DNA of 64,000 bases. It comes from Thermodesulfobacterium sp. GTDB lineage: Bacteria; Desulfobacterota; Thermodesulfobacteria; Thermodesulfobacteriales; Thermodesulfobacteriaceae. The notes under the pieces were generated by a model. The model had not been told where the DNA came from, did no database searches, and saw only the letters and a list, made by a program, of their open reading frames with translations. The translations under genes and the position numbers were made by a program. The stretch spans positions 1 to 64,000 of the forward strand of contig JACDNX010000001.1 of NCBI GenBank assembly GCA_017656385.1. The letters are read 5' to 3'. This document shows positions 1 through 64,000 of this stretch, piece by piece; positions within the stretch are counted from its first letter, which is position 1, and every line of letters begins with the position of its first letter.

Positions 1-51
1 GAAGGAGGAAGGACAGTTGGAGCTGGTGTTGTTACAAAAATAATAGAATAA
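1..51 (+). CDS. tuf: Elongation factor Tu, C-terminal end only
   Basis: The first 16 codons read EGGRTVGAGVVTKIIE followed by TAA. This is the characteristic carboxyl end of EF-Tu domain 3, the GTPase that delivers aminoacyl-tRNA to the ribosome. The gene starts outside the window. Its place directly before rpmG, tRNA-Trp, secE and nusG is the usual bacterial order, which supports the call despite the short visible piece. Confidence 0.9.
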   Translation, partial: EGGRTVGAGVVTKIIE

Positions 52-66
52 GAGGGTTTAGAAGCT

Positions 67-237
67 ATGGCGAAAAAGGGTGAGGCAAGAATAACAATTC
101 ATCTTCAGTGTACAGAATGTAAAAGGATTAATTACACAACAACAAAAAATAGACGTAATACTCCTGATAGATTGGAGTTAAGGAAATACTGTCCGTGGGA
201 AAGAAGGCATACTCTTCATAAAGAGGTTAAGAAGTAA
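67..237 (+). CDS. rpmG: 50S ribosomal protein L33
   Basis: This 56-residue basic protein begins MAKKGEARI and ends HTLHKEVKK, the length and end typical of L33 of the large ribosomal subunit. An AGAGGG ribosome-binding site lies upstream of the ATG. The first zinc pair is present (C15, C18), but the second pair is only half kept: C42 is followed by PWE, so the position of the fourth cysteine (45) is Glu. Zinc binding is therefore uncertain; H48 might substitute. The gene sits between tuf and tRNA-Trp and is probably co-transcribed with them. Confidence 0.93.
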
Positions 238-240
238 GGC

Positions 241-317
241 AGGCCAGTAGCTCAACTTGGCAGAGCATCGGACTCCAAATCCGAAGGTTGGGGGTTCAAA
301 TCCCTCCTGGCCTGCCA
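241..317 (+). tRNA. tRNA-Trp (anticodon CCA)
   Basis: A full cloverleaf folds by eye. The acceptor stem pairs 241-247 (AGGCCAG) with 307-313 (CTGGCCT), followed by discriminator G314 and an encoded CCA at 315-317. The D stem is GCTC/GAGC, the anticodon stem TCGGA/TCCGA with loop CTCCAAA giving anticodon CCA at 275-277, and the T stem GGGGG/CCCTC carries loop TTCAAAT. It lies only a few bases after rpmG and 30 bases before secE, so it is probably cut out of a longer transcript. Confidence 0.97.
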
Positions 318-347
318 TTTAATTAATTTAAAAATTTTTAAATAAAC

Positions 348-587
348 ATGAAACCTAAAGAAGCAAAAAACAAAATAGTTAAAGAAAGAAAAGAAGAAAA
401 TTTAGTAGTTAAGGGTGTAAAATTTTTAAAAGAGGTTAAAATAGAAGCAAAAAAAATTACTTGGCCTTTAAAAAAACAGGTATTAGTTAGTGCTTTAACT
501 ATTATGTTTTTCAGCCTGCTGATAGGTGGTTATTTAGGGCTTTTAGATGTAATTTATAACATATTAATCTCTTTTTTGGTGAAGTAG
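348..587 (+). CDS. secE: Preprotein translocase subunit SecE
   Basis: A 79-residue protein with a charged cytosolic N terminus, the conserved amphipathic segment FLKEVKIEAKKITWP at about 26-40, and one membrane helix at about 45-72. This is the short single-span form of SecE, which clamps the SecY channel in the inner membrane. It is followed after one base by nusG, the usual partner gene. No Shine-Dalgarno sequence is visible in the AT-only stretch between the tRNA end and the ATG, so translation may start on the short leader left after tRNA 3' processing (inference). Confidence 0.95.
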   Translation: MKPKEAKNKIVKERKEENLVVKGVKFLKEVKIEAKKITWPLKKQVLVSALTIMFFSLLIGGYLGLLDVIYNILISFLVK

Positions 588-588
588 A

Positions 589-1116
589 ATGAGTAAAAAT
601 TGGTATTCTGTGCAAGTTTGGGCAGGTTTAGAAAACGATATTAAAGAAAAAGTGGAAAAGTTATTGGAGGAAAAGGGGATAAGAGAAAAAATAGAAAAGA
701 TTTTTGTTCCTCCTCCAAAAGAGATAGAGGTATTTTTTTCTCCAGAAAAGCAGGTTACTCAGAAATTTTATTCTGGTTATTTTTTGATTTATGGAGAACT
801 TGATGAAGATGTTAAAGAGGAGATAAAAAAAATAAAGGGTGTTATTGAGATAGTAGGAGGGGATAAAATTTACATTTTTAGGACAGAAGAGGTTGAAAAA
901 CTTATTTCTCAGCTTGCAGTAGAAGAGATTAAGCCCAAACCGAGATATCAATTTATGCAGGGAGATAGAGTTAGGATTACAGAAGGTCCTTTTGCTAATT
1001 TTATAGGAATAGTTGATGAAGTAAAACCTGATAAGGGAAAGGTAAAGGTTTTGGTAAGTATTTTTGGTAGGGAAACACCTGTTGAAATAGAGTTTGCGTA
1101 TTTACAGAAGATTTAA
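589..1116 (+). CDS. nusG: Transcription termination/antitermination factor NusG
   Basis: The 175 residues hold an N-terminal NGN domain starting [13 protein letters not shown] (RNA polymerase clamp binding) and a C-terminal KOW domain from about residue 120 with the core [18 protein letters not shown]. NusG raises elongation processivity and links RNA polymerase to Rho or to the ribosome through S10. Length is normal for bacterial NusG without inserts. The start follows the secE stop by one base, indicating translational coupling. Confidence 0.97.
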
Positions 1117-1133
1117 GGGGGGGATAGGAGAGT

Positions 1134-1559
1134 ATGGCTAAAAAGGTAATAGCACAGGTAAAATTGCAACTTCCAGCAGGTCAAGCAACTCCTGCTCCAC
1201 CAGTTGGTCCTGCATTAGGTCAGCATGGTGTTAATATAATGGAGTTTGTAAAAGCTTTTAATGAAAAAACTCGCAATCAAGAAGGAATGATTATACCTGT
1301 AATAATTACTATATATGCAGACAGATCTTTTACTTTTGAGCTGAAAACTCCGCCTGCTTCTGTGCTTTTGAAAAAGGCTGCCGGTATTGAGGTTGGAGCT
1401 CATAATCCAAAAAAAGAGATAGTGGGTAAAATTACAAAAAAACAATTAGAAGAAATTGCTAAAATGAAAATGCAGGATCTAACAGCTTCATCCTTAGAAG
1501 CAGCTATGAGAACCATAGAAGGAACAGCTAAAAGTATGGGTATAGAAATTGTAGATTAA
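1134..1559 (+). CDS. rplK: 50S ribosomal protein L11
   Basis: The 141-residue protein begins [18 protein letters not shown] and has the proline-rich N-terminal linker ([16 protein letters not shown]) and a C-terminal 23S rRNA-binding domain. L11 forms the GTPase-associated centre with 23S rRNA. A strong purine tract (AAGGGGGGGATAGGAG) precedes the ATG. The gene forms the standard L11-L1 pair with rplA, 14 bases downstream of the rplK stop. Confidence 0.98.
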
Positions 1560-1573
1560 GAGAGGTGAATGGT

Positions 1574-2293
1574 ATGGGAAAGAGGGGTAAGAAATATAGA
1601 GAGGCATTGGCAAAGGTTGAGAGAAGTAAAAGATATACATTTGAAGAAGCAGTGAAATTGGCTTTAGATACTGCATATGCTAAATTTGATGAGACGGTAG
1701 AGGTTGCAGTGAATTTAGGAGTTGATCCTCGTCATGCAGATCAGATGGTTAGAGGATCTGTTGTTTTACCGCATGGCACGGGAAAGTCTGTTAAAGTTTT
1801 GGCTTTTGCTAAAGGAGAAAAAGCTAAAGAGGCTAAGGAAGCAGGGGCTGATTATGTTGGAGATGAAGATTTGATAAAAAAGATTCAGGACGGATGGTTA
1901 GAATTTGACAGGGTGGTTGCAACGCCTGATATGATGCCTCAAGTAGGAAAGCTTGGAAAAATATTAGGTCCTCGTGGTCTTATGCCAAGCACCAAAACAG
2001 GGACAGTAACTTTTGACATAGCGAAAGCAGTTAGAGATATAAAGGCGGGAAAGGTTGATTTTAAAGTAGATAGAGCTGGAGTAGTTCATGCTCCTGTTGG
2101 CAAGGTATCTTTTGGAGAAAAAAAGATATTAGAAAATTTGGCTGCTTTTTTTGAAGCGATATTAAAAGCAAAGCCTCCAGCAGCAAAGGGACAGTATATA
2201 AAAGGAGTTGCTATTTCTACTACTATGGGACCTGGAATTAAGATAGATCCTGCAGATGTGAGAAATTTAATACAGAAATATTCTGGAGATTAA
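1574..2293 (+). CDS. rplA: 50S ribosomal protein L1
   Basis: The 239-residue product begins [16 protein letters not shown], the family's usual N terminus, and contains the L1 signature near [15 protein letters not shown]1 builds the mobile L1 stalk that releases deacylated tRNA. A GTG nine bases upstream (1565) is in frame, but it lies within the AGAGGTG Shine-Dalgarno motif, so the ATG at 1574 is preferred. In many bacteria L1 represses its own L11-L1 message; no obvious L1-site mimic was identified here. Confidence 0.97.
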
Positions 2294-2308
2294 AAATAAT
2301 AAATAAAA

Positions 2309-2435
2309 GCCCCTTGAGGATCCTTCATGAATAAGGGTTACTCTTGGGGCCTAAGACAAGTAGGTGCCTATTAAAAGGCTTAAATGGGAAAAGCTTTTCC
2401 CAGCCTACTTAGAGGCGAAAGGGTACCCTTTCAAA
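2309..2435 (+). ncRNA. L10 leader (ribosomal protein autoregulatory RNA)
   Basis: The gap between rplA and rplJ folds extensively. GCCCC (2309-2313) pairs with GGGGC (2346-2350) around an inner CCTT/AAGG hairpin. After the conserved-looking TAAGACAAGTAGGTGCC, AAGTAGG (2358-2364) pairs with CCTACTT (2404-2410), enclosing a GCCT/AGGC hairpin and a TGGGAAAAG/CTTTTCCCA hairpin. A 16-bp perfect palindrome follows at 2417-2432. The pattern AAGACA, then a GTAGGTGCC-like strand closed by CCTAC and AGAGG, resembles the known L10 leader that binds L10(L12)4 to repress rplJL. Position and fold agree; the family match is from memory. Confidence 0.82.
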
Positions 2436-2469
2436 GAGAGAATTATTACATGATTTAAGGAGGTTAGCC

Positions 2470-2997
2470 TTGCTTACCCGAGCACAGAAAGCTGAAATCG
2501 TTAAAAATCTTAAAGAAAAGTTTTTAAATTCTGAGGGTGTTTTTGTAACCTCATTTAAAGGGTTTACAGTAGCGGAAAGTAATGAGATTAGAAAATTGAT
2601 AAGAGAAAAGGGAGGAGAATTTAGAGTTGTAAAAAACACTTTAATCAGATTAGCTTCTCAGGATACACCTGTTCAACCATTAAATGATTTTATACAGGGT
2701 CCTACAGCTCTTGTGATTGCATATCAAGATCCAGTTGAGGTAGCAAAAGTTTTAGATAAATTTATAAAAGATCATTCTTCTTTAGAATTAAGAGGGTTTG
2801 TAATTCAAGGTAAAGGATTTAATGCTGAAGCTATAAAAGATCTTGTAAAATTACCACCTAAGGAAGTATTACTTGCTCAAGTGCTGGGGACTTTTCAAGC
2901 TCCAATTGCTAATTTTGTAGGTCTTCTTTCAGCTATTATTAGGAATTTTCTCTATGTTCTTAAAGCTATTGAGGAAAAAAAATCTAAGGGTGAATAA
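2470..2997 (+). CDS. rplJ: 50S ribosomal protein L10
   Basis: The 175-residue protein has the N-terminal rRNA-binding domain (LTRAQKAEIVKNLKEKF, then FKGFTVAESNEIRKL) and a C-terminal helix that holds L7/L12 dimers. The start is TTG: a near-perfect AAGGAGGT lies at 2457-2464, five bases before TTG at 2470, and no ATG or GTG fits. A rare start codon agrees with feedback control through the leader just upstream. It is co-transcribed with rplL. Confidence 0.97.
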   Translation: MLTRAQKAEIVKNLKEKFLNSEGVFVTSFKGFTVAESNEIRKLIREKGGEFRVVKNTLIRLASQDTPVQPLNDFIQGPTALVIAYQDPVEVAKVLDKFIKDHSSLELRGFVIQGKGFNAEAIKDLVKLPPKEVLLAQVLGTFQAPIANFVGLLSAIIRNFLYVLKAIEEKKSKGE

Positions 2998-3025
2998 AAA
3001 AATAATTTAAAAGGAGGGACTTGAG

Positions 3026-3415
3026 ATGGCAGTAACTAAGGAAGAGGTTATTGAATTTATTGCTAACATGAGTGTTTTAGAATTAGCTGAATTTATCAAA
3101 GAGCTTGAGGAAAAATTTGGAGTTAGTGCAGCAGCTCCTGTTGCTGCAGTTGCAGCAGTTTCTCCTCAAGCAGGTGCTGCTGAGGCTGCACCAGCAGAAG
3201 AGAAAACAGAGTTTGATGTGGTGCTTACCGAAATAGGAGGTAATAAGATCAATGTAATTAAAGTTGTGAGGGAAATTACTGGATTAGGCTTAAAAGAGGC
3301 AAAGGAATTGGTAGAATCAGCTCCTAAACCGGTTAAAACCGGAGTTTCAAAAGAAGAAGCAGAAGAGATCAAGAAGAAATTAGAAGAAGCAGGAGCAAAA
3401 GTAGAGATTAAGTAA
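3026..3415 (+). CDS. rplL: 50S ribosomal protein L7/L12
   Basis: The 129-residue acidic protein has an N-terminal dimerisation domain ([20 protein letters not shown]), an alanine-rich hinge at about residues 36-58, and the C-terminal factor-binding domain with EKTEFDVVL and [19 protein letters not shown]. It forms the multi-copy ribosomal stalk that recruits translation GTPases. It has a good AAGGAGG site upstream. A hairpin attenuator between it and rpoB probably sets the stalk-to-polymerase ratio. Confidence 0.98.
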
Positions 3416-3449
3416 CTTTGTTTGCAAAACACACAATAGAAATTACCAA

Positions 3450-3497
3450 AATAGGGTTTCCTCTTATAAAACAAGGGGAAACCCTATTCAATTTTTA
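3450..3497 (+). terminator. Hairpin attenuator between rplL and rpoB
   Basis: AATAGGGTTTCC (3450-3461) pairs perfectly with GGAAACCCTATT (3477-3488). The loop can extend the stem with CTT/AAG. A short T-rich tract (ATTTTTAG) follows. Partial terminators at this place are known in other bacteria and lower rpoBC transcription relative to rplJL. The modest T tract suggests leaky rather than full termination. Confidence 0.75.
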
Positions 3498-3532
3498 GTA
3501 AAAATAAAATTTTAAGGGAGGGGATTTTTAAT

Positions 3533-6500
3533 ATGTCTTATAATAATCAAACCCCAAAAATAAGAAAAAGCTTTTTAAAAATTAAACAAGTTCAGGATTT
3601 GCCAGATCTTTTAAAAATTCCTAAGGAATCCTATCAAAAATTTCTACAAGCTAATACCCCTCCAGATAGAAGACAGGACATTGGAATTCACAGATGTCTT
3701 TCTACAGTGTTTCCTATTAGAGACTATTCAGATATTTCAGTTTTAGAGTATATAGACTATAAAATTTTACCTCCTGAATATACTCCAGATGAAGCCAAAG
3801 AGAAAGGATTGACTTATGAAGTTCCGATGAAATTAAAAGTTCGCTTAGTTACTTATGATTTGGATCCAGAGACAGGAGTAAAAAGTATTAAAGATATAAA
3901 GGAACAGGAGATTTATTTTGGCACAATACCTATGATGACAGAAGATGGAAGGTTTATTATAAATGGAACTGAAAGGGCTGTAGTTAATCAGCTTCAGAGG
4001 TCTCCTGGAGTGATTTTTGAAAAAGATAAGACTCATGCTAAAGCTGGTAGATTAACTTACATTGGAAGGGTTATTCCTGTTAAAGGTTCTTGGTTAGATT
4101 TTATATATGACTATAGAGGTAGATTTTTAGTAAGGATTGATAAAAGAAAAAATATTTCTGCTACAGTATTTTTAAGGGCAATGGGATTATCAGAAGAGGA
4201 TATACTTTCTTTATTTTATCCCACTGAAAAATACAGGATTTTAGAAGAAGGAGTGGAAAAAGAGATAAATTATGAACTTTTAGCTGGGCAAAGGGCTCCT
4301 ATAGATATTGTTCATCCTGAAACAGGAGAGGTGTTAGTAAAAAAAGGAAAAGTTATAAGTGCAGGGATAATAAAAAAATTGAAACAAGTTGGGCTCAAAG
4401 TTTTGAGATTTTCAGATGAAATGATAATTGGAAAAATTTGTGCTAAGGAAGTAGTAGATCCAGAGACAGGAGAAATACTTCTTGAGGCTAATAAGGAAAT
4501 TACTGAAGAGAAGCTTAAATTATTAAGAGAAAAGAATATAAAAGAGGTAGAGGTGGTTTTTTTAGATACATTTCGTTATTCTTCAGCTTTAAGGGATACA
4601 CTAAAAGCGGACAAAGTTAAAAATAGGGAAGAGGCTTTAATAGAAATTTTTAGGAAAATGAAACCTTCAAGTCCTGTGACTCCAGAAATAGCTGAAGCTT
4701 ATTTTAGGTCCTTGTTTTTTGAGCCAGCAACCTATGATTTATCCGAAATAGGAAGATATAAAATAAATTTAAGACTTAACTTAGATATTCCTATTACTCA
4801 GAGAACTTTAACCTTAGACGATATAATTGCGATTCTAAAAGAGTTAATTCGTATGAAAGAAAACGAAGAAGAGGGAGATGATATAGATAGTTTGGCAAAC
4901 AGAAGAGTCAGATCCGTGGGGGAACTGGTAGAAAATCAGTTTCTGATTGGTTTAATGAGAATGGAAAGGATTATTAAAGAAAAACTTCAGCTTCAAGAAG
5001 TGGAGACTTTGACTCCAGCGGAGCTTATAAATAGTAAACCTGTGATGGCAGCGGTAAAAGAGTTTTTTGCTCAGGGTCAGTTATCTCAATTTATGGATCA
5101 AACCAATGTTCTTTCTATGCTTACTCACAAAAGGAGACTTTCTGCTCTTGGGCCAGGAGGTTTAACCAGAGAAAGAGCTGGATTTGAAGTAAGAGATGTT
5201 CATCCCAGCCATTACGGAAGAATTTGTCCTATTGAAACTCCAGAAGGACCAAATATTGGATTAATAGTTTCACCTACTACTTATGCTCAAGCTAATCCTT
5301 ATGGCTTTTTAGAGACACCCTATAGATTAGTAAGAAATGGAAAAGTCACTAATCAAATCATATACTTAAATGCTGCTGAAGAAAAAGATTTAATAATCGC
5401 TCAATCAACTATTCGAATTGATAAAGAAGGAAATATTCTGGATGAGTATGTTCCTGCAAGAAAAAACGGAGAGTTTATTATTGCACATAAAGATGAAGTA
5501 GATTTGGTAGATTTATTCCCTGCTCAAATAGTAAGTGTTTCTACCTCCCTTATTCCGTTCTTGGAGCACGATGATGCTAATAGAGCACTTATGGGCTCAA
5601 ATATGCAAAGACAGGCTGTTCCGCTTCTTATTCCAAAAGCACCTCTTATTGGTTCTGGAATGGAGAGATCAGTTGCTTTAAACTCAGGTCTTGTTTTGGT
5701 AGCTGAAAAAGATGGAATAGTAGAGGATGTTGACAGTACAAGAATTGTAGTGAGATATACTAAAGAAGATGGTGGATTGCCTGAAGTGAAAATATATGAG
5801 CTTGTTAAATGGAAGAAATCAAATCAGAACACAACTTTTAATCAAAGACCGATTGTAAAGCCTGGACAAAGAGTAAGAAAAGGCGATATTTTGGCGGATG
5901 GTCCATCTATGGATCATGGAGAACTTGCTTTAGGAAAGGATGTTTTAGTAGCTTTTATGCCTTGGAGAGGATATAATTTTGAAGATTCTATCATAATTTC
6001 AGAAAGATTAGTAAGAGATGATGTATTCACTTCTATTCATATAGAAGAATTTGAATGTATAGCAAGAGAAACCAAACTTGGGAGAGAGGAAATCACAAGA
6101 GATCTTCCTAATGTAGGAGAGGAATTTATTTCCAATCTGGATGAAAGTGGAATTATAAAAGTAGGGAGTTATGTAAAACCAGGAGACATACTGGTTGGAA
6201 AGATTACTCCTAAAGGAGAGACAGCACTTACTCCAGAAGAGAAACTTCTAAGAGCTATTTTTGGAGAGAAAGCAAAGGATGTAAAGGATACCTCTTTAAG
6301 AGTTCCAGCAGGTATCGAAGGAATTGTAATAGATACCAAGGTTCTTACAAGAAAGGGTCTGGAAAAGGATATAAGAGCAAAACAAAAAGAAGATGAAGCA
6401 ATAGCTAAGTTATTGAGAAATCAGGCAGATATTTTAGAGATTTTAAAGAGGAGTTTTATCACCCAACTTTCTAAAATTTTAGAAGGAGAAAAGGCAATAA

Positions 6501-7618
6501 AAGATTTAGAGAAAGAGGGAGATATATATATAAGGAAAAAAGAGACTTTTACTTTTGAGCTTCTTGATTCAATTCCTGCTCCTATCCTTTTAAAATTAAA
6601 AGAAGTGGTTCCTTCTTCAAAAAAAGAAATTGTGTCAGAGCTTTTAGAAATATATGAAAAGAAGAGAAAGGAAATTATTGAGGAATATGAAGCCAAGATA
6701 AATAAAATTAAAAGAGGAGATGAACTCCCTCCAGGGGTTTTAAAAATTGTAAAAGTATATGTAGCTATGAAAAGGAAACTTCAACCTGGAGACAAAATGG
6801 CAGGTAGGCACGGGAACAAAGGTGTTATTTCTAAGGTTGTTCCAATAGAGGATATGCCATATCTTCCAGATGGAACACCGGTAGATATGATTCTTTCTCC
6901 ATTAGGAGTTCCTTCTCGTATGAATATTGGACAACTTTTAGAAACTCATCTGGGCTGGGCTTGTAAAGAACTTGGTAAAAAACTTGCCAGGCTTGCTGAA
7001 GAGTATCAGGTGGAAAGTGTAAAGAGCCTCCTTAGAGAGATTTTTAATGAGGATGAGTACGAAAGGTTGGTAGAAGGCAGAAGTGACGAAGAGATAATAG
7101 AGCTTGCTAAGGGTTTTATAGAAGGTATTCCCATTGCCACACCGGTGTTTGCTGGCGCCAAAGAAGAAGAAATCAAAAGATGGCTAAAGCTTGCGGGGCT
7201 AAATTCGAATGGGACTACAATTCTTTATAATGGTATGACAGGAGAACCTTTTAAAGAACCCGTTACAGTAGGATATATGCATATGCTTAAACTTCACCAC
7301 TTAGTAGATGATAAAATACATGCTCGTTCAACAGGTCCTTACTCCTTAATTACTCAGCAACCTCTTGGTGGAAAGTCTCAGTTTGGTGGGCAGAGATTGG
7401 GAGAAATGGAGGTTTGGGCAATAGAAGCTTATGGAGCTGCTTATACACTTCACGAATTTCTTACTGTTAAAAGTGATGATGTAGAGGGTAGAGCAAAAAT
7501 GTATGAAAAATTGGTTAAAGGAAATAACTTCTTAGAAGGAGGCATGCCAGAGAGCTTTAAAGTTTTAACTAAGGAACTACAAGGACTTTGTCTTGATGTA
7601 GAATTAATAGAAGAATAA
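3533..7618 (+). CDS. rpoB: DNA-directed RNA polymerase subunit beta
   Basis: The 1361-residue beta subunit forms one side of the polymerase active cleft. Diagnostic parts include the rifampicin-pocket segment with [10 protein letters not shown] and [14 protein letters not shown] (about residues 515-550), the following [20 protein letters not shown], the active-site loops near ENVEDS-like [12 protein letters not shown], and the C-terminal [13 protein letters not shown] clamp region. The classic rifampicin-contact residues keep the sensitive-type pattern. An insert at about residues 255-345 contains two related segments with (H/D)PETGE(V/I)L. A GGGAGGGG site precedes the ATG, and rpoC follows directly. 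Confidence 0.98.
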
Positions 7619-7638
7619 AAAGGGGGGTGTATTTAATA

Positions 7639-10600
7639 ATGAAAGAACTATTAACTATTTTAGAAAAACCTAAAGATTTAATGAAAATTAGGGCCATTAA
7701 AATAGGTATAGCCTCACCAGAAAAGATAAGAGAATGGAGTTATGGAGAAGTAAAAAAGCCAGAAACCATAAATTACCGAACCTTAAAGCCTGAAAAGGAT
7801 GGGCTGTTTTGTGCGAAAATTTTTGGTCCTGTGAGAGATTTTGAGTGTGTTTGTGGAAAATACAGAGGAATGAAACACAGAGGGGTAATTTGTGAAAAGT
7901 GTGGAGTTGAGGTTATTCAGAGTAAGGTTAGAAGAGAAAGAATGGGGCATATAGAGCTTGCAGCTCCGGTTGCTCATATTTGGTATTTGAGAAGTATTCC
8001 AAGCAAAATAGGTCTTATGCTTAATATGACTCTTAAGGAAGTTGAATCCATACTTTATTTAGAAAAGTATGTAGTGGTGGAAAGCGAAATAGATGAATAT
8101 CCAAAAGGAACGCTTTTGACCGAGGATAAGTATTATGCTTTAAAAGAAATATACGGAGATAAAATTGTTATTGAAACAGGAGCAAAAGCTATATATGAGT
8201 TGTTAAGGTCTCTGGATTTGGACAAACTGGCTCAGGAAATAATGATAGAGATGCAGTCTACCCAGAGTGAAGCCAGAAGAAAAAAACTGGGTAAACGGTT
8301 ACATTTAGTAAAAGCATTTAAAAATTCTGGCAACAAACCGGAATGGATGATACTTCAAGTTCTTCCAGTAATTCCTCCTGAGTTAAGGCCTCTGGTGCCC
8401 TTAGAGGGAGGCAGGTTTGCTACTTCAGATCTTAACGATCTTTATAGAAGAGTTATTAATCGTAATGTAAGGCTTAAAAAACTCATAGATCTTGATGCTC
8501 CAGAGATAATTTTAAAAAATGAAAAAAGAATGCTTCAAGAAGCAGTGGATGCACTTTTTGATAATGGAAGAAGGGGACGCCCTGTAACAGGTCCTAATAG
8601 AAGGCCGCTAAAAAGCTTGTCAGATGTTTTAAAGGGTAAACAGGGAAGGTTTAGGCAAAATCTTCTTGGTAAAAGAGTAGATTTTTCTGGAAGATCGGTG
8701 ATAGTTGCTGGTCCAGAATTAAGGATGCATCAGTGTGGTCTTCCAAAAAAGATGGCTTTAGAGCTTTTTAAGCCATATATTTATGGATGGCTTGAGAAAC
8801 AGGGATATGCCACCAATATAAAAACAGCTAAAAAGCTGGTGGAAGAGGAACATCCAACTGTATGGGATGCTTTAGAAGAGATTGTAAAAGAGTATCCGGT
8901 GATGCTCAATCGTGCTCCTACTCTTCACAGACTCGGAATACAAGCTTTTGAACCAGTATTAATTGATACTAAAGCTATTCAGCTACATCCTCTGGTATGT
9001 GTTGCTTACAATGCTGACTTTGATGGTGACCAGATGGCGGTTCATGTGCCCCTCTCTGTAGAAGCTCAAATTGAAAATAGAGTATTGATTCTTTCCACAA
9101 ATAATATTCTTTTACCTGCTAATGGAATACCTATTGTTTATCCCACTCAGGATATGGTTTTGGGTTTGTTTTATATGACTCAGGAAAAACCGTTTGCAAA
9201 AGGAGAAGGGAAGGTTTTTAAAGATAGAGATGAAGTAATTCTTGCTTATCAAACAGGGGCTGTAGATTTGCAGGCTAAGATAAAGGTAAGAATGAACGGT
9301 AAATTAGTAGATACAACTGTGGGTAGAGTAATTTTTTCTACCATAGTTCCAGAAGAGATAGATTTTGAAGAATACAACAAACCTCTTACTAAAAAGGAAT
9401 TGCAAAAATTGATAAATCTTTCTTATCACAAGGCTGGAATGAAAAAAACAGTAATTTTTGCTGACAAGCTAAAAGATATGGGTTTTGCTGAAGCAACAGA
9501 GGCTGCACTTTCTATTTGTGTAGATTATTTAACTATTCCTAAGAAAAAAGCAGAAATAATAGCAGAGGCTGAGAAAAAAATTGCAGAAATCTGGCAACAG
9601 TACAGTGATGGACTTATTACTGAAAGCGAAAGATATAACAAAGCTGTAGACATCTGGGCTAATGCAACTGAGAGAGTTACAGAAGAAATGATAAAAGAAA
9701 TGGAAACAAAAGAATATATTACACCTGATGGTAAAAAAATAAAGGGACCGAGCTTTAATCCTGTTTATATGATGGCTTTTTCAGGAGCTCGTGGTTCTAA
9801 GGACCAAATAAGACAGCTTGCTGGTATGAGAGGTTTGATGGCTAAACCTTCAGGGGAGATTATTGAAACACCGATTAAGAGCAATTTTAGAGAAGGACTT
9901 TCTGTGCTTGAATATTTCGTTTCTACACATGGAGCCCGTAAAGGACTTGCTGATACAGCTTTAAAAACTGCTAATGCAGGTTATTTAACCCGTAAATTAA
10001 TAGATGTTGCTCAAGATTGTATAGTTACTGAGGAGGATTGTGGAACCATTGATGGTATAGAAGTTGGGCATTTGATTGAAGCTGGAGAAATTATAGAACC
10101 TGTTTGGGATAGAGTTCTTGGAAGAGTAGCATTAGAAGATATTGTAGATCCAATAACTGGAGAAGTATTAGTAAAAGCAAATGAAGAGATAGATGAAGAA
10201 GCAGTAAAAAAAATAAAAGAAGCAGGTATTGAAAAAGTAAGCATCCGTTCTGTTCTTACCTGTGAAGCTAAATTTGGGGTTTGCAGAAAATGTTATGGAA
10301 GAGATTTAGCTACGGGAAAGCTTGTAGAAATTGGAGAGGCTGTAGGTATAATTGCTGCTCAGTCTATCGGAGAGCCTGGAACACAGCTTACCATGAGAAC
10401 TTTCCATATAGGAGGTGCGGTAGGTAAAGCTCTGGAACAGAGTGAACACAGAGCTCAGTCTCAAGGCAAGGTAAGGTTTATCAATCTTAAATTGGTAAGA
10501 AGACAAGATGGTGTTTTGATAGCCTTAAACAGACAGGGTGAAATAGCTATAGAAGGTCCTGAAGGAAGAATTGTTGAAAAGTATCCTGTAATTTATGGAG

Positions 10601-11676
10601 CAAAAATAAAAGTAGAAGAAGGGCAAGAAGTGAAGCCAGGAGATCTATTAGTGGAGTGGGATCCTTACACAAATCCTATTATTACTGAGACAGACGGAAA
10701 GGTTAAATTTGGAGATATTATTGCTGGTGTAACTGTTGATGAAAAAATAGATCCTACTACTGGAAGGGTTAGTATTGTGGTAAGGGATTACAAGTTGACA
10801 GATTATCGTCCTCGTGTCTCTATAAAAGATGAAAAAGGTAGAACAAAGGCTCGTTATGAACTACCTGTAGGCGCTATTATAAGTGTTCAGGAAGGAGATT
10901 ATGTTCATGCTGGAGATATAATAGCAAGAATTCCAAGAGAAACTTTAAAAGCTAAAGACATTACCGGAGGTTTACCTAAGGTTACAGATCTTTTTGAAGC
11001 TCGTAAACCCAAGGAATATGCAGTTATTAGTGAAATTGATGGTAAAGTAGTTTTTGAAAAAGAGGTGAGGGGTAAAAAGAAAATAGTAATTCAGCCTGAA
11101 ATTGGAGAATCTCAGGAGTATTATATTTCTAAAGGTAAACATATAGTTGTAAGAGAGGGGGATGTAGTAAAAGCAGGTGATCCACTAATAGAAGGTTCTC
11201 CAAATCCTCATGATATTTTAAAAATAAAAGGTGTAAAAGGGGTTGCCAGATTTTTAGTTGAGGAAATTCAAGAAGTTTATAGGTTGCAGAGTGTAAAAAT
11301 AAATGATAAGCATTTTGAAGTTATTGTAAGACAAATGCTTAAAAAAGTTAAAATTAAAGAAGCTGGAGATACTAATTTTATGATAGGTGAAATTGTAGAT
11401 AGAGTGAAATTTGAAGAGGAAAACGAGAGAGTTTTAGCTATAGGTGGTAAACCAGCAGTTGCTGAACCTATTATTCTTGGAATAACCAAAGCAGCTCTAC
11501 TTACTGATTCTTGGCTCTCAGCTACTTCATTTCAGGAGACCACAAGAGTTCTAACCGAGTCCTCTATTGCAGGAAAAGTTGATTATTTGAGAGGCTTAAA
11601 AGAGAATGTCATTATAGGAAGACTAATCCCTGCTGGTACAGGAAGAATTGTTTACGAAGAAAAAGGCTGGGTGTAA
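7639..11676 (+). CDS. rpoC: DNA-directed RNA polymerase subunit beta'
   Basis: The product is 1345 residues from the ATG at 7639; an upstream GTG at 7627 lies in the GGGGGG Shine-Dalgarno tract and is unlikely to be used. Visible features are the N-terminal zinc finger (C70, C72 and a CEKC pair about residues 85-90), the catalytic NADFDGDQM that holds Mg at about 458-466, the bridge helix/trigger loop area, and a second zinc site with CRKC at about 880. A segment near residues 834-870 repeats the VDPxTGEVL pattern also seen in RpoB. It ends at a strong terminator. Confidence 0.98.
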
Positions 11677-11677
11677 A

Positions 11678-11710
11678 AAGAGAGGGGGCTCTCCCCTCTC
11701 TTATTTTTTA
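11678..11710. terminator. Bidirectional terminator between rpoC and rpsO
   Basis: AAGAGAGGGG (11678-11687) pairs without mismatch with CCCCTCTCTT (11693-11702) around the loop GCTCT. On the plus strand ATTTTTTA follows, and on the minus strand a run of five T follows, so the same stem can end both convergent units. The plus-side half of the stem lies just after the rpoC stop and the other half covers the rpsO stop codon. Confidence 0.9.
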
Positions 11711-11970
11711 AGACCTAAGTTATTAATAAGTTCTTGGTATCTTTTAAAATCAGTTCTTCTTAGATAATTTAAAAGTGCTCTTCTTTGTCCTATAAGTTTC
11801 ATTAAACCTCTTCTTGAATGAAAATCTTTGCGGTGTGTCTTGAGATGTATTTCTAACTGTTTGATTCTTGCACTTAAAAGAGCAATTTGAACCTCTGGAG
11901 AGCCTGTGTCATTAGGATGGCGTCTAAATTTTTCAATAATCTCCTTTTTAATCTCTGGATCTAAAGGCAT
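11701..11970 (-). CDS. rpsO: 30S ribosomal protein S15
   Basis: The 89-residue protein has the family's exact usual length and core ([22 protein letters not shown], then [11 protein letters not shown]-like [19 protein letters not shown]). S15 binds the central domain of 16S rRNA early in 30S assembly. AGGAGG lies seven bases before the ATG. It is convergent with rpoC and shares its terminator. The leader holds a hairpin that may serve autoregulation. In many bacteria pnp follows rpsO; here it does not. Confidence 0.98.
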
Positions 11971-11996
11971 CTCTTAACCTCCTATTTTATATTTAA

Positions 11997-12034
11997 GCTT
12001 GGGAAAGGAATACTCCATTTCCCAAGCATAGTAA
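11997..12034 (-). promoter_or_regulatory. Hairpin leader of rpsO, possible S15 autoregulatory element
   Basis: GCTTGGGAAA (11997-12006) pairs perfectly with TTTCCCAAGC (12018-12027), and GGA/TCC extends the stem inside the loop. It lies in the rpsO 5' leader about 27 bases before the ATG. There is no T run right after it on the minus strand, so a terminator role is unlikely. Several unrelated S15 leader types are known in other phyla; assignment to such a role is inference. Confidence 0.5.
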
Positions 12035-12040
12035 TGCTTA

Positions 12041-12068
12041 ATTATAATATATTTTTCAAAAAATACAA
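12041..12068 (-). promoter_or_regulatory. Candidate rpsO promoter
   Basis: On the minus strand TTGTAT (12063-12068) is followed after 16 bases by a perfect TATAAT (12041-12046). The predicted start near 12034 leaves a leader of about 64 bases containing the hairpin. The -10 hexamer is convincing and the -35 is weaker. Confidence 0.55.
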
Positions 12069-12131
12069 AAGTGTAGTCTAAACCTTTTTGTTTAAGTTAA
12101 TTTTAATTTTAAATTTAATATTATTTAAGAT

Positions 12132-12160
12132 TTGACTTTTTAGGAGCTGTTATATATAAT
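12132..12160 (+). promoter_or_regulatory. Sigma-70 type promoter for the M23 peptidase-bactofilin run
   Basis: TTGACT (12132-12137), a 17-base spacer and a perfect TATAAT (12155-12160) lie 43 bases before the ATG at 12203. Both hexamers are close to consensus at ideal spacing. The region from 12069 to 12131 is AT-rich and shows nothing else I can name. Confidence 0.8.
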
Positions 12161-12202
12161 TCTCAAAAAAATTTTTTTAAAATTTCTGAAAAGGGGTGAT
12201 AG

Positions 12203-13009
12203 ATGAAAGATAAGATAAGTATAGTAATTCATGGACCTGGGGGTAAAGAACCAAAAATTGTAAGTATTAAAATAAAATATGTAAAGTATTTTTCTGTTTT
12301 GGTAATAATTTTTTCTTTTTTATCTCTGGTTTCTTATTTACTAAATGCCTTTTTTGTTCAAAAATATTTGGTATTGAGAGAAAAGGAGAAAAAATTAAAA
12401 ACCCTTATGGTAATTAACAAAAAATATAAAGAAGAGCTTGCCAAACTTAAGAACAATTTATTGAATTTAGAAAATTATCTTACTGAAAGGGGAGTAATCA
12501 GAAAACGTAAAGATGCACTTGGAGGTTTAAGCAAATTAAAGACTGAAGAGCTTACGGATGAAAATTATTTGGATTTTTTGGTTTCTCATAGTGAAGAACT
12601 TTTTTATCAATTAAAAATTACACCCACAGGTTTCCCAGTATATGGGAGGATAACCTCTACCTTAGGTTGGAGAAAGAATCCTTTTGGAAGTGGATATGAA
12701 TATCATACAGGTATTGACATAAAGGCTCCTTATGGGGCACCTGTTTATGCAACTGCTGAGGGAGTTGTAATATATTCAGGTTGGTATTCAGATTATGGGA
12801 AAGCAGTTATTATAAAACATCCTTCAGGGTATAAAACTCTCTATGGACATCTTTCCAGAATAAAAGTAAAATATGGAGAAAAGGTAAAAGCAGGACAAAT
12901 AATAGGATATGTAGGTTCAACAGGAAGAAGTACAGGACCGCATCTCCATTATGAAGTGCGTCTTGGTTCAAAATATTTAGATCCGATGAAATTTATAGTG
13001 TGGAAATAA
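12203..13009 (+). CDS. M23 family peptidoglycan endopeptidase, membrane-anchored
   Basis: The 268-residue protein has a short cytosolic N terminus, one membrane helix at about 28-50, a coiled coil at about 55-100, and a LytM/M23 zinc peptidase domain from about 140. The zinc motifs are intact: HTGID and HLHYEV, plus the YGHLSRI signature. Such proteins cut peptide cross-links of peptidoglycan in the periplasm. It overlaps or abuts the bactofilin gene, a pairing known to shape cells in several bacteria (for example Helicobacter). A GGGGTGAT site supports the start. Confidence 0.9.
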   Translation: MKDKISIVIHGPGGKEPKIVSIKIKYVKYFSVLVIIFSFLSLVSYLLNAFFVQKYLVLREKEKKLKTLMVINKKYKEELAKLKNNLLNLENYLTERGVIRKRKDALGGLSKLKTEELTDENYLDFLVSHSEELFYQLKITPTGFPVYGRITSTLGWRKNPFGSGYEYHTGIDIKAPYGAPVYATAEGVVIYSGWYSDYGKAVIIKHPSGYKTLYGHLSRIKVKYGEKVKAGQIIGYVGSTGRSTGPHLHYEVRLGSKYLDPMKFIVWK

Positions 13010-13011
13010 AA

Positions 13012-13410
13012 ATGGTAAAAATTTTTAACAAGAAAAAAAATCAAAAAGATTTTGAAGAAATCAGGACTTTTATATGCTCAGGTTGTTTTTTTGAGGGTAA
13101 TATTACTATAGGAGAAGGAATAACAAGAATTGACGGAGAGGTTCAAGGAAATGTAAAAGGAGAGGGTGGTTTGTTGGTAGGAGAAAATGGTGTTATTAGA
13201 GGGGACATAGAGGTTAAGAAACTTATGCTTTATGGACAGGTTTTCGGGAATATTAAAGCAGAAGAGGTAGAACTTTATTCGGGAAGTGCAGTTAAAGGTA
13301 ATATAAAAGCTAAATTTATTTATATAGAAAGAGGAGCTGGAATAAACGGACTTTGTGAAACGGATACTTTTTCTGAAAGTTCATTTCAAGATATTTCAGA
13401 ATCTCAGTAA
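13012..13410 (+). CDS. Bactofilin family cytoskeletal protein
   Basis: This 132-residue protein (from ATG 13012) shows the bactofilin right-handed beta-helix pattern: short repeats such as GCFFEGNITIGEGITRIDGEVQGNVKGEGGLLVGENGVIRGDIEV, here with glycine-spaced strands ending about residue 115, and a short polar tail. Bactofilins polymerise without nucleotide at the membrane and position cell-wall enzymes. An earlier in-frame GTG (13000) lies inside the peptidase gene; the ATG three bases after that gene's stop is preferred. Context with the M23 peptidase supports a cell-shape role. Confidence 0.88.
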   Translation: MVKIFNKKKNQKDFEEIRTFICSGCFFEGNITIGEGITRIDGEVQGNVKGEGGLLVGENGVIRGDIEVKKLMLYGQVFGNIKAEEVELYSGSAVKGNIKAKFIYIERGAGINGLCETDTFSESSFQDISESQ

Positions 13411-13422
13411 ACTTAAGTCTTA

Positions 13423-14346
13423 ATGAATCAAGAAGAATATCTTTTTGAGGTTTCCTCTGAAGAAGAGGTTAAAAGACTTGATATTTTTGTGAAAGAAAAA
13501 ATTCCAAAATTAAGTAGAAGTAGAATTCAAACTTTGATAAGAGAGGGTTATGTATTGGTAGATTTAAAATCTTCAAAAGCAAGTTACAAAGTAAAAAAAG
13601 GAGAAAAAATAAAAGTTATTATTCCTCCTGATGAAGAAATTGATATTAAACCAAAGGAGGTTCCTTTTGAAATTCTTTATGAAGATGAAGATATAGCAGT
13701 TATAAATAAACCTTCGGGGGTGGTGGTTCACCCAGCTCCAGGTCATCGTGATGACACATTAGTGCACGGATTACTTTTGAAGCTGAAAAATCTTTCGGGA
13801 ATTGGTGGAAAAATAAGACCAGGTATTGTTCATCGTCTTGATAAGGATACATCAGGTATTATGCTTGTTGCCAAAAATGATTTTGCTCATAAAAAACTGG
13901 TGGAGTTTTTTAAAGAAAGATTAATTGAAAAAACTTATATAGTGCTTGTGTATGGTAAAATAACTCAAAAAAAAGGTAAAATTGAGACATTTATAGGAAG
14001 ACACCCTGTAGCTCGCAAAAAAATGGCAGTTTTAAAAGAGGGAAAAATAGCTATTACTTTTTATGAAGTATTGGAGAGCTTTAAAAAAAGCTCTTTGGTA
14101 TTAGCTAAACCGGTTACAGGAAGAACTCACCAAATAAGAGTCCATTTTTCTTATATAGGGCATCCTGTTTTGGGAGATCCTGTTTATGGTGGATTGAAAC
14201 ACGATATCCCCAAGCCTCCAAGATTGATGCTACATGCTTACGAAATATGTTTTGAACACCCAAGAACTTCTCAAAAAATGAAATTTAAAGCTTTGATTCC
14301 TAAGGAATTTCAGGAATACATTCAAATTTTGAAAAATCTAAAATGA
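13423..14346 (+). CDS. RluA/RluD-family large-subunit rRNA pseudouridine synthase
   Basis: The 307-residue protein has an N-terminal S4 RNA-binding domain (LSRSRIQTLIREGYVLV) and the RluA-type catalytic domain. The motif HRLDKDTSGIMLVAK places the catalytic aspartate at D140. Length and S4 domain match RluD, which modifies helix 69 of 23S rRNA, but RluC-like or other targets cannot be excluded from sequence alone. It overlaps coaE by four bases (ATGA). Confidence 0.9.
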   Translation: MNQEEYLFEVSSEEEVKRLDIFVKEKIPKLSRSRIQTLIREGYVLVDLKSSKASYKVKKGEKIKVIIPPDEEIDIKPKEVPFEILYEDEDIAVINKPSGVVVHPAPGHRDDTLVHGLLLKLKNLSGIGGKIRPGIVHRLDKDTSGIMLVAKNDFAHKKLVEFFKERLIEKTYIVLVYGKITQKKGKIETFIGRHPVARKKMAVLKEGKIAITFYEVLESFKKSSLVLAKPVTGRTHQIRVHFSYIGHPVLGDPVYGGLKHDIPKPPRLMLHAYEICFEHPRTSQKMKFKALIPKEFQEYIQILKNLK

Positions 14347-14927
14347 AAAAAATAGCAATAACAGGGAACTTAGGAACTGGAAAAACTACAATTTTAAAAA
14401 TTTTGCAGGATCTGGGATTTTCTACTTTTTCTTGTGATGAAGCAGTTAAAGAACTTTACGAGGACCTCGACGTGAAAGAAGGAATTGTAAAAATTTTTGG
14501 AAAAGAGATTCTTGAAACAGAAGGGGAAATTAATAAAAAAAGGATTTTAGAGAAAATTTTAAAAGATCAGGAGCTAAAAAAAAGATTGGAAAATATTTTA
14601 CATCCTTTGGTTAAAGAAAAATTTTTAGAATTTATAAAAGAAAATGAAAAAGAAAAGGTCATTTTTGCAGAAGTTCCTCTCCTTTTTGAGGTAGGATGGG
14701 AGAGTCTTTTTGATGAAATATGGGTAGTTAGTTGTTCTGAGAAAACACAAAAAGAGAGAATTGCTAAGAAGGGGTTAGAGGAAAATATAGGCAGTGAAAT
14801 TTTAAAGTTTCAGCTACCTCTTAAAGAAAAGGAAAAAAGAGCACATAAGATTGTTTTTTCTGAAAAAGATATAAAGGAGTTGAAAGAAGAGATTAAAGAG
14901 ATGTTAAAGGAGTATTTAAAAGATTAA
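14343..14927 (+). CDS. coaE: Dephospho-CoA kinase
   Basis: The 194-residue protein has the P-loop GNLGTGKTT at about residues 8-16, the DEAVKELYE segment, and the family core FAEVPLLFEVGWESLFDEIWVV. It phosphorylates the 3' hydroxyl of dephospho-CoA, the last step of CoA synthesis. It starts inside the end of the pseudouridine synthase gene (ATGA), so is translationally coupled. Its 3' end overlaps the convergent ribD by 35 bases. Confidence 0.93.
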   Translation: MKKIAITGNLGTGKTTILKILQDLGFSTFSCDEAVKELYEDLDVKEGIVKIFGKEILETEGEINKKRILEKILKDQELKKRLENILHPLVKEKFLEFIKENEKEKVIFAEVPLLFEVGWESLFDEIWVVSCSEKTQKERIAKKGLEENIGSEILKFQLPLKEKEKRAHKIVFSEKDIKELKEEIKEMLKEYLKD

Positions 14928-16044
14928 AACCTTCCTCTGTGTAGGAGTGAAATAAGAAGGAATTTCCCAGTTTTTTGACTTTTATATTTTTTAAAAAAAG
15001 GGCTTCTTTAAGGTTCTGAAGTGGTTTTCTTTCAATTGCAGATATTCCTTTTTTATCACCTATTATTACAGGTCCTACAAAATAGAAAATTTCATCTACT
15101 AAATTTTCTTCTAAAAAGCTTCCGTGAATTCTGCCTCCACCTTCAACAAGCAGGGAAGATATGTTGTTTTCTCTGCATTTTTCCAAAAGAGCGTTTAAAT
15201 CTATTTTTTCTTCTTTTAAGGGGAGTTTCCAAACTTCAACTCCTTTTTCTTTAAAAATTTTTTCTTTTTGAGGATCTACCTTTTCTCCACAAGCTATAAC
15301 TGTTTTTTTTGTTTCGTTCACATTAAAAATTTTAAACTTAGTGTTCAAGCTTAGATGAGTATCCAGAACAATTCTTATAGGATTTTTACCTTTTGTAAGT
15401 CTGCATGTTAATTCTGGATCGTCTTTTAAAACTGTATTTTTCCCTACCAATATAGCATCGCAGATATGTCTTAATTTATGAGCAAATTTTCGAGCTTTTT
15501 CTCCTGTAATCCATTTAGAGTCTCCTGTCGAAACCGCTATTTTTCCGTCAAGGCTTGATGCAACTTTCATTATAATCCATGGTCTTTTTCTCAGAATGTA
15601 ACTAAGAAAAAATCTGGTAAGAACTTTTATTTCCTTTTCAAGAACTCCTACCTTTACTTCAATTCCTCTTGATTTTAGATATTCAAGACCACCCTTAGCT
15701 AAGGGATTGGGGTCTCTTATTCCACAAACAACCTTAGAGATACCTGCTTCCAGAATTTTTTCTGTGCAGGGCGGAGTTTTTCCGTAATGTGAACAGGGTT
15801 CCAAAGTAACATAAAGTATAGCCCCCTTAGCTTTTTCTCCTGCTTTCTTAATTGCTTCAACTTCTGCATGAGGTAACCCATATCTTTTATGATACCCTTT
15901 AGCTATAATCTTTTTAGTAAAGGGCTCTACAATAACTGCTCCTACCGGAGGATTAGGAGAAGTCCATCCCAGTCCCTTATAAGCTTCCTTAATAGCAATT
16001 TTCATAAAAAATTCATCTGAAAGTATTTTAAAATTGGAATTCAT
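14893..16044 (-). CDS. ribD: Bifunctional riboflavin biosynthesis deaminase/reductase RibD
   Basis: The 383-residue protein has both domains. The N-terminal cytidine-deaminase-like part has zinc motifs HAE and PCSHYGKTPPC (about residues 60-100). The C-terminal reductase part starts about residue 157 with RPWIIMKVASSLDGKIA and carries the LLVEGGGRIHGSFL motif. It converts the early pyrimidine intermediate in two steps toward lumazine. ribH lies 40 kb away, so riboflavin genes are scattered. No FMN riboswitch is visible upstream. Confidence 0.95.
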   Translation of the reverse strand: MNSNFKILSDEFFMKIAIKEAYKGLGWTSPNPPVGAVIVEPFTKKIIAKGYHKRYGLPHAEVEAIKKAGEKAKGAILYVTLEPCSHYGKTPPCTEKILEAGISKVVCGIRDPNPLAKGGLEYLKSRGIEVKVGVLEKEIKVLTRFFLSYILRKRPWIIMKVASSLDGKIAVSTGDSKWITGEKARKFAHKLRHICDAILVGKNTVLKDDPELTCRLTKGKNPIRIVLDTHLSLNTKFKIFNVNETKKTVIACGEKVDPQKEKIFKEKGVEVWKLPLKEEKIDLNALLEKCRENNISSLLVEGGGRIHGSFLEENLVDEIFYFVGPVIIGDKKGISAIERKPLQNLKEALFLKNIKVKKLGNSFLFHSYTEEGFNLLNTPLTSL

Positions 16045-16056
16045 AGAAATGAAATC

Positions 16057-16518
16057 TTATCTTCTTTTGGGTTTTAAAGCTGATATATAAAGCTGATTTT
16101 GCAACTTGGTCCAGTTAATTTCCTTAGATTCTTTGTTGAATTTTTGTTCTTTTGCCAGTTTAATTTTTTCTACTATTTTATAGTAATATTCACTTTCTTC
16201 TAAATTTACAGGCCCTTTTCTAATTTGATTCAGCTGAAAAATAAGGGCTGTTAATTTTTTTACTTTTAAATAAGCATTTCCTACTTCTTCATCTAAGAGC
16301 TCTTCTAATTTGGAGATCTCTTTTTTTAATTCTACCTCTTTTGGCAAAAAACCCGCGTTTTTCAAAATTTTATAAACCACTTTTAAATCATCAGGAACAA
16401 AGGGATCTTCTTTTAACTCAACAGGTTTTCCTTTAAACTCTAAATCATCAAAAAGTCCTTCCTCCATAGCTCTGCGAATTCTTTCTTCAGCAATTTTTTT
16501 GAATATAATAAGACTCAT
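16057..16518 (-). CDS. DUF1992 (DnaJ homologue subfamily C member 28-like) protein
   Basis: The 153-residue protein begins with the DUF1992 core: an AEERIRRAMEEGLFDDLEFKG-like start followed by GKPVELKEDPFVPDDLKVVYKILKNAG, here around residues 10-60. The function of this family is unknown; in some bacteria it is annotated by distant similarity to a DnaJ-related protein but no J domain is present here. It overlaps the TPR gene by four bases, so both are likely expressed together. Confidence 0.85.
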   Translation of the reverse strand: MSLIIFKKIAEERIRRAMEEGLFDDLEFKGKPVELKEDPFVPDDLKVVYKILKNAGFLPKEVELKKEISKLEELLDEEVGNAYLKVKKLTALIFQLNQIRKGPVNLEESEYYYKIVEKIKLAKEQKFNKESKEINWTKLQNQLYISALKPKRR

Positions 16519-17129
16519 TTTTTAGTATTTAATTGATAGAGTTTATACTCCGCAAATCCGCTATTTTTAACATTAGGATCATTTATGTATTTTTGATAAT
16601 ATTCTTTTGCTAAATCAAATTTCCCAAGTTTTTCCGCAAGTCTTGCTATATCCAAATATATTAAAAAACTCAAATCTGGCTGGTTTTTGGAAATTTTCTG
16701 ATAAATTTTTAAAGCTTTATTCAAATCTCCTTTAATTTCCAAAATTTTAGCCTTTCCATATAAAATTATTCCTTTAATTTTCTTAGGATATTCTTTTTCT
16801 ATTTCATTTATGAGTTTTTCTGCTTCTTGATAGTTTTTTTGGTAAAAATAGTAATCTAATAAAAGAAGGGATGCCTGAAGAGCAGCTGAAGTTCCTTTAT
16901 ATTTTTCTTTTACTTCTTTTAGAGCAAGAGGTATATTTGAGCTTTTCGTAACTTCCATTAATTTTAAAGAGGCTTCTTTTTCTTTTTTAGATTTATAATA
17001 GGTAAAACCACCCCATAAAAGTCCTATTATTACAAAAATAAATATGATGGTAAGAACTGTTCTTAGATGTTTTTCAAAAAACTGAACCAATTTTTCATGA
17101 AAATGAATCAGCCTTTCAGAGAATTCCAT
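16515..17129 (-). CDS. Membrane-anchored TPR protein (YfgM-like)
   Basis: The 204-residue protein has one membrane helix at about 23-45 near the N terminus, then TPR-like helical pairs (LQASLLLLDYYFYQKNYQEAE, here about residues 83-105, and further repeats to the end, such as AEKLGKFDLAKEYYQKY). It resembles the YfgM/tetratricopeptide family that assists periplasmic chaperone networks at the Sec translocon. That role is family inference only. It is co-directional with the DUF1992 gene. Confidence 0.7.
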   Translation of the reverse strand: MEFSERLIHFHEKLVQFFEKHLRTVLTIIFIFVIIGLLWGGFTYYKSKKEKEASLKLMEVTKSSNIPLALKEVKEKYKGTSAALQASLLLLDYYFYQKNYQEAEKLINEIEKEYPKKIKGIILYGKAKILEIKGDLNKALKIYQKISKNQPDLSFLIYLDIARLAEKLGKFDLAKEYYQKYINDPNVKNSGFAEYKLYQLNTKK

Positions 17130-17141
17130 TTTAAGAATTCC

Positions 17142-17621
17142 TTAGTCTTCTACTCCTCCAAAGAAGTCTTCCCATCTAAAAATTAGAGGTTCTACTCCTT
17201 CTTTTAAAATTTTGTGGTCTGTTACTTCACCAATAACGATTATGTGATCTCCTGCTTGACACTCACCCACAACCTGACATTCAAAATAAGCTATAGCATC
17301 TTTTAAAACAGGACAACCATTTAAAGAGTAAATATAAGCTACATTTTCAAACTTATTTGTGTTTCTTCCGCTTTTAAAACCAAAGTGCTTAGCAAGATCA
17401 ATTTGGTTTTTACCCAGAGTATTAATACAAAAAAGTCCTGAATTTTTAATAAATTCGTAGGTATACCTTTGAGGAGCTATAGCAACTGCAAGAAGTCTTG
17501 GTCTGAAAGAAACTTGAGACACCCAGGCAGCTGTCATTCCATTTATTTTGTCATTCATCTTTGAAGTCACAACAAATACTCCTTGAGGAATATAAGCAGA
17601 AATAACTTTTTGAAGCCCCAT
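17142..17621 (-). CDS. Flavin reductase-like domain protein (FMN-binding)
   Basis: The 159-residue protein from ATG 17621 has the flavin-reductase fold signatures: ISAYIPQGVFVVTS, NGMTAAWVSQVSFRPRLLAVA, and INTLGKNQIDLAKHFG with a GDHIIVIGEV strand. Such proteins bind FMN and reduce flavins or serve as electron carriers, as in anaerobic flavoredoxins. A longer reading frame reaches 17705, but GGAGGGGGT sits eight bases before ATG 17621 and a promoter lies within the extension, so the shorter start is preferred. Physiological partner unknown. Confidence 0.88.
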   Translation of the reverse strand: MGLQKVISAYIPQGVFVVTSKMNDKINGMTAAWVSQVSFRPRLLAVAIAPQRYTYEFIKNSGLFCINTLGKNQIDLAKHFGFKSGRNTNKFENVAYIYSLNGCPVLKDAIAYFECQVVGECQAGDHIIVIGEVTDHKILKEGVEPLIFRWEDFFGGVED

Positions 17622-17655
17622 TTTACCCCCTCCAATTTTTAAATATTTTAAAAAA

Positions 17656-17684
17656 ATTCTAACATACATAAATATAATTTGCAA
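17656..17684 (-). promoter_or_regulatory. Promoter for the flavin reductase run
   Basis: On the minus strand TTGCAA (17679-17684) is followed after 17 bases by TAGAAT (17656-17661), preceded by TG at the extended -10 place. The predicted start is near 17649, giving a leader of about 28 bases that contains the GGAGG site. Confidence 0.6.
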
Positions 17685-17693
17685 TGTTATAAT
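17685..17693 (+). promoter_or_regulatory. Extended -10 promoter for the P-type ATPase
   Basis: TGTTATAAT (17685-17693) is a perfect extended -10 element. The predicted start is near 17700, 23 bases before the ATG at 17723. No good -35 is seen, as is usual for extended -10 promoters. It overlaps the -35 region of the divergent flavin reductase promoter, so the two may compete. Confidence 0.55.
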
Positions 17694-17722
17694 TAAAGAA
17701 AGCAAAATTTGAGATGACTTAA

Positions 17723-20347
17723 ATGGATTATTCTCAAAAGAGTATAAAAGAAGTTTTAGAACTTTTAAAAACCTCTATTAATGGACTTTCTGAGAAAGAA
17801 GCTAAAAGGAGATTAGAGCTTTATGGAAAGAATATTTTAGAAAGTAAAAAGAAAAAAACCGCTTTTCAAATTCTCTTTTCTCAATTTAAGGACTTTCTCA
17901 TTTTTATTCTCATAGTTGCAGCTGTGATTTCAGGTTTTGTGGGAGAGTTGTTAGATACAATTACCATAATAGTAATTCTTTTCATAAACGCTTTAATTGG
18001 ATTTGTTCAAGAATATAGAGCAGAAAAAGCTATGGAAGCTCTATCTAAAATGGCTTCTCCCTATGCTGTAGTAATAAGGGAAAATAAAGCAAAAAAAATA
18101 TTAGCAGAAGAACTTGTCCCAGGAGACATAGTTTTACTGGAAGCAGGTGATATCGTTCCAGCAGATATTAGGCTTTTAGAGGCGTATCAACTAAAACTGG
18201 ATGAATCCCCTCTTACTGGAGAATCAGTTTCTGTTTTAAAACATACCGAATCTATTTTAGAAAAAAGCGTATTCATTTCGGAAAAGAAAAATATGGTTTT
18301 TAAGGGAACACTTGTTACTAATGGAAGAGGAAAAGGAGTTGTTGTTGCTACAGGAATGAATACAGAGCTTGGAAAAATTGCAAAGATGGTTCAGGAAGGA
18401 GAAACAAAAACTCCACTTCAGAAAAGGCTTGCTGATTTTGGTAAAAAGCTTGGCATAGCAACTATTGTTATCTGTTTTGTTATTTTTACTCTTGGTATTT
18501 TAAGAGGAGAAGAACCTTTGATAATGCTTCTTACAGCAGTTGCTTTAGCAGTAGCTGCTGTTCCTGAAGCTTTACCAGCTGTGGTTACCATAACCCTTGC
18601 TTTTGGTGCAAGGAAAATGGTCAACCTAAACGCCCTTGTGAGAAACTTACCTGCTGTGGAAACCCTTGGTTCTGTAACCTATATCTGCACAGATAAAACA
18701 GGCACCTTAACCCAGAACAAAATGACTGTAAGAAGACTATTTTCATTTGACAAAAACTCAGAGCCTTTTTTCTTGTGTATGGCTTTGAATAATGATGTAA
18801 AGATAACAGAAGAAAATAAAATTACAGGAGACCCTACAGAAATTGCCATTTATGAATTTGCTTTAAATAAAGGATTTAACAAATTAGAACTTCAAAAGAA
18901 GTTTCCCCGAGTATTTGAAATCCCCTTTGATCCAAAAAGAAAATGTATGACCACAATTCACAAGAAAGAAAACAGCTACTTAGTTTTTACTAAGGGGGCT
19001 TTGGAAGTTATTCTTGAAAAATCAAGTTCAATTTTGATTGATGGGAAAGTTGAACCAATTACAGAAAAAATGAGGAAAGAACTTTCAGAAAAAGGGGAAG
19101 AATTTGCAAAGAAAGGAATGAGGCTTTTAGCCTTCTCTTATAAAGAAATGAAAGATCTTTCCGATTCTGAAAAATTTGAAAAAGATCTGGTATTTCTTGG
19201 TTTTTGTGGAATGATTGATCCTCCAAGAGAGGAGGTTAAATCTGCTATAGCTCTTTGCAAATCTGCTGGAATAAAGGTGGTTATGATAACAGGAGATCAT
19301 CCTGTAACAGCTTATGCTATTGCTAAAGAGCTTGAAATCGTTGAAAGAAATGAACCTATTAATGAAGTAGCTATAACTGGAAAAGAATTGGAGGAGCTTA
19401 CTTTAAAAGAGTTTGAAAAAAAAGTAGAAAAAATAAAGGTTTATGCAAGAACTTCTCCTGAACAGAAGTTAAAAATTGTAAAAGCTTTGCAGGATAAAGG
19501 ACAGTTTGTTGCTATGACAGGAGATGGGGTAAATGATGCACCAGCTTTAAAAAAAGCAGATATAGGAATTGCTATGGGAAGTGGAACAGAAGTTTCCAAA
19601 GAAGCTTCAGACTTAATTCTTCTTGATGATAATTTTACAACCATAGTAAAATCTGTAAAAGAAGGAAGAAAAATCTATGACAACATAAGAAAATTTGTAA
19701 AATATACTATGACAAGCAATTCAGGAGAAATCTGGACTGTGGGTTTGGCTCCATTCTTAGGTCTACCCCTACCTCTTTTACCAGTCCACATTCTTTGGAT
19801 TAATCTTATTACTGATGGGCTTCCAGGGATAGCTTTATCAGGAGAGCCTGCTGAAAAGGATGTAATGCAAAGACCTCCAAGACATCCTAAGGAAAACATT
19901 TTTGCTCATGGACTTGGTATTCATATTATCTGGGTGGGATTGCTAATGGGTGCGGTTTCTCTTTTTACTCAAGCTTTAGCTCTTAAACTTAATATGCACT
20001 GGCAAACCATGGTCTTTTCAGTATTATGTTTAAGCCAGTTAGGGCATGTGCTTGCTATAAGGTCTGAAAAGGAGTCTCTTTTTAAACTTGGACTTTTTTC
20101 TAATAAAGTATTATTTTTTTCAGTAATTTTTAGTGTATTTTTACAGCTCACTATAATATATTGCCCCATTTTTAATAAATTCTTTCACACACAGCCCTTG
20201 TCTTTTAAAGAATTAATTATTACTTTTGGTCTTTCTTCCATTGTTTTTATAGTGGTAGAAATTGAAAAATTTATAAAAAGGAGGTTTTTCTTATCTTCTG
20301 CAAAAGGTTATGAGCAAGTCTTAAAGGTTCAGGAATACGGTAGATAG
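17723..20347 (+). CDS. Calcium-type P-type ATPase (P2A-like)
   Basis: The 874-residue pump has the phosphorylation motif DKTGTLT at D324, the TGES actuator motif (LTGESVSV), the nucleotide-binding KGA segment, and the hinge [17 protein letters not shown] near 598-615. Ten membrane helices are expected. Ion-site motifs PEALPAVV in helix 4 and [12 protein letters not shown] in helix 6 resemble Ca pumps of the SERCA/PMR1 group, so Ca (or Mn) export is likely, not proven. It starts [15 protein letters not shown], a standard N-terminal domain. The last 77 bases overlap convergent nfi. Confidence 0.92.
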
Positions 20348-20927
20348 AGGTTTTTAAAACGAGTTTAATAGCTGTTTTTAGACCTATTTTATGTCCTATA
20401 GATACATAGATTGGTTTTACTTTGTCCTTTGTTCTTAATACCACACCTACAACTTCATTGTTATAAATTAAATAAGAATAACTTCCGCGCTTTTCAGATA
20501 AAGGCATGTGGTTTCCACAAAGTTTTTTCTTAGCAACACCTACAGTTACAGCACCTGTTTCAACTCCAAAGTGAGAGGCAATTCCACAACCCCTCGGATG
20601 AGAAATTCCCTGCCCATCTATAAAAATGACATCTGGTTTAATTTCAAGCAATTTATAAAGTTTTAACATTATAGGAAGTTCTCTAAAGGCAAGGAAAGTA
20701 GGAATATAAGGAAAGTTTACCATACCTTCTATAATTTTTTGATAAACTGGTCTTAGTGTTTCTAAGTTAACAACTACTATACATACCCATGCTATGGTAG
20801 GATTTTCTTTTGGACTTCTAAAGGTTACATCAATTCCTCCGACAGTTTCAATTTTTCTTAAAACATCCCTTTTTATAATCCTTTTAGCACAATCTGACTG
20901 TATTTTCTCAAGTTCAGGTAAATTCAT
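20271..20927 (-). CDS. nfi: Endonuclease V (deoxyinosine 3' endonuclease)
   Basis: The 218-residue protein keeps the family's metal-site residues: D33 in GGIDVTF, E83 in FRELP and D104 in FIDGQG, followed by [12 protein letters not shown]. It nicks DNA (and often RNA) one base 3' of inosine, repairing deaminated adenine, which matters at high temperature. Its start codon is 16 bases from the divergent methyltransferase start, with no Shine-Dalgarno sequence. A TAAAAT element eight bases before the ATG suggests a leaderless message. The 3' end overlaps the ATPase gene. Confidence 0.95.
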
Positions 20928-20935
20928 GGTATAAT
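20927..20935 (+). promoter_or_regulatory. Extended -10 element placing the start near the methyltransferase ATG
   Basis: TGGTATAAT at 20927-20935 is an extended -10 with a perfect hexamer. The last base of the hexamer is eight bases before the ATG at 20944, so transcription should begin on or one to two bases before the start codon. The TG overlaps the divergent nfi start codon. Confidence 0.6.
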
Positions 20936-20943
20936 ATTTTAAA

Positions 20944-21522
20944 ATGGTTTTAGAAAAACATAAACATCATCATGCAGGAAAGTCAAGTAGAGCTATTATT
21001 TCAGCTTCTGAGGTATTTGACCTGCTAAACCTTCCTCAAGGCATTACTTTTCTTGATGCAGGATGTGGAGATGGCTATTTTTCTATTGAGGCTGCTTTAA
21101 AACTTGGATTAAAATCCATAATAATAGCAATAGACATTCATAAAGAATCCTTGGAAAAATTAAAACAAGAAGTAAAGAAAAGAAAATTATCAAACATTGA
21201 AATTATTGAAGCAGACATAACTAAAAAGCTCCCTTTGAAGGATAAAAGTATAGATGTTTACTTTGTTTCAAATGTTTTACACGGATTTGATGAAAAAGAA
21301 AAGGAAGAATTAGTAAAAGAAGTAAAGAGACTTCTTAAAAAAGATGGAAAATTTATAGTTATAGAATTTAAAAAAGAACCTACACCTGTTGGTCCACCTT
21401 TAGAAATAAGAATATCAGAAGAAGAATTAAAAAAGTTTTTAGAAAATTTTGGTTTTCAATTTGAAAAATCTTGGGAAGTAAGTCCTTATAATTATTTAAG
21501 TATTTTCAGATTTATGGAATAG
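20944..21522 (+). CDS. Class I SAM-dependent methyltransferase
   Basis: The 192-residue protein has the SAM-binding motif [11 protein letters not shown] at about 38-47, an acidic motif II (IAIDIHKES) and motif IV region [18 protein letters not shown], as in UbiE/Methyltransf_11 type enzymes. The N-terminal sequence [10 protein letters not shown] is histidine-rich, perhaps metal-binding. The substrate is unknown: small molecules or arsenite-type targets are possible. No ribosome-binding site is present; leaderless translation is inferred. Its end overlaps the convergent MBL gene by 11 bases. Confidence 0.85.
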
Positions 21523-22270
21523 TTTCTACCGAAGAAAACATAGGTTCATGTAGAGGTATAAGTATATCTATCATGTTTTTAAATTTTATCATTTGGTCAT
21601 AAGCTAAATAAGGATCTATATTTGTCCCTGGAGGGATAACCTCCATTCCCATAGCTTTGATTTTATTAGGAGGATTGAAATTTTCCATAATTACACAGAA
21701 TCCTGTAATTCCTACGATTCCTTTTTCTGTATTTATAAGAACGCTCATTCCACCTTTGGTATGAGCAGGAGTGTGAACCATAGTAATCCCGGGAACAACC
21801 TCAAAGACTTCATCTTTAATATGAACCATTTGTCCTGCCTGATCCACCTCTTCTATAAACTCAGCCATATATCTAAAATCCAAAGGATGAGGATTGTAAG
21901 CAGACTGAAATTCAAGCTCATGGGCATAAAAAACTGCATTTACACATTTAAAATCATTTTCACAATGGTCATTATGTAAATGGGTATGTATTACAATATC
22001 TATATCTTTTGGAGAAAGTCCCCATTTAGCTAACCCTTCTTCAAACTTATAGATTTTTCCTCCAATAGCATTCTCTCTGAATTCAGATTGTATCACTTCT
22101 AAAAGTCCTGTATCAATAAGAATAACTTTATCTGATCCTTCTATAATCCAAGAATAAATAGGAATTACATATTCCTTTCCATAGTCATGCTGATAGGTCA
22201 TCATACCTTTATCAAAAACTTTTGTTCCAACCACAATCGGGTGAATTTTATACAAAGGATCCTTTAACAT
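21512..22270 (-). CDS. MBL-fold metallohydrolase, lactonase-like
   Basis: The 252-residue protein has the metallo-beta-lactamase motif HTHLHNDH at 95-102 and later metal ligands near HTPAHTKGGMSV and the C-terminal PLHEP. The layout, with an N-terminal GSDKVILIDTGL strand, resembles N-acyl homoserine lactonase-type hydrolases, but substrate cannot be read from sequence and quorum signalling is not implied. A GGAGGT site and its own promoter precede it, so it is separate from the upstream radical SAM run. Confidence 0.85.
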   Translation of the reverse strand: MLKDPLYKIHPIVVGTKVFDKGMMTYQHDYGKEYVIPIYSWIIEGSDKVILIDTGLLEVIQSEFRENAIGGKIYKFEEGLAKWGLSPKDIDIVIHTHLHNDHCENDFKCVNAVFYAHELEFQSAYNPHPLDFRYMAEFIEEVDQAGQMVHIKDEVFEVVPGITMVHTPAHTKGGMSVLINTEKGIVGITGFCVIMENFNPPNKIKAMGMEVIPPGTNIDPYLAYDQMIKFKNMIDILIPLHEPMFSSVETIP

Positions 22271-22307
22271 TTGTATACCTCCATTTAAAAGTTCACTTAA
22301 TTTAAAA

Positions 22308-22334
22308 ATTATATTAAGTTTTTATTAAAGTCAA
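22308..22334 (-). promoter_or_regulatory. Candidate promoter for the MBL hydrolase
   Basis: On the minus strand TTGACT (22329-22334) precedes a perfect TATAAT (22308-22313). The 15-base spacer is short, which lowers confidence. The leader to ATG 22270 would be about 32 bases. Confidence 0.45.
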
Positions 22335-22344
22335 TTAGATTTTT

Positions 22345-23634
22345 TTACAAAGTACCTGTATGAAAGTACTTATAAATTTTTTCAGCAAGTTTTTCTTGGG
22401 CTTTCCAATCTCCAAAAAGGAGCCCTTTTCCAAGGAGCTTGTTTATAGTTTTTAAAACTTCAGGATCAACCTTTCCAGGCTTTTTCTTGGCAAAAGGTGT
22501 TTGTGGAAGAGGCATAAAAGTGTGGGCATGAATAATGGCACCCATTTTTGTGAGATCTTCCATAGCTTTTATGGTCTCTTTTATATCCTCTTTAGTTTCA
22601 CCGGGAAGTCCAAAAATAAAATCAACTTTTGCTTTAAGTCCTGCTTTTACTGTTAATCTCACAGCTCTATATACATCTTCAATTGTATGTCCTCTTTTAC
22701 AGAGGTTTAAAATTCTATCACTTCCAGATTGAGCTCCAATAACGAGATTGTCATTATCTGCATATTTTTTTATCAAAGCTATAGTCTCCTCAGTAACATG
22801 CTCTGGTCTAACTTCAGAAGGAAAAGAACCAAAGAAAATTCTTCCCCCTTTTAGTTTAACGAGTTTATGAAGACTTTTAAGTAAGTTTTCTAATTCAGAA
22901 AGATTTAAAGTTTTCCCATCAGGAGAACCATAGCTAAAGGCATTGGGAGTAATGAAACGAAAGTCTCTTATTCCTCTTTTTAAAAGAAATTCAACATACT
23001 TTAAAACTACCTCTACACTTCTATGTCTTACTTTTTTTCCAAAAATTCTTGGAGTCTGACAGTAATAACAACCAAAAGGACATCCTCTTGTGATTTCAAT
23101 GGGATTTATTCGGTTAAGTTTAAGAGAAAAAGGAGGGTAAGAGTTAAGGTCAATTTTTTCTGGTCTACCTGTATATATAAGTTCATTATTTTCGTTTAAA
23201 TAAGCTAAACCTTTTATTTGAAAAAAATTTCTGCTATCTTGCAGGACCTTTAGAAATTGAGGGAAATTTTTTTCTGCCTCTCCAACAAAAACAAAATCAA
23301 ATCCTAAATTTAAACTCCCTTTTATATCTCCTGTAGGGTGAGGTCCTCCTGCAATTAAAATCAAGTTGTTTCTTTTTGATGAAAAAATTTTTTGAATAGT
23401 GTTTATTGTTTCAGCTATATCCCAGAGTTGAGTTGTAAAGAAAGAAAAGGCAATTATAACTTTATTAAATCTTTCAGTCAATTCTGTAAGTCCTTTTAGA
23501 AGAGTTTTTTTGTCTTTGAAAAAATAAACAGGAATTTTTTTAATAAGATTTTCTTTTTCAAGAGCGCCCAAAAGTACATTAAAACTGTAGCGATTGTTTC
23601 TAAGATCAAATACTATCAGACAGAAATTTTTCAT
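22345..23634 (-). CDS. B12-binding domain/radical SAM protein (TIGR04013-like)
   Basis: The 429-residue protein has an N-terminal cobalamin-binding-like domain (ILIAGGPHPTGD near 92-103) and a radical SAM core with the CxxxCxxC cluster motif at C185, C189 and C192 (RGCPFGCYYC). Arrangement and length fit the TIGR04013 group seen in archaea and thermophilic bacteria, whose reaction is not known. It probably catalyses methyl transfer or another radical reaction on an unidentified substrate. It follows the CaCA exchanger gene by ten bases, without a clear ribosome-binding site. Confidence 0.85.
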   Translation of the reverse strand: MKNFCLIVFDLRNNRYSFNVLLGALEKENLIKKIPVYFFKDKKTLLKGLTELTERFNKVIIAFSFFTTQLWDIAETINTIQKIFSSKRNNLILIAGGPHPTGDIKGSLNLGFDFVFVGEAEKNFPQFLKVLQDSRNFFQIKGLAYLNENNELIYTGRPEKIDLNSYPPFSLKLNRINPIEITRGCPFGCYYCQTPRIFGKKVRHRSVEVVLKYVEFLLKRGIRDFRFITPNAFSYGSPDGKTLNLSELENLLKSLHKLVKLKGGRIFFGSFPSEVRPEHVTEETIALIKKYADNDNLVIGAQSGSDRILNLCKRGHTIEDVYRAVRLTVKAGLKAKVDFIFGLPGETKEDIKETIKAMEDLTKMGAIIHAHTFMPLPQTPFAKKKPGKVDPEVLKTINKLLGKGLLFGDWKAQEKLAEKIYKYFHTGTL

Positions 23635-23644
23635 TTATTGAGTT

Positions 23645-24643
23645 TTATCGCATTATATAAAGTAAAAATAGATTAATTAGAAATATAAACACAATTATTA
23701 TAGAATCCCAGGGAATAAAAAATTTTTTTCTTTCAGTTCGATAAGTAAATCCTATAATAGCAACAGAAGTCATTATAATACAAGACAAACCAGAAATTAG
23801 ATGAGTTTTTTCTATAAAGGAAAAAAGAGCCCCTTTGGTATAAAAAAAATCATCAATAGCAAGAATGAAGATATTAAACATATTACTTCCTAATACATTA
23901 CCTATAGCAAGATCCACAGCCCCTCTTTTTATTGCAAAACCAGTGATAACAATTTCTGGAAGAGAAGTAGCAAGAGCAATAAATATGTTTCCTATAAAAG
24001 TTTGTCCAAGTCCTGTAATTTCAGCCAGTTTTTCTCCAATTTTTGGCAGTAATGTAGCAGCAATTATTATAGCTATAGCATTTAAAGTATATTTAATTAT
24101 TATAGGTTTTAATGGTAAATCTTCGTATTTTAATTCAAATTTCATATCTTTAAAAAAGGATTGCCAGTGCTCTTTCTCAAAAGTGTATAAAAATTTTATA
24201 GCTATGAAATATATCAGGACTATAAAAAGGGTATACAAGCCAATCCATTTAATAGATGGAACTTTATTTTCTACGAAAATACTTAGTGTTACTACACTTA
24301 GTAAAAGAATATTAAAAGCAGATGAAAGAGTGTGCCCTTTGTATGTTTTTATAGTTGGAGTTTTTTTTAGATAAAAAGCATAGAAAAAAGCAAAAATGAC
24401 CATGTTAAATACACAGCTTCCAAGCACATCTCCAAGGGCTATATTCGGAACATCTGAATAGGTGACAGAACCTATACCTGTAAAAAGCTCAGGAAGAGAT
24501 GTAATTGATCCCATAAGAAATAGTCCAATCCATGTTCTTCCAAGTCCTGATTTTTCAGCAATAATGTCTGCGTATTTAGAGAGTTTAATTCCTGAGATAA
24601 AAATAGTTAAAGCACATAGGAAAAAGATAATCCAGAAAAGCAT
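23645..24643 (-). CDS. Sodium/calcium exchanger family (CaCA) membrane protein
   Basis: The 332-residue protein has about ten membrane helices in two homologous halves. The two alpha repeats are plain: MGSITSLPELFTGIGSV near residue 45 and ALATSLPEIVITGFAI near 223, each followed by a GDVLGSCVFN or GNVLGSNMFN segment. These bind the cation in antiporters of the YrbG type. It probably exports Ca or another cation in exchange for Na or protons. It lies in the argD-murI run on the minus strand. Confidence 0.9.
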   Translation of the reverse strand: MLFWIIFFLCALTIFISGIKLSKYADIIAEKSGLGRTWIGLFLMGSITSLPELFTGIGSVTYSDVPNIALGDVLGSCVFNMVIFAFFYAFYLKKTPTIKTYKGHTLSSAFNILLLSVVTLSIFVENKVPSIKWIGLYTLFIVLIYFIAIKFLYTFEKEHWQSFFKDMKFELKYEDLPLKPIIIKYTLNAIAIIIAATLLPKIGEKLAEITGLGQTFIGNIFIALATSLPEIVITGFAIKRGAVDLAIGNVLGSNMFNIFILAIDDFFYTKGALFSFIEKTHLISGLSCIIMTSVAIIGFTYRTERKKFFIPWDSIIIVFIFLINLFLLYIMR

Positions 24644-24672
24644 AATTTTTTAATTTAAGTAAATTTTTAAAA

Positions 24673-25866
24673 CTACACCTTTAATAAGGTAATAATTTCT
24701 TTTAAATTCTCTATAAAGAAGTCTATTTCCCTGTAGTTAATAATAAGAGGAGGAGAAAGCCTTATAATGTTAGGCTTTGGTTGGGTGACAAGGATTTTTC
24801 TTTCCAGCAATTTTTTGTAAATTTCATTAGCGGGAATATAAAATTCTATTCCTATAAGGAGTCCCCAGCCTCTTACTTCTTTTATAATACCTGATTTAAA
24901 ACTATTTAAACTTTCTATCTTTTCTTTTAAAACCTTTCCCTTAATAGCAACTTCTTTCAGGAAAGAGGGGTCACTTACTATTTCAAGAACTTTTAAAGCA
25001 ACTGCACAGGCTAAAGGATTTCCTCCGAAGGTTGAGGCATGAGTTCCTGGTTTAAGAGCGCTCATTACTTTTTCTTTTGCAAGCATGGCAGAAAGAGGAA
25101 GACCATTGGCAAGTGCTTTGGCAAGACACATTATATCAGGCTCAACTCCAAAATGTTCATAGGCAAAAAGTTTTCCTGTTCTTCCAATTCCTGTTTGGAT
25201 TTCATCGAAAATAAGAAGGGCATTATATTTATCACAGAGTTCTCTTCCAAGTTCTATAAAGTCTTTTTCTAATGGATAAATGCCTCCTTCTCCCTGAATT
25301 GGTTCTATAATAATGGCACAAATTTTGTCATCAAAGGCTTCTTTTAGAGCTTTTTTATCATTGGGTTTGACAAAAATTACACCAGGAACAAGTGGTTCAA
25401 ATCCTTCCCAGTATTTAGGTTGTCCTGTTACTGAAAGAGCTCCAAAGGTTCTCCCATGAAAGGAGTTTTCCAGAGCTATAAACTGATTCTTTTCTTTCCC
25501 AAAATTTTCGTAGCCAAAGCGTCTGGCAAGTTTCAGTGCAGCCTCCACTGCTTCAGCACCACTGTTTGCAAAAAAGACTTTGTCAGCAAAAGAAAGTTCA
25601 ACAAGTTTTTCAGCCAGTTTTGCCTGTGATACGAGATAGTAAAGATTTGAGGTGTGCCAGAGAAGTTTGGCTTGAGTCTGTAAAACTTCTAAAAGTTCTG
25701 GATGGCAATGTCCTAAATTACAAACTGCAATTCCGGAGGTAAAATCCAAATATTCTTCTCCATCTTCGGTAAAAAGCCTGGTCCCTGTTCCTTTTACAAA
25801 AGCTAATCTTTCCCTTTTATAATTTCCAGCCAAAAAAAGTTCTCCCATCTCTACAATATACCCCAT
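24673..25866 (-). CDS. argD: Acetylornithine (or succinyldiaminopimelate) aminotransferase
   Basis: The 397-residue PLP enzyme of class III has NSGAEA at 101-106, ALENSFHGRTFGALS near 131, DEIQTGIGRTG at 221-231 and the PLP lysine K250 in CLAKALANG. It matches the ArgD group, which makes N-acetylornithine for arginine and can also act in the lysine/diaminopimelate route. Neighbouring dapB and murI on the same strand make a diaminopimelate role worth considering. GAGGT lies five bases before the ATG. Confidence 0.9.
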   Translation of the reverse strand: MGYIVEMGELFLAGNYKRERLAFVKGTGTRLFTEDGEEYLDFTSGIAVCNLGHCHPELLEVLQTQAKLLWHTSNLYYLVSQAKLAEKLVELSFADKVFFANSGAEAVEAALKLARRFGYENFGKEKNQFIALENSFHGRTFGALSVTGQPKYWEGFEPLVPGVIFVKPNDKKALKEAFDDKICAIIIEPIQGEGGIYPLEKDFIELGRELCDKYNALLIFDEIQTGIGRTGKLFAYEHFGVEPDIMCLAKALANGLPLSAMLAKEKVMSALKPGTHASTFGGNPLACAVALKVLEIVSDPSFLKEVAIKGKVLKEKIESLNSFKSGIIKEVRGWGLLIGIEFYIPANEIYKKLLERKILVTQPKPNIIRLSPPLIINYREIDFFIENLKEIITLLKV

Positions 25867-25873
25867 TTTTACC

Positions 25874-26665
25874 TCACTCTAAGTTGATTTTTTTTAGTTT
25901 TATCTTCCTACCGAGAAAAAGCTGAGCAATTTTTTCAAAATTGGGAGTTATATCTGAGACAAAAATCTCTGGCTCACCATCTGGTTCAAGATTTTTAGCA
26001 AGTTCTGGATTATTTTTTAAAAAATTTTTGATTTCAAGAGCTATTTCTTCGGAGGGATCAACAAGTTTCACCCTTTTTCCTGCTTTTTCCTGAATAACTT
26101 TCTTTATAAGGGGGTAATGAGTGCAACCTAAAATAAGAGTGTCAATCCCCTTCATTTTTAAGGGGATGAGATACTTTTTTATAATTCTTCTTGTTTCCGG
26201 CTTTTTAAGCCACCCTTCTTCAATAAGAGGCACTAATAAAGGAGTTGGGTTGGCATAAAGTTTTATGTTTGGGTCTGCCTGAGAAAAAAGCTGATTATAT
26301 ATCCCGCTTTCCACAGTGGTTCTTGTTCCTATAAGTCCTATTTTTTTATTTTTTGTAAGCCTTAAAGCTTGTTTAAATGAGGGAGTTACTACTTCAAAAA
26401 AGGGAATCTCTGGAAAAGTCTTTTTTAAAGTGGGTATGGAAACACTTGAAGCTGTATGACAGGCAACTACTATAATCTTTGCTCCTTTTTCAAGCAAAAA
26501 CTCAGTATTTTCTATGGAATAACGATTAACAGTTTCAGCACTCTTTGTTCCATAAGGAGTTCTTGCTGTATCTCCGAAATAAATAATTTTATACTGAGGT
26601 AGCTTATTCAATATTTCTTTTACAACTGTTAAGCCACCAAGACCCGAATCAAAGACCCCAATCAC
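25874..26665 (-). CDS. murI: Glutamate racemase
   Basis: The 263-residue enzyme begins with IGVFDSGLGGLTVVKEI and has both catalytic cysteine motifs, VACHTASS and LGCTHYPL. It makes D-glutamate for peptidoglycan. A longer frame exists upstream, but it lies inside the preceding membrane protein gene; a GTG at 26663-26665, overlapping that gene's TGA (GTGA), gives the usual family length and N terminus and is preferred. It sits in a run with dapB and argD. Confidence 0.93.
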   Translation of the reverse strand: MIGVFDSGLGGLTVVKEILNKLPQYKIIYFGDTARTPYGTKSAETVNRYSIENTEFLLEKGAKIIVVACHTASSVSIPTLKKTFPEIPFFEVVTPSFKQALRLTKNKKIGLIGTRTTVESGIYNQLFSQADPNIKLYANPTPLLVPLIEEGWLKKPETRRIIKKYLIPLKMKGIDTLILGCTHYPLIKKVIQEKAGKRVKLVDPSEEIALEIKNFLKNNPELAKNLEPDGEPEIFVSDITPNFEKIAQLFLGRKIKLKKINLE

Positions 26666-26955
26666 TTCCCCATTCCAAAGTAAAATTCCAAACTTGCAAA
26701 GAAAGCTGTTAGCACAGCTAACCAAAGGACATATTTTATAAAAGTCTCCCTTTCAAGTGTTTTTTTTGCAAACTTAGTTAAAAGGCCGTTTATAATTATG
26801 GTAAGCCCTAATCCATAAAGGCCACATCCTATAAAAATCTTTCCTGAATGAAGAATTGTTTTTGAAAGATCTGATTGATAAAGTCTAATACTTAATAAAA
26901 CCCACAAAATAAAAGGCAAAACAAATTTATGATGAAAATAATTAATTTTATTCAT
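26662..26955 (-). CDS. Small membrane protein of unknown function
   Basis: I do not recognise this 97-residue protein. It shows three hydrophobic stretches (about 10-25, 40-60 and 72-92) compatible with membrane helices, a basic loop between them (KFAKKTLERE), and a short polar C terminus. It overlaps the DUF364 gene upstream by eight bases and murI downstream by four, so it is clearly part of the operon. The overlaps support it as a real gene. Confidence 0.7.
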   Translation of the reverse strand: MNKINYFHHKFVLPFILWVLLSIRLYQSDLSKTILHSGKIFIGCGLYGLGLTIIINGLLTKFAKKTLERETFIKYVLWLAVLTAFFASLEFYFGMGK

Positions 26956-27709
26956 TTTTTATCCTTAAGTTTACTTTTTCTAAGGAACCACTTTTAAAAA
27001 AGGCAGGAGTTCCCTTTCCTTCACAAACCAATCTAAACAAATGTTCAGAGTTTTTAACCACGCTTCCACATAACCAAGTAATAGGTGTAAATTTAAATAT
27101 TTTAGGATTTAGAGGAGTTGTTGGACCCATCAACAAAACTTCAGGAATACCTTCTAATTTTTCAAGTATTGAGTGAAGAGTCTTATTTACAAGGGTTGAA
27201 GAAGTAATTATGGCAGCCTTTATTTTGTTTTTTATATCAGATATTTTAAAATTTACTTCTTCCTGATCTTTTTCTATAATCCAAATTTTACCAACTTTTC
27301 CCTGAAGTTTTTTTAAAAGAGGTTCAAAATAACCTATCATTAAGATTTCATCACTACTACTTAGTTTAATCTCTGAAAATACATTCACTGAAGTGGCATT
27401 TTTTAGAAACTCTTTTTTATTGCTAAAAATAGCATTTATGGTTGCAAGTCCAATTGAGACTTCTATAGGGTGATTAGACAGATAACCTTTTATTACCACA
27501 TCCGCAGGCCTTTTCCAAAAACTCAATTCATTTCCTATTTCGCAGCAAGTTTTAGCTTCTGGTAAAAGGGTGTAGGCTAACCCTGCTCCTCCTCTTTCTA
27601 TTTCAACCATAGTATAATGAATTCCTACACAGACACGCTTAACTCTCTTTGCTCTTGCTAAGGAAAGAGAGGTTTCTACAATATTTTTATAAATATCCAT
27701 ATACTTCAT
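26948..27709 (-). CDS. DUF4213/DUF364 family protein
   Basis: The 253-residue protein has an N-terminal enolase-N-like DUF4213 part (VCVGIHYTMVEIERGGAGLAY-type strand region, about residues 25-45) and a C-terminal Rossmann-like DUF364 part with ITSSTLVNKTLHSIL near 168 and the LMGPTTPLNPKIF motif near 193. Family members are suggested to bind metals or act in metal-cofactor chemistry; the function is not established. It lies six bases after mrp. Confidence 0.8.
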   Translation of the reverse strand: MKYMDIYKNIVETSLSLARAKRVKRVCVGIHYTMVEIERGGAGLAYTLLPEAKTCCEIGNELSFWKRPADVVIKGYLSNHPIEVSIGLATINAIFSNKKEFLKNATSVNVFSEIKLSSSDEILMIGYFEPLLKKLQGKVGKIWIIEKDQEEVNFKISDIKNKIKAAIITSSTLVNKTLHSILEKLEGIPEVLLMGPTTPLNPKIFKFTPITWLCGSVVKNSEHLFRLVCEGKGTPAFFKSGSLEKVNLRIKNE

Positions 27710-27714
27710 AGCTT

Positions 27715-28500
27715 TTAGTGGATTCTAAAAATTTTATCAAGTATTTTTTCAGCAATGTCTTCTAAGAATTTTTGCTTTTCAGGAAGTTTAAATACTTCCA
27801 GCAAGTTTTCGGTTTTAGAAAGTTCTTTTAATACAGGAATTTCAAATAAAACATTTAATTTTTGTTCATTTAAAAATTGTTGAAACGCTGTTTCGTTTTC
27901 AAAAAAATCAGACATGTTTTTAACCACTCCCAGAATAGGCATGTTATTTTCTTTGAGAATAGCAATAGTTCTTTTTGCGTCTGAAATAGCCAGTTTGTGA
28001 GGTGTAGTGACCAAAATAAATCCTTCGGGATTAAAAAAGTCAAGCATGGTAAGAAATATATCACCTGTTCCTGGGGGCAAATCAAGAATCAAAAAATCAA
28101 GGGGTCCCCATTCCACCTTTTGAAGAAGCTCTTGAAGAAGCTTTGAAGCCATAAGTCCTCTCATAAAAACAGGCTCTTTTTCCGAAATTAAAAGAGCCAG
28201 ACTCATTACTTTAATGTTGTTGGAACTCACTGGTTTTATTTTTCCAAATTCTACAATAGGTTTTTTGTTTAAACCTAATACCAGATTTATATTAGGTCCG
28301 TAAAAATCAAGATCAAAAATACCAACAGAATAATCAGCTTTACTTAAAGCAAAACTTAAAATAGCAGAAACCGTAGTTTTGCCAACACCTCCTTTACCAC
28401 TTCCTACAGCCAGAATAAAGCGAATATCCTTTATTCCTGTATGTTTTTTTAAATTTTTTTTGAAAAAGATCTCAGCTGAAGGACAGTTTTTTTCTTCCAT
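27715..28500 (-). CDS. Mrp/NBP35-type iron-sulfur carrier P-loop ATPase
   Basis: The 261-residue protein has the deviant Walker A GSGKGGVGKTT at 33-43, FDLDFYGPNINLVLG near 60-74 and the family motif DFLILDLPPGTGD near 133-145. Mrp proteins bind and hand over Fe-S clusters to target enzymes, fitting the many Fe-S proteins of an anaerobe. The usual CxxC near the C terminus is not evident, so it may be a MinD/ParA-like relative of Mrp. It lies between dapB and the DUF364 gene. Confidence 0.82.
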   Translation of the reverse strand: MEEKNCPSAEIFFKKNLKKHTGIKDIRFILAVGSGKGGVGKTTVSAILSFALSKADYSVGIFDLDFYGPNINLVLGLNKKPIVEFGKIKPVSSNNIKVMSLALLISEKEPVFMRGLMASKLLQELLQKVEWGPLDFLILDLPPGTGDIFLTMLDFFNPEGFILVTTPHKLAISDAKRTIAILKENNMPILGVVKNMSDFFENETAFQQFLNEQKLNVLFEIPVLKELSKTENLLEVFKLPEKQKFLEDIAEKILDKIFRIH

Positions 28501-28514
28501 AGCTCTTTTTAAAT

Positions 28515-29327
28515 TTATAACTCTTTTAATCCTAATACATCTTGCATATTATATACACCTGGGGCTTTACCTACAACCCAAAGAGCAGCTTTTATGGCTC
28601 CACGAGCAAAGGTTTCGCGACTGCTTGCCCTGTGAGTTAATTCTATTCTTTCTCCAATTCCTGCGAAAAGAACTGTGTGTTCACCCACTATATCACCGCC
28701 TCTTATAGTCTGGATACCAATTTCCTTAGCTGGCCTTTCTCCTATAAGTCCTTCTCTGCAAAATCTAAAATTTTCATCAGATCTTCCAAGAACCTGCGCT
28801 ATCGCATTGGCAAGTTTTAAGGCAGTTCCACTGGGAGCATCTTTTTTCATGCGGTGATGAGCTTCTATTATTTCTATATCATATCCTTCAGAAAGCACTT
28901 TTGTAGTTATTTCAACCAACTTTACAAGAAGGTTAATTCCCATGCTCATGTTGTAGTCCTGAACCAGAGGAAAATGCTTTTTAGCAAGTTCGTGAACCTC
29001 TGCAAGCTCTTCTTTGTTAAAACCGGTTGTGCCAATTACCATGGCTTTCCCATACTTTGCATTGATCCTTGCATGTTCTAAGGAGGCTTTATGAAAAGTA
29101 AAATCAATTATAACATCCCCTTTTTCTATAACCTTTTCTAAAGAATTTTCTATGATAATTCCTGTTTCTGGAAGACCTACTACTTCTCCTACATCTCTTC
29201 CAACTACAGGATTTTCAGGATGTTCAAAAGCAGCCACTAGGTCTATTTGGGGATTTTGAAATATTAAATTGATGATTGTTTTCCCCATTCTTCCTGCTGC
29301 CCCAGCTACTATTGCTTTTATTGCCAT
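28515..29327 (-). CDS. dapB: 4-hydroxy-tetrahydrodipicolinate reductase
   Basis: The 270-residue enzyme has the NAD(P) loop GAAGRMGKTI near residue 8, the GTTGFN motif and the catalytic EAHHRMKKDAPSGTA segment near 155-170. It carries out the reduction step of the diaminopimelate/lysine pathway in the cytoplasm. AAGGAGGTGAAAAC is an almost ideal ribosome-binding site. It overlaps sbcD by ten bases. Together with murI and argD downstream it suggests a cell-wall precursor theme in this run. Confidence 0.96.
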   Translation of the reverse strand: MAIKAIVAGAAGRMGKTIINLIFQNPQIDLVAAFEHPENPVVGRDVGEVVGLPETGIIIENSLEKVIEKGDVIIDFTFHKASLEHARINAKYGKAMVIGTTGFNKEELAEVHELAKKHFPLVQDYNMSMGINLLVKLVEITTKVLSEGYDIEIIEAHHRMKKDAPSGTALKLANAIAQVLGRSDENFRFCREGLIGERPAKEIGIQTIRGGDIVGEHTVLFAGIGERIELTHRASSRETFARGAIKAALWVVGKAPGVYNMQDVLGLKEL

Positions 29328-30532
29328 GTTTTCACCTCCTTTTCTATATTTTCAGAAAGTTCTTTTAAACAATTTTTATACACCTCAAATAGTTTGTCTT
29401 CAACCTCTTTCCCTTCTATATACTTATAAAATTTTTTAAACAGAATTTCTTCGTTGAGTTCCTCTTTTTTACTTTTTAAAAATTTTTCCCCCATAAAATC
29501 TTCTTCAAAGGAAAAATCCTCTTTTCTTTTTTCTTCATATTCTAACGATAAAAGATTGGGAAAAACAGTTTTCAGTCTTTCAAAGGGATGCAAAACAGGA
29601 GCTTTGTCCTTAAGAACTACCTTTACATATGCATCATCCTTAGGCGAGTTTATAAGGTCTTTAAAATAACCATTTATAATTTTTATTTTAAAAGAAGATG
29701 GAAGGTATATAGCTTCTTCTTTTACCAGTGCACTATTTTTAATTTCAAAGAACCATATTCCTTTTTTATAGATCGATTCTTCAAAACTGTAGGGGAGAAT
29801 GGAGCCAGAGTAGAAAATCTTAGAAGATATTTTTTGAAGTCTGTGAAGATGCCCTAAAAGAAGAATATCAAAATTTTCAAAAATTTTCAGAGGAAAAACT
29901 TCTTCCATTCCCATAAATTTAAAAGAGACCTCTTCACCAGTAAATACTCCTTTTTCTACTGCAAAGTGTCCAAGCACTATAGCAGGTTTACAGATACTGT
30001 CCTTAGTTAAATCCAAGAGAAGCTCTATAAGATCTTTCAGGATAAGTTGAGATTTTTGAGCATAAAAACTTGTAATTCTTTTATTTTCTTCCCCCCAAAA
30101 TGTTTCAATATTTTCTTTTAATTCATAAAGATGAAGATAAGGCAAAATATAAAAATATACTTTTTCTCCTTTTTTGTCTTCCCAGATAAAAGGATTTTTA
30201 AAATAATATAAATTATCAACCATAAAAAGATGATTATATTTCAGAAAGTCTTTAAAGAGAGTAATTTTTTTGGAGTCGTGATTCCCAAGGATGAAGATAG
30301 AGGGGACCTTTTCACTAAAAAGCCAAAAAAGAATTTCTGAAAAAAGTTTTAAAGTTTCCAGATCTGGGTTTGGTTTATCTATTATGTCTCCTGTAATAAT
30401 AAGAAGATCAGGATTGATTTCCTTTATAAGAGGAAAAAAAGTTTTTTCAAAAAAAAGGGCCTGTTCTTCAATTAATTTTTTTCCAAATATATTTTTTCCA
30501 AGATGCCAATCTGAAGTATGAAGAATTTTCAA
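29318..30532 (-). CDS. sbcD: Exonuclease SbcCD subunit D (Mre11-like nuclease)
   Basis: The 404-residue protein carries all Mre11/SbcD phosphoesterase motifs: HTSDWHLGK at the N terminus, TGDIIDKP, LGNHDS, then the VLGHFAVEKG and LGHLHRLQ histidine motifs. It forms with SbcC a Mn-dependent nuclease that processes hairpins and blocked DNA ends. Unusually, sbcC is about 18 kb away (48351-51359) rather than adjacent. Its start overlaps the rlmE stop by four bases. Confidence 0.92.
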   Translation of the reverse strand: MKILHTSDWHLGKNIFGKKLIEEQALFFEKTFFPLIKEINPDLLIITGDIIDKPNPDLETLKLFSEILFWLFSEKVPSIFILGNHDSKKITLFKDFLKYNHLFMVDNLYYFKNPFIWEDKKGEKVYFYILPYLHLYELKENIETFWGEENKRITSFYAQKSQLILKDLIELLLDLTKDSICKPAIVLGHFAVEKGVFTGEEVSFKFMGMEEVFPLKIFENFDILLLGHLHRLQKISSKIFYSGSILPYSFEESIYKKGIWFFEIKNSALVKEEAIYLPSSFKIKIINGYFKDLINSPKDDAYVKVVLKDKAPVLHPFERLKTVFPNLLSLEYEEKRKEDFSFEEDFMGEKFLKSKKEELNEEILFKKFYKYIEGKEVEDKLFEVYKNCLKELSENIEKEVKTWQ

Positions 30533-31140
30533 TATACCCTCGTTTTTGAATTATTTTTCAATCCTTGGGCTATGATAAAAATTTCTCTACTTTCTTTTCT
30601 TGAGCTTTTTGGTTTAAAAAATTTAACACTTTTAAAGTATTTTTCAATTTGTTTTTTTAATTCAGGGAGCTTTTCTCCTTCAAATACTTTGGCTACAAAG
30701 GATCCTTTATTTTTTAAATAATCAATTGCCAGTTCCAGAGCTTTTTCAACCAGTCTTACAGAGCGAATGTGATCCCCAAATCTTTCTCCTGTTGTTTTAG
30801 GAGCCATGTCACTTAAGATTACATCAAACTTGTTAATATTTAAGTTTTCAAAATCCGCTTTTTCTAATTCAAAAACATCTTTTTGAAGAAAGAAAAAGTT
30901 GGGATGATTGATTTTTACAGGTAAAAGGTCAACTCCTACTACCTTTCCCTTTTCACCTATGATATTAAGAGCATACTTGGACCAAGAACCAGGAGAAGCT
31001 CCTAAGTCTAAAAGAATATCCCCCTTTTTAATAATTTTGTATTTTTCTTGTATTTCCATGAGTTTAAAAACTGAGCGTGCAGGGAATCCCTTTTCCTTAG
31101 CTTTTTTGGACCATTTATCAAACCATTTATTTTTACCCAT
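30529..31140 (-). CDS. rlmE: 23S rRNA (uridine-2'-O) methyltransferase RlmE (FtsJ/RrmJ)
   Basis: The 203-residue enzyme begins MGKNKWFDKWSKKAKEKG and contains the SAM loop LDLGASPGSWSKYAL and the K-D-K-E tetrad regions: FPARSVFKLMEI, ILSDMAPKTTG, GSFVAKVFEG and SRKESREIFI. It methylates the A loop of 23S rRNA and helps 50S stability under heat. A longer start at 31179 would overlap the likely promoter, so ATG 31140 is used; the transcript start is predicted only a few bases upstream. It heads the long minus-strand run. Confidence 0.93.
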   Translation of the reverse strand: MGKNKWFDKWSKKAKEKGFPARSVFKLMEIQEKYKIIKKGDILLDLGASPGSWSKYALNIIGEKGKVVGVDLLPVKINHPNFFFLQKDVFELEKADFENLNINKFDVILSDMAPKTTGERFGDHIRSVRLVEKALELAIDYLKNKGSFVAKVFEGEKLPELKKQIEKYFKSVKFFKPKSSRKESREIFIIAQGLKNNSKTRVY

Positions 31141-31150
31141 TACAATTTTT

Positions 31151-31179
31151 ATTTTACCATCTTTATTATGTAAAACCAA
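31151..31179 (-). promoter_or_regulatory. Promoter for rlmE and the following run
   Basis: On the minus strand TTGGTT (31174-31179), a 17-base spacer and TAAAAT (31151-31156) with TG at the extended -10 place (31158-31159 region). The predicted start near 31144 leaves a leader of about four bases, too short for a Shine-Dalgarno sequence. Confidence 0.5.
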
Positions 31180-31206
31180 ACTTGACTTTTTTATTAAAAA
31201 TTTTTA

Positions 31207-31215
31207 TGGTATGAT
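31207..31215 (+). promoter_or_regulatory. Extended -10 promoter for recA
   Basis: TGGTATGAT (31207-31215) fits an extended -10. A TTGACT lies upstream at 31182-31187 but at a 22-base spacing, too far to pair with it normally. The leader to the recA ATG is about 46 bases. I see no recognisable LexA/SOS operator. Confidence 0.5.
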
Positions 31216-31267
31216 TTTAAAAAAGTGATTTTTAAAGGTTTTTAAACTTTGAAAGGAGGAAAAGTTT

Positions 31268-32326
31268 ATGAAAGTGGCTGAAAAAAACATAGACAAGAAA
31301 AAAGCTGTTGAAGCAGCTATTTTTCAAATTGAAAAGCAATTTGGAAAAGGTTCTATAATGCGTTTAGGAGAAAGTGAAAAAAAGATTGAAGTTGGGACTA
31401 TTCCTACAGGTTCATTGAGTCTTGATATAGCAACAGGTATAGGAGGAATACCAAGAGGAAGAATTACAGAGATTTATGGAGCCGAAGCTTCAGGAAAAAC
31501 AACCTTGGCACTTCACATGGTAGCTGAAGCTCAAAAATTAGGAGGGGTTGCAGCTTTTATAGATGCAGAACATGCTTTAGATATTAATTATGCGAGGAAA
31601 CTTGGCGTTAAGGTAGAGGATTTATTAATTTCCCAACCAGACACAGGGGAGCAGGCTTTAGAAATTGCAGAAGTTTTGGCAAGAAGTGGAGCTGTTGATA
31701 TTATCGTTGTAGATTCAGTTGCAGCTCTTGTCCCCAAAGCAGAACTGGAAGGAGAAATGGAAGATCAACAGGTGGGGCTACAAGCTCGTCTTATGTCAAA
31801 AGCCATGAGAAAACTTACTGCTGCTATATCTAAAAGTAACACTGCAGTAGTTTTCATAAACCAGACTCGTATGAAAATAGGTATAGGAGGATATGGAGGA
31901 CCTCCTGAAACCACACCAGGAGGAATGGCTCTTAAATTTTTTGCTTCTCTTAGATTGGAGATAAGAAGATTAAGCGCTATAAAAGAAGGAACAGAAACAA
32001 TGGGACATAGAGTAAGAGTAAAAATAGTTAAAAACAAACTTTCTCCGCCTTTTAAGGAAGTTGAATTTGATATATATTTCGGAGAAGGAATTTCAAAGGA
32101 AGCTGAACTCATTGATCTTGGGCTTGCTATGGGAATTATTGAAAGAAGTGGATCGTGGTATACCTACAAAGCAGACGGAAAAGAAGAAAGATTAGGACAG
32201 GGTAAAGAAAATGTAAGAAGATTTCTTAAAGAGAAAAAAGATCTTGCTCAGGAAATAGAAATAAAAATAAGAGAATTGGCTGGTTTGCCACTACCCGAAA
32301 ATATATCTCGAGAGTCTAATTCTTAA
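31268..32326 (+). CDS. recA: Recombinase RecA
   Basis: The 352-residue protein has the Walker [11 protein letters not shown] at 71-80, the conserved [15 protein letters not shown], the [10 protein letters not shown] Walker B strand, and loop regions [12 protein letters not shown] and [23 protein letters not shown]-type L2 near 195-215. It forms filaments on single-stranded DNA for homologous recombination and repair. GAAAGGAGGAAAAG is a strong binding site before the ATG. No intein is present. hldE starts four bases after its stop. Confidence 0.98.
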
Positions 32327-32330
32327 GAAT

Positions 32331-33341
32331 ATGCACTCGTTATCTTTAAAGAAATTAGAACAGAAGTTAAAAAATATAAAACTTTTGGTGATAGGGGACT
32401 GCATACTTGATAGATACTTTGTAGGAGAGGTTAATAGAATTTCTCCAGAAGCACCAGTTCCTATATTTAATCTAAAAGAAACCTATTTCAGCTTAGGTGG
32501 AGCAGCAAATGTAGCTGCTAATTTGAGAGGTCTCAATGTTAAGGTTGAATTGATGGGTGTTGTAGGAAAAGACGAACATGGAAAGATTTTAAAGGAACTT
32601 GCAAAAAAAGAAGATATAGGAACAAAGGGTATTCTTGAGGATACTTCTCGTCCTACTACTATAAAAACAAGAATAATTGCTCAATCTCAACAACTACTTC
32701 GTATAGATAGAGAAGAAAGAAACTCAATTGATAAAAAATTGAGACAAAAATTTCAGGAAATTTATGAAGAAATTTTAACTGAGGTTGATGGAGTAATTCT
32801 TTCTGATTATGCTAAGGGTATGTTTTTGTCTGAGAGTTTTTGTGGTTGGATAATAGGAGAGGCAAGAAGAAATGGTAAATTTATTATGGTTGATCCTAAG
32901 AGCATAGAATGGAAAAAATACGAAGGTGCAACTTCTATTACTCCCAATCTTAAAGAATTTAAAGAAACTGCATTTAAGGCAAATCTTCCTCAAGAGGATT
33001 TAAAAAAATCTTCACAGATTTTAGTTGAAAGATACAATCTTGATTTTCTTGTAATTACCTTAGGTAAAGAAGGGATATTTTTTTATCATCCTGAAGATGG
33101 GGCTTTTCACTGTCCGTCTCAGGCAAAAGAAGTTTATGATGTTTCAGGGGCAGGAGATACTGTAATAGCAAGTTTATCCGCTTTTTATGCAGCGGGATTA
33201 CCGTTAAAGCAAACCGTTGAACTGGCAAATATTGCAGCAGGAATTGTAGTTGGTAAAGTAGGAACCAAGCCGGTTTACTGGAAAGAGATAGAAAGCTTTG
33301 TTAAAGAGAATTTTCAGCAGAAGGAGGGTAAAGATGAGTAA
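32331..33341 (+). CDS. hldE: D-glycero-beta-D-manno-heptose-7-phosphate kinase
   Basis: The 336-residue protein is a PfkB/ribokinase-type kinase: [21 protein letters not shown] near residue 22, [10 protein letters not shown] near 62, and the C-terminal [15 protein letters not shown] anion-hole motif with catalytic aspartate in GAGD. It matches only the kinase half of HldE (RfaE domain 1); the nucleotidyltransferase half is absent and must be elsewhere. It makes heptose-1,7-bisphosphate for the LPS core, agreeing with waaF at 37 kb. The end overlaps eno. Confidence 0.9.
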
Positions 33342-34611
33342 GATTTCTCATATAAAAGCCCGTGAAATACTTGACTCAAGAGGTAACCCCACTATTGAAG
33401 TTGAAGTATGGTTAGAAAGTGGTTTTTTTGGGAGGGTGTCTATTCCTTCTGGTGCCTCAACCGGTAAACACGAAGCTTTGGAGCTAAGAGACAAAGATTC
33501 TCAAAGATACTATGGAAAAGGAGTTCAAAAGGCAGTATTTAATGTAAATGAAATTATTGCTCCCCAGCTTGAAGGTTTGGAATCTTCCAGACAAATAGAA
33601 ATTGATCAGATGCTTTGCGAACTTGATGGAACCGAAAACAAGTCAAAGCTTGGAGCTAATGCAATTTTGGGGGTCTCTCTTGCCTGTGCAAAAGCTACTG
33701 CCGAAGAATTCGGAATGCCTCTTTTTGCCTATATAGGTGGTTTAAGAGCAAGAACCCTTCCTGTTCCTTTTATGAATGTTATAAATGGAGGGGTGCACGC
33801 AGATAATCCTTTAGATTTTCAGGAGTTTATGATTGTTCCGTGGGGAGCAAATAGTTTTTCCTATGCTTTAAGAATGGGGGCGGAAACTTACTATGCTTTA
33901 AAAAGCGTACTTAAAGAGAAAAAACTAAATGTTTCTGTAGGAGATGAAGGAGGTTTTGCTCCTCAAATAAAGTCTCCTGAAGAAGCTCTGGATTACTTAA
34001 TAAAAGCTATTGAAAAAGCAGGATATAAACCAGAAGAAGATATAGCAATTGCTATGGATGTAGCAGCCTCAGAACTTTATGAAGGAAAAGGAATATATAA
34101 GTTGCCAGGTCTTGGTAAAAAAATGGATAGAGAGGAACTATTAAAATTTTACGAAAAGCTTGTCACTAAGTATCCTATTATATCAATTGAAGATCCCTTT
34201 TCTGAAGATGATCCAGAAGGTTTTAAACTCATTACTCAAAGCTTAGGAGATAAAATTCAGATTGTTGGAGATGATATATTTGTAACTAATCCCAAAAGAA
34301 TTAAATGGGGAATTGAAGAAAAACTGGCAAATGCAGTTCTAATAAAACTTAATCAAATAGGAACACTAACTGAAACAATCTCTGCAGTTGAGCTTGCTTA
34401 TAAAAACAACTGGAATTGCATGATTTCTCATCGCTCAGGAGAGACAGAGGACACCTTTATTGCAGATCTTGCAGTGGCTTTAAATACAGGTCAAATTAAA
34501 ACAGGTGCACCAGCAAGAAGTGAAAGAGTAGCCAAGTTTAATCAGCTTTTAAGAATTGAAGAATACTTAGGTTCATCTGCTATTTTTGCAGGGAAAAATA
34601 TTTTAAAGTAG
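33334..34611 (+). CDS. eno: Enolase (phosphopyruvate hydratase)
   Basis: The 425-residue enzyme begins [20 protein letters not shown] and has [14 protein letters not shown], the VGDEGGFAP catalytic loop, the [10 protein letters not shown] metal site and [15 protein letters not shown]. It interconverts 2-phosphoglycerate and phosphoenolpyruvate. A longer frame runs upstream, but AAGGAGGG lies five bases before ATG 33334, which also gives the standard N terminus; this start overlaps the hldE end by eight bases. Confidence 0.97.
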
Positions 34612-34627
34612 TTTATTTAATAAACCT

Positions 34628-35953
34628 ATGAAATTGCTTGAAACCCTTAAAGATTTATCTCAAAAAGAATCTATTGAATTTTGGATAGAAATTGAAGAAG
34701 GAGTAGAAATTGAGAAAAGAGATAAAAAAGAGTTTTTAGAAGAAAAATATCTGGATGAAAGCGTTTCTGTAAGGTATATAAACAAAGATGGAAAGGCAGG
34801 TCTTTCTTATACTACTTTTTTAGATCTTTCAGAATTAAAAAAAGCTGTATCAAAAGCAAAAATTCTTTCAAATTGCGGAGTTCCTTCTTTTTTTCCTGAG
34901 ATACAGGAAAAATATCCTGAAATTTCTTTTAACTTCGATTTAGAGATAAATTTAAAGAAAATCAAAGAGTCTCTTAATGAACTGGAAGAGAAAGCATTTA
35001 GTTTTGACTCTGCAATTTCAAGAGTTGAAAAAATAAAATTATCCATAGGGAAGGTCAGATACATTTTGATTAGAGATAATCAAAAATTAAGTTTTGAAAA
35101 ACCTTTTTGTGTTTTTTTGATTTCTGTCGTTGCTAAAAACAAAGATAAAGAAGCTTCTTCTTATGAATGGTATGAGGGAGTAGATTTTAATTATAGAGAG
35201 ATAGCCAGACGGGTTGAGCTTGCCTGTAAAAAAGCTTTAGCTCTTTCTAAAACCAGAAAAGGAAAAAATTTAAAGGTTTCTGTTCTTTTTCCTTCTTTTG
35301 TTGCTGTAGAACTTTTAGATCTTTTAGAATTTTCTTTTCTTGGAGATGAGGTTTTAAAGGGAAGGTCTTATTTAAAGGATAAACTTTGGGAAAAGACATT
35401 TAGTGAAAAAATAACAATTTTTGATGATGGAATAAATCCTGCTTTACCTGAAAGCAGACCTTTTGATGATGAAGGAGTAGCTCAAAACAAAAAGGTTTTA
35501 GTGGAAAGTGGAGTAGTTAAAAGTTTTTTATTTGATAATTACTGGAAAAAAGAAGCAGAGAAAAAAGGATTTAGAGATCTCACAGCAGGAAATTCCAGAA
35601 GACCTGATTTTTCTTCTTTTCCCAAAATTTCTTCGACTAATTTTTATATCGAAAAAGGTTTTTTAAAGAAAGAAGAACTGATAGAGTTAGAAAATGAAGT
35701 TTTTGAGGTATTAGAAATTTTAGGAGCTCATACAGCAAATTCTATTTCTGGAGACTTTTCTTTTGGAGTTTCAGGAATTTATTACAGAAAAGGAGAGCCA
35801 GTGGACTATTTTTGTGAATTGGCTCTTTCTGGAAATTTATTTGAATTGTTTAAAAATGTTTCTGAAGTTGGTTCGGATCTCTCTTTTTATGGTTCTACAG
35901 GAGCTCCGAGTTTATTTGTAGAAAAAATGGACTTAGGAGGAGGGAAAACTTAA
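34628..35953 (+). CDS. TldE/PmbA family metalloprotease subunit
   Basis: The 441-residue protein has the TldD/PmbA fold, with PmbA-type C-terminal motifs: LGAHTANSISGDFSFGVSG near 380-398, ALSGNLFELFKN and GSTGAPSLFVEKM. The HExxxH zinc motif of TldD is absent, as expected of the TldE/PmbA half, which pairs with TldD in a peptide-processing protease. No tldD is in the window. It ends directly on the trpD start without a spacer base. Confidence 0.85.
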   Translation: MKLLETLKDLSQKESIEFWIEIEEGVEIEKRDKKEFLEEKYLDESVSVRYINKDGKAGLSYTTFLDLSELKKAVSKAKILSNCGVPSFFPEIQEKYPEISFNFDLEINLKKIKESLNELEEKAFSFDSAISRVEKIKLSIGKVRYILIRDNQKLSFEKPFCVFLISVVAKNKDKEASSYEWYEGVDFNYREIARRVELACKKALALSKTRKGKNLKVSVLFPSFVAVELLDLLEFSFLGDEVLKGRSYLKDKLWEKTFSEKITIFDDGINPALPESRPFDDEGVAQNKKVLVESGVVKSFLFDNYWKKEAEKKGFRDLTAGNSRRPDFSSFPKISSTNFYIEKGFLKKEELIELENEVFEVLEILGAHTANSISGDFSFGVSGIYYRKGEPVDYFCELALSGNLFELFKNVSEVGSDLSFYGSTGAPSLFVEKMDLGGGKT

Positions 35954-36991
35954 ATGGATGTTAAAGCTGCTATCGTAAAACTTAAAGAAGGAGAGAATTT
36001 AAAAAAAGAAGAAGCTTATGAAGTTTTTAAAAGGATAGCTTCTAATGATTTTGAGAAAGAGGAAGTGGAGATATTTCTTGATCTTTTAGGAAAAAAGGGA
36101 GAAACTTGGCAGGAGATTGCAGGTGCTGTTATGGCATATAGAGAAATTATGACAAAGGTTCCTCACAACCTTCCTGAATCTACTATAATTGTTGATACAT
36201 GCGGAACAGGGGGGGATAAAAAAAATACCTTTAATTTTTCAACAGCAGTTGCAATAGCACTTTCAGCTATGGAAGGGATTTATGTTGCTAAACACGGAAA
36301 TAGGTCTGTTTCAAGTAAATGTGGTAGCGCAGATTTGATGGAAGTCTGTGGAATTCCTTTGGATTTGCCTCCGGAGGCTTCAGCTCAGGCTCTTGAAGAA
36401 ATAGGTTTTGCCTTTCTTTTTGCTCCACTTTATCATCCAGCTTTTAAAAAGGTTGCAGAAATAAGAAAAAAACTTGGTAAAACTATTTTTAACATCTTAG
36501 GTCCCCTTTTAAATCCAGCATTTGCTAATTATCAACTAATGGGGGTTTATGATTTTCTGCTTACAGAAAAAATAGCTTATGTGCTTGATAGCATAGGCAT
36601 TAAAAGGGCTTTAGTTGTATTTGGGGAAGATGGATACGATGAGATAACTATTACGGGTTCTACTAAAGTTTCAGAATTAAGGGATGAAAAAATTACAACC
36701 TATTATATAGATCCAGAAAATTTCGGATTTGAAAGATGTGAAAATCCTGAAGAACTTGTAGTCACAGATCCTCTTCAAAGTAAAGAATTTCTTGAAAATC
36801 TTTTACAAGACAAGCTTGAAGGTCCGATTATGGACATGTTTCTTTTAAACCTTGGAGGAGCTATTTATCTATGTGAAAAGGCAATAGACTTTAAAGGAGG
36901 AATAAAAAAGGCAAGAACCCTTATTGAATCAGGAAAAGCTTGGGAAAAGTGGCAAGAAATTTTGAATTATTATAGAAAGTTCAAAATTTAA
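35954..36991 (+). CDS. trpD: Anthranilate phosphoribosyltransferase
   Basis: The 345-residue enzyme has the PRPP motif CGTGGDKKNTFNFSTA near 77-92, the AKHGNRSVSSKCGSADLMEV segment near 110-129 and the NILGPLLNPA motif near 177. It couples anthranilate to PRPP in tryptophan synthesis. It stands alone: no other trp gene is present. No anthranilate synthase glutaminase domain is fused. The start is directly after the tldE stop, so it depends on coupling. Confidence 0.94.
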   Translation: MDVKAAIVKLKEGENLKKEEAYEVFKRIASNDFEKEEVEIFLDLLGKKGETWQEIAGAVMAYREIMTKVPHNLPESTIIVDTCGTGGDKKNTFNFSTAVAIALSAMEGIYVAKHGNRSVSSKCGSADLMEVCGIPLDLPPEASAQALEEIGFAFLFAPLYHPAFKKVAEIRKKLGKTIFNILGPLLNPAFANYQLMGVYDFLLTEKIAYVLDSIGIKRALVVFGEDGYDEITITGSTKVSELRDEKITTYYIDPENFGFERCENPEELVVTDPLQSKEFLENLLQDKLEGPIMDMFLLNLGGAIYLCEKAIDFKGGIKKARTLIESGKAWEKWQEILNYYRKFKI

Positions 36992-37009
36992 TTACAAAGT
37001 TTTTAAAAA

Positions 37010-37972
37010 TTAAATTGACAAAATTTTATGAATATTTTCCAAAACCTCTTCTGGAGTAATGTCTTTTAAACACTTATAGTGTCCGTATTTACAGGTTCTT
37101 TTAAAGCAGGGGCTACAGGGTAAGTCTTTTTTTAAGACTATAGCTTTAGGATTTAAAGGTCCTGTGGCTTCAGGATCGGTTGAGCCAAAAATTGCTATCT
37201 GAGGAATTTTAAGTGCTGCTGCAAGATGCATAAGTCCTGAATCATTTGAAATGACTGCTTTAGCAAAAGAAAGAATACCTGCAACTTCTGTTAAATTAGT
37301 TTTTCCACAAAAATTATATATCTCTTTTTTTCCGTTTTTTATAAAATCTCCTATATCTTTTTCTTTTGAAGTACCTACAACAATTACAGCAAACCCTAAT
37401 TTTAGAAGGAGGTGAGCAAGATCTTTATAGTACTCCTTAGGCCACATCTTAGCTGGTCCATAGGCAGCACCTGGTGCGAGAACAATAAAGGGCTTCTCTT
37501 GGAAACTTTTTAGAAAAACATTTTTTACCTTATTCAATGTTTCTTCTTTCAGCGGTAAATATAAATCTCTAAAATCAGCAGGGAACCCCAATTTTTCTAT
37601 CAAATATAGATAATAGTCTCTTTGGTGCAGTTTTTTCTTAGGTGGTTTAACAGCTCTTGTTAATAGAAAACTTCTAAAATCTCTTGCATATCCCCACCTC
37701 TGTCTGAGACCAGCTCTAAAAAAAAGCCAGGCTGAAGAAAAAGAATTAGTAAGAAGAAGTCCTACTTCATTTTTAAAAGGTTTTAAAGTTTCCAGATTCT
37801 TTTTAATATTACCTTTTTCATAATAAATAATTTCTGTATTGGGAAAGGATTTAAAAAGATTTACAATTGCTGGGGGACCAAATAAATAGATTTTTTCTCT
37901 CATACAGAGGTTGTAGTATACAGGAGTTGCCATCAAGGCATCACCAAGCCAGTTAGGAATTCTGATAACCAT
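37010..37972 (-). CDS. waaF: Lipopolysaccharide heptosyltransferase (glycosyltransferase family 9)
   Basis: The 320-residue protein begins with IRIPNWLGDALMATPVYYNL, the heptosyltransferase II N terminus, and has VLAPGAAYGPAKMWPKEYY near 165 and the nucleotide-sugar site SNDSGLMHLAAAL, then AIFGSTDPEATGP. It adds heptose to the LPS inner core at the inner membrane. Which heptose position is served (WaaF versus WaaC) is inferred from similarity. A CSPCFKRTCKYGHYKCL cluster of four cysteines near the C terminus is common in this family. It overlaps truD by 20 bases. Confidence 0.88.
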   Translation of the reverse strand: MVIRIPNWLGDALMATPVYYNLCMREKIYLFGPPAIVNLFKSFPNTEIIYYEKGNIKKNLETLKPFKNEVGLLLTNSFSSAWLFFRAGLRQRWGYARDFRSFLLTRAVKPPKKKLHQRDYYLYLIEKLGFPADFRDLYLPLKEETLNKVKNVFLKSFQEKPFIVLAPGAAYGPAKMWPKEYYKDLAHLLLKLGFAVIVVGTSKEKDIGDFIKNGKKEIYNFCGKTNLTEVAGILSFAKAVISNDSGLMHLAAALKIPQIAIFGSTDPEATGPLNPKAIVLKKDLPCSPCFKRTCKYGHYKCLKDITPEEVLENIHKILSI

Positions 37973-39122
37973 AGTAAAGCCTCTTTACAACTAAAGTAGC
38001 ATAAGCTCCTTTTTCTAAGGTAAATTTTAACTTTACAGTTGAGTTATCCAATTTTCCCCACTCAATATTTTCTGGGAAAATAACAGCAGGTCTGGGATAT
38101 GTTTTAAATATAAGTCCTTTAACAAAGGTTCTCAAATTTTTAAGATTTTTTAATCCCTCTTTTTGACATATTTCATCATAAATGTGTGCTAAATCTAACT
38201 TTTCAACTTTTTCTTTAAACTGTAATTTGGGGGTGGGAAGGGGAAGTTTTAAATCTTTTAGAATTTTCCATTTTTCTTCTGATACCTTTTTATAAAAGAA
38301 AAAACTTCCTAATAGATAGGGAGCTTCAAAGTAGGATATATTAAGTTCTGCAAGGACTTTTTTTAATATCTCATTCCATAGGTAGCTTTGATAGGCATTT
38401 CCCAGAAAAAAAAGATACTCTTTATCCACAAGGTTTAAAGCCCTTTTAAAAGTTCTTTTGGAAGGTTTATGCTCAATCAAAAATTTTAGTAGATTTTTTT
38501 CCCAGTTAACTTTAGCAAGCTCTATGCATTTCTCAAAGTTTCTCCAGTTTTTTTTCAGACAATCTCTTAATTTTCTTGTTTTTTCTATATCAACTGCACT
38601 TCCTTCAGCAAGCAATAGATATAGAGCCTTTTCATAATTTCCCAGAATAATTTCCTTTACTGCAAACTCCTTAGAATTTTTAATTGACCCGAATCTTTGT
38701 TCATCAAAATAATTTGCAATGCCAAATTTTTTAACCAGTTCTATTTCTTCATTAAACTTTTTTTCTTCCACCTTAAAGTCTCTCACTACAACCTCAAATT
38801 TATTACCTATGAGAAGCTCTTTTGACATAGGTTTAGTTGTTTTCCCAAGATAAACAAGCTCAAAATCTTTCTCTTTTATGTCCTTTTTAGGTCCATTTTT
38901 TATAGTGACAAACTGATGTGCTATTGCTTTTTTGTCCTTTAATCCTCCGTAACCTATAGAATCCATGGAAATCCTTAATCTTTTTGCAATTTTTCCTAAG
39001 GTATCCCATGTTGAAATATTAAACTTCTTAAGCATATAAAGAGAGTATTCTCCTTTACCTTCTGGATAGATATCTGCAATCTCTGAAACAACGAAATCTT
39101 CCAATCTTTCCTTTATTTTCAT
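37953..39122 (-). CDS. truD: tRNA pseudouridine(13) synthase TruD
   Basis: The 389-residue protein has the TruD catalytic motif GYGGLKDKKAIAHQ with aspartate D63, followed by a long insertion domain and the FLGNAYQSYLWNEIL segment near 255. TruD modifies U13 in tRNA-Glu and is typical of proteobacteria-like bacteria, archaea and eukaryotes. A TTG precedes the ATG in frame; ATG 39122 is preferred. A TAAAAT element eight bases upstream points to a very short leader. Confidence 0.9.
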   Translation of the reverse strand: MKIKERLEDFVVSEIADIYPEGKGEYSLYMLKKFNISTWDTLGKIAKRLRISMDSIGYGGLKDKKAIAHQFVTIKNGPKKDIKEKDFELVYLGKTTKPMSKELLIGNKFEVVVRDFKVEEKKFNEEIELVKKFGIANYFDEQRFGSIKNSKEFAVKEIILGNYEKALYLLLAEGSAVDIEKTRKLRDCLKKNWRNFEKCIELAKVNWEKNLLKFLIEHKPSKRTFKRALNLVDKEYLFFLGNAYQSYLWNEILKKVLAELNISYFEAPYLLGSFFFYKKVSEEKWKILKDLKLPLPTPKLQFKEKVEKLDLAHIYDEICQKEGLKNLKNLRTFVKGLIFKTYPRPAVIFPENIEWGKLDNSTVKLKFTLEKGAYATLVVKRLYYGYQNS

Positions 39123-39130
39123 CAAGCCTT

Positions 39131-39158
39131 ATTTTAAAAGATAAGTGTTTAAAAACAA
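39131..39158 (-). promoter_or_regulatory. Candidate promoter for truD-waaF
   Basis: On the minus strand TTGTTT (39153-39158), a 16-base spacer and TAAAAT (39131-39136). The predicted start is near 39124, about two bases before ATG 39122, suggesting near-leaderless translation. Confidence 0.45.
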
Positions 39159-39227
39159 GGCAGGTTGTTTTATGAGGAAAAAGTATTAAATTAATAAAAA
39201 TCTAAGGAAGGGAGAAAAAGTTAAATT

Positions 39228-42002
39228 ATGCTTACCAAAGTTTTAACCAAAATTATAGGAACAAAAAATGAGAGAGAATTAAAGAAACTTAAGCCTATAG
39301 TTCAGAGGATAAATTCCTTAGAGCCTGAAATGCAGAAACTTTCTGACGCTGAGCTTTCACAAAAAACTATAGAGTTTAAGGAAAGACTGGAAAGAGGAGA
39401 AACCTTAGATGAACTTTTACCAGAGGCTTTTGCAGTAGTTAGAGAAGCTGCAAGAAGAGTTCTCGGAATGCGTCATTTTGATGTTCAACTTATGGGTGGA
39501 ATTGTTTTGCATCAAGGAAAAATTGCTGAAATGAAAACAGGAGAAGGAAAAACACTTGTTGCCACTTTGCCTGCCTATTTAAATGCTCTTACTGGAAAAG
39601 GAGTTCACATTGTTACTGTAAATGACTATTTAGCTAAAAGAGATGCAGAATGGATGGGACCTATTTATAGATTTTTGGGAATAACTGTAGGATATCTTCA
39701 AAATCAAATGTCAGATTCAGAGAGGAAAAAAGCTTATGCTTGTGATATTACTTATGGAACAAATAGTGAATTCGGATTTGATTATCTTCGTGATAACATG
39801 AAGTATTCCTTAGAAGATATGGTTCAAAGAGAACACTATTATGCCATTATAGATGAGGTAGACTCTATCTTAATAGATGAGGCAAGAACACCTCTTATTA
39901 TTTCTGGTCCTTCTGAAGAATCAACAGACCTTTACTACTATATAGATGAAATAGTAAGAAAATTAAAAAAAGATATTCATTTTACTCTTGATGAAAAAGC
40001 TAAAAATGCCATTTTAACAGAAGAAGGCATTGCAGAGTGTGAAAAGCTTCTTGGTATAAAAAATTTATATAATCCAAGGTATGTAAGACTTATACATCAT
40101 ATTAACCAGGCACTAAGAGCTCATCATTTATTTAAAAGAGATGTGGATTATGTGGTAAAAGATGGAAAAGTAATAATTGTTGATGAGTTTACTGGAAGAC
40201 TTATGCCTGGAAGAAGGTGGAGTGATGGCCTCCATCAGGCTGTAGAAGCTAAGGAGAGATTGAGAATTGAGGCTGAAAATCAGACTTTGGCTATGATAAC
40301 TATACAAAACTATTTCAGAATGTATGAAAAACTTGCTGGTATGACAGGAACTGCTGAGACAGAAGCAGCAGAATTTAAAGAAATTTATAATCTTGATGTA
40401 GTGGTTATCCCTACTCACAAACCCATGATAAGAATTGATTACCCAGATGTGGTTTTTAGAACCCAGAAGGAGAAGTTTGCGAAGGTGGTTGAAGAAATAG
40501 AAAAGTGTTACAAAGAGGGAAGACCTGTTCTTGTAGGTACAACGAGTATTGAGAAAAACGAACTTCTTTCAAAAATGCTTAAAAAGAGAAAGATACCTCA
40601 TCAGGTTTTGAATGCAAAACATCATGAAAAGGAAGCTCAAATTATTGCTCAGGCTGGAAGGTCTCATACAGTAACTATAGCTACCAATATGGCTGGGCGA
40701 GGGGTAGATATAATTTTAGGAGGAAATCCCGAAGGTCTTGCTAAAGCTCAACTTGAAGCAGAAGGATATGATTTATCTGAAATTGACGAAAGAGCTTGGA
40801 ACGAAATTCTTGCTATGGCAAGACAGGGGATTGATCCTACTACTAAATATAAAGAATATTGGGCTAAGGTTCTTTATGAAAAATATCTTGAGTGCCAGAA
40901 GGATGCAGAAAAAGTAAAAGTGCTTGGGGGGCTTTATATAATTGGAACAGAAAGACACGAATCAAGAAGAATAGACAATCAGCTAAGAGGAAGAGCAGGT
41001 AGACAGGGAGATCCTGGAGCATCTCGTTTCTTTCTTTCTTTAGAGGATGATCTTTTAAGACTTTTCGGCTCAGAAAAATTAAAAACCTTTATGGAAAAGC
41101 TTGGTCTTCCTGAAGGAGAACCCTTAGAACATCCGTGGTTGTCAAAAGCTATAGAGCAGGCACAAAAGAAAGTGGAAGCATATCATTTTGAAATAAGAAA
41201 ACACCTTTTAGAATACGATGATGTGATGAACAAACAGAGAGAAACTATTTATTCTCAAAGAAAAGAAATATTAAAAAGCGAATCCATAAAAGACTGGATT
41301 ACCTCTATGATAGAAGAGAAATGCGAAGAAATTGTAGAAGAAGCTTTTGTTGAGAACAAACATCTTGGAAGAGAAAACTTTGAATTAATTTTACAAAAGT
41401 TCAAAGAAGTTTTTGCTTTTTCTCCAAAAGTAGATTTAAATCTTTCTAAGAAAGAAAATTTTGTTAGAGAACTAAAAAATTGTGCTCTAAAGAAGTATGA
41501 AGAAAAGGAAAAGGTAATAGGATCTGAAACTCTGAGAGGACTTGAGAAATATTTTCTTTTAACCACTATAGACACTTTATGGAAAGAGCATCTTTTAATG
41601 CTTGATCATTTAAAAGAAAGCACAGGTTTGAGAGGATACGGCCAGAAAAATCCATTACAGGAATATAAAAAAGAGGCGTTTTATCTGTTTGTAAATTTAA
41701 TGAAAAGGATAAAAGAAACAACTCTTTCCTATCTTTTTAGAGTAGAAGTTAAAGAAGCTCAGGAATCCTCTGAAAAAGTAATAGATGAGTTGGAGAAAGA
41801 AGAAATTGATGAAAAAAGATTGCAGTATAAAAGAGAAGATGTGTTTAAAGAAAAAGAAGAGAAAAAAGCTTCTCAGCCAGTTAGAGTTCAGAAAATAGGA
41901 AGAAATGACCCCTGCCCCTGTGGTAGTGGTAAAAAATACAAAAAATGCTGTGGTAGAAATTTAGAAACAAGAGAGGTCAGAGATGAAGTGTCTAAAGTGT
42001 AA
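39228..42002 (+). CDS. secA: Preprotein translocase ATPase SecA
   Basis: The 924-residue motor has Walker A MKTGEGKT at 102-109, the [17 protein letters not shown] motif near 205-225, the preprotein-crosslinking region, the [18 protein letters not shown] helicase motif near 490, and ends with a zinc-binding SEC-C motif [13 protein letters not shown] at about 896-908. It drives secretory proteins through SecYEG. A GGAAGGGAG tract lies about 15 bases before the ATG. secE is in the first kilobase of the window. Confidence 0.98.
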
Positions 42003-42186
42003 TTATATTTTCTCTGAAGAAAAAAAAGTATGCCCCAAGTGCGGAGCTGATATGGGGATGGTATTTGAGAAATTAGGATATTTTCCACCTTCTACATCAA
42101 AACCATTTTTAACTGTAGAAGATTTTCAGGAAAAATCTTTGTTTGGTCTTGAAAATAAGGAAGAAATAGTTTTAGAAGAAGAATAA
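41983..42186 (+). CDS. Small zinc-ribbon protein
   Basis: The 67-residue product has two CxxC pairs, C3/C6 and C17/C20, forming a rubredoxin-type zinc knuckle, followed by an acidic, probably flexible tail. It starts inside the last 20 bases of secA, with AGAGGT six bases before its ATG, so expression is coupled to secA. The stop is directly next to the convergent bamD stop, with no spacer. Function unknown; the CLKCNYIF-type ribbon is seen in many putative regulators. Confidence 0.72.
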
Positions 42187-42966
42187 TTAAGGATATTTAT
42201 CTCCCCAGAAGTCTTTTTTGGTTCCTTCAGCAAGCTTTTTAGTTTCTAAAAGTGCGTTTTGATAATATGTCAAGACGAGCTTTTGGGCTTCCTTTGAAGT
42301 ATAAGTGTCAGGATAGTTATTTATAATGTAAAGTATTCTCTGATAAGCACCTCTATAATATTTTATTTTATAATAAAATTTAGCCACATATAATTCATGT
42401 TGAGCTAAAAGTTCTCTAAGTTCTTTAATTCTCTTTTCTGCTTCTGCTTTATAAGGGCTTTTAGGGAAATTTTGTAATAGCCTTTGATAAGCAGATATAG
42501 CTTTTTTAGTGTAACTCTGGTCTCTATCATAAGGTCTTTTCATTTTATAATAACAAGTGCCTATTTGATAGATTACATAAGGAATAGCTTCATTGTTGGG
42601 ATAAAATTTTTCAAATTCTTCATAAAGTGCTATAGCCTGTAAATATTCTCCCTGCCAGAATTTTGAATCAGCCATTCTCAATTCTGCAAGAACAGCCTGT
42701 GGAGAGCCAGGAAATTTATCTCTTATTTCCTTGTAAGCTTCATAAGCTCTTTCATAATTCCCTTTAGCAAAATTTTTTTCAGCTTCTCTTAAAAGCTCAG
42801 CAAGTAATGGCTCTTCTTCTTTTTTTTTCTTTTTACCAAAAGCTTCAGAGAATTGAGAACCTATTCCAGATGTTATCTTTGATACAGTTCCACAGGAATT
42901 TAAAAAAACTGAGAATAAAAAAAGCAAGATTAAATAAAAAGTTTTTTTAAAGTTGAAAAATTTCAT
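42187..42966 (-). CDS. bamD: Outer membrane assembly lipoprotein BamD
   Basis: The 259-residue protein has a lipoprotein signal with the lipobox LNSC at residues 22-25 (lipidated C25). A mature region of TPR repeats follows, e.g. AEKNFAKGNYERAYEAYKEI near 62 and QIGTCYYKMKRPYDRD near 141. BamD partners with BamA to insert outer membrane proteins, confirming a diderm cell. A lysine/glutamate-rich linker (about residues 44-54) follows the lipid anchor. It starts nine bases after trxA. Confidence 0.92.
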   Translation of the reverse strand: MKFFNFKKTFYLILLFLFSVFLNSCGTVSKITSGIGSQFSEAFGKKKKKEEEPLLAELLREAEKNFAKGNYERAYEAYKEIRDKFPGSPQAVLAELRMADSKFWQGEYLQAIALYEEFEKFYPNNEAIPYVIYQIGTCYYKMKRPYDRDQSYTKKAISAYQRLLQNFPKSPYKAEAEKRIKELRELLAQHELYVAKFYYKIKYYRGAYQRILYIINNYPDTYTSKEAQKLVLTYYQNALLETKKLAEGTKKDFWGDKYP

Positions 42967-42975
42967 AACATAGGT

Positions 42976-43302
42976 TTATGAGGACAATACTTTATTTAAA
43001 ACATTTAAAATCGAACTTTTAGATACCGCTCCAACAATTACTTCTACAGGTTCTCCGTTTTTGAATATAATTAAAGTTGGGATAGCTCTAATCCCATATT
43101 TACCTGGTGTGACAGGATTTTCATCTACATTCATCTTGCAAACCTTTACTTTACCTTCTAATTCCCCTGCTATTTCATCAATAATAGGGGCTATAATTCT
43201 ACATGGTCCACACCAGGCTGCCCAGAAGTCTACTAAAACAGGTATTTCAGACTTAAGAACTTCCTTTTCAAAATCTTGATCAGTTACCTTACATGTTGGC
43301 AT
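42976..43302 (-). CDS. trxA: Thioredoxin
   Basis: The 108-residue protein has the classic active site WCGPC (C31, C34), the VDFWAAW strand before it and the cis-proline region IRAIPTLIIFKNG near 71-83. It reduces protein disulfides in the cytoplasm. Length and motifs are standard thioredoxin. A GGAGGAATACA site precedes the ATG. It lies between an orphan tolQ-like gene and bamD. Confidence 0.96.
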   Translation of the reverse strand: MPTCKVTDQDFEKEVLKSEIPVLVDFWAAWCGPCRIIAPIIDEIAGELEGKVKVCKMNVDENPVTPGKYGIRAIPTLIIFKNGEPVEVIVGAVSKSSILNVLNKVLSS

Positions 43303-43341
43303 TGTATTCCTCCTCTACATAATTTTAAATTCTTAACATTA

Positions 43342-43370
43342 AAAATATTAAATTAATACAATTTTTGCAA
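43342..43370 (-). promoter_or_regulatory. Candidate promoter for trxA-bamD
   Basis: On the minus strand TTGCAA (43365-43370), a 17-base spacer and TATTTT (43342-43347) lie directly after the tolQ-like stop. Predicted start near 43335 gives a leader of about 33 bases. The same -35 word occurs in front of the flavin reductase gene. Confidence 0.45.
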
Positions 43371-43383
43371 ACTTCAATAAATT

Positions 43384-44085
43384 TCAATTTTTGTAAAAGA
43401 TAAATCCCCTTTTAAGGAGTAAGACGATTTTTTTAAATATTATTTCTAAGGAGTTGGAAATTTCCTCCTTTTTTAAAAGATAATAATTATAACCTATTAC
43501 AGCAGGTATAGCACAAAAGAGACCCATAGCAGTATTAATCAATGCCTCTGCTATTCCTGGGGCAACAGTTGCAAGACTTGCACTTCCTTTTAAACCAATG
43601 TCGTGAAATGCCTTCATTATACCCCAAACTGTTCCAAAAAGACCTATAAACGGAGCTACATTGCCAACTGTTGCAAGAATACCTAAACCCTTGCCCAGAT
43701 TCATAAGAATATTTTCTTTTTCTATCAGAGCTTTTTCTATAAGTTCCTTTTCAGCCAAACTAAGAACAACCTCTTTGTCAAGATTTTTGGAAAAATCCTG
43801 ATTTTCAAAATAGGTTTCATAAATTTCTCCAAAGGAAGCAACAACTCTTTTTATACTCTGCCCCAGAAGATGCAATTCAATCTTTTTTGTTTCTTTTACC
43901 AAAGAGGAAAAATCTTTAGTCCTCTTTAACATTGATTCCACATTTAAAATAAGCTTTTTAAAGTATCTATATCTAAAATAATTAGCAATAATTACATACC
44001 AGCTCTGAATACTCATAATAAGTAATACTAAAAGAACGAACTTTCCTACATATCCAGTTTGCCAAAAAACTTTCCACAATTCCAT
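43384..44085 (-). CDS. MotA/TolQ/ExbB proton-channel family protein
   Basis: The 233-residue protein has three membrane helices: about 15-35, 140-165 and 180-205. The conserved helix pair carries LATVGNVAPFIGLFGTVWGIMKAF and IAEALINTAMGLFCAIPAVIGYN, here in separate segments. This is the TolQ/ExbB proton-channel fold that energises outer-membrane processes. ATG 44085 is preferred because an earlier start lies inside mqnD. No tolR/exbD gene follows, which is unusual. Confidence 0.88.
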   Translation of the reverse strand: MELWKVFWQTGYVGKFVLLVLLIMSIQSWYVIIANYFRYRYFKKLILNVESMLKRTKDFSSLVKETKKIELHLLGQSIKRVVASFGEIYETYFENQDFSKNLDKEVVLSLAEKELIEKALIEKENILMNLGKGLGILATVGNVAPFIGLFGTVWGIMKAFHDIGLKGSASLATVAPGIAEALINTAMGLFCAIPAVIGYNYYLLKKEEISNSLEIIFKKIVLLLKRGFIFYKN

Positions 44086-44089
44086 AAGA

Positions 44090-44917
44090 TTAAATACCCC
44101 ACACAAGATCTTCCAAAGATCTTTTAATATTTAAGAATTCCTTAAAAATTGTCAAGCCTTTTAAAGCAGGACCTTTTAATTCGTAAGTATATTCATTAAC
44201 ATAAGTATCTACGTGTTTTTTGATAGTATCTTGGTTTAATTCCTGAGCATAAGCTTTTAATAAGGGAAAAACTTCGTCCCAGTTATCTTTAGCCCAATTT
44301 ATACTTTTTCTAAAAAGCTTGGCTATAGTGTTTTTAGTGTTTTGAGACAGATTTTTCTTGATAAAAAAGCCTCCTAAGGGAAGAGGTGCTCCAGTAACTC
44401 TTTCCCAATGTTCTCCCAAATCAACAATCTTGTAAAAATTGTATTTAGAATATACAAATCTTCCTTCGTGAATAAGAATACCCATATCAACTTTATTTTC
44501 TAACAGAAGAGGAATTATTCTGTCATAGCTAACAAAGATTTTTTCTATCTTTTTTTTGTAAAAAAAGTTAAAAAGAAAATGAGCTGTGGTGTGTTCTCCT
44601 GGAATAGCAATTTTTAGTTTTTTGAAATCTCCAACTGGATAAGGTTTTTTCCCTACAAGTAAAGGTCCTACACCAAAGCCAAGTGCAGATCCCACGGGCA
44701 GAAGTTCATATTCAGAGTAGATAAAATTCCAGATAGCAAAGGAAGCTTTTATTACAGGAAACAAGCCCTTTATAGCTAAATTGTTTAAGGTTTCTATATC
44801 TTCAAAACGAAAATCAAAATCAAAGGGCATTTCAAATTTTTTCAAAAGAATTCCTGAGACTATAAAAACATCGTTGGGACATGGAGAAAGGGCTATTTCC
44901 AGTTTTTGATTATGCAC
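44090..44917 (-). CDS. mqnD: 1,4-dihydroxy-6-naphthoate synthase
   Basis: The 275-residue protein opens with LEIALSPCPNDVFI, the family's first strand, and has KASFAIWNF, LGFGVGPLLVG, IPGEHTTAHFLFNF and GILIHEGRFVY. MqnD splits cyclic dehypoxanthinyl futalosine to 1,4-dihydroxy-6-naphthoate in the futalosine menaquinone route. It overlaps mqnB by 25 bases. Complex I at 59 kb would supply electrons to the menaquinone pool. Confidence 0.92.
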   Translation of the reverse strand: MHNQKLEIALSPCPNDVFIVSGILLKKFEMPFDFDFRFEDIETLNNLAIKGLFPVIKASFAIWNFIYSEYELLPVGSALGFGVGPLLVGKKPYPVGDFKKLKIAIPGEHTTAHFLFNFFYKKKIEKIFVSYDRIIPLLLENKVDMGILIHEGRFVYSKYNFYKIVDLGEHWERVTGAPLPLGGFFIKKNLSQNTKNTIAKLFRKSINWAKDNWDEVFPLLKAYAQELNQDTIKKHVDTYVNEYTYELKGPALKGLTIFKEFLNIKRSLEDLVWGI

Positions 44918-45519
44918 TTCCAGACCTCTCTTAGAATGTCAGAAGCCTTTTTTTTGTCCCATTCTTTTTCCGGTTGAAAAAGAAGATTACTTATTACTCT
45001 TATCTCAACCAGATAAATTTTTAATCTTTCACATGCCTTGGCAACTCCAAACCCTTCCATATTTTCTGCTATTGCATTGTATTTTTCGCTTATGAAATAT
45101 GCCCTATTTACATCATAGGTTGCTGCGCATACAGTAGAAAAAACTCCTGCAACAGGGCTGAAATTACAATTTTCCAGAAGTTGGATAGCTTTTTCTGTAA
45201 AGGCATGAGTTAGAGAACACTTATTACAAGTTTTAAAACTTTCTGGAAAAGGAGTGAGATGGGTTTTGTATTTTCTTCCGAAATCTGTGAATATTTCTTC
45301 TGTTGCTACTACTACATCTCCTGTATGTAAGTCAGTTTTTGGATAGGCTCCAGCCCAACCAGTTAAAAAAGCCAATTTGGGCTTTTTAGCTGAAAGAATT
45401 TGATAGGAAGAAAGGGCAGACTCCACAGGACCCATTCCAACAATGTTTAAGTCCAAGTTTAAATCCTTTAAAACCTCAGCCTCAAGTTCAGAAGGAACAA
45501 GAACCGTTAACTCATGCAT
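44893..45519 (-). CDS. mqnB: Futalosine hydrolase
   Basis: The 208-residue protein belongs to the nucleoside phosphorylase-like (PNP_UDP) fold: VGMGPVESALSSYQIL near 28, FLTGWAGAYPKTDLHTGDVVVATEE near 51-75 in shorter blocks, and the substrate segment AENMEGFGVAKACER near 155. MqnB cleaves hypoxanthine from futalosine. The direct overlap with mqnD makes the assignment firm over the related MTA/SAH nucleosidases. mqnA, mqnC and mqnE are not in the window. Confidence 0.9.
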   Translation of the reverse strand: MHELTVLVPSELEAEVLKDLNLDLNIVGMGPVESALSSYQILSAKKPKLAFLTGWAGAYPKTDLHTGDVVVATEEIFTDFGRKYKTHLTPFPESFKTCNKCSLTHAFTEKAIQLLENCNFSPVAGVFSTVCAATYDVNRAYFISEKYNAIAENMEGFGVAKACERLKIYLVEIRVISNLLFQPEKEWDKKKASDILREVWKCIIKNWK

Positions 45520-45527
45520 GGGTGTCC

Positions 45528-45800
45528 CTAAATTTCTATATCGTTTTCTATATCGTCTATATACTTAATGTGAGCTTTTATTCCTAATTCTATTAGAGTT
45601 TTTAGCAAAAAATCTACCTCATTAGCTCTTATCAAATTTCCCTCTGAGTAGAAAGGGAATTTTAAAATCACTTCCGCAGGTTTAAATTTAACAATTTCTA
45701 CCTCAATTTTACTTTCAGGAGGAAGCCCTTTTAGGTTTTGTTTTAAGAATTTTTTTATAAAAAGTCTTAAATCTTTCTCATTTTTGAATTTTTTACTCAA
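45528..45800 (-). CDS. Small protein of unknown function (TTG start)
   Basis: I do not recognise this 90-residue protein. It has a basic N-terminal helix, a KIEVEIVKFKPAEVILKF beta-hairpin-like segment and an acidic end. It holds no methionine besides the initiator, and the only plausible start is TTG at 45800, after a weak GAGAG. It is eight bases before mqnB on the same strand. The TTG start and lack of known relatives leave some doubt. Confidence 0.55.
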   Translation of the reverse strand: MSKKFKNEKDLRLFIKKFLKQNLKGLPPESKIEVEIVKFKPAEVILKFPFYSEGNLIRANEVDFLLKTLIELGIKAHIKYIDDIENDIEI

Positions 45801-45834
45801 ACTCTCGAAAATATCACTTTAAAATTTTTGAAAA

Positions 45835-45840
45835 TATTCT
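45835..45840 (+). promoter_or_regulatory. Candidate -10 shared by divergent genes
   Basis: TATTCT at 45835-45840 on the plus strand overlaps TAGAAT on the minus strand (45836-45841), so the word TATTCTA may serve both directions in this 53-bp divergent gap. For DUF72 the predicted start is about seven bases before the ATG. No clear -35 is seen. Confidence 0.35.
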
Positions 45841-45853
45841 AACTTTAAAAAAT

Positions 45854-46582
45854 ATGGAAGTCAAGTATTACATAGGAACATGTGGATGGAGCTATTATTC
45901 CTTTAAAGGTTTTTTGTATCCATCTGAAAGTAAACCCAGAGAGTGGCTGAAAATTTATTCTAAGCATTTTAACACTGTAGAAATAAATGCTACTTTTTAC
46001 AAAATCCCTACACCCAGAACTTTTGAAAAGTGGTATAAAGAAACACCTAAAAGCTTTGTTTTTTCAGTTAAAGCTCCAAAGGTAATAACTCACTTAAAAA
46101 AGTTAAGAGAGGTAAAAGAAGATTTAAAAAATTTTCTTGATGCCATATCCCCTCTAAAAGAAAAGGCAAAGGTTCTTCTTTTTCAGCTTCCACCGTCTTT
46201 TAAATATAACAAAGAAGTTATAGAAAAATTTTTTAAGATTTTGCCCTTAGATTATTTTAACATAATAGAGATAAGAAATATTTCTTTTCATAATGAGGAA
46301 TTTGTAGAGCTTTTAAAAAAATATAAGGTGTGCCTTTGCTTTTCTGATTGTGCAGGTAAATATCCTTCTTGGTATGAAGTTCAGACCACTGATTATTTAT
46401 ACATTAGACTTCACGGTTCTGAAAAACTTTATGTTTCAAATTATGAGGAAGAAGAACTTCAGGAACTGGCAAAAAAGATCAAAAGCTTTAAGGTTAAGTC
46501 AGCTTTTGTTTATTTTGATAACACAGCAGAAGGATATGCTGTTCCCAATGCTTTAAGATTAAAGGAAATTTTAGAGGTTTAA
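45854..46582 (+). CDS. DUF72 (YecE-like) protein
   Basis: The 242-residue protein has the DUF72 TIM-barrel hallmarks: YIGTCGWSYYSFKGFLYP at the N terminus, NTVEINATFYKIPTP near 38-52, VLLFQLPPSFKYN near 111, and a C-terminal SAFVYFDNTAEGYAVPNA. Function is not established; relatives are proposed to act on nucleic acids or sugars. It stands alone on the plus strand. No ribosome-binding site is visible before the ATG, and the predicted leader is very short. Confidence 0.88.
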   Translation: MEVKYYIGTCGWSYYSFKGFLYPSESKPREWLKIYSKHFNTVEINATFYKIPTPRTFEKWYKETPKSFVFSVKAPKVITHLKKLREVKEDLKNFLDAISPLKEKAKVLLFQLPPSFKYNKEVIEKFFKILPLDYFNIIEIRNISFHNEEFVELLKKYKVCLCFSDCAGKYPSWYEVQTTDYLYIRLHGSEKLYVSNYEEEELQELAKKIKSFKVKSAFVYFDNTAEGYAVPNALRLKEILEV

Positions 46583-46598
46583 AATTTAGATTAAAGTT

Positions 46599-47729
46599 TT
46601 AAAAAAAATTTTCTTCTGTAGGTTTTTCGTCTTGGAAAAGAGTTTTTATTTCTATAATTTCATTTTTAATTTTTAAAAACAGTTCAACAAGTTCAGGATC
46701 AAAATGTTTACCTGATTCGTTTTTGATAATTTCAAAAGCTTCCTCCACAGGAAAAGCTTTTCTATAAGGTCTATCAGAGGTCAAAGCATCAAAAACATCA
46801 GCAATAGAGACAATTCTAACGAATAGAGGTATATTTTTACCTTTAATTCCGTAGGGATAACCTGTGCCATCCCATTTTTCATGGTGCAGGAGAGCTACTT
46901 TTTCTGCAACCTTAAGATATTTTATCTTTGAGCCTTCCAAAATTTTAGCCCCTATTACAGTATGTGTTTTCATTATTTCCCATTCTTTTTTATTTAAAGG
47001 TTCTGGTTTTAACAGAATGCTTTCAGGAATTTTTAGCTTTCCAATATCATGCAAAGGAGAACTATATTTTATAAGTTCAACCTGCTCTTTACTTAGTCCG
47101 AGATGCTCTGCTATTTTTGTAGAATAAAAGCTAATCCTGTGAATATGAAAACCCGTGTATATATCTTTAAATTCAGCAGCTTTGGCAAGCCTGTGTATTG
47201 TCTCCAGTGAAAGCTCTTTTATCTCATTAAAAGCTACTTGAAGTTCCAGATAAAGTTTTTGAAGCTCTGAGGTCTTTTTTTCTACTTCTTTTTCTAATAC
47301 TTTTTGATAACTTTTTAGAAAATCTCTATACTTTTTTATCTTAGAAATAGAACTAATTCTTGCTTTTAATTCGGGAATAAGAAAAGGTTTATTTAGAAAA
47401 TCATCAGCTCCTGCAGAAAGGCCCTTTATTCTGGTGTCCAAATCACTAACTGCTGTAATTAAAATAATTCCTATATCAACTGTTTCTGGATTGTTTTTAA
47501 CAATTTTACATAAAGAAATACCATCCAATTCAGGCATCAGAAAATCAACCAACATTACATCAGGATTGATTTCAAAAAGCTTTTCCAGTGCATCTTTCCC
47601 ATTTTTTGAGGTATAAACTTGATAACCCTCTGAAGAAAGAATCTCTTTAAGATTCTCTCGAGTAGCAGGATCGTCATCAACAACTAAGATTTTTGTATTT
47701 TGTGGGTTTTCAACTTCTGGAAAAAACAT
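46599..47729 (-). CDS. Response regulator with HD-GYP phosphodiesterase domain
   Basis: The 376-residue protein has an N-terminal receiver (VVDDD near 16-20, phosphoacceptor D62, K114), a coiled coil at about 135-170 and an HD-GYP domain with HD at 227-228, HH at 282-283 and GTGYP at 288-292. HD-GYP enzymes usually degrade cyclic-di-GMP; all key residues are present, so it is probably active. No GGDEF protein or sensor kinase gene lies nearby. Its start overlaps mobA by 46 bases. Confidence 0.92.
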   Translation of the reverse strand: MFFPEVENPQNTKILVVDDDPATRENLKEILSSEGYQVYTSKNGKDALEKLFEINPDVMLVDFLMPELDGISLCKIVKNNPETVDIGIILITAVSDLDTRIKGLSAGADDFLNKPFLIPELKARISSISKIKKYRDFLKSYQKVLEKEVEKKTSELQKLYLELQVAFNEIKELSLETIHRLAKAAEFKDIYTGFHIHRISFYSTKIAEHLGLSKEQVELIKYSSPLHDIGKLKIPESILLKPEPLNKKEWEIMKTHTVIGAKILEGSKIKYLKVAEKVALLHHEKWDGTGYPYGIKGKNIPLFVRIVSIADVFDALTSDRPYRKAFPVEEAFEIIKNESGKHFDPELVELFLKIKNEIIEIKTLFQDEKPTEENFF

Positions 47730-48349
47730 TTTTCTACTTTTTTAAGTTCCTTTAAGGTGTTAATATTTATGAAATTTTCTTCATCTATTTTATCATTCTT
47801 TTCAATAAATAAAATGTTTTGATTATTATACAGATATTGGAAAAGCCTGAAAAGACTTTTTTTTGGAGATGTTAATAGAAATGTTTCTATTTCTCTTCTT
47901 AAAGAACATGGATAAATACCTGGAAAGGGTTTAATTCTTTCCTCATCTTTACTAACTATCAAAAATTTGTTGCAAAAAATATAAGAAAGGGTGTTTAAAT
48001 AATTTAAAAAACTTATTTCTATTAGAGGTTGATCAACAGCTACCACTAAAAGACTTTCTTCCTCCGAAAATGTTTTTAAAGCTGAAATAATACCAGATAA
48101 AGGTCCTTCTATTTCTGAATAAAAGTCCTTTATAAATATTATTTCTTCAGATTTTATTTTTTCTTTGATTAAAATTTCTTTGATTTCTTTTTCTTGTGTT
48201 TCATTCTTAACTGAAATAAAAACAGGAGAGGATAAATTTTTCAATCTTTGAAAAACCCAGTAGATAAGAGGTTTTTTACATAGCAACTTTATAGCTTTTT
48301 TTCCACCTATTCTTGTTCCTTTTCCTCCTGCCAAAATAAGAGGTTTCAT
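47684..48349 (-). CDS. mobA: Molybdenum cofactor guanylyltransferase (MobA-like)
   Basis: The 221-residue protein begins with LILAGGKGTRIGGKKAIKLL, the nucleotide-binding loop of MobA/IspD-like transferases, and has a VVAVDQPLIE metal-binding motif near 97. MobA adds GMP to molybdopterin to form the bis-MGD cofactor of DMSO-reductase family enzymes. The usual MobA GxDK/R is replaced by G-G-K-K, so a related nucleotidyltransferase role is possible. It lies next to the HD-GYP regulator and sbcC. Confidence 0.75.
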   Translation of the reverse strand: MKPLILAGGKGTRIGGKKAIKLLCKKPLIYWVFQRLKNLSSPVFISVKNETQEKEIKEILIKEKIKSEEIIFIKDFYSEIEGPLSGIISALKTFSEEESLLVVAVDQPLIEISFLNYLNTLSYIFCNKFLIVSKDEERIKPFPGIYPCSLRREIETFLLTSPKKSLFRLFQYLYNNQNILFIEKNDKIDEENFININTLKELKKVEKCFFQKLKTHKIQKS

Positions 48350-48350
48350 T

Positions 48351-51300
48351 TCAGAGATTTTTGTTTATTTTAATATAGCTTCCTGAAAATTGATTTTTAT
48401 AAACTTCAACTACTGCAGGAAATTTTTCTTTTAGATCTTTCAGATGGGATATTATTCCTATTATTCTTCCGCTCTGGTGAGCTAAATTTAATAAAGTATT
48501 GACTACCTTTTCCAAACTGTTTTCATCAAGACTTCCAAAACCTTCATCAATAAAAAGAGATTCAAAAGGGCGAGTTCTATATAAATTTAAAATTACATCT
48601 GAAGTTCCCAGTGCTAAAGAAAGGGTAGCTAAAAAGGATTCACCTCCAGAAAGGGTTTTTGTCTCTCTTTTACTTCCTGTATAGTGGTCAAAGACCTCTA
48701 AAGTGAATTTCTTCTGCAAAATTTCATCCTCTATAAATTTATATCTTCCAAAAGAGAAATCTTTTAAATAAAAATTGGCTCTTTTTAGAATAAGCTGAGC
48801 AAAAAGAGAAAGTACAAATGAATGAAAAGATACTCCCTTTTTATTTTTGCCAACAATAATATTGTATAAAGTTTCAAGTAAGGGATACTCTTTTTCTAAG
48901 CCTTTTTTTTCCTCCTTTATCTTTTCATAGGTTATTAAAATTTCTTGAAGATGCAGTATGTCTCTTTCCAAGCTACCTATGTCTTTATTTATCTTCCCTA
49001 AGGATTCTTCCAAAATTCCTTTCTCTCTATACATTGACTCTAATTTCTGAGTTAAAGTGTCCTCATTTAGAGATTTATTAATTACTTTCTCCCAATTTTT
49101 TTTACAAATTTCCAATTTTTTATTATTTTCTTCAAGTTTTCTTTGAATTATTTCTACTTCATAAAAATAACTCTGAATTTCTTTTTCTATATTTTCTATT
49201 TGAGGTATCACAGTTATATAATTTTTAAAATCGTTTATAGAGGTTATAAAACCATTAACTTTTAAGTCAATCAGTTTCAAAACATTTTTTTTATATTCTG
49301 TAGATTTTTCTTTGAGGATTTTTTCTGTATTTTTTAATTCTGATTCAATCTTTATTTTTTCTTCTCTTAAAAAAAGAAACTTATTTTCCAGAGTTTTTTT
49401 TCTATTTTCCCAGACTTCAATTTCCCTTTGCAGAGCTTCTATTTTAAACTTAAGATCTTCAAAAGAGGAAAAGTTTATAAAAAGTTCTTGAAAAACCCTT
49501 AGGCGTTCTTTTATTGATATTTCTTCATTTTTCAACTTCTCTATTTCTTCTTTTACTTTTAGCTCTTTTTTTTCAAGAAAGTTCAGCTGAGTTTTTAAGT
49601 CTTTTATTTTATTTTCTAAGAAGGTGTTTAAATTTTTTACTTTATCTTCTGAGAGATTTGAAAGATAATTCTTGGGAAGTTGAAGTAATTCTTCTTCAAT
49701 CTTTTTATACTTTTTACGAAGTTCATTTTTATCCTGATTTTGTAAGATATCTTCAACTCTTTTTATTTTGGCTTTTAAAGTATAAAACTTTTCTTTTTCT
49801 TTTTCTAAAAGTTCTTTTTTTTCAGAAATTTCCTTTTCTACTAATTTGAGATTCTTAAAGAAGTTCTTTTCCTTAATTGGACTGGGATGGAAGGTGGAAC
49901 CACAAACAGGGCAGGGCTCCCCTTTTTTCAAAAACTTGGCTAAATATTGAGCACGGTTCTTTATTTCTAAATCTTCTTTAACTTTTTCAAGCTTTTCACA
50001 ATGTTCTATAAGCTCCTTAATTTTCTTCTCGCTTCTTTTCAGTTCCGGTATCAATCTTTCATATTCCTCAAAGTTGTTAAATAACTCGACAATTTTTTCT
50101 CTTTCTTTTATCAGAATAAGAGCCTTATTAACTTTATCCTTTTTTTCAAAACTTTTTTCTGTTTCTTCTTTTACAAGCTTTATTCTGTCCTGCAGATTTT
50201 TTAATTCTTCAGATCTTTTTTGAAGGAGATAGATTATTTCTTTTAATCTTTTTTGTAGCTTTACTCTTTCTATAAAACGATTTTCTAAATCTTTTAAACT
50301 TTTTAATTCTTGTTTTTTTTCTTCTATATCCTTTTCATACTGTAAAAGATTTTTTGTTTCTTCTTCCAAAGTTTTTAAATCATTTTGAATTTTGAAAAGA
50401 GTGTTTGATAGTTTTTTCTTTTTATAGTGATTATCTTTTAATTCCTTTTTGAGTTTTTCAAAATTTTCATAAAAGATTTGATGGTCTTTTAATACTTTTA
50501 ACTTTTTAAGAAGTTCCTTTTTAGCTTGAATCTTTTCTTCCTCACTTTTAAGATTTTTCAGTTTTTCTGAAAGATCTTTTATTTCTTTATAGAGTTGAGA
50601 AATATTTTCCAGTTCTTTTATTTCTTTTTCAATTTTTTCTTTTTTATAAAAGAGCAGTTTTAGCTTTTCTGCCAGACTTTTTTGCTTGTTTTTAAGCTCT
50701 TTAATTTTATTTTTTAGTTCTTCCAGATCTGATATTTGAGCGATATTTTTGAGATCTTCTTCCCTTTTACTTAAAGACTGATAGAGTTCTTTTATTTTTT
50801 TTAATTTAATTTTGAGGAAATCTTCTAAGTGAGAAAAGAGAGAGGTTTCAAAAATGGTTTCAAGTAGAGCTTCTCTTTCTTCTTTTTTAGCAAGTAATAT
50901 TTTTCTGTATTCTCCCTGAGGAATGAGAAAGACCTTTTTAAACTGTTTGGCATCAAGTCCTATGAGTTCTTTTATTTTATTTTTTATTTCTCCTTTTTTT
51001 GATGAAAAAAGCCTGTTTTCAATCCATAATGATACACTCTCAGTCCTTCTTCCCAAGGGAGGTCTTCTTATGATCTGATAGATTTTTCCGTCTAAGGAAA
51101 ATTTGAAATTGATTTCAGGAATAATATTTGGTTTGTTTTTAATAAAGTGGGAAATTAAATCTGCTGGATTGCGTCCTTCTACGGTGCTTTCTCCGTAGAG
51201 AGCATAGACAATCGCGTCAAAAAGTGTAGTTTTCCCTGCTCCTATTTCTCCTGAAATTAAAAAGAGCTTATTTTCTACTAAGAATTTAAAATCTTCTTCT

Positions 51301-51359
51301 CCGATTTCAACTTGAAGGTAAGGTCCAAAGCCTTTTATAGAAAGATAAAGGGGTTTCAT
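48351..51359 (-). CDS. sbcC: Exonuclease SbcCD subunit C (SMC/Rad50-like ATPase)
   Basis: The 1002-residue protein has an ABC-type head: Walker [15 protein letters not shown] near 37-50 and, at the end, the signature [19 protein letters not shown] with Walker [14 protein letters not shown]. Between them lie two very long coiled coils joined by a Rad50 zinc hook CPVC (C483, C486). With SbcD it forms the SbcCD nuclease that opens hairpins and trims blocked ends. smpB overlaps its start by four bases; sbcD is 18 kb away. Confidence 0.93.
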
Positions 51360-51811
51360 TTAATTTTATATTTTCTTTTCATTTCTCTTTCTAAGTCTCT
51401 TCTTTTTATCTCTTCTCGTCTATCATAAATCTTTTTACCTTTTGCCAGAGCAAGTTCAACCTTAGCCCATCCTCTTTCATTGAAATAAATTTTTAAAGGA
51501 ATAAGGGTATAACCTTTTTCTTGAACTTTTCCTGCCAATTTTTTTATTTCTGACTTTTTAAGAAGAAGTTTTCTTGTTCTTGTAGGGTCTGTATTTTTTG
51601 CCTCTCTGCTGTGAGGATAAGGACTTATATGCAAGTTATAAAGGAAAACCTCTCCATTAACAATTCTGGCAAAACTATCATTTAAGTTGGCTCTTCCTTG
51701 CCTTAGGGATTTTACTTCACATCCAAGAAGCTGAATTCCTGCTTCGTAAGTTTCTTCTATGTTATAAAGATGGTGAGCCTTTTTATTAGTGCAGACTATT
51801 TTTTGTGGCAT
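51356..51811 (-). CDS. smpB: SsrA-binding protein SmpB
   Basis: The 151-residue protein has the SmpB beta-barrel ([26 protein letters not shown], here about residues 21-46), the [20 protein letters not shown] region and a basic C-terminal tail [24 protein letters not shown]-type helix. SmpB binds tmRNA and rescues stalled ribosomes. The promoter places the transcription start on the A of the ATG, so the message should be leaderless. No ssrA gene is seen here. Confidence 0.95.
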
Positions 51812-51817
51812 ATCTTA

Positions 51818-51846
51818 AAAATAGCACATGTTAAACCTAAAGTCAA
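51818..51846 (-). promoter_or_regulatory. smpB promoter giving a leaderless message
   Basis: On the minus strand TTGACT (51841-51846), a 17-base spacer and TATTTT (51818-51823), with TG at the extended -10 place. Only six bases separate the hexamer from the smpB ATG, so the predicted start is the A of the start codon. No Shine-Dalgarno sequence is present. Confidence 0.65.
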
Positions 51847-51863
51847 TTTTAGTTTACAGCTGC

Positions 51864-51892
51864 TTGACAAGAAAGATAAACTTTGATATTAT
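51864..51892 (+). promoter_or_regulatory. Consensus promoter for the ppsA operon
   Basis: A perfect TTGACA (51864-51869), 17-base spacer and TATTAT (51887-51892) with TGA before it (extended -10). It is one of the closest matches to the sigma-70 consensus in the window. The start near 51899 leaves a 33-base leader with AAAGGAGGT before ATG 51932. It is back to back with the smpB promoter. Confidence 0.8.
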
Positions 51893-51931
51893 CCTTTTAA
51901 GTAACACAAGTCTACAAAGGAGGTAACTTCA

Positions 51932-54367
51932 ATGGGTTCTCATAAACCATTCATATTATGGTTTGATGAAATTACCTATAAAGATGTCCCTATTGTTGGA
52001 GGTAAAAATGCCTCCTTAGGGGAAATGTATTCCAAACTTACTAAAAAAGGAGTGAAAGTTCCTTATGGATTTGCTGTTACTGCAGAGGCTTATAAATATC
52101 TCATAAAAGAAAATAAACTCGACAAAAGAATAAAAGAAATTCTTGCAGGACTTGATACTCACAATGTAGCAGATTTGCAAAAGAGAGGGAAAAAGATTAG
52201 AAATTTAATTTTAAGAGCTAAAATGCCGGAGGATTTAGCTGAGGAGATAAGAAAAGCTTACAGAAGATTGGAGAAGATGTATTTTAAAGGTGTAGATGTA
52301 GCAGTGAGATCTTCTGCTACAGCTGAAGATTTGCCTGATGCCTCATTTGCAGGTCAGCAGGAAACCTATCTTAATATAAGCGGAGAGAAAGATGTAGTTA
52401 GAGCAGTTCAAAGATGTTTTGCCTCACTTTTCACAGATAGAGCTATTTCCTATAGAGAAGATAAAGGATTTGATCACCTTTCTGTTTATTTATCTGTGGC
52501 TGTTCAGAAGATGGTGAGAAGTGATGTGGCTTGTTCTGGAGTGATGTTTACCTTAGACACAGAAAGTGGTTTTAGAGATGTAGTTTATATTACAGGTGCT
52601 TGGGGTTTAGGAGAGGCTATAGTTCAGGGAAAGGTAAATCCTGATGAATACTACGTATTTAAAACAACCTTAAAGCAGGGTTATAAGCCGATTCTTTCTA
52701 AAAAGGTTGGAAGTAAACATATAAAGATGATCTATGGAAAGAACCCAATAAATCCTATAAAGACAGTTAGGACATCAAAAGAGGAAAGAAAAAAATTAGT
52801 ATTAAATGATGATGAAATTTTAACTCTTGCCAGATGGGCGATTATTATTGAGGAGCATTATGGAAGACCTATGGATATAGAATGGGCAAAAGATGGAGAT
52901 GGGGTTAATGTTGGCACAGGAGAGCTTTATATTGTTCAGGCTCGTCCAGAAACGGTGCATGCTGTAAAACAGCAAAAGTATTATGAAGTTTATAGGTTAA
53001 AAGGAGAAGGGGAAATTATATGCACAGGTAAAGCAGTAGGAAGTAAAATTGGTCAGGGGAAAGCAAGGGTTATTCTGGAGGTAAACGAAATTTCTAATTT
53101 TAAAGAAGGAGAAGTTTTGGTAACCACAATGACAGACCCTGATTGGGAACCTATTATGAAAAAGGCATCCGCTATTGTTACAGATAAAGGAGGAAGAACC
53201 TGCCACGCTGCTATTGTTTCAAGAGAGCTTGGTATCCCTTGTATAGTAGGAACTGAAGTAGGAACTCAACTCATAAAAACAGGAAACGAAATAACTGTTG
53301 ATTGTACCCAGGGAGAAGAGGGAAGAGTTTTGGAAGGTCTGATTCCCTTTGAAGTTGAAAGAATTGACCTTGAGTCTCTTCCAAAAACTAAGACAAAGAT
53401 CATGATGAACATAGGTATTCCTGAACAAGCTTTTTCTCAGGGACAGATTCCTAATGATGGAGTAGGCCTTGCAAGAATAGAATTTATTATAGGTTCTCAT
53501 ATAGGAATTCATCCCTTAGCTTTAATAGAATATGAGAAATTAAAAGAAAGAGCTAAAAATGATAAGAAGGTAGCTAAACTTCTCTCTTTAATAGAAGAGA
53601 AAACATATGGATATAAAAATAAAGCTGATTTTTATATAGATAAACTTGCACAAGGAATAGCAATGATTGCTGCAGCATTTTATCCTAATGATGTAATTGT
53701 TAGATTTTCAGATTTTAAGACCAATGAATATGCTAATCTTGCAGGTGGATATTTATATGAACCTGTAGAACACAATCCTATGATAGGATGGAGGGGAGCC
53801 TCACGTTATTATGATCCTAAATTTGAACCTGCTTTTGCTTTAGAGTGTAAGGCTATTAAAAAAGTAAGAGATGAAATGGGGTTAAATAATGTAAAAGTTA
53901 TGGTTCCTTTCTGCAGAACTGTGGAGGAAGGAATAAAAGTAATAAAAGTTATGGAAAAACATGGATTAAAACAGGGAGAAAACGGACTTGAAGTTTATGT
54001 AATGTGTGAAATTCCAAGCAATGTGGTGCTGGCAGAAGAATTTGCTAAGGTTTTTGATGGATTTTCCATAGGTTCTAATGATTTGACACAGTTAACCTTG
54101 GGTCTTGATAGAGATTCCGAGTTAGTGTCACATATTTATGACGAAAGAAATTTAGCAGTGAAAAAGCTTATAAAAGAAGTAATACAGACTGCTAAAAAAC
54201 ATAAAAGAAAAATAGGGATATGTGGTCAGGCACCCAGCGATTTTCCTGACTTTGCTGAATTTTTGGTAGAGTGTGGAATTGATTCCATGAGTTTAACTCC
54301 AGATACTATCGTAAAAACAAGACTTCTGGTGGCGGAAAAAGAGAAAAACTTAAAAAAGCAAAAATGA
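51932..54367 (+). CDS. ppsA: Phosphoenolpyruvate synthase
   Basis: The 811-residue enzyme has an N-terminal ATP-grasp domain (GGKNASLGEMY and VAVRSSATAEDLPDASFAGQ), a central swivelling domain with the catalytic histidine H425 in GGRTCHAAIVSRELGIPC, and a C-terminal TIM barrel with ASRYYDPKF and the GSNDLTQLTLGLDRDS motif. It turns pyruvate and ATP into phosphoenolpyruvate, AMP and phosphate. It is the first step toward sugar synthesis and heads an operon with pgk and tpiA, suggesting gluconeogenic flow. Confidence 0.96.
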   Translation: MGSHKPFILWFDEITYKDVPIVGGKNASLGEMYSKLTKKGVKVPYGFAVTAEAYKYLIKENKLDKRIKEILAGLDTHNVADLQKRGKKIRNLILRAKMPEDLAEEIRKAYRRLEKMYFKGVDVAVRSSATAEDLPDASFAGQQETYLNISGEKDVVRAVQRCFASLFTDRAISYREDKGFDHLSVYLSVAVQKMVRSDVACSGVMFTLDTESGFRDVVYITGAWGLGEAIVQGKVNPDEYYVFKTTLKQGYKPILSKKVGSKHIKMIYGKNPINPIKTVRTSKEERKKLVLNDDEILTLARWAIIIEEHYGRPMDIEWAKDGDGVNVGTGELYIVQARPETVHAVKQQKYYEVYRLKGEGEIICTGKAVGSKIGQGKARVILEVNEISNFKEGEVLVTTMTDPDWEPIMKKASAIVTDKGGRTCHAAIVSRELGIPCIVGTEVGTQLIKTGNEITVDCTQGEEGRVLEGLIPFEVERIDLESLPKTKTKIMMNIGIPEQAFSQGQIPNDGVGLARIEFIIGSHIGIHPLALIEYEKLKERAKNDKKVAKLLSLIEEKTYGYKNKADFYIDKLAQGIAMIAAAFYPNDVIVRFSDFKTNEYANLAGGYLYEPVEHNPMIGWRGASRYYDPKFEPAFALECKAIKKVRDEMGLNNVKVMVPFCRTVEEGIKVIKVMEKHGLKQGENGLEVYVMCEIPSNVVLAEEFAKVFDGFSIGSNDLTQLTLGLDRDSELVSHIYDERNLAVKKLIKEVIQTAKKHKRKIGICGQAPSDFPDFAEFLVECGIDSMSLTPDTIVKTRLLVAEKEKNLKKQK

Positions 54368-55032
54368 AATATTTTTTAATTTTTATTTTGATTTTTTTTC
54401 CTTCTGTAGTTTTTGCTCAGATCAGAATAGGAGTTTTACCTGTTGAACTTAAAGGAAGAAATATACCTTCTCAGTTTAAAGAAAAGATAGAAAATACAAT
54501 TTATAAAAATTTAAGGGTTCCTTTTCAAATAGAGATAATTTCTTTAGATGAAAAGGATAAAAATCGGTCTCAAGTGCATTATCTTTTAGAATCTCACATA
54601 GAATTTTTAGAAAATGAAACAGAAATTGAACTCAATTTATTAGATCCATCAAGTTTAAAAACTGTTTATTCGGTAAAAGAAAAGGTAAGTTCCTCTGAGT
54701 TTTTATCAAGATTGCCTGTTTGCTGTGAAGAGATAAAAAACAGGGTTTTATCTTCGATAAATTTAATTAATATCTCTTCTCCAGAAAAGAAATCTTTCTT
54801 ATCTAAAATTAATCCCTTAACCAGATTGGATGCTCTATTTTCCAGATTATTTTCTAAAAAAGAAAGATTTAATATAAAGATCCCCATTCCCCCTCCCCCT
54901 CCACCACCAAGTTACAACGGAAACCCTTATTTATCTCCTAATCCTTCTTATAAAGAAGGAATTAAAAATACTCCTTCTAAAACTTTTCCAGACAATAAAG
55001 TTTATCCATCATCTCCTTGGCAGTGGTTTTAG
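54364..55032 (+). CDS. Exported proline-rich protein of unknown function
   Basis: I do not recognise this 222-residue protein. It has a signal peptide (MKYFLIFILIFFPSVVFA, cleavage likely after residue 18), a domain of mixed strand and helix (about 19-125) that loosely resembles periplasmic LpoB/CsgG-like 'IGVLPVELKG' domains, and a C-terminal low-complexity tail with a run of prolines near 177-184 and many Ser/Asn/Pro residues. It overlaps ppsA by four bases. The similarity to outer-membrane-associated domains is a guess. Confidence 0.65.
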   Translation: MKYFLIFILIFFPSVVFAQIRIGVLPVELKGRNIPSQFKEKIENTIYKNLRVPFQIEIISLDEKDKNRSQVHYLLESHIEFLENETEIELNLLDPSSLKTVYSVKEKVSSSEFLSRLPVCCEEIKNRVLSSINLINISSPEKKSFLSKINPLTRLDALFSRLFSKKERFNIKIPIPPPPPPPSYNGNPYLSPNPSYKEGIKNTPSKTFPDNKVYPSSPWQWF

Positions 55033-55040
55033 GTGAGGCA

Positions 55041-55385
55041 ATGGGAGTTAAATATCAACCCCAAATTGTTATTAAGCCTAAAAGGAAAAAGAGAAGGAAA
55101 AGAAAAAAATGGTTTTTAGCTATTTTGCTGATAGCGGTTTTTCTAACTTTTTCTATCTACTTGGGCCTTAGCTTTATGGTTAAAAGAGAGATGAATAAAA
55201 TTGAAGAGATTGAGAAAGAAAATAGATACCTTAGAGAAAAGATCCAAAAATTTTCTACTTCTGATATCCCTTACGAAGAACTTTTGAGAACAAAATACGG
55301 ATACATAAAAAGGGGTGAAAAAATAATCATATATTCTCCTTATTATTATAAGAATAGCAAAATTAAAGAGGGGGTAGAAGAATGA
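55041..55385 (+). CDS. FtsB/DivIC-like septum formation initiator protein
   Basis: The 114-residue product has a strongly basic N terminus ([12 protein letters not shown]), one membrane helix at about 27-50 and a coiled coil (about 52-78, [19 protein letters not shown]) followed by the conserved family end [20 protein letters not shown]. This matches the FtsB/DivIC family, which joins FtsL and FtsQ at the division site. A longer start at 55017 would overlap the upstream gene; AGGTGAGG before ATG 55041 is preferred. Confidence 0.85.
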
Positions 55386-55858
55386 AGTATATAATGGTAG
55401 AAGGTTTTTATGAAGGAGAGGGGATAAAGGTAGGGATAGTGGTAAGTAGATTTAATGTCTTTATAACTCAAAAACTTTTGGATGGGGCTTTGGACATTTT
55501 AAAAAGACACAAAGTTTCTGAGGAAAATATTTATGTTGCTTGGGTTCCTGGAGCATTTGAAATACCTTTAGTAGCCAAGAAACTGGCAGAAACCAAAAAG
55601 TTTGATGCTATTTTGTGTCTGGGGACTATTATAAGAGGTGCTACACCTCATTTTGAATATATTGCTGCTGAAACTTCCAAAGGCATAGCTCAAGTTACGC
55701 TTGAAACAGGAATTCCGATTATTTTTGGTATCCTTACTACAGATACCATTGAACAGGCTATAGAAAGGGCAGGAACAAAGGCAGGGAATAAAGGGGCAGA
55801 AGCTGCTTTAACAGCTCTTGAAATGGTTAATCTTATAAAAAAAATTGAGCAATTTTAA
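55382..55858 (+). CDS. ribH: 6,7-dimethyl-8-ribityllumazine synthase
   Basis: The 158-residue enzyme has the family blocks [43 protein letters not shown] (with catalytic histidine) and [22 protein letters not shown]. It condenses the two precursors to lumazine, the substrate of riboflavin synthase, and forms 60-mer or pentamer shells. ribD lies 40 kb upstream. The start overlaps the FtsB-like gene by four bases; the stop overlaps the pgk frame region. Confidence 0.96.
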
Positions 55859-55872
55859 TGGAGGAGGGGTGC

Positions 55873-57036
55873 ATGAAGTCTTTAAGTGATTTTGATTTAA
55901 AAGGAAAAAAGGTTTTCATAAGAGTGGATTTTAATGTGCCTATGGAAAATGGGAAAATTACTGATGATACAAGAATTATTGAAACCCTTCCCACCATAAA
56001 TTATGTAGTTCATTCTTTTGGTAAGGCTATTCTTTGCTCCCATCTTGGAAGACCAAAAGGGAAAAGAGTTCCTGAATATTCTCTTAGACCGATTTATGAG
56101 CACCTGAAAAAGCTTTTAAAAGTGCCTGTTAAATTTTTAGAAGAGATTACTGGTAGGGAAGCAGAAAAAATCATAAAAGATCTAAAAGAAGGAGAAGTCT
56201 TGCTTTTAGAAAATGTAAGATTTTATGAAGGGGAGACCAAAAACGATTTGGAATTTGCTAAGCTTTTAGCTAAATTTGCAGACATTTTTATAAATGATGC
56301 CTTTTCTGTTTCTCACAGGGCTCATGCTTCGGTAGTGGGAGTAGCTCAACTTGTTCCTGAAAAAGGAATAGGATTTCAGATGGAAAAGGAATTAAAGTAT
56401 CTTTCTAAAATTGTGGGCAAACCAGAAAGACCTTTTTATGCTGTGGTAGGTGGAAGCAAAGTTTCAACTAAAATAGGGGTTTTAAAAAATCTTCTTAATA
56501 AAGTAGATAAGTTGATAATTGGTGGTGTTATGGCAAATACCTTTTTAGCTGCTAAGGGTTATTTAGTGGGGAACTCTTTATTAGAAGATGATTATATAGA
56601 TGTGGCAAAGTTGATAATAAAAGAAGCCAAGGACCAAGGAGTAAAGATTTATCTTCCTGTAGATGTAGTAGTTGAAAGGAATGGAAAAATTGAAGAAGCA
56701 GAGCTAAAAGAGATTACCAGAGAAGATAAAATATATGATATAGGTAGGGCAACAGTTGAACTATTTTCTCAAGCTTTAGAGGGTGCAAAAACTGTAGTAT
56801 GGAATGGACCTTTGGGTTATTTTGAAAAAACACCTTTTCATAGGGGAACAGTTGCTTTAGCAAGAAAAATAGCAGCGCTTCCTGGAACTACCATCGCAGG
56901 AGGAGGTGATACAATCCTTGCTATTAAACTTGCTGGAGTAGAAACAGCTTTGTCTTATATTTCTACAGCAGGTGGAGCTTTTTTAGAGTATCTTGAGGGT
57001 AAAGAACTTCCGGGATTAAAAGTTCTCAAAATTTAA
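55873..57036 (+). CDS. pgk: Phosphoglycerate kinase
   Basis: The 387-residue enzyme begins with KSLSDFDLKGKKVFIRVDFNVP and has SHLGRPKGKRVPEYSL, the LENVRFYEGE segment, the GGSKVSTKIGVL loop and the C-terminal AGGGDTILAI. It works in glycolysis and gluconeogenesis between 1,3-bisphosphoglycerate and 3-phosphoglycerate. Frame extends upstream to 55858, but GGAGGAGGGG lies just before ATG 55873, which is preferred. tpiA follows after 16 bases. Confidence 0.96.
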   Translation: MKSLSDFDLKGKKVFIRVDFNVPMENGKITDDTRIIETLPTINYVVHSFGKAILCSHLGRPKGKRVPEYSLRPIYEHLKKLLKVPVKFLEEITGREAEKIIKDLKEGEVLLLENVRFYEGETKNDLEFAKLLAKFADIFINDAFSVSHRAHASVVGVAQLVPEKGIGFQMEKELKYLSKIVGKPERPFYAVVGGSKVSTKIGVLKNLLNKVDKLIIGGVMANTFLAAKGYLVGNSLLEDDYIDVAKLIIKEAKDQGVKIYLPVDVVVERNGKIEEAELKEITREDKIYDIGRATVELFSQALEGAKTVVWNGPLGYFEKTPFHRGTVALARKIAALPGTTIAGGGDTILAIKLAGVETALSYISTAGGAFLEYLEGKELPGLKVLKI

Positions 57037-57052
57037 AAAGGAGAAGAGAAAG

Positions 57053-57823
57053 ATGAGAAAGTATCTGTTTGCTGGAAATTGGAAAATGAACAAAACCCTG
57101 AAAGAAGTAGAAGATTATTTTGATAAATTTTTGAAAAAACTTTCTGAGATTAATTTATCTGATAGAGAAATTATGATTGCTCCGCCTTTTACATCTTTAG
57201 CTTATTGTCAGAGCATTTTGAAGGATAAACCTTTAAAATTAGGAGCACAAAATTCCTGTTGGGAAGAGAAAGGAGCTTTTACAGGCGAAATATCACCTAA
57301 AATGCTTAAAGAATTGGGAGTTGAATATGTAATATTAGGACATTCTGAAAGAAGACACATTTTTGGAGAAACCAACGAGATTATTGCCAGAAGAGTAGAA
57401 GGTGTTTATAAATTTGGGCTTATACCTATTTTATGTGTGGGAGAAACACTTGAAGAAAGAAATAAAGGAAAAACTCTGGAAGTGGTAGAAACCCAACTTT
57501 CAGAGGGTTTAAAAGCTATAAAAGAAATAAAGGAGAATGAGCCAGTTATTGCCTATGAGCCTGTATGGGCTATAGGAACAGGGATTACCGCAACACCTGA
57601 ACAGGCAGAGGAAGTTCACCTTTTTATCAGAGAAAAATTAAAAAAGCTTTATTCAGAAGAGATAGCAGGGAAAATTAGAATTCTTTATGGTGGAAGTGTT
57701 ACTCCAGATAATATCAAAGATTTAATGAAAAAACCTAATATAGATGGTGTTCTTGTTGGAGGTGCATCCCTTGATCCAGAAAAGTTTTTTAAAATCTGCA
57801 GTATAAAAGTGGAGAAGGAATAA
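57053..57823 (+). CDS. tpiA: Triosephosphate isomerase
   Basis: The 256-residue TIM barrel has the substrate lysine in GNWKMNK (K11), the catalytic histidine H97 in LGHSERR, the catalytic base E169 in AYEPVWAIGTG, and the phosphate loop GGSVTPDN and GVLVGGASL. It interconverts dihydroxyacetone phosphate and glyceraldehyde 3-phosphate. AAAAGGAGAAGAG precedes the ATG. It follows pgk in the ppsA operon. Confidence 0.97.
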   Translation: MRKYLFAGNWKMNKTLKEVEDYFDKFLKKLSEINLSDREIMIAPPFTSLAYCQSILKDKPLKLGAQNSCWEEKGAFTGEISPKMLKELGVEYVILGHSERRHIFGETNEIIARRVEGVYKFGLIPILCVGETLEERNKGKTLEVVETQLSEGLKAIKEIKENEPVIAYEPVWAIGTGITATPEQAEEVHLFIREKLKKLYSEEIAGKIRILYGGSVTPDNIKDLMKKPNIDGVLVGGASLDPEKFFKICSIKVEKE

Positions 57824-57824
57824 A

Positions 57825-58274
57825 ATGGTAGAAGAAACTTGTGAATTGCCAAACTATTCGGATATCTCTCAGGCAATTTTAGAGATTCCAAAAAAATATA
57901 AAAACATAGTTATAGTGGGAGCAAGCCATAAGCCTGAGCGTCCGAGTTATAAGGTAATGGAATATCTTCTTAAAGAAGGATTTAAAGTAATTCCTGTTAA
58001 TCCTGCAAGAGAGGAAATTTTAGGACAAAAGGTTTATCCGTCTTTATCTGATTTGCCTCCCAAGTTTTATCCTGAAGTTATTATAATTTTTAGAAGATCT
58101 GATCAGGTTTTACCAATTGTTAAGGAAGCTATAAAGTTAAAGCCAAAAGTGATATGGATGCAGGAAGGAATAATTAATGAAGAAGCCAAAAAATTAGCAG
58201 AAAAAGAAGAAATAAAAGTAGTAATGAATAAATGTTTCAAAAAGGTTCACATTCTTGGTAAAAATAAATCCTGA
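57825..58274 (+). CDS. CoA-binding domain protein
   Basis: The 149-residue protein is a single Rossmann-like CoA-binding domain: IVIVGASHKPERPSYKVMEYL near 28-48 in one strand-loop-helix unit, FKVIPVNPAREEILGQKVYPSLSDLP near 53-78, and VIWMQEGIINEEA near 110. Such stand-alone proteins bind CoA or nucleotides; the role is not known. A conserved NKCFK near the C terminus is typical. It starts one base after the tpiA stop. Confidence 0.85.
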   Translation: MVEETCELPNYSDISQAILEIPKKYKNIVIVGASHKPERPSYKVMEYLLKEGFKVIPVNPAREEILGQKVYPSLSDLPPKFYPEVIIIFRRSDQVLPIVKEAIKLKPKVIWMQEGIINEEAKKLAEKEEIKVVMNKCFKKVHILGKNKS

Positions 58275-58282
58275 CAGAGAAT

Positions 58283-59005
58283 ATGTCCCCTGATACATCC
58301 TTAGAGCTTTATAATACCTTTGAAAAACTTAAAAATACAATTTCTAAAAACAGAACTGAGTTAATAGATTTAAATCTTTCCAGTATAGTAATTTCTGCTA
58401 AGAGATACATCTCCTTAGAAAATTTAAATGAAACGTTTATGGAATTTTTGATAAGGCTTTCTGAAGCTATCTATTTTAAAAGTTGCTTGTTATTAAATAT
58501 TCATAGTGTAAACGAAGAAATTTCCGAAGATTTAGAAGAGAGTAATTTAAAGGGAAACTTAATGGAAGAAAGACTTAACTATTCCAAAGCCCTTACCTTA
58601 GAGAGGGTTTTGTTTGAGAAGATCTTTTTAACCAAGATTTCAGAAGACATCTTAAAAAATTTTGAGAGTAAGGGTTTTTTTGGGGCTGGGCAGAAAAGTT
58701 TAATTTTAGGAGCAATTTTATCTGTTTTGAAAAGAGAAGGGGTAAAAGAGGAAATACTTAAAAATTTTTCCTCATATTCAATTGAGTTTTATTTAGAAAG
58801 TTTAAAGGATTATCTTGAAAAAAAGATATCTTTTTCATTTAGAGAACTCATAGAGGAAAAGCTAAACAGAGAGGGAAACGAAAAGTTTTTAGGGATTGTG
58901 TATTATTTTTTATCCCTTTTGTTTTTGTGTTTGGAAGATTTGTGTTATATGATTCAAAATAACGAAAATGAAGACATTATAATTTTTTCAAAAATGTATC
59001 GCTAA
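58283..59005 (+). CDS. Divergent ScpA-like protein, tentative
   Basis: The 240-residue, mostly helical protein is not clearly recognisable. Its N-terminal segment (about residues 20-70: NRTELIDLNLSSIV followed by FMEFLIRLSEAIYFKSCLLL) follows the pattern of ScpA's kleisin N terminus (IDIYDI... then EFLxxAAxLLxIKSxxLL). The C terminus (FRELIEEKL, FLGIVYYFLSLLFLCLEDL and a DIIIF end) resembles the ScpA winged helix. ScpA links the SMC heads for chromosome condensation. The match is by eye only. No scpB is seen. Confidence 0.5.
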   Translation: MSPDTSLELYNTFEKLKNTISKNRTELIDLNLSSIVISAKRYISLENLNETFMEFLIRLSEAIYFKSCLLLNIHSVNEEISEDLEESNLKGNLMEERLNYSKALTLERVLFEKIFLTKISEDILKNFESKGFFGAGQKSLILGAILSVLKREGVKEEILKNFSSYSIEFYLESLKDYLEKKISFSFRELIEEKLNREGNEKFLGIVYYFLSLLFLCLEDLCYMIQNNENEDIIIFSKMYR

Positions 59006-59134
59006 ATAGTCAGATGAGATAAAAAAGAGAAGAAAATTTAAGAAAAACAAACAAAAAATAGCAATTTCTTATAAGAGATAAAATAAATGCGGAACTCAAT
59101 CTTTTTTTTCCACCTTGACTTTTTGCTTAGTAAG

Positions 59135-59183
59135 ATGAAAATTGCTAATAATAAACTATAAAATGAAAATTGCAAATAATAAA
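59135..59183. repeat. Pair of 21-base direct repeats before the complex I operon
   Basis: ATGAAAATTGC(T/A)AATAATAAA occurs at 59135-59155 and 59163-59183, with 20 of 21 bases identical and a 28-base period. They lie just upstream of the TATAAT at 59196-59201. Near-identical repeats in helical register roughly two to three turns apart suggest a binding site for a dimeric regulator. The rest of the 208-base gap (59006-59213) is AT-rich with a T8 run and a TTGACT at 59115-59120 that has no well-spaced -10. Confidence 0.6.
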
Positions 59184-59195
59184 ATCAAAAAATTT

Positions 59196-59201
59196 TATAA
59201 T
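59196..59201 (+). promoter_or_regulatory. Candidate -10 element of the ferredoxin-nuo operon
   Basis: A perfect TATAAT at 59196-59201 lies 12 bases before the ATG at 59214. No good -35 is visible at normal spacing, but the second direct repeat overlaps the place where a -35 would lie, suggesting activator-dependent transcription. AGGG seven bases before the ATG would be just inside a short leader. Confidence 0.45.
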
Positions 59202-59213
59202 TAGGGTAGATAT

Positions 59214-59666
59214 ATGACTTATAAAATTGTTCATAATTTTGAAATCTGTGATGGTTGTGAAGAATGTGTAAAAGCCTGTGCTCAAAATCATTTTGAGCTG
59301 AGCAATTGTGGGATTTATAAAGTTGGAGATAAGTTTTACTATTTTGCCTGTATGCATTGCAAAAAGCCCCAGTGTGGAGCAGCTTGTCCTGTAGGAGCAA
59401 TAGATATTAAAGATGGAGTGGTAACATTTAATATGGAACTTTGTGTAGGATGTAGAAATTGTGTGGAAGCTTGTCCTTGGGGAGTCCCCAGGTTTAATTT
59501 TAATACCGGTACGATTAATAAATGTGACCTTTGCTATGAGAGAATAATAAAAGGAGATATGCCTTTTTGTGTGAGTGCATGTCCTAATAAAGCTCTGGAA
59601 GTGAAAAAAGTGGAGCCTAAGCCTAAACCTAAACCTCAAGCAAAACCTAAAAAAGAGGAGCAGTAG
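59214..59666 (+). CDS. Four-cluster ferredoxin-type electron transfer protein (HycB/HydN-like)
   Basis: The 150-residue protein has sixteen cysteines in four [4Fe-4S] motifs: CDGCEECVKAC at 12-22, CMHCKKPQCGAACP near 47-60, CVGCRNCVEACPWG near 79-93, and CDLC...CVSACP near 103-124. This matches the HycB/HydN/DmsB type that passes electrons between partners. A tail rich in Lys-Pro repeats (about 131-150) is probably disordered. It precedes nuoA by two bases and is first in the operon, so it likely serves complex I; this role is inferred. Confidence 0.88.
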   Translation: MTYKIVHNFEICDGCEECVKACAQNHFELSNCGIYKVGDKFYYFACMHCKKPQCGAACPVGAIDIKDGVVTFNMELCVGCRNCVEACPWGVPRFNFNTGTINKCDLCYERIIKGDMPFCVSACPNKALEVKKVEPKPKPKPQAKPKKEEQ

Positions 59667-59668
59667 AA

Positions 59669-60022
59669 ATGGGACCATATTTTAATTTTTTTCTTTTTGC
59701 ACTATTAATTTTAGTGCTTGGTGTAGCACTTGTTGGAATTAATCTTATTTTAGGATTAAGGAGATACCATTCTGAAAAACTAATTCCTTATGAATGTGGA
59801 CTTGATCCTTCAGGTGATGCAAGAATACCTTTTAGAGTGAGATTTTATTTAATAGCTGTGATATTTCTGGTGTTTGATGTGGAAATAATTTTTCTTTATC
59901 CTTGGGCTGTGATTTTTGAAGAATTAGGATGGTTTGGTTTTGTAGAGATAAGTGTATTTGTAATAATGTTATTAATAGCATATATTTATGCTTGGAGTGA
60001 AGGAGCATTAAAATGGGAATAG
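59669..60022 (+). CDS. nuoA: NADH-quinone oxidoreductase subunit A
   Basis: The 117-residue membrane protein has three helices (about 5-30, 62-82 and 90-110) and the NuoA signature [23 protein letters not shown] between helices 1 and 2, plus [12 protein letters not shown]. It forms part of the proton-pumping membrane arm near the quinone site. The start follows the ferredoxin stop by two bases, and the end overlaps nuoB by ten bases. Confidence 0.96.
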
Positions 60023-60528
60023 AAAAAAATACAGTTGAAATAGCACCAGGTATTAGGCAAGTTCCAGGAACACCGGTGGTTATAAGCCCTATTGACAAAA
60101 TTATTAATTGGGCTCGAGCGGGTTCTATGTGGCCTGTAACTTTTGGTCTTGCCTGCTGTGCAATTGAAATGATGGCAACAGGAGCAAGTCATTTTGATCT
60201 TGACAGATATGGAATTATTTTTAGAGCCACTCCGCGTCAAGCAGATGTTCTTATTGTTGCAGGAACAGTTACTAAAAAAATGGCTCCTATTGTTAGAAGA
60301 GTTTATGACCAGATGCCAGAACCTAAGTATGTGATTGCAATGGGTAGTTGTGCCTGTTCTGGTGGTATTTTTAAAACATATTCTGTTGCTCAAGGAGCAG
60401 ATGAGTTTTTACCTGTAGATATTTATATTCCTGGTTGTCCACCAAGACCTGAAGCTCTTCTTTTTGGTTTATTAACCCTTCAGCAGAAAATAAAAAGAGA
60501 AGCTAAAAAATGGGGATTTTGGAGATAA
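60013..60528 (+). CDS. nuoB: NADH-quinone oxidoreductase subunit B
   Basis: The 171-residue protein carries the N2 [4Fe-4S] ligands: adjacent C48-C49 in [12 protein letters not shown], a cysteine in [11 protein letters not shown] near 112 and one in [10 protein letters not shown] near 143. N2 is the last cluster, which reduces quinone. The N-terminal 25 residues are somewhat extended. It lies between nuoA and nuoC, in the normal order. Confidence 0.97.
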
Positions 60529-60531
60529 AAG

Positions 60532-61041
60532 ATGGAAGAATTATTGAATGAATTAAAAGAAAAGTTTTCATCAGTTATTATAGAAGTTCAGGAAAAGGAT
60601 TATCCTACCTTAATTTGTAAAAGAACTGGTTTTCTGGATTTGATAAAACATTTAAAGGAGGAAAAAGGATTTAAGTATTTAATTGACCTTTGTGGAGTAG
60701 ATTATTTAAATTATCCCAAGAAAAATTTTGAAGAGCGTTTTGAAGTGGTTTATCATTTGTATAATCTGGATAGCAAAGTTCTTTTAAGATTGAAGGTAAG
60801 AATTCCAGAGGAGGACTGCTGGCATCACTCAGTTACACCTTTGTGGAGAACTGCTGACTGGTTTGAAAGGGAGTGTTACGATATGTTTGGCATTAAATTT
60901 AAAGGGCATCCGAATTTAAGGAGAGTGCTTATGCCTGATGATTGGGAAGGACACCCTTTAAGAAAGGATTATCCTGTTTATTTAGAAGAAGAGCAGGAAT
61001 GGGATACATATAAAAAATTTATACAAAAATATAAAGGGTAA
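60532..61041 (+). CDS. nuoC: NADH-quinone oxidoreductase subunit C
   Basis: The 169-residue protein has the 30-kDa subunit blocks: FKYLIDLCGVDYLNYPKK near 42-60, FEVVYHLYNLDSK, and the signature TADWFERECYDMFGIKFKGHPNLRRVLMPDDWEGHPLRKDYP, here from about 108 to 150 in shorter pieces. It belongs to the peripheral arm that connects to NuoD. It is not fused to nuoD, unlike in enteric bacteria. Confidence 0.96.
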   Translation: MEELLNELKEKFSSVIIEVQEKDYPTLICKRTGFLDLIKHLKEEKGFKYLIDLCGVDYLNYPKKNFEERFEVVYHLYNLDSKVLLRLKVRIPEEDCWHHSVTPLWRTADWFERECYDMFGIKFKGHPNLRRVLMPDDWEGHPLRKDYPVYLEEEQEWDTYKKFIQKYKG

Positions 61042-61052
61042 AGGGAAGGGAT

Positions 61053-62282
61053 ATGGCTACATATCTTGAGATTAACAAGAAACAGGTAAATGAAGAGAAG
61101 TGGGAAGAACCATTTTATCTTAATATGGGACCTCAGCATCCTTCAACTCACGGAGTTCTCAGGTTGTTTTTGGAGCTTGAGGGAGAAACTATTGTTAACT
61201 GCACACCTATAATAGGTTATCTTCATAGAGGAGTTGAGAAATTAGGAGAAAATTTGAATTACAATCAAGCTATAGTTTTAAGTGATCGTTTAGACTATAT
61301 AGCTTCAGCAGCTAATAATACTGCTTTTGCTTTAGCTTTTGAGAAACTTATGGGCTTAGAAGTTCCGAGAAGAGCAAAGCTTTTAAGAACGATAGTCTGT
61401 GAAATGGCAAGAATTTGTAATCACCTTCTTTGGCTTGCTACTCATGCACTTGATATAGGAGCTATGACAGTATTTTTATACTGTTTTAGAGATAGAGAAT
61501 GGCTTTTGAATATTTATGAAAAAATATGTGGTGCAAGGCTTACTCATACCTATGTAAGGGTTGGAGGGGTAAGACAAGACTTTACTCAAGAGATTATAGA
61601 TGAGTTATATAAATTTACTGAAGAATTTCCTCCAAGAATTTATGATTATGAAACTTTGATTGATGTGAATAGAATTTGGCTAAAAAGAACAAAGGGGATA
61701 GCAGTTGTTCCACCAGAGGATGCTATAAATCTTGGTTTAACTGGTCCTTGTCTTAGAGGTTCTGGTATTGCCTATGATGTGAGAAAGTTTAGACCTTATG
61801 ATGCCTATGGAGAGGTTGATTTTGTTGTTCCCACAGGTAAAAATGGGGATACCTACGATAGATACCGTGTGAGAATGGAGGAATTAAGACAGGCTAATTC
61901 TATTATCAGACAATGTTTGGATAAATTGCCTGAAACTGAGGGAGAGCCTGTTGTTGCTGAAGATGCTCCTGATCTCCTAATGCCTGAAAGAATTAAAAAG
62001 CCTGAGCCAAAACCTGTTCCTAAGAAAGGGGTTATTTTTAGAGGTGCTGATGTTCCTGTGGTGCCACCTGGTGAGGCATTTGCAGCTATAGAATCTCCAA
62101 AAGGTGAATTATCAGTTTATGTAGTAAGTGATGGTTCAAGTAAGCCATGGAGATTGAGAGTGAGAACACCCTCCTTTGTGCACATCTCAGCTATTCCTTA
62201 TATGACTAAAAACCACATGATTGCAGACCTTATAGCTATAATAGGAACTTTGGATATAGTTTTAGGTGATTCTGATAGATAA
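61053..62282 (+). CDS. nuoD: NADH-quinone oxidoreductase subunit D
   Basis: The 409-residue protein contains the 49-kDa subunit motifs: MGPQHPSTHGVLRLFLELEG, GYLHRGVEKLGEN, and the C-terminal GDSDR end with FVHISAIPYM. It forms most of the quinone pocket with NuoB. A Lys-Pro-rich segment (KPEPKPVPKKG, about 311-321) is an unusual loop. It is followed by nuoH rather than nuoE/F/G, so the NADH-oxidising module is missing at this place. Confidence 0.97.
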   Translation: MATYLEINKKQVNEEKWEEPFYLNMGPQHPSTHGVLRLFLELEGETIVNCTPIIGYLHRGVEKLGENLNYNQAIVLSDRLDYIASAANNTAFALAFEKLMGLEVPRRAKLLRTIVCEMARICNHLLWLATHALDIGAMTVFLYCFRDREWLLNIYEKICGARLTHTYVRVGGVRQDFTQEIIDELYKFTEEFPPRIYDYETLIDVNRIWLKRTKGIAVVPPEDAINLGLTGPCLRGSGIAYDVRKFRPYDAYGEVDFVVPTGKNGDTYDRYRVRMEELRQANSIIRQCLDKLPETEGEPVVAEDAPDLLMPERIKKPEPKPVPKKGVIFRGADVPVVPPGEAFAAIESPKGELSVYVVSDGSSKPWRLRVRTPSFVHISAIPYMTKNHMIADLIAIIGTLDIVLGDSDR

Positions 62283-62291
62283 GGGGGGAAA

Positions 62292-63272
62292 ATGGGAGAG
62301 CTAATAGATAAATTAATATTTACAGTAATAGCTGCGGTTATTTTATTAGTTATAGCATTACTTCATGTAGCTTATTTGACCTATGCAGAAAGAAAAATTA
62401 TTGCTCGTATGCAGCAAAGACTTGGACCTAATAGAGTAGGTCCAAGAGGTTTACTTCAGCCCATTGCAGATATGTTAAAGCTTTTAACCAAAGAAGATAT
62501 TGTGCCTTATGGAGTTGACAAGCCCATATTTTACATAGCACCTTTTATTTCTCTTGTTTGTGCAGGAACAGGAGTTGCCCTTATTCCTTTATGGGAGAAG
62601 TTTGTTTTAAGTAACATAAATGTGGGACTCTTATTTATCCTGGCTTTAAGTTCTCTTAGTGCTTATGGAGTAATTCTTTCTGGATGGGCTTCTAATTCAA
62701 GATATGCTTTTTTAGGTGGTTTAAGAGCAAGTGCTCAGGTTGTGAGTTATGAAATTGCTATGAGCTTAGCCCTTTTAAGTGTGGTTTTAATGGCAGGAAG
62801 TCTTAATTTGATGGATATTGTTAAAGCTCAAATTAATTCTCCCTATAAAATTTATCTTATCCCTCAGATAATAGCCTTTTTTGTATTCATAATTTCAGCA
62901 ATAGCAGAATGTAACAGAGTGCCCTTTGACCTACCTGAGGCTGAAACAGAGCTTGTTGCAGGATATTTTGTAGAATATAGTGCTATGAGATTTGCCATAT
63001 TTTATCTTGCAGAGTACTTTGGAATGGTTGTAATGAGTGCACTTGCTGTTACTTGTTTCTTAGGTGGATGGATAGGACCTTTTGAAGTTCCTTATATTCC
63101 TTTCTTCTGGTTTTTAATAAAACTGTATTTTATCCTTTTTGTTTATATTTGGGTAAGAGCAACACTGCCTCGTTATCGTTATGACCAGCTTATGGGACTT
63201 GGTTGGAAGGTGCTAATTCCTGTAGCTATTGTTAATCTATTTTTGACAGCCTTTTTGAAACTAATAGTTTAA
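62292..63272 (+). CDS. nuoH: NADH-quinone oxidoreductase subunit H
   Basis: The 326-residue protein has about eight membrane helices. Conserved blocks are AERKIIARMQQRLGPNRVGPRG near 32-53 (in two short parts), ISAIAECNRVPFDLPEAETELVAGY and LRATLPRYRYDQLM-type end WVRATLPRYRYDQ. It links the quinone site to the proton-pumping subunits. A GGGGGG tract precedes the ATG. Confidence 0.97.
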   Translation: MGELIDKLIFTVIAAVILLVIALLHVAYLTYAERKIIARMQQRLGPNRVGPRGLLQPIADMLKLLTKEDIVPYGVDKPIFYIAPFISLVCAGTGVALIPLWEKFVLSNINVGLLFILALSSLSAYGVILSGWASNSRYAFLGGLRASAQVVSYEIAMSLALLSVVLMAGSLNLMDIVKAQINSPYKIYLIPQIIAFFVFIISAIAECNRVPFDLPEAETELVAGYFVEYSAMRFAIFYLAEYFGMVVMSALAVTCFLGGWIGPFEVPYIPFFWFLIKLYFILFVYIWVRATLPRYRYDQLMGLGWKVLIPVAIVNLFLTAFLKLIV

Positions 63273-63284
63273 GAGGGTGAGGTA

Positions 63285-63827
63285 ATGAAGATACTGGAAA
63301 AAGCTCTGCTTATTGAGATTTTAAAAGGGCTTGCTTTAACTTTAAGAAAAATGTTATTTGCTAAACCTGTAACAATTGAGTATTTTGACAAAGTTAGACC
63401 TGTTCCTGCTCCTGGATTTAGAGGACGTCATGCTTTGGTAAGAGATGAAAAAACAGGTGATACTCTTTGTATAGCCTGTATGCGCTGTGTAAGAGTTTGT
63501 CCTTCTAAGTGCATTAATGTGGAATATGAAGTTGATAAGGAAACCAAGAAAAGAAAAGTTGTTAAGTATGAGATAGATGCTCTAAGATGTGTATATTGTG
63601 GATATTGTGAAGAAGTTTGTCCGGTTAATGCTGTAGTGCTTACAGAATGGTATGAATATGTAGGGTTAAAGAGAGAGGATCTATTTTTTGATAAAGAAAA
63701 ACTACTTAAAAATTGGGATGAATTTATAGCTACTCAGAAAAGACCATATTTAAATCCTTTCTGGAAACCAAGAGGTATTCCCAAAAAATTTTTACCTGCA
63801 AAAAAACGCCAGTTTACAGGAGTATAG
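63285..63827 (+). CDS. nuoI: NADH-quinone oxidoreductase subunit I
   Basis: The 180-residue protein has two [4Fe-4S] motifs: C62, C65, C68, C72 in CIACMRCVRVCP and C102, C105, C108, C112 in CVYCGYCEEVCP. These are clusters N6a and N6b of the peripheral arm. In enzymes without NuoEFG, NuoI is the likely docking place for an outside electron donor such as ferredoxin. The C terminus is basic (KKFLPAKKRQFTGV). Confidence 0.96.
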   Translation: MKILEKALLIEILKGLALTLRKMLFAKPVTIEYFDKVRPVPAPGFRGRHALVRDEKTGDTLCIACMRCVRVCPSKCINVEYEVDKETKKRKVVKYEIDALRCVYCGYCEEVCPVNAVVLTEWYEYVGLKREDLFFDKEKLLKNWDEFIATQKRPYLNPFWKPRGIPKKFLPAKKRQFTGV

Positions 63828-63829
63828 GT

Positions 63830-64000
63830 ATGAATTGGGATTTAGTTATTTTTTACTATTTAGCTATTGCTATGATATTTTCAAGTGTATTTGCCATATT
63901 TTCCAGACATCCGGTATATACAGTTTTATTGGTATTAGTAATGATAGTTCATCAGGCTTTTTTACTTTTAACACTTGGAGCTGAATTTTTGACAGCTGTT
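63830..64000 (+). CDS. nuoJ: NADH-quinone oxidoreductase subunit J, N-terminal part
   Basis: An open frame from ATG 63830 runs off the window after 57 codons. It encodes two membrane helices (DLVIFYYLAIAMIFSSVFAIF, shortened here to residues 4-24, and VLLVLVMIVHQAFLLLTLG) joined by SRHPVYT, and ends GAEFLTAV. The HPVY turn and LGAEF segment are typical NuoJ. The start follows nuoI by two bases. Confidence 0.92.
   Translation, partial: MNWDLVIFYYLAIAMIFSSVFAIFSRHPVYTVLLVLVMIVHQAFLLLTLGAEFLTAV

Follow-up and report, generated by a model that had tools for sequence, protein, structure and literature searches.

Bidirectional promoters are common in bacteria. Those of E. coli involve 19% of the RNAs detected, with 18 bp as the commonest spacing, and steric exclusion of polymerases has been stated for such promoters (PMC12825309); by definition, their two start sites lie 7-25 bp apart (PMC10268837). 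Leaderless genes are found in many bacterial phyla, and their published signature is a TANNNT element some 12 bp ahead of the start (PMC3160421). In the literature consulted, no account was found of two leaderless genes with a gap as short as that considered here, and none on leaderless genes in Thermodesulfobacterium itself.

The locus is located in the first 64,000 nucleotides of contig JACDNX010000001.1 of Thermodesulfobacterium sp. (GCA_017656385.1); this whole stretch is called the window. The organism belongs to a genus of thermophilic sulfate reducers; judged by nfi, its nearest named relatives are records of Thermodesulfobacterium. The source genome is 1.67 Mb in size with 33% G+C (224 kb sampled). 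A preliminary description of the window had pointed to two divergent genes, nfi on the minus strand and a methyltransferase gene on the plus strand, with 16 bases between their start codons and no ribosome-binding site for either. Both points are borne out by the present analysis. The gap at 20928-20943, GGTATAATATTTTAAA, is bounded by CAT at 20925-20927 (the nfi ATG on the minus strand) and by ATG at 20944-20946. The features of the locus are as follows.

20271 to 20927, minus strand: nfi, endonuclease V, 218 aa (Pfam PF04493, 235 bits; NCBIfam deoxyribonuclease V).
20927 to 20928, plus strand: TG that completes the extended -10; its T pairs with the A of the nfi ATG, and G20928 is conserved.
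20928 to 20943, no strand: 16-bp intergenic gap, proposed bidirectional promoter core.
20930 to 20935, plus strand: -10 box TATAAT for the methyltransferase gene, 8 nt before its ATG; with the preceding TGG it forms an extended -10 (TGnTATAAT), kept in all four genomes with the 16-bp gap.
20936 to 20941, minus strand (read 20941 to 20936): TAAAAT, the proposed -10 box of nfi, 8 nt from the nfi ATG and unchanged across the same four genomes.
20944 to 21522, plus strand: class I SAM-dependent methyltransferase of unassigned substrate, 192 aa (Pfam PF13847/PF08241).
20957 to 20986, minus strand (read 20986 to 20957): TTGACT-N18-TATGTT, a promoter-like site within the methyltransferase gene that could serve nfi instead; 9/12 matches, predicted leader of about 20-25 nt, no Shine-Dalgarno site.

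The start of nfi is supported by the PF04493 match, which spans the whole domain (positions 3-197 of 198), and by a protein alignment that runs from residue 1 along the N-terminal portion of 4xpu, an endonuclease V chain of solved structure. For the methyltransferase, none of the 25 top-ranked NCBIfam models reached its own cut-off. Its start is supported by an in-frame TAA within the gap (20932-20934) and by an N-terminus of 12 residues that is conserved among relatives. No alternative in-frame start codon was found near the proposed start of either gene, and no Shine-Dalgarno-like run was seen upstream of either start on either strand. The methyltransferase gene lies between a metallo-beta-lactamase-fold gene and nfi. 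At the other end of nfi, its 3' end overlaps that of a P-type ATPase gene on the plus strand by 77 bp (window 20271-20347).

The gap has a nearly symmetric layout, in which the two -10 boxes abut at 20935/20936 and each of them is 2 bp from the opposite ATG. The preliminary description had the two genes share an overlapping TATAAT core; this has to be corrected to two adjacent hexamers. Its placing of the predicted transcription starts on or next to the ATG codons agrees with the present prediction. By the usual 7-nt rule from -10 box to start, transcription is predicted to begin near 20942 on the plus strand and near 20929 on the minus strand, with leaders of about 2 nt for both genes, or 0 nt if initiation takes place at the A of the ATG. 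The separation of the two start sites predicted from the -10 positions is 13-17 bp. Matches to a -35 element are poor on both sides, the best being 2-4 of 6. An extended -10 can partly compensate for a poor -35 in sigma-70 promoters, so the deficiency may be partly offset on the methyltransferase side. A second hexamer on the minus strand, TATTAT, 3 nt before the nfi ATG, was rejected as a -10 box, since it is too close and implies a start inside the coding sequence. Both genes carry the signature of leaderless (TA-led) genes, a TANNNT-like box at a distance of about 6-9 nt from the start and no Shine-Dalgarno site: in four genomes TATAAT ends 8 nt before the ATG of the methyltransferase and TAAAAT ends 8 nt before that of nfi, with no Shine-Dalgarno site for either gene in the window.

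Two boxes at 6-9 nt from their starts occur by chance in 3.1% of shuffles of the same 16 letters and in 0.8% of real noncoding 16-mers from the same genome. By themselves the boxes are suggestive and are compatible with chance in AT-rich DNA; it is the conservation of the gap that makes chance unlikely.

The survey of the same gap in related genomes, which had been proposed as a check, found it in three further Thermodesulfobacterium genomes (G012, G005 and G010), where 15 of the 16 bases are identical and the one substitution is G/A at 20929. A search of 60 related genomes with up to two mismatches gave no match beyond these four loci, and the reversed sequence used as a control gave none either. 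In the same four genomes 27 of the 62 fourfold-degenerate sites of nfi are invariant. Against this baseline the probability of at least 15/16 identical bases is about 4e-5 to 2e-4; it is weaker, 0.006-0.04, with more conserved local baselines, of which the 5' end of the methyltransferase gene (10/16 fourfold sites) gives P 0.006-0.02. In the 347 surrounding bases compared, no more than four patches reach this level of conservation (at least 15/16): the gap itself and three that are coding.

The background of leaderless genes was surveyed in sampled stretches of three genomes (624 kb) with a simple gene caller and Shine-Dalgarno rule, so that the numbers are approximate. To count as a -10 box, a hexamer had to match TATAAT at 5/6 positions or more and to lie 6-9 nt upstream of the start. 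A Shine-Dalgarno-like site precedes 43% of first-like genes in these stretches. The -10 box was found in 22/144 first-like genes lacking a Shine-Dalgarno site, as against 7/178 operon-internal genes lacking one (Fisher P 6e-4) and 1/110 first-like genes possessing one (P 3e-5). The excess of these 22 boxes over letter shuffles (13.2 +/- 3.4, P 0.0075) is moderate. Given this enrichment among first genes without a Shine-Dalgarno site, leaderless genes appear to be ordinary in these genomes. The same 624 kb contain 62 divergent gene pairs. In fifteen of them one or both starts have a box at a distance of 6-9 nt, but both do so only in the nfi/methyltransferase pair. The layout, which had been called compact and unusual, is very compact, and its proposed components, bidirectional promoters and leaderless genes, are of known kinds.

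The methyltransferase gene has been lost repeatedly in the genus. It is intact in the source genome (G000), G012 and G011, reduced to a remnant of 57 codons in G005 and G010, present as degenerate pieces in G004, and absent from G002, whose nfi comes right after the lactamase-fold gene in the same orientation. The remnants in G005 and G010 have one common deletion junction and therefore probably stem from a single shared event. Between these two genomes the remnants differ to a similar extent at the three codon positions (4, 4 and 7 of 57), and the nfi genes at 14, 16 and 41 of 215; the pattern in the remnant, in small numbers, is as expected if it were under little coding selection. The gap beside the remnant is identical in the two genomes. 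This would fit selection on an nfi promoter and would also fit limited time, and nfi by itself may account for some of the conservation; for the G005-G010 pair taken alone, 0/16 changes in the gap is not strongly unexpected.

Arrangements of the leaderless type are also found outside the 16-bp gap. In G011, where the gap is 74 bp, the methyltransferase gene is preceded by TTGACG-N17-TAAACT-N7-GTG and is predicted to be leaderless, and on a second contig of this genome TAAACT-N7-ATG stands before a methyltransferase gene; in front of nfi, G011 carries AGGAG at 11 nt from the ATG. The nfi gene of G004 starts at the GTG of TAAAAT-N6-GTG and has no intact methyltransferase gene alongside. A leaderless-type box for nfi is not clear in G009 or G002. 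The comparison suggests recurrent leaderless arrangements for each of the two genes, with the methyltransferase as the clearer case.

The best reading of these observations, to which we assign a probability of roughly 0.58, is that the 16-bp gap acts as a compact bidirectional promoter of the sigma-70 type yielding two leaderless or nearly leaderless mRNAs. On the plus strand, the extended -10 (TGGTATAAT) would start the methyltransferase mRNA at about 20942-20944, and on the minus strand TAAAAT would start the nfi mRNA at about 20927-20929, in both cases 0-2 nt before the AUG. Both mRNAs would then be translated from a 5'-terminal AUG without a Shine-Dalgarno site. Since the -10 boxes abut, RNA polymerase would open the site in one direction at a time, and the two genes may compete for initiation. 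The case is stronger for the methyltransferase side than for the nfi side, there being no convincing alternative promoter in view for the methyltransferase gene. More tentatively, and with the odds somewhat against it, the start codon of nfi could double as part of the extended -10 of its neighbor, each start codon would be locked by the opposite promoter, and the choice of promoter would couple a DNA repair gene to a methyltransferase gene through polymerase competition, all within a 16-bp gap with two leaderless mRNAs.

The preliminary description had already proposed two leaderless genes back to back. This is upheld as the best reading by the conservation of the gap, the relatives and the genome-level leaderless signal; its weaker part is nfi, which could use a less well conserved promoter inside the methyltransferase gene. 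In that case the methyltransferase alone would be leaderless from the gap, nfi would be transcribed from TTGACT-N18-TATGTT with a start near 20950, and the minus-strand TAAAAT would be incidental. This site has a better score than the gap box for nfi in G000, and the segment that contains it has been kept in G005 and G010 though the remaining part of the methyltransferase gene is deleted. However, the deletion in these two genomes probably occurred only once, and about three sites of this quality would turn up by chance in the 901 bases that were scanned. In the relatives the score drops to 8/12 (G012 and G005) or to less than 8/12 (G010), whereas the gap keeps an invariant TAAAAT. The longer leader, in which a Shine-Dalgarno site is absent, would bring little gain in translation. 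We consider this alternative fairly unlikely.

It had also been stated that two ordinary leaders would fit such a gap only if each promoter was located inside the other gene. This is true but not decisive: in G010 a divergent pair separated by 13 bp carries a Shine-Dalgarno site on each strand, which means that crossed promoters apparently exist in the genus. In G005 another pair overlaps head-to-head by 12 bp. If both genes at the present locus had ordinary leaders from such crossed promoters, the gap boxes would be a by-product of AT-rich sequence. However, a Shine-Dalgarno site is absent on either side of the gap, the gap is more conserved than synonymous sites, and the methyltransferase gene of G011 has a near-ideal leaderless promoter. 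A leadered methyltransferase mRNA from a plus-strand promoter inside nfi was tried and rejected, since no promoter-like site of at least 9/12 is present within nfi near its start. We consider ordinary leaders for both genes improbable. Still less probable is that the gap promotes one gene only, the second being weakly transcribed from it or not at all, for example with a methyltransferase kept by inertia. The repeated loss and decay of that gene in the genus would agree with this, but the gene is intact in three genomes, and none of the four genomes with the 16-bp gap has lost TGnTATAAT.

The two pairs from G010 and G005 have features of their own. The former, CAT-AATGGAGGCTCCT-ATG (L064:1549-1567; G010 C1:521549-521567), has both of its Shine-Dalgarno sequences inside one near-palindrome; its plus-strand gene encodes a BON-domain protein, and a copy of the sequence with one mismatch is found in G003 C8. 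The latter (L056:1525-1536) consists of an L,D-transpeptidase gene on the minus strand and a gene on the plus strand for a fusion of cysteine synthase and cysteinyl-tRNA synthetase, and the overlap lies at their start codons. The fusion protein (L056:1525-3858) has 778 aa, with a PALP (cysteine synthase-like) domain and a class I cysteinyl-tRNA synthetase catalytic domain.

If the bidirectional leaderless reading is true, the locus would approach the lower size limit of a divergent regulatory region, with 16 bp, no leader on either side, and a start codon forming part of the promoter of the neighboring gene. It would provide a natural test, in a deep-branching thermophile, of how polymerase is divided at bidirectional promoters and of leaderless translation. 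The relatives in which most of one gene is deleted and the gap is kept would provide a natural control.

Comparison with the described systems places the locus as follows. The bacterial bidirectional promoters of Warman, Grainger and colleagues (PMC12825309, PMC10268837) have a similar, nearly symmetric AT-rich -10 region between divergent genes, a weak or absent -35, and a spacing range of 7-25 bp that includes the 13-17 bp predicted here. However, the -10 hexamers abut in the present gap, while they coincide in the commonest published configuration, and here the entire promoter would fit in the space between two start codons, which predicts a leaderless product on each side. The TA-led genes of Zheng et al. 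2011 (PMC3160421) share the TATAAT-like box at some 6-9 nt from the ATG and the lack of a Shine-Dalgarno site; the difference is that two predicted genes of this type stand here back to back on a common 16-bp gap. The cvkR-cas12k pair of the Anabaena CAST (PMC9938897) also consists of adjacent divergent genes with one spacer and leaderless mRNAs on both sides (predicted in our case), but it has 82 nt between the start codons and a MerR-type repressor, compared with 16 nt and no known regulator. The divergent promoters of the EcoRV restriction-modification system (PMC5333194) likewise have overlapping RNA polymerase sites; they are regulated by a C protein, whereas at the present locus nothing indicates that the methyltransferase acts on DNA as a partner of endonuclease V, itself a repair enzyme. 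Since bidirectional promoters, leaderless genes and one divergent leaderless pair with an 82-nt spacer are already known, a bidirectional promoter with a leaderless pair inside a 16-bp gap is an extreme form of these systems and not a new kind.

Follow-up and report, generated by a model that had tools for sequence, protein, structure and literature searches.

The window, the whole stretch of DNA that was analysed, comprises 64,000 nucleotides of Thermodesulfobacterium sp. In it tpiA (57053-57823) is followed by a CoA_binding_2 gene (57825-58274, forward strand) and, 8 bases after the stop of the latter, by an open reading frame of 240 codons on the same strand (58283-59005, ATG at 58283, stop codon at 59003-59005). 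An Fe-S protein gene begins 208 bases 3' of this frame and is succeeded by nuo genes. The CoA_binding_2 gene, assigned from its match to Pfam PF13380 and from tables of neighbouring genes, lies outside the complex considered below and served us as a synteny marker. A first-pass annotation had read the frame as a possible strongly diverged ScpA, the kleisin of the SMC-ScpAB condensin, since the patterns at both ends of the protein appeared to follow ScpA. The segments quoted for this reading are all present in the 240 aa protein: IDLNLSSIV occupies residues 28-36, EFLIRLSEAIYFKSCLLL residues 54-71, and FRELIEEKL, FLSLLFLCLEDL and DIIIF lie near the C-terminal end. In the following the frame is called the scpA-like gene, a designation that is based on the frame itself, the profile-profile match to ScpA, the synteny and the co-loss with ScpB and SMC.

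The frame is confirmed as a real, conserved gene. Searching with the single sequence provided homologues in 18 of 60 genomes, its own included, while a search with a profile built from the diverged relatives (profile A1, see below) found the gene in 26 of the 30 genomes of the host's family, where one match is a 29-residue gene end at a contig border. None of these 26 matches contains an internal stop, two of them being cut by a contig end. For three congeners a dN/dS of 0.14-0.21 was obtained, with synonymous sites near saturation in two of the three. Given this distribution, the absence of internal stops and the dN/dS values, the frame did not arise by chance. The 10 named loci that carry the gene include Thermodesulfobacterium geofontis, T. 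hydrogeniphilum, T. hveragerdense and T. thermophilum as well as Caldimicrobium MAGs. The lineage of the diverged protein is Thermodesulfobacterium and its relatives.

Searches with single sequences gave weak results. The best match in a Pfam scan of the window protein alone was SMC_ScpA with 16.7 bits (E 0.0075). This is below the PF02616 gathering score of 24.6 bits, which is a detection threshold and not a property of the protein. From the 18 diverged relatives that make up alignment A1 (the L003 row ends early at a contig end), four matched Pfam ScpA with an E value not above 1 (lowest 8.6e-5), and the other 14 were without such a match. With the window protein alone NCBIfam returned one chance match to an unrelated family, PHROGs gave no match, and phmmer against the PDB sequences provided chance matches only (a splicing factor). 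In the window's own genome, which has a size of 1.67 Mb and is rated 100% complete, no sequence scored above the PF02616 cut-off, and profile A1 matched only the gene at 58283-59005. At an E of 0.1 PF02616 gave two sub-threshold places in this genome, namely this gene and a stretch in an 842-aa frame (G000:C1:88289-88483).

For profile-profile comparison A1 was aligned by hhalign to A2, an alignment of 13 canonical ScpAs, 7 from the order and 6 from the phylum. A2 omits canonical matches with wrong or over-long frames, near-copies and fragments, and its L021 row is shortened at the C-terminus. The two profiles matched at 98.8% (E 1.3e-16, score 113.6) and were collinear over 215 columns. Reversed profiles scored 16.4 and 16.7, the best among 50 column shuffles scored 21.4, and ScpB together with 13 unrelated neighbouring families reached at most 5.3% against A1 when subjected to the same treatment. 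The profile-profile comparison that had been proposed as a check gives a strong match that survives reversed, shuffled and unrelated controls. Run against all PDB sequences, profile A1 returned five rows up to E 10. Three of them are ScpA chains, with the C-terminal domain of ScpA in 4i99_C as the best row (E 0.0025), followed by 5xns_C (E 0.039) and 3w6j_A (E 0.087); the non-ScpA rows had E values of 0.078 and 0.35. The matches to 4i99_C and 5xns_C are hardly independent, because both align with nearly the same letters. Both 4i99 and 5xns are archaeal ScpAs, and it is to the C-terminal domain that A1 aligns best among the PDB sequences.

Further evidence comes from intermediate sequences, which are found in the genera g4 and g5 of the host's family in the same slot before the nuo operon. 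Alignment A3 holds six of the seven intermediates, G023 being excluded for its 666-aa frame with an unclear start. All six A3 members match Pfam ScpA (best 3.7e-14), and all six match the NCBIfam ScpA models, one member shown being far below their strict cut-offs. With pieces summed, the g4 and g5 slot genes reach 27.9 to 46.7 bits for PF02616, and by hmmscan G017 reaches 36.1 bits. By hhalign A3 matches canonical ScpA at 99.9% (E 5e-33) and the diverged A1 at 98.7% (E 1.5e-16). Profile A1, although built without the intermediates, finds each A3 gene as the sole match in its genome (E 5e-12 to 3e-17) and also the G023 gene (1e-18). In a tree of the sequences a supported branch separates each of A1, A2 and A3 from the rest, but the three are not ordered by it. 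Any three sets of this kind are joined at a single node, and the tree alone does not place the intermediates between the other two; it includes a very long G014 row and six rows with an unusual letter make-up.

The position of the gene is well kept within the family. All 15 stretches compared, i.e. the window and 14 more of the family, carry nuo genes downstream. In nine of the 15 the CoA-binding gene immediately precedes the scpA-like gene, and in two (L052, L053) it is one opposite-strand gene away. It is missing in L062, where tpiA adjoins, was not seen in L064, and would lie past the contig end in L063 and L065. A clear ScpA of 90.2 bits sits directly after the same CoA-binding gene in G036, which belongs to another family of the order; here a methyltransferase gene comes after scpA. 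With the window genome's ScpB as query, no scpB match was obtained near canonical scpA in the stretches L068, L055 and L060. As a separate observation, scpA in g4 and g5 is adjoined by an opposite-strand gene coding for about 410-430 aa (L052:6681-7973, L053:3027-4265, L064:4112-5410); in L052 and L053 it is this gene that sits between scpA and the CoA-binding gene.

The N-terminal helical domain covers residues 3-71 (58289-58495, forward strand) as judged from A1 and the hhalign columns, and holds IDLNLSSIV as well as the segment of residues 54-71. By analogy to the role described in the available passages of PMC7055376, it would be expected to bind the SMC neck. Y64, K66, S67 and L71 are invariant across the 18 relatives. 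When folded alone, the N-terminal 76 residues are modelled as helices with a pLDDT of 79, and the profile aligns them with those of ScpA. Foldseek of the N-terminal domain alone gave 30 matches, none below E 3.5, and kleisins do not stand out among them; two are Smc5/6 entries, one at rank 18 (7p47_B, a chain not clearly identifiable as a kleisin) and one at rank 23 (7qcd_F). VIA-align provided Z 7.2 for 7qcd_F and Z 6.7 for 7tve_G, tied with unrelated helix bundles, and we gave these fold matches no weight. The middle region (residues 73-140, 58499-58702, forward strand) takes the place of the canonical ScpB-binding segment according to length counts, the alignments and the available part of section 3.5 of PMC7055376.

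The C-terminal domain (residues 166-240, 58778-59002, forward strand) is predicted to be a winged helix, in agreement with the first-pass annotation, and from its secondary structure and its likeness to 5h66_C and 4i99_C would presumably contact the SMC head at the cap. The predicted elements are a helix (167-180), a strand (183-185), two helices (186-193, 199-217) and two strands (221-226, 231-236); residues 167-236 are accordingly modelled in the helix-strand-helix-helix-strand-strand order of a winged helix. The model of the whole chain is of low quality (pLDDT 54, pTM 0.36, residues 71-164 with pLDDT below 50). In a Foldseek search of this model against the PDB ranks 1-11 were all SMC-complex entries, including 5h66_C and 4i99_C, with no E below 0.001; ranks 1-4, 9 and 10 have a meaningless rmsd above 30, and the chain was taken to be the kleisin where the row is silent. 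For the C-terminal domain VIA-align gave Z 9.7 and an rmsd of 2.3 over 66 residues with 23% identity for 5h66_C, and Z 9.1 and an rmsd of 2.3 over 65 residues with 28% identity for 4i99_C. Since both tie with unrelated winged helices, the winged-helix fold alone is unspecific. Structure prediction on the protein alone gives a kleisin-like C-terminal winged helix at low overall confidence; nothing can be concluded from the fold search with the N-terminal domain.

The protein departs from canonical ScpA in its signature motifs. FEGP is found near the N-terminus in 13 of 13 canonical rows, but was seen neither in the six A3 rows nor in A1, where 17 rows retain the N-terminus and L003 is cut. As ScpA models still recognise the A3 proteins despite this loss, FEGP can be regarded as a signature and not as a prerequisite. 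In the middle, ScpB-binding region, the DPR motif is invariant in 13 of 13 canonical rows and was not seen in the alignments of the diverged A1 rows. Applying boundaries that we set ourselves, the middle region measures 57-68 residues in the 18 diverged proteins, 57-65 in the 13 canonical ones and 54-56 in the intermediates. With this length the room for ScpB would be kept, though the sequence is not. Across 21 genomes the identity to the window protein is 25-65% for ScpA, compared to 53-87% for ScpB; in nine of these genomes TpiA is 58-85% and the CoA-binding protein 51-85% identical. By these identities ScpA has diverged far faster than its partner ScpB.

Such rapid divergence together with the loss of FEGP and DPR would also fit an ScpA descendant that no longer acts as a bridging kleisin, i.e. 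a decaying or repurposed gene. We consider this very improbable, however: the dN/dS of 0.14-0.21 and the 26 matches free of internal stops argue against it, the KS..LL and winged-helix cores stay conserved in A1, and SMC and ScpB are kept in most of the same genomes, with all three being absent together in G003 and G006.

The partners were found in the window's own genome. It contains a single canonical ScpB (E 3.5e-51, G000:C11:3043-3570) and, at G000:C2:186345-189773, an SMC of 1143 aa, in which the Walker A, signature and Walker B motifs were recognised by eye. Among the 30 family genomes, the ScpA-like gene is present in 26, ScpB in 26 and SMC in 25. Considering the 23 family genomes that are at least 90% complete, 19 have all three genes. 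None of the three is found in G003, which is 93% complete, and in G006, which is 99% complete and 6% contaminated. G023 is without a ScpB match and G004 without an SMC match, though the ScpA-like gene is present in both; perhaps these are assembly gaps. The absence of the gene in G011 and its fragment in G026 look like assembly gaps as well: the contig of G011 breaks off at the CoA-binding gene, and the slot of G026 is interrupted by a gap between two contigs, one of which ends in the 29-residue gene end. G015 is only 64% complete and was left unjudged for the presence of the gene.

The two sister genomes of the genus, G003 (G003:C22, L122) and G006 (G006:C3, L121), seem to be without SMC, ScpA and ScpB altogether. 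Their slot is closed, with 141 and 131 bases, respectively, from the end of the CoA-binding gene to the next gene; in G003 the CoA-binding gene is in one reading frame with tpiA. The best SMC_N matches in the two genomes are frames of 556 and 246 residues, and larger frames match weakly only. What was lost is exactly the three partners. As both genomes are close sisters (NuoD identity of 95.8%), their joint absence counts as one loss event.

The SMC itself may also have changed. The hinge model PF06470 matched none of the 30 family genomes and none of the 10 genomes of family f3, the observation including the locus L126:346-3774 on the reverse strand; it does match the f2 genome and 14 of the 19 other genomes of the phylum. 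SMC was therefore traced by its own sequence. Judged from these matches, the SMC hinge looks diverged too in the host's family and in f3.

Taken together, the gene at 58283-59005 is almost certainly the ScpA orthologue of this genome, a strongly diverged kleisin of the SMC-ScpAB condensin. The collinear profile match demonstrates homology over nearly the whole length, and the position demonstrates orthology; co-occurrence and co-loss with SMC and ScpB are likewise demonstrated. The reading as a diverged ScpA is supported by the profile match, by the recognisable ScpAs in the same slot and by the joint absence with ScpB and SMC. The first-pass annotation had named findings that would speak against it. 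As it turned out, scpB and SMC are present and no canonical scpA was found elsewhere in the genome by PF02616 and profile A1, the profile match is strong, and the predicted winged helix is kleisin-like. A chance resemblance to ScpA, in a helical protein of other origin that happens to end in a winged helix (e.g. a regulator), could account for the weak single-sequence searches and for a winged helix that by itself matches many folds, but is very unlikely, to the point of being hardly credible, because intermediates recognised by Pfam and NCBIfam exist in the same slot, in addition to the near-full-length collinear profile match with clean controls, the lack of another ScpA in the genome and the co-loss with ScpB and SMC.

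The diverged ScpA is a variant of a known protein and not a new system. In canonical ScpA the N-terminal domain is located on the SMC neck and the C-terminal winged helix on the cap, according to the available passages of PMC7055376. We infer that the diverged ScpA binds SMC and ScpB as well. Most likely it would bridge the two ATPase heads of the SMC dimer: the N-terminal helices would contact one SMC at the neck, the C-terminal winged helix would contact the second at the cap, and ScpB would sit on the middle segment. The ring would thus be closed, and in this way the chromosome would be organised and segregated.

With bacterial ScpA (PF02616; solved in 3zgx, 3w6j, 4i98 and 5h66) the window protein shares the near-full-length collinearity, the predicted N-terminal helices, the predicted C-terminal winged helix, a similar length of the middle region and the presence of SMC and ScpB in the same genome. 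It differs in having neither FEGP nor DPR and in that its single sequence stays below the Pfam cut-off. The intermediate ScpAs of g4 and g5 resemble it in the slot before the nuo operon and in that FEGP was also not seen; in contrast to it they are still matched by the Pfam and NCBIfam ScpA models, and their middle region is a little shorter (54-56 residues). Archaeal ScpAs likewise depart from the bacterial middle segment: in the passages available from PMC7055376 the middle region comprises 61-72 residues with a ScpB-binding interface in bacteria and 30-66 residues in archaea, where it is shorter in most ScpAs and where the tested ones bound no ScpB. Unlike these, the window protein has the bacterial middle length and co-occurs with ScpB. 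A literature search by title or start of abstract found no paper describing this diverged ScpA; two papers, PMC7203096 among them, are unrelated judging by their available passages.

A broader remodelling of SMC-ScpAB in the Thermodesulfobacteriaceae is conceivable, if rather doubtful. In this case a kleisin without FEGP and DPR would hold the neck and ScpB differently; together with an SMC hinge that Pfam does not recognise in two families of the order and one genus branch that drops the whole complex, this would constitute a series found in nature that starts with canonical condensin and ends with its absence. A graded series within one order (canonical, intermediate, diverged, all three gone) allows one to ask which of the contacts between SMC, kleisin and ScpB are dispensable. 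A kleisin can drift below the model cut-offs while its partners remain recognisable, and where ScpA appears to be absent beside SMC and ScpB, it may simply have escaped detection; lineages of this kind will be miscounted in surveys that rely on PF02616 for ScpA. Among the control genomes, Thermus composti and Deinobacterium chartae have a ScpB match and no ScpA match, and a diverged ScpA may have been overlooked there as well.
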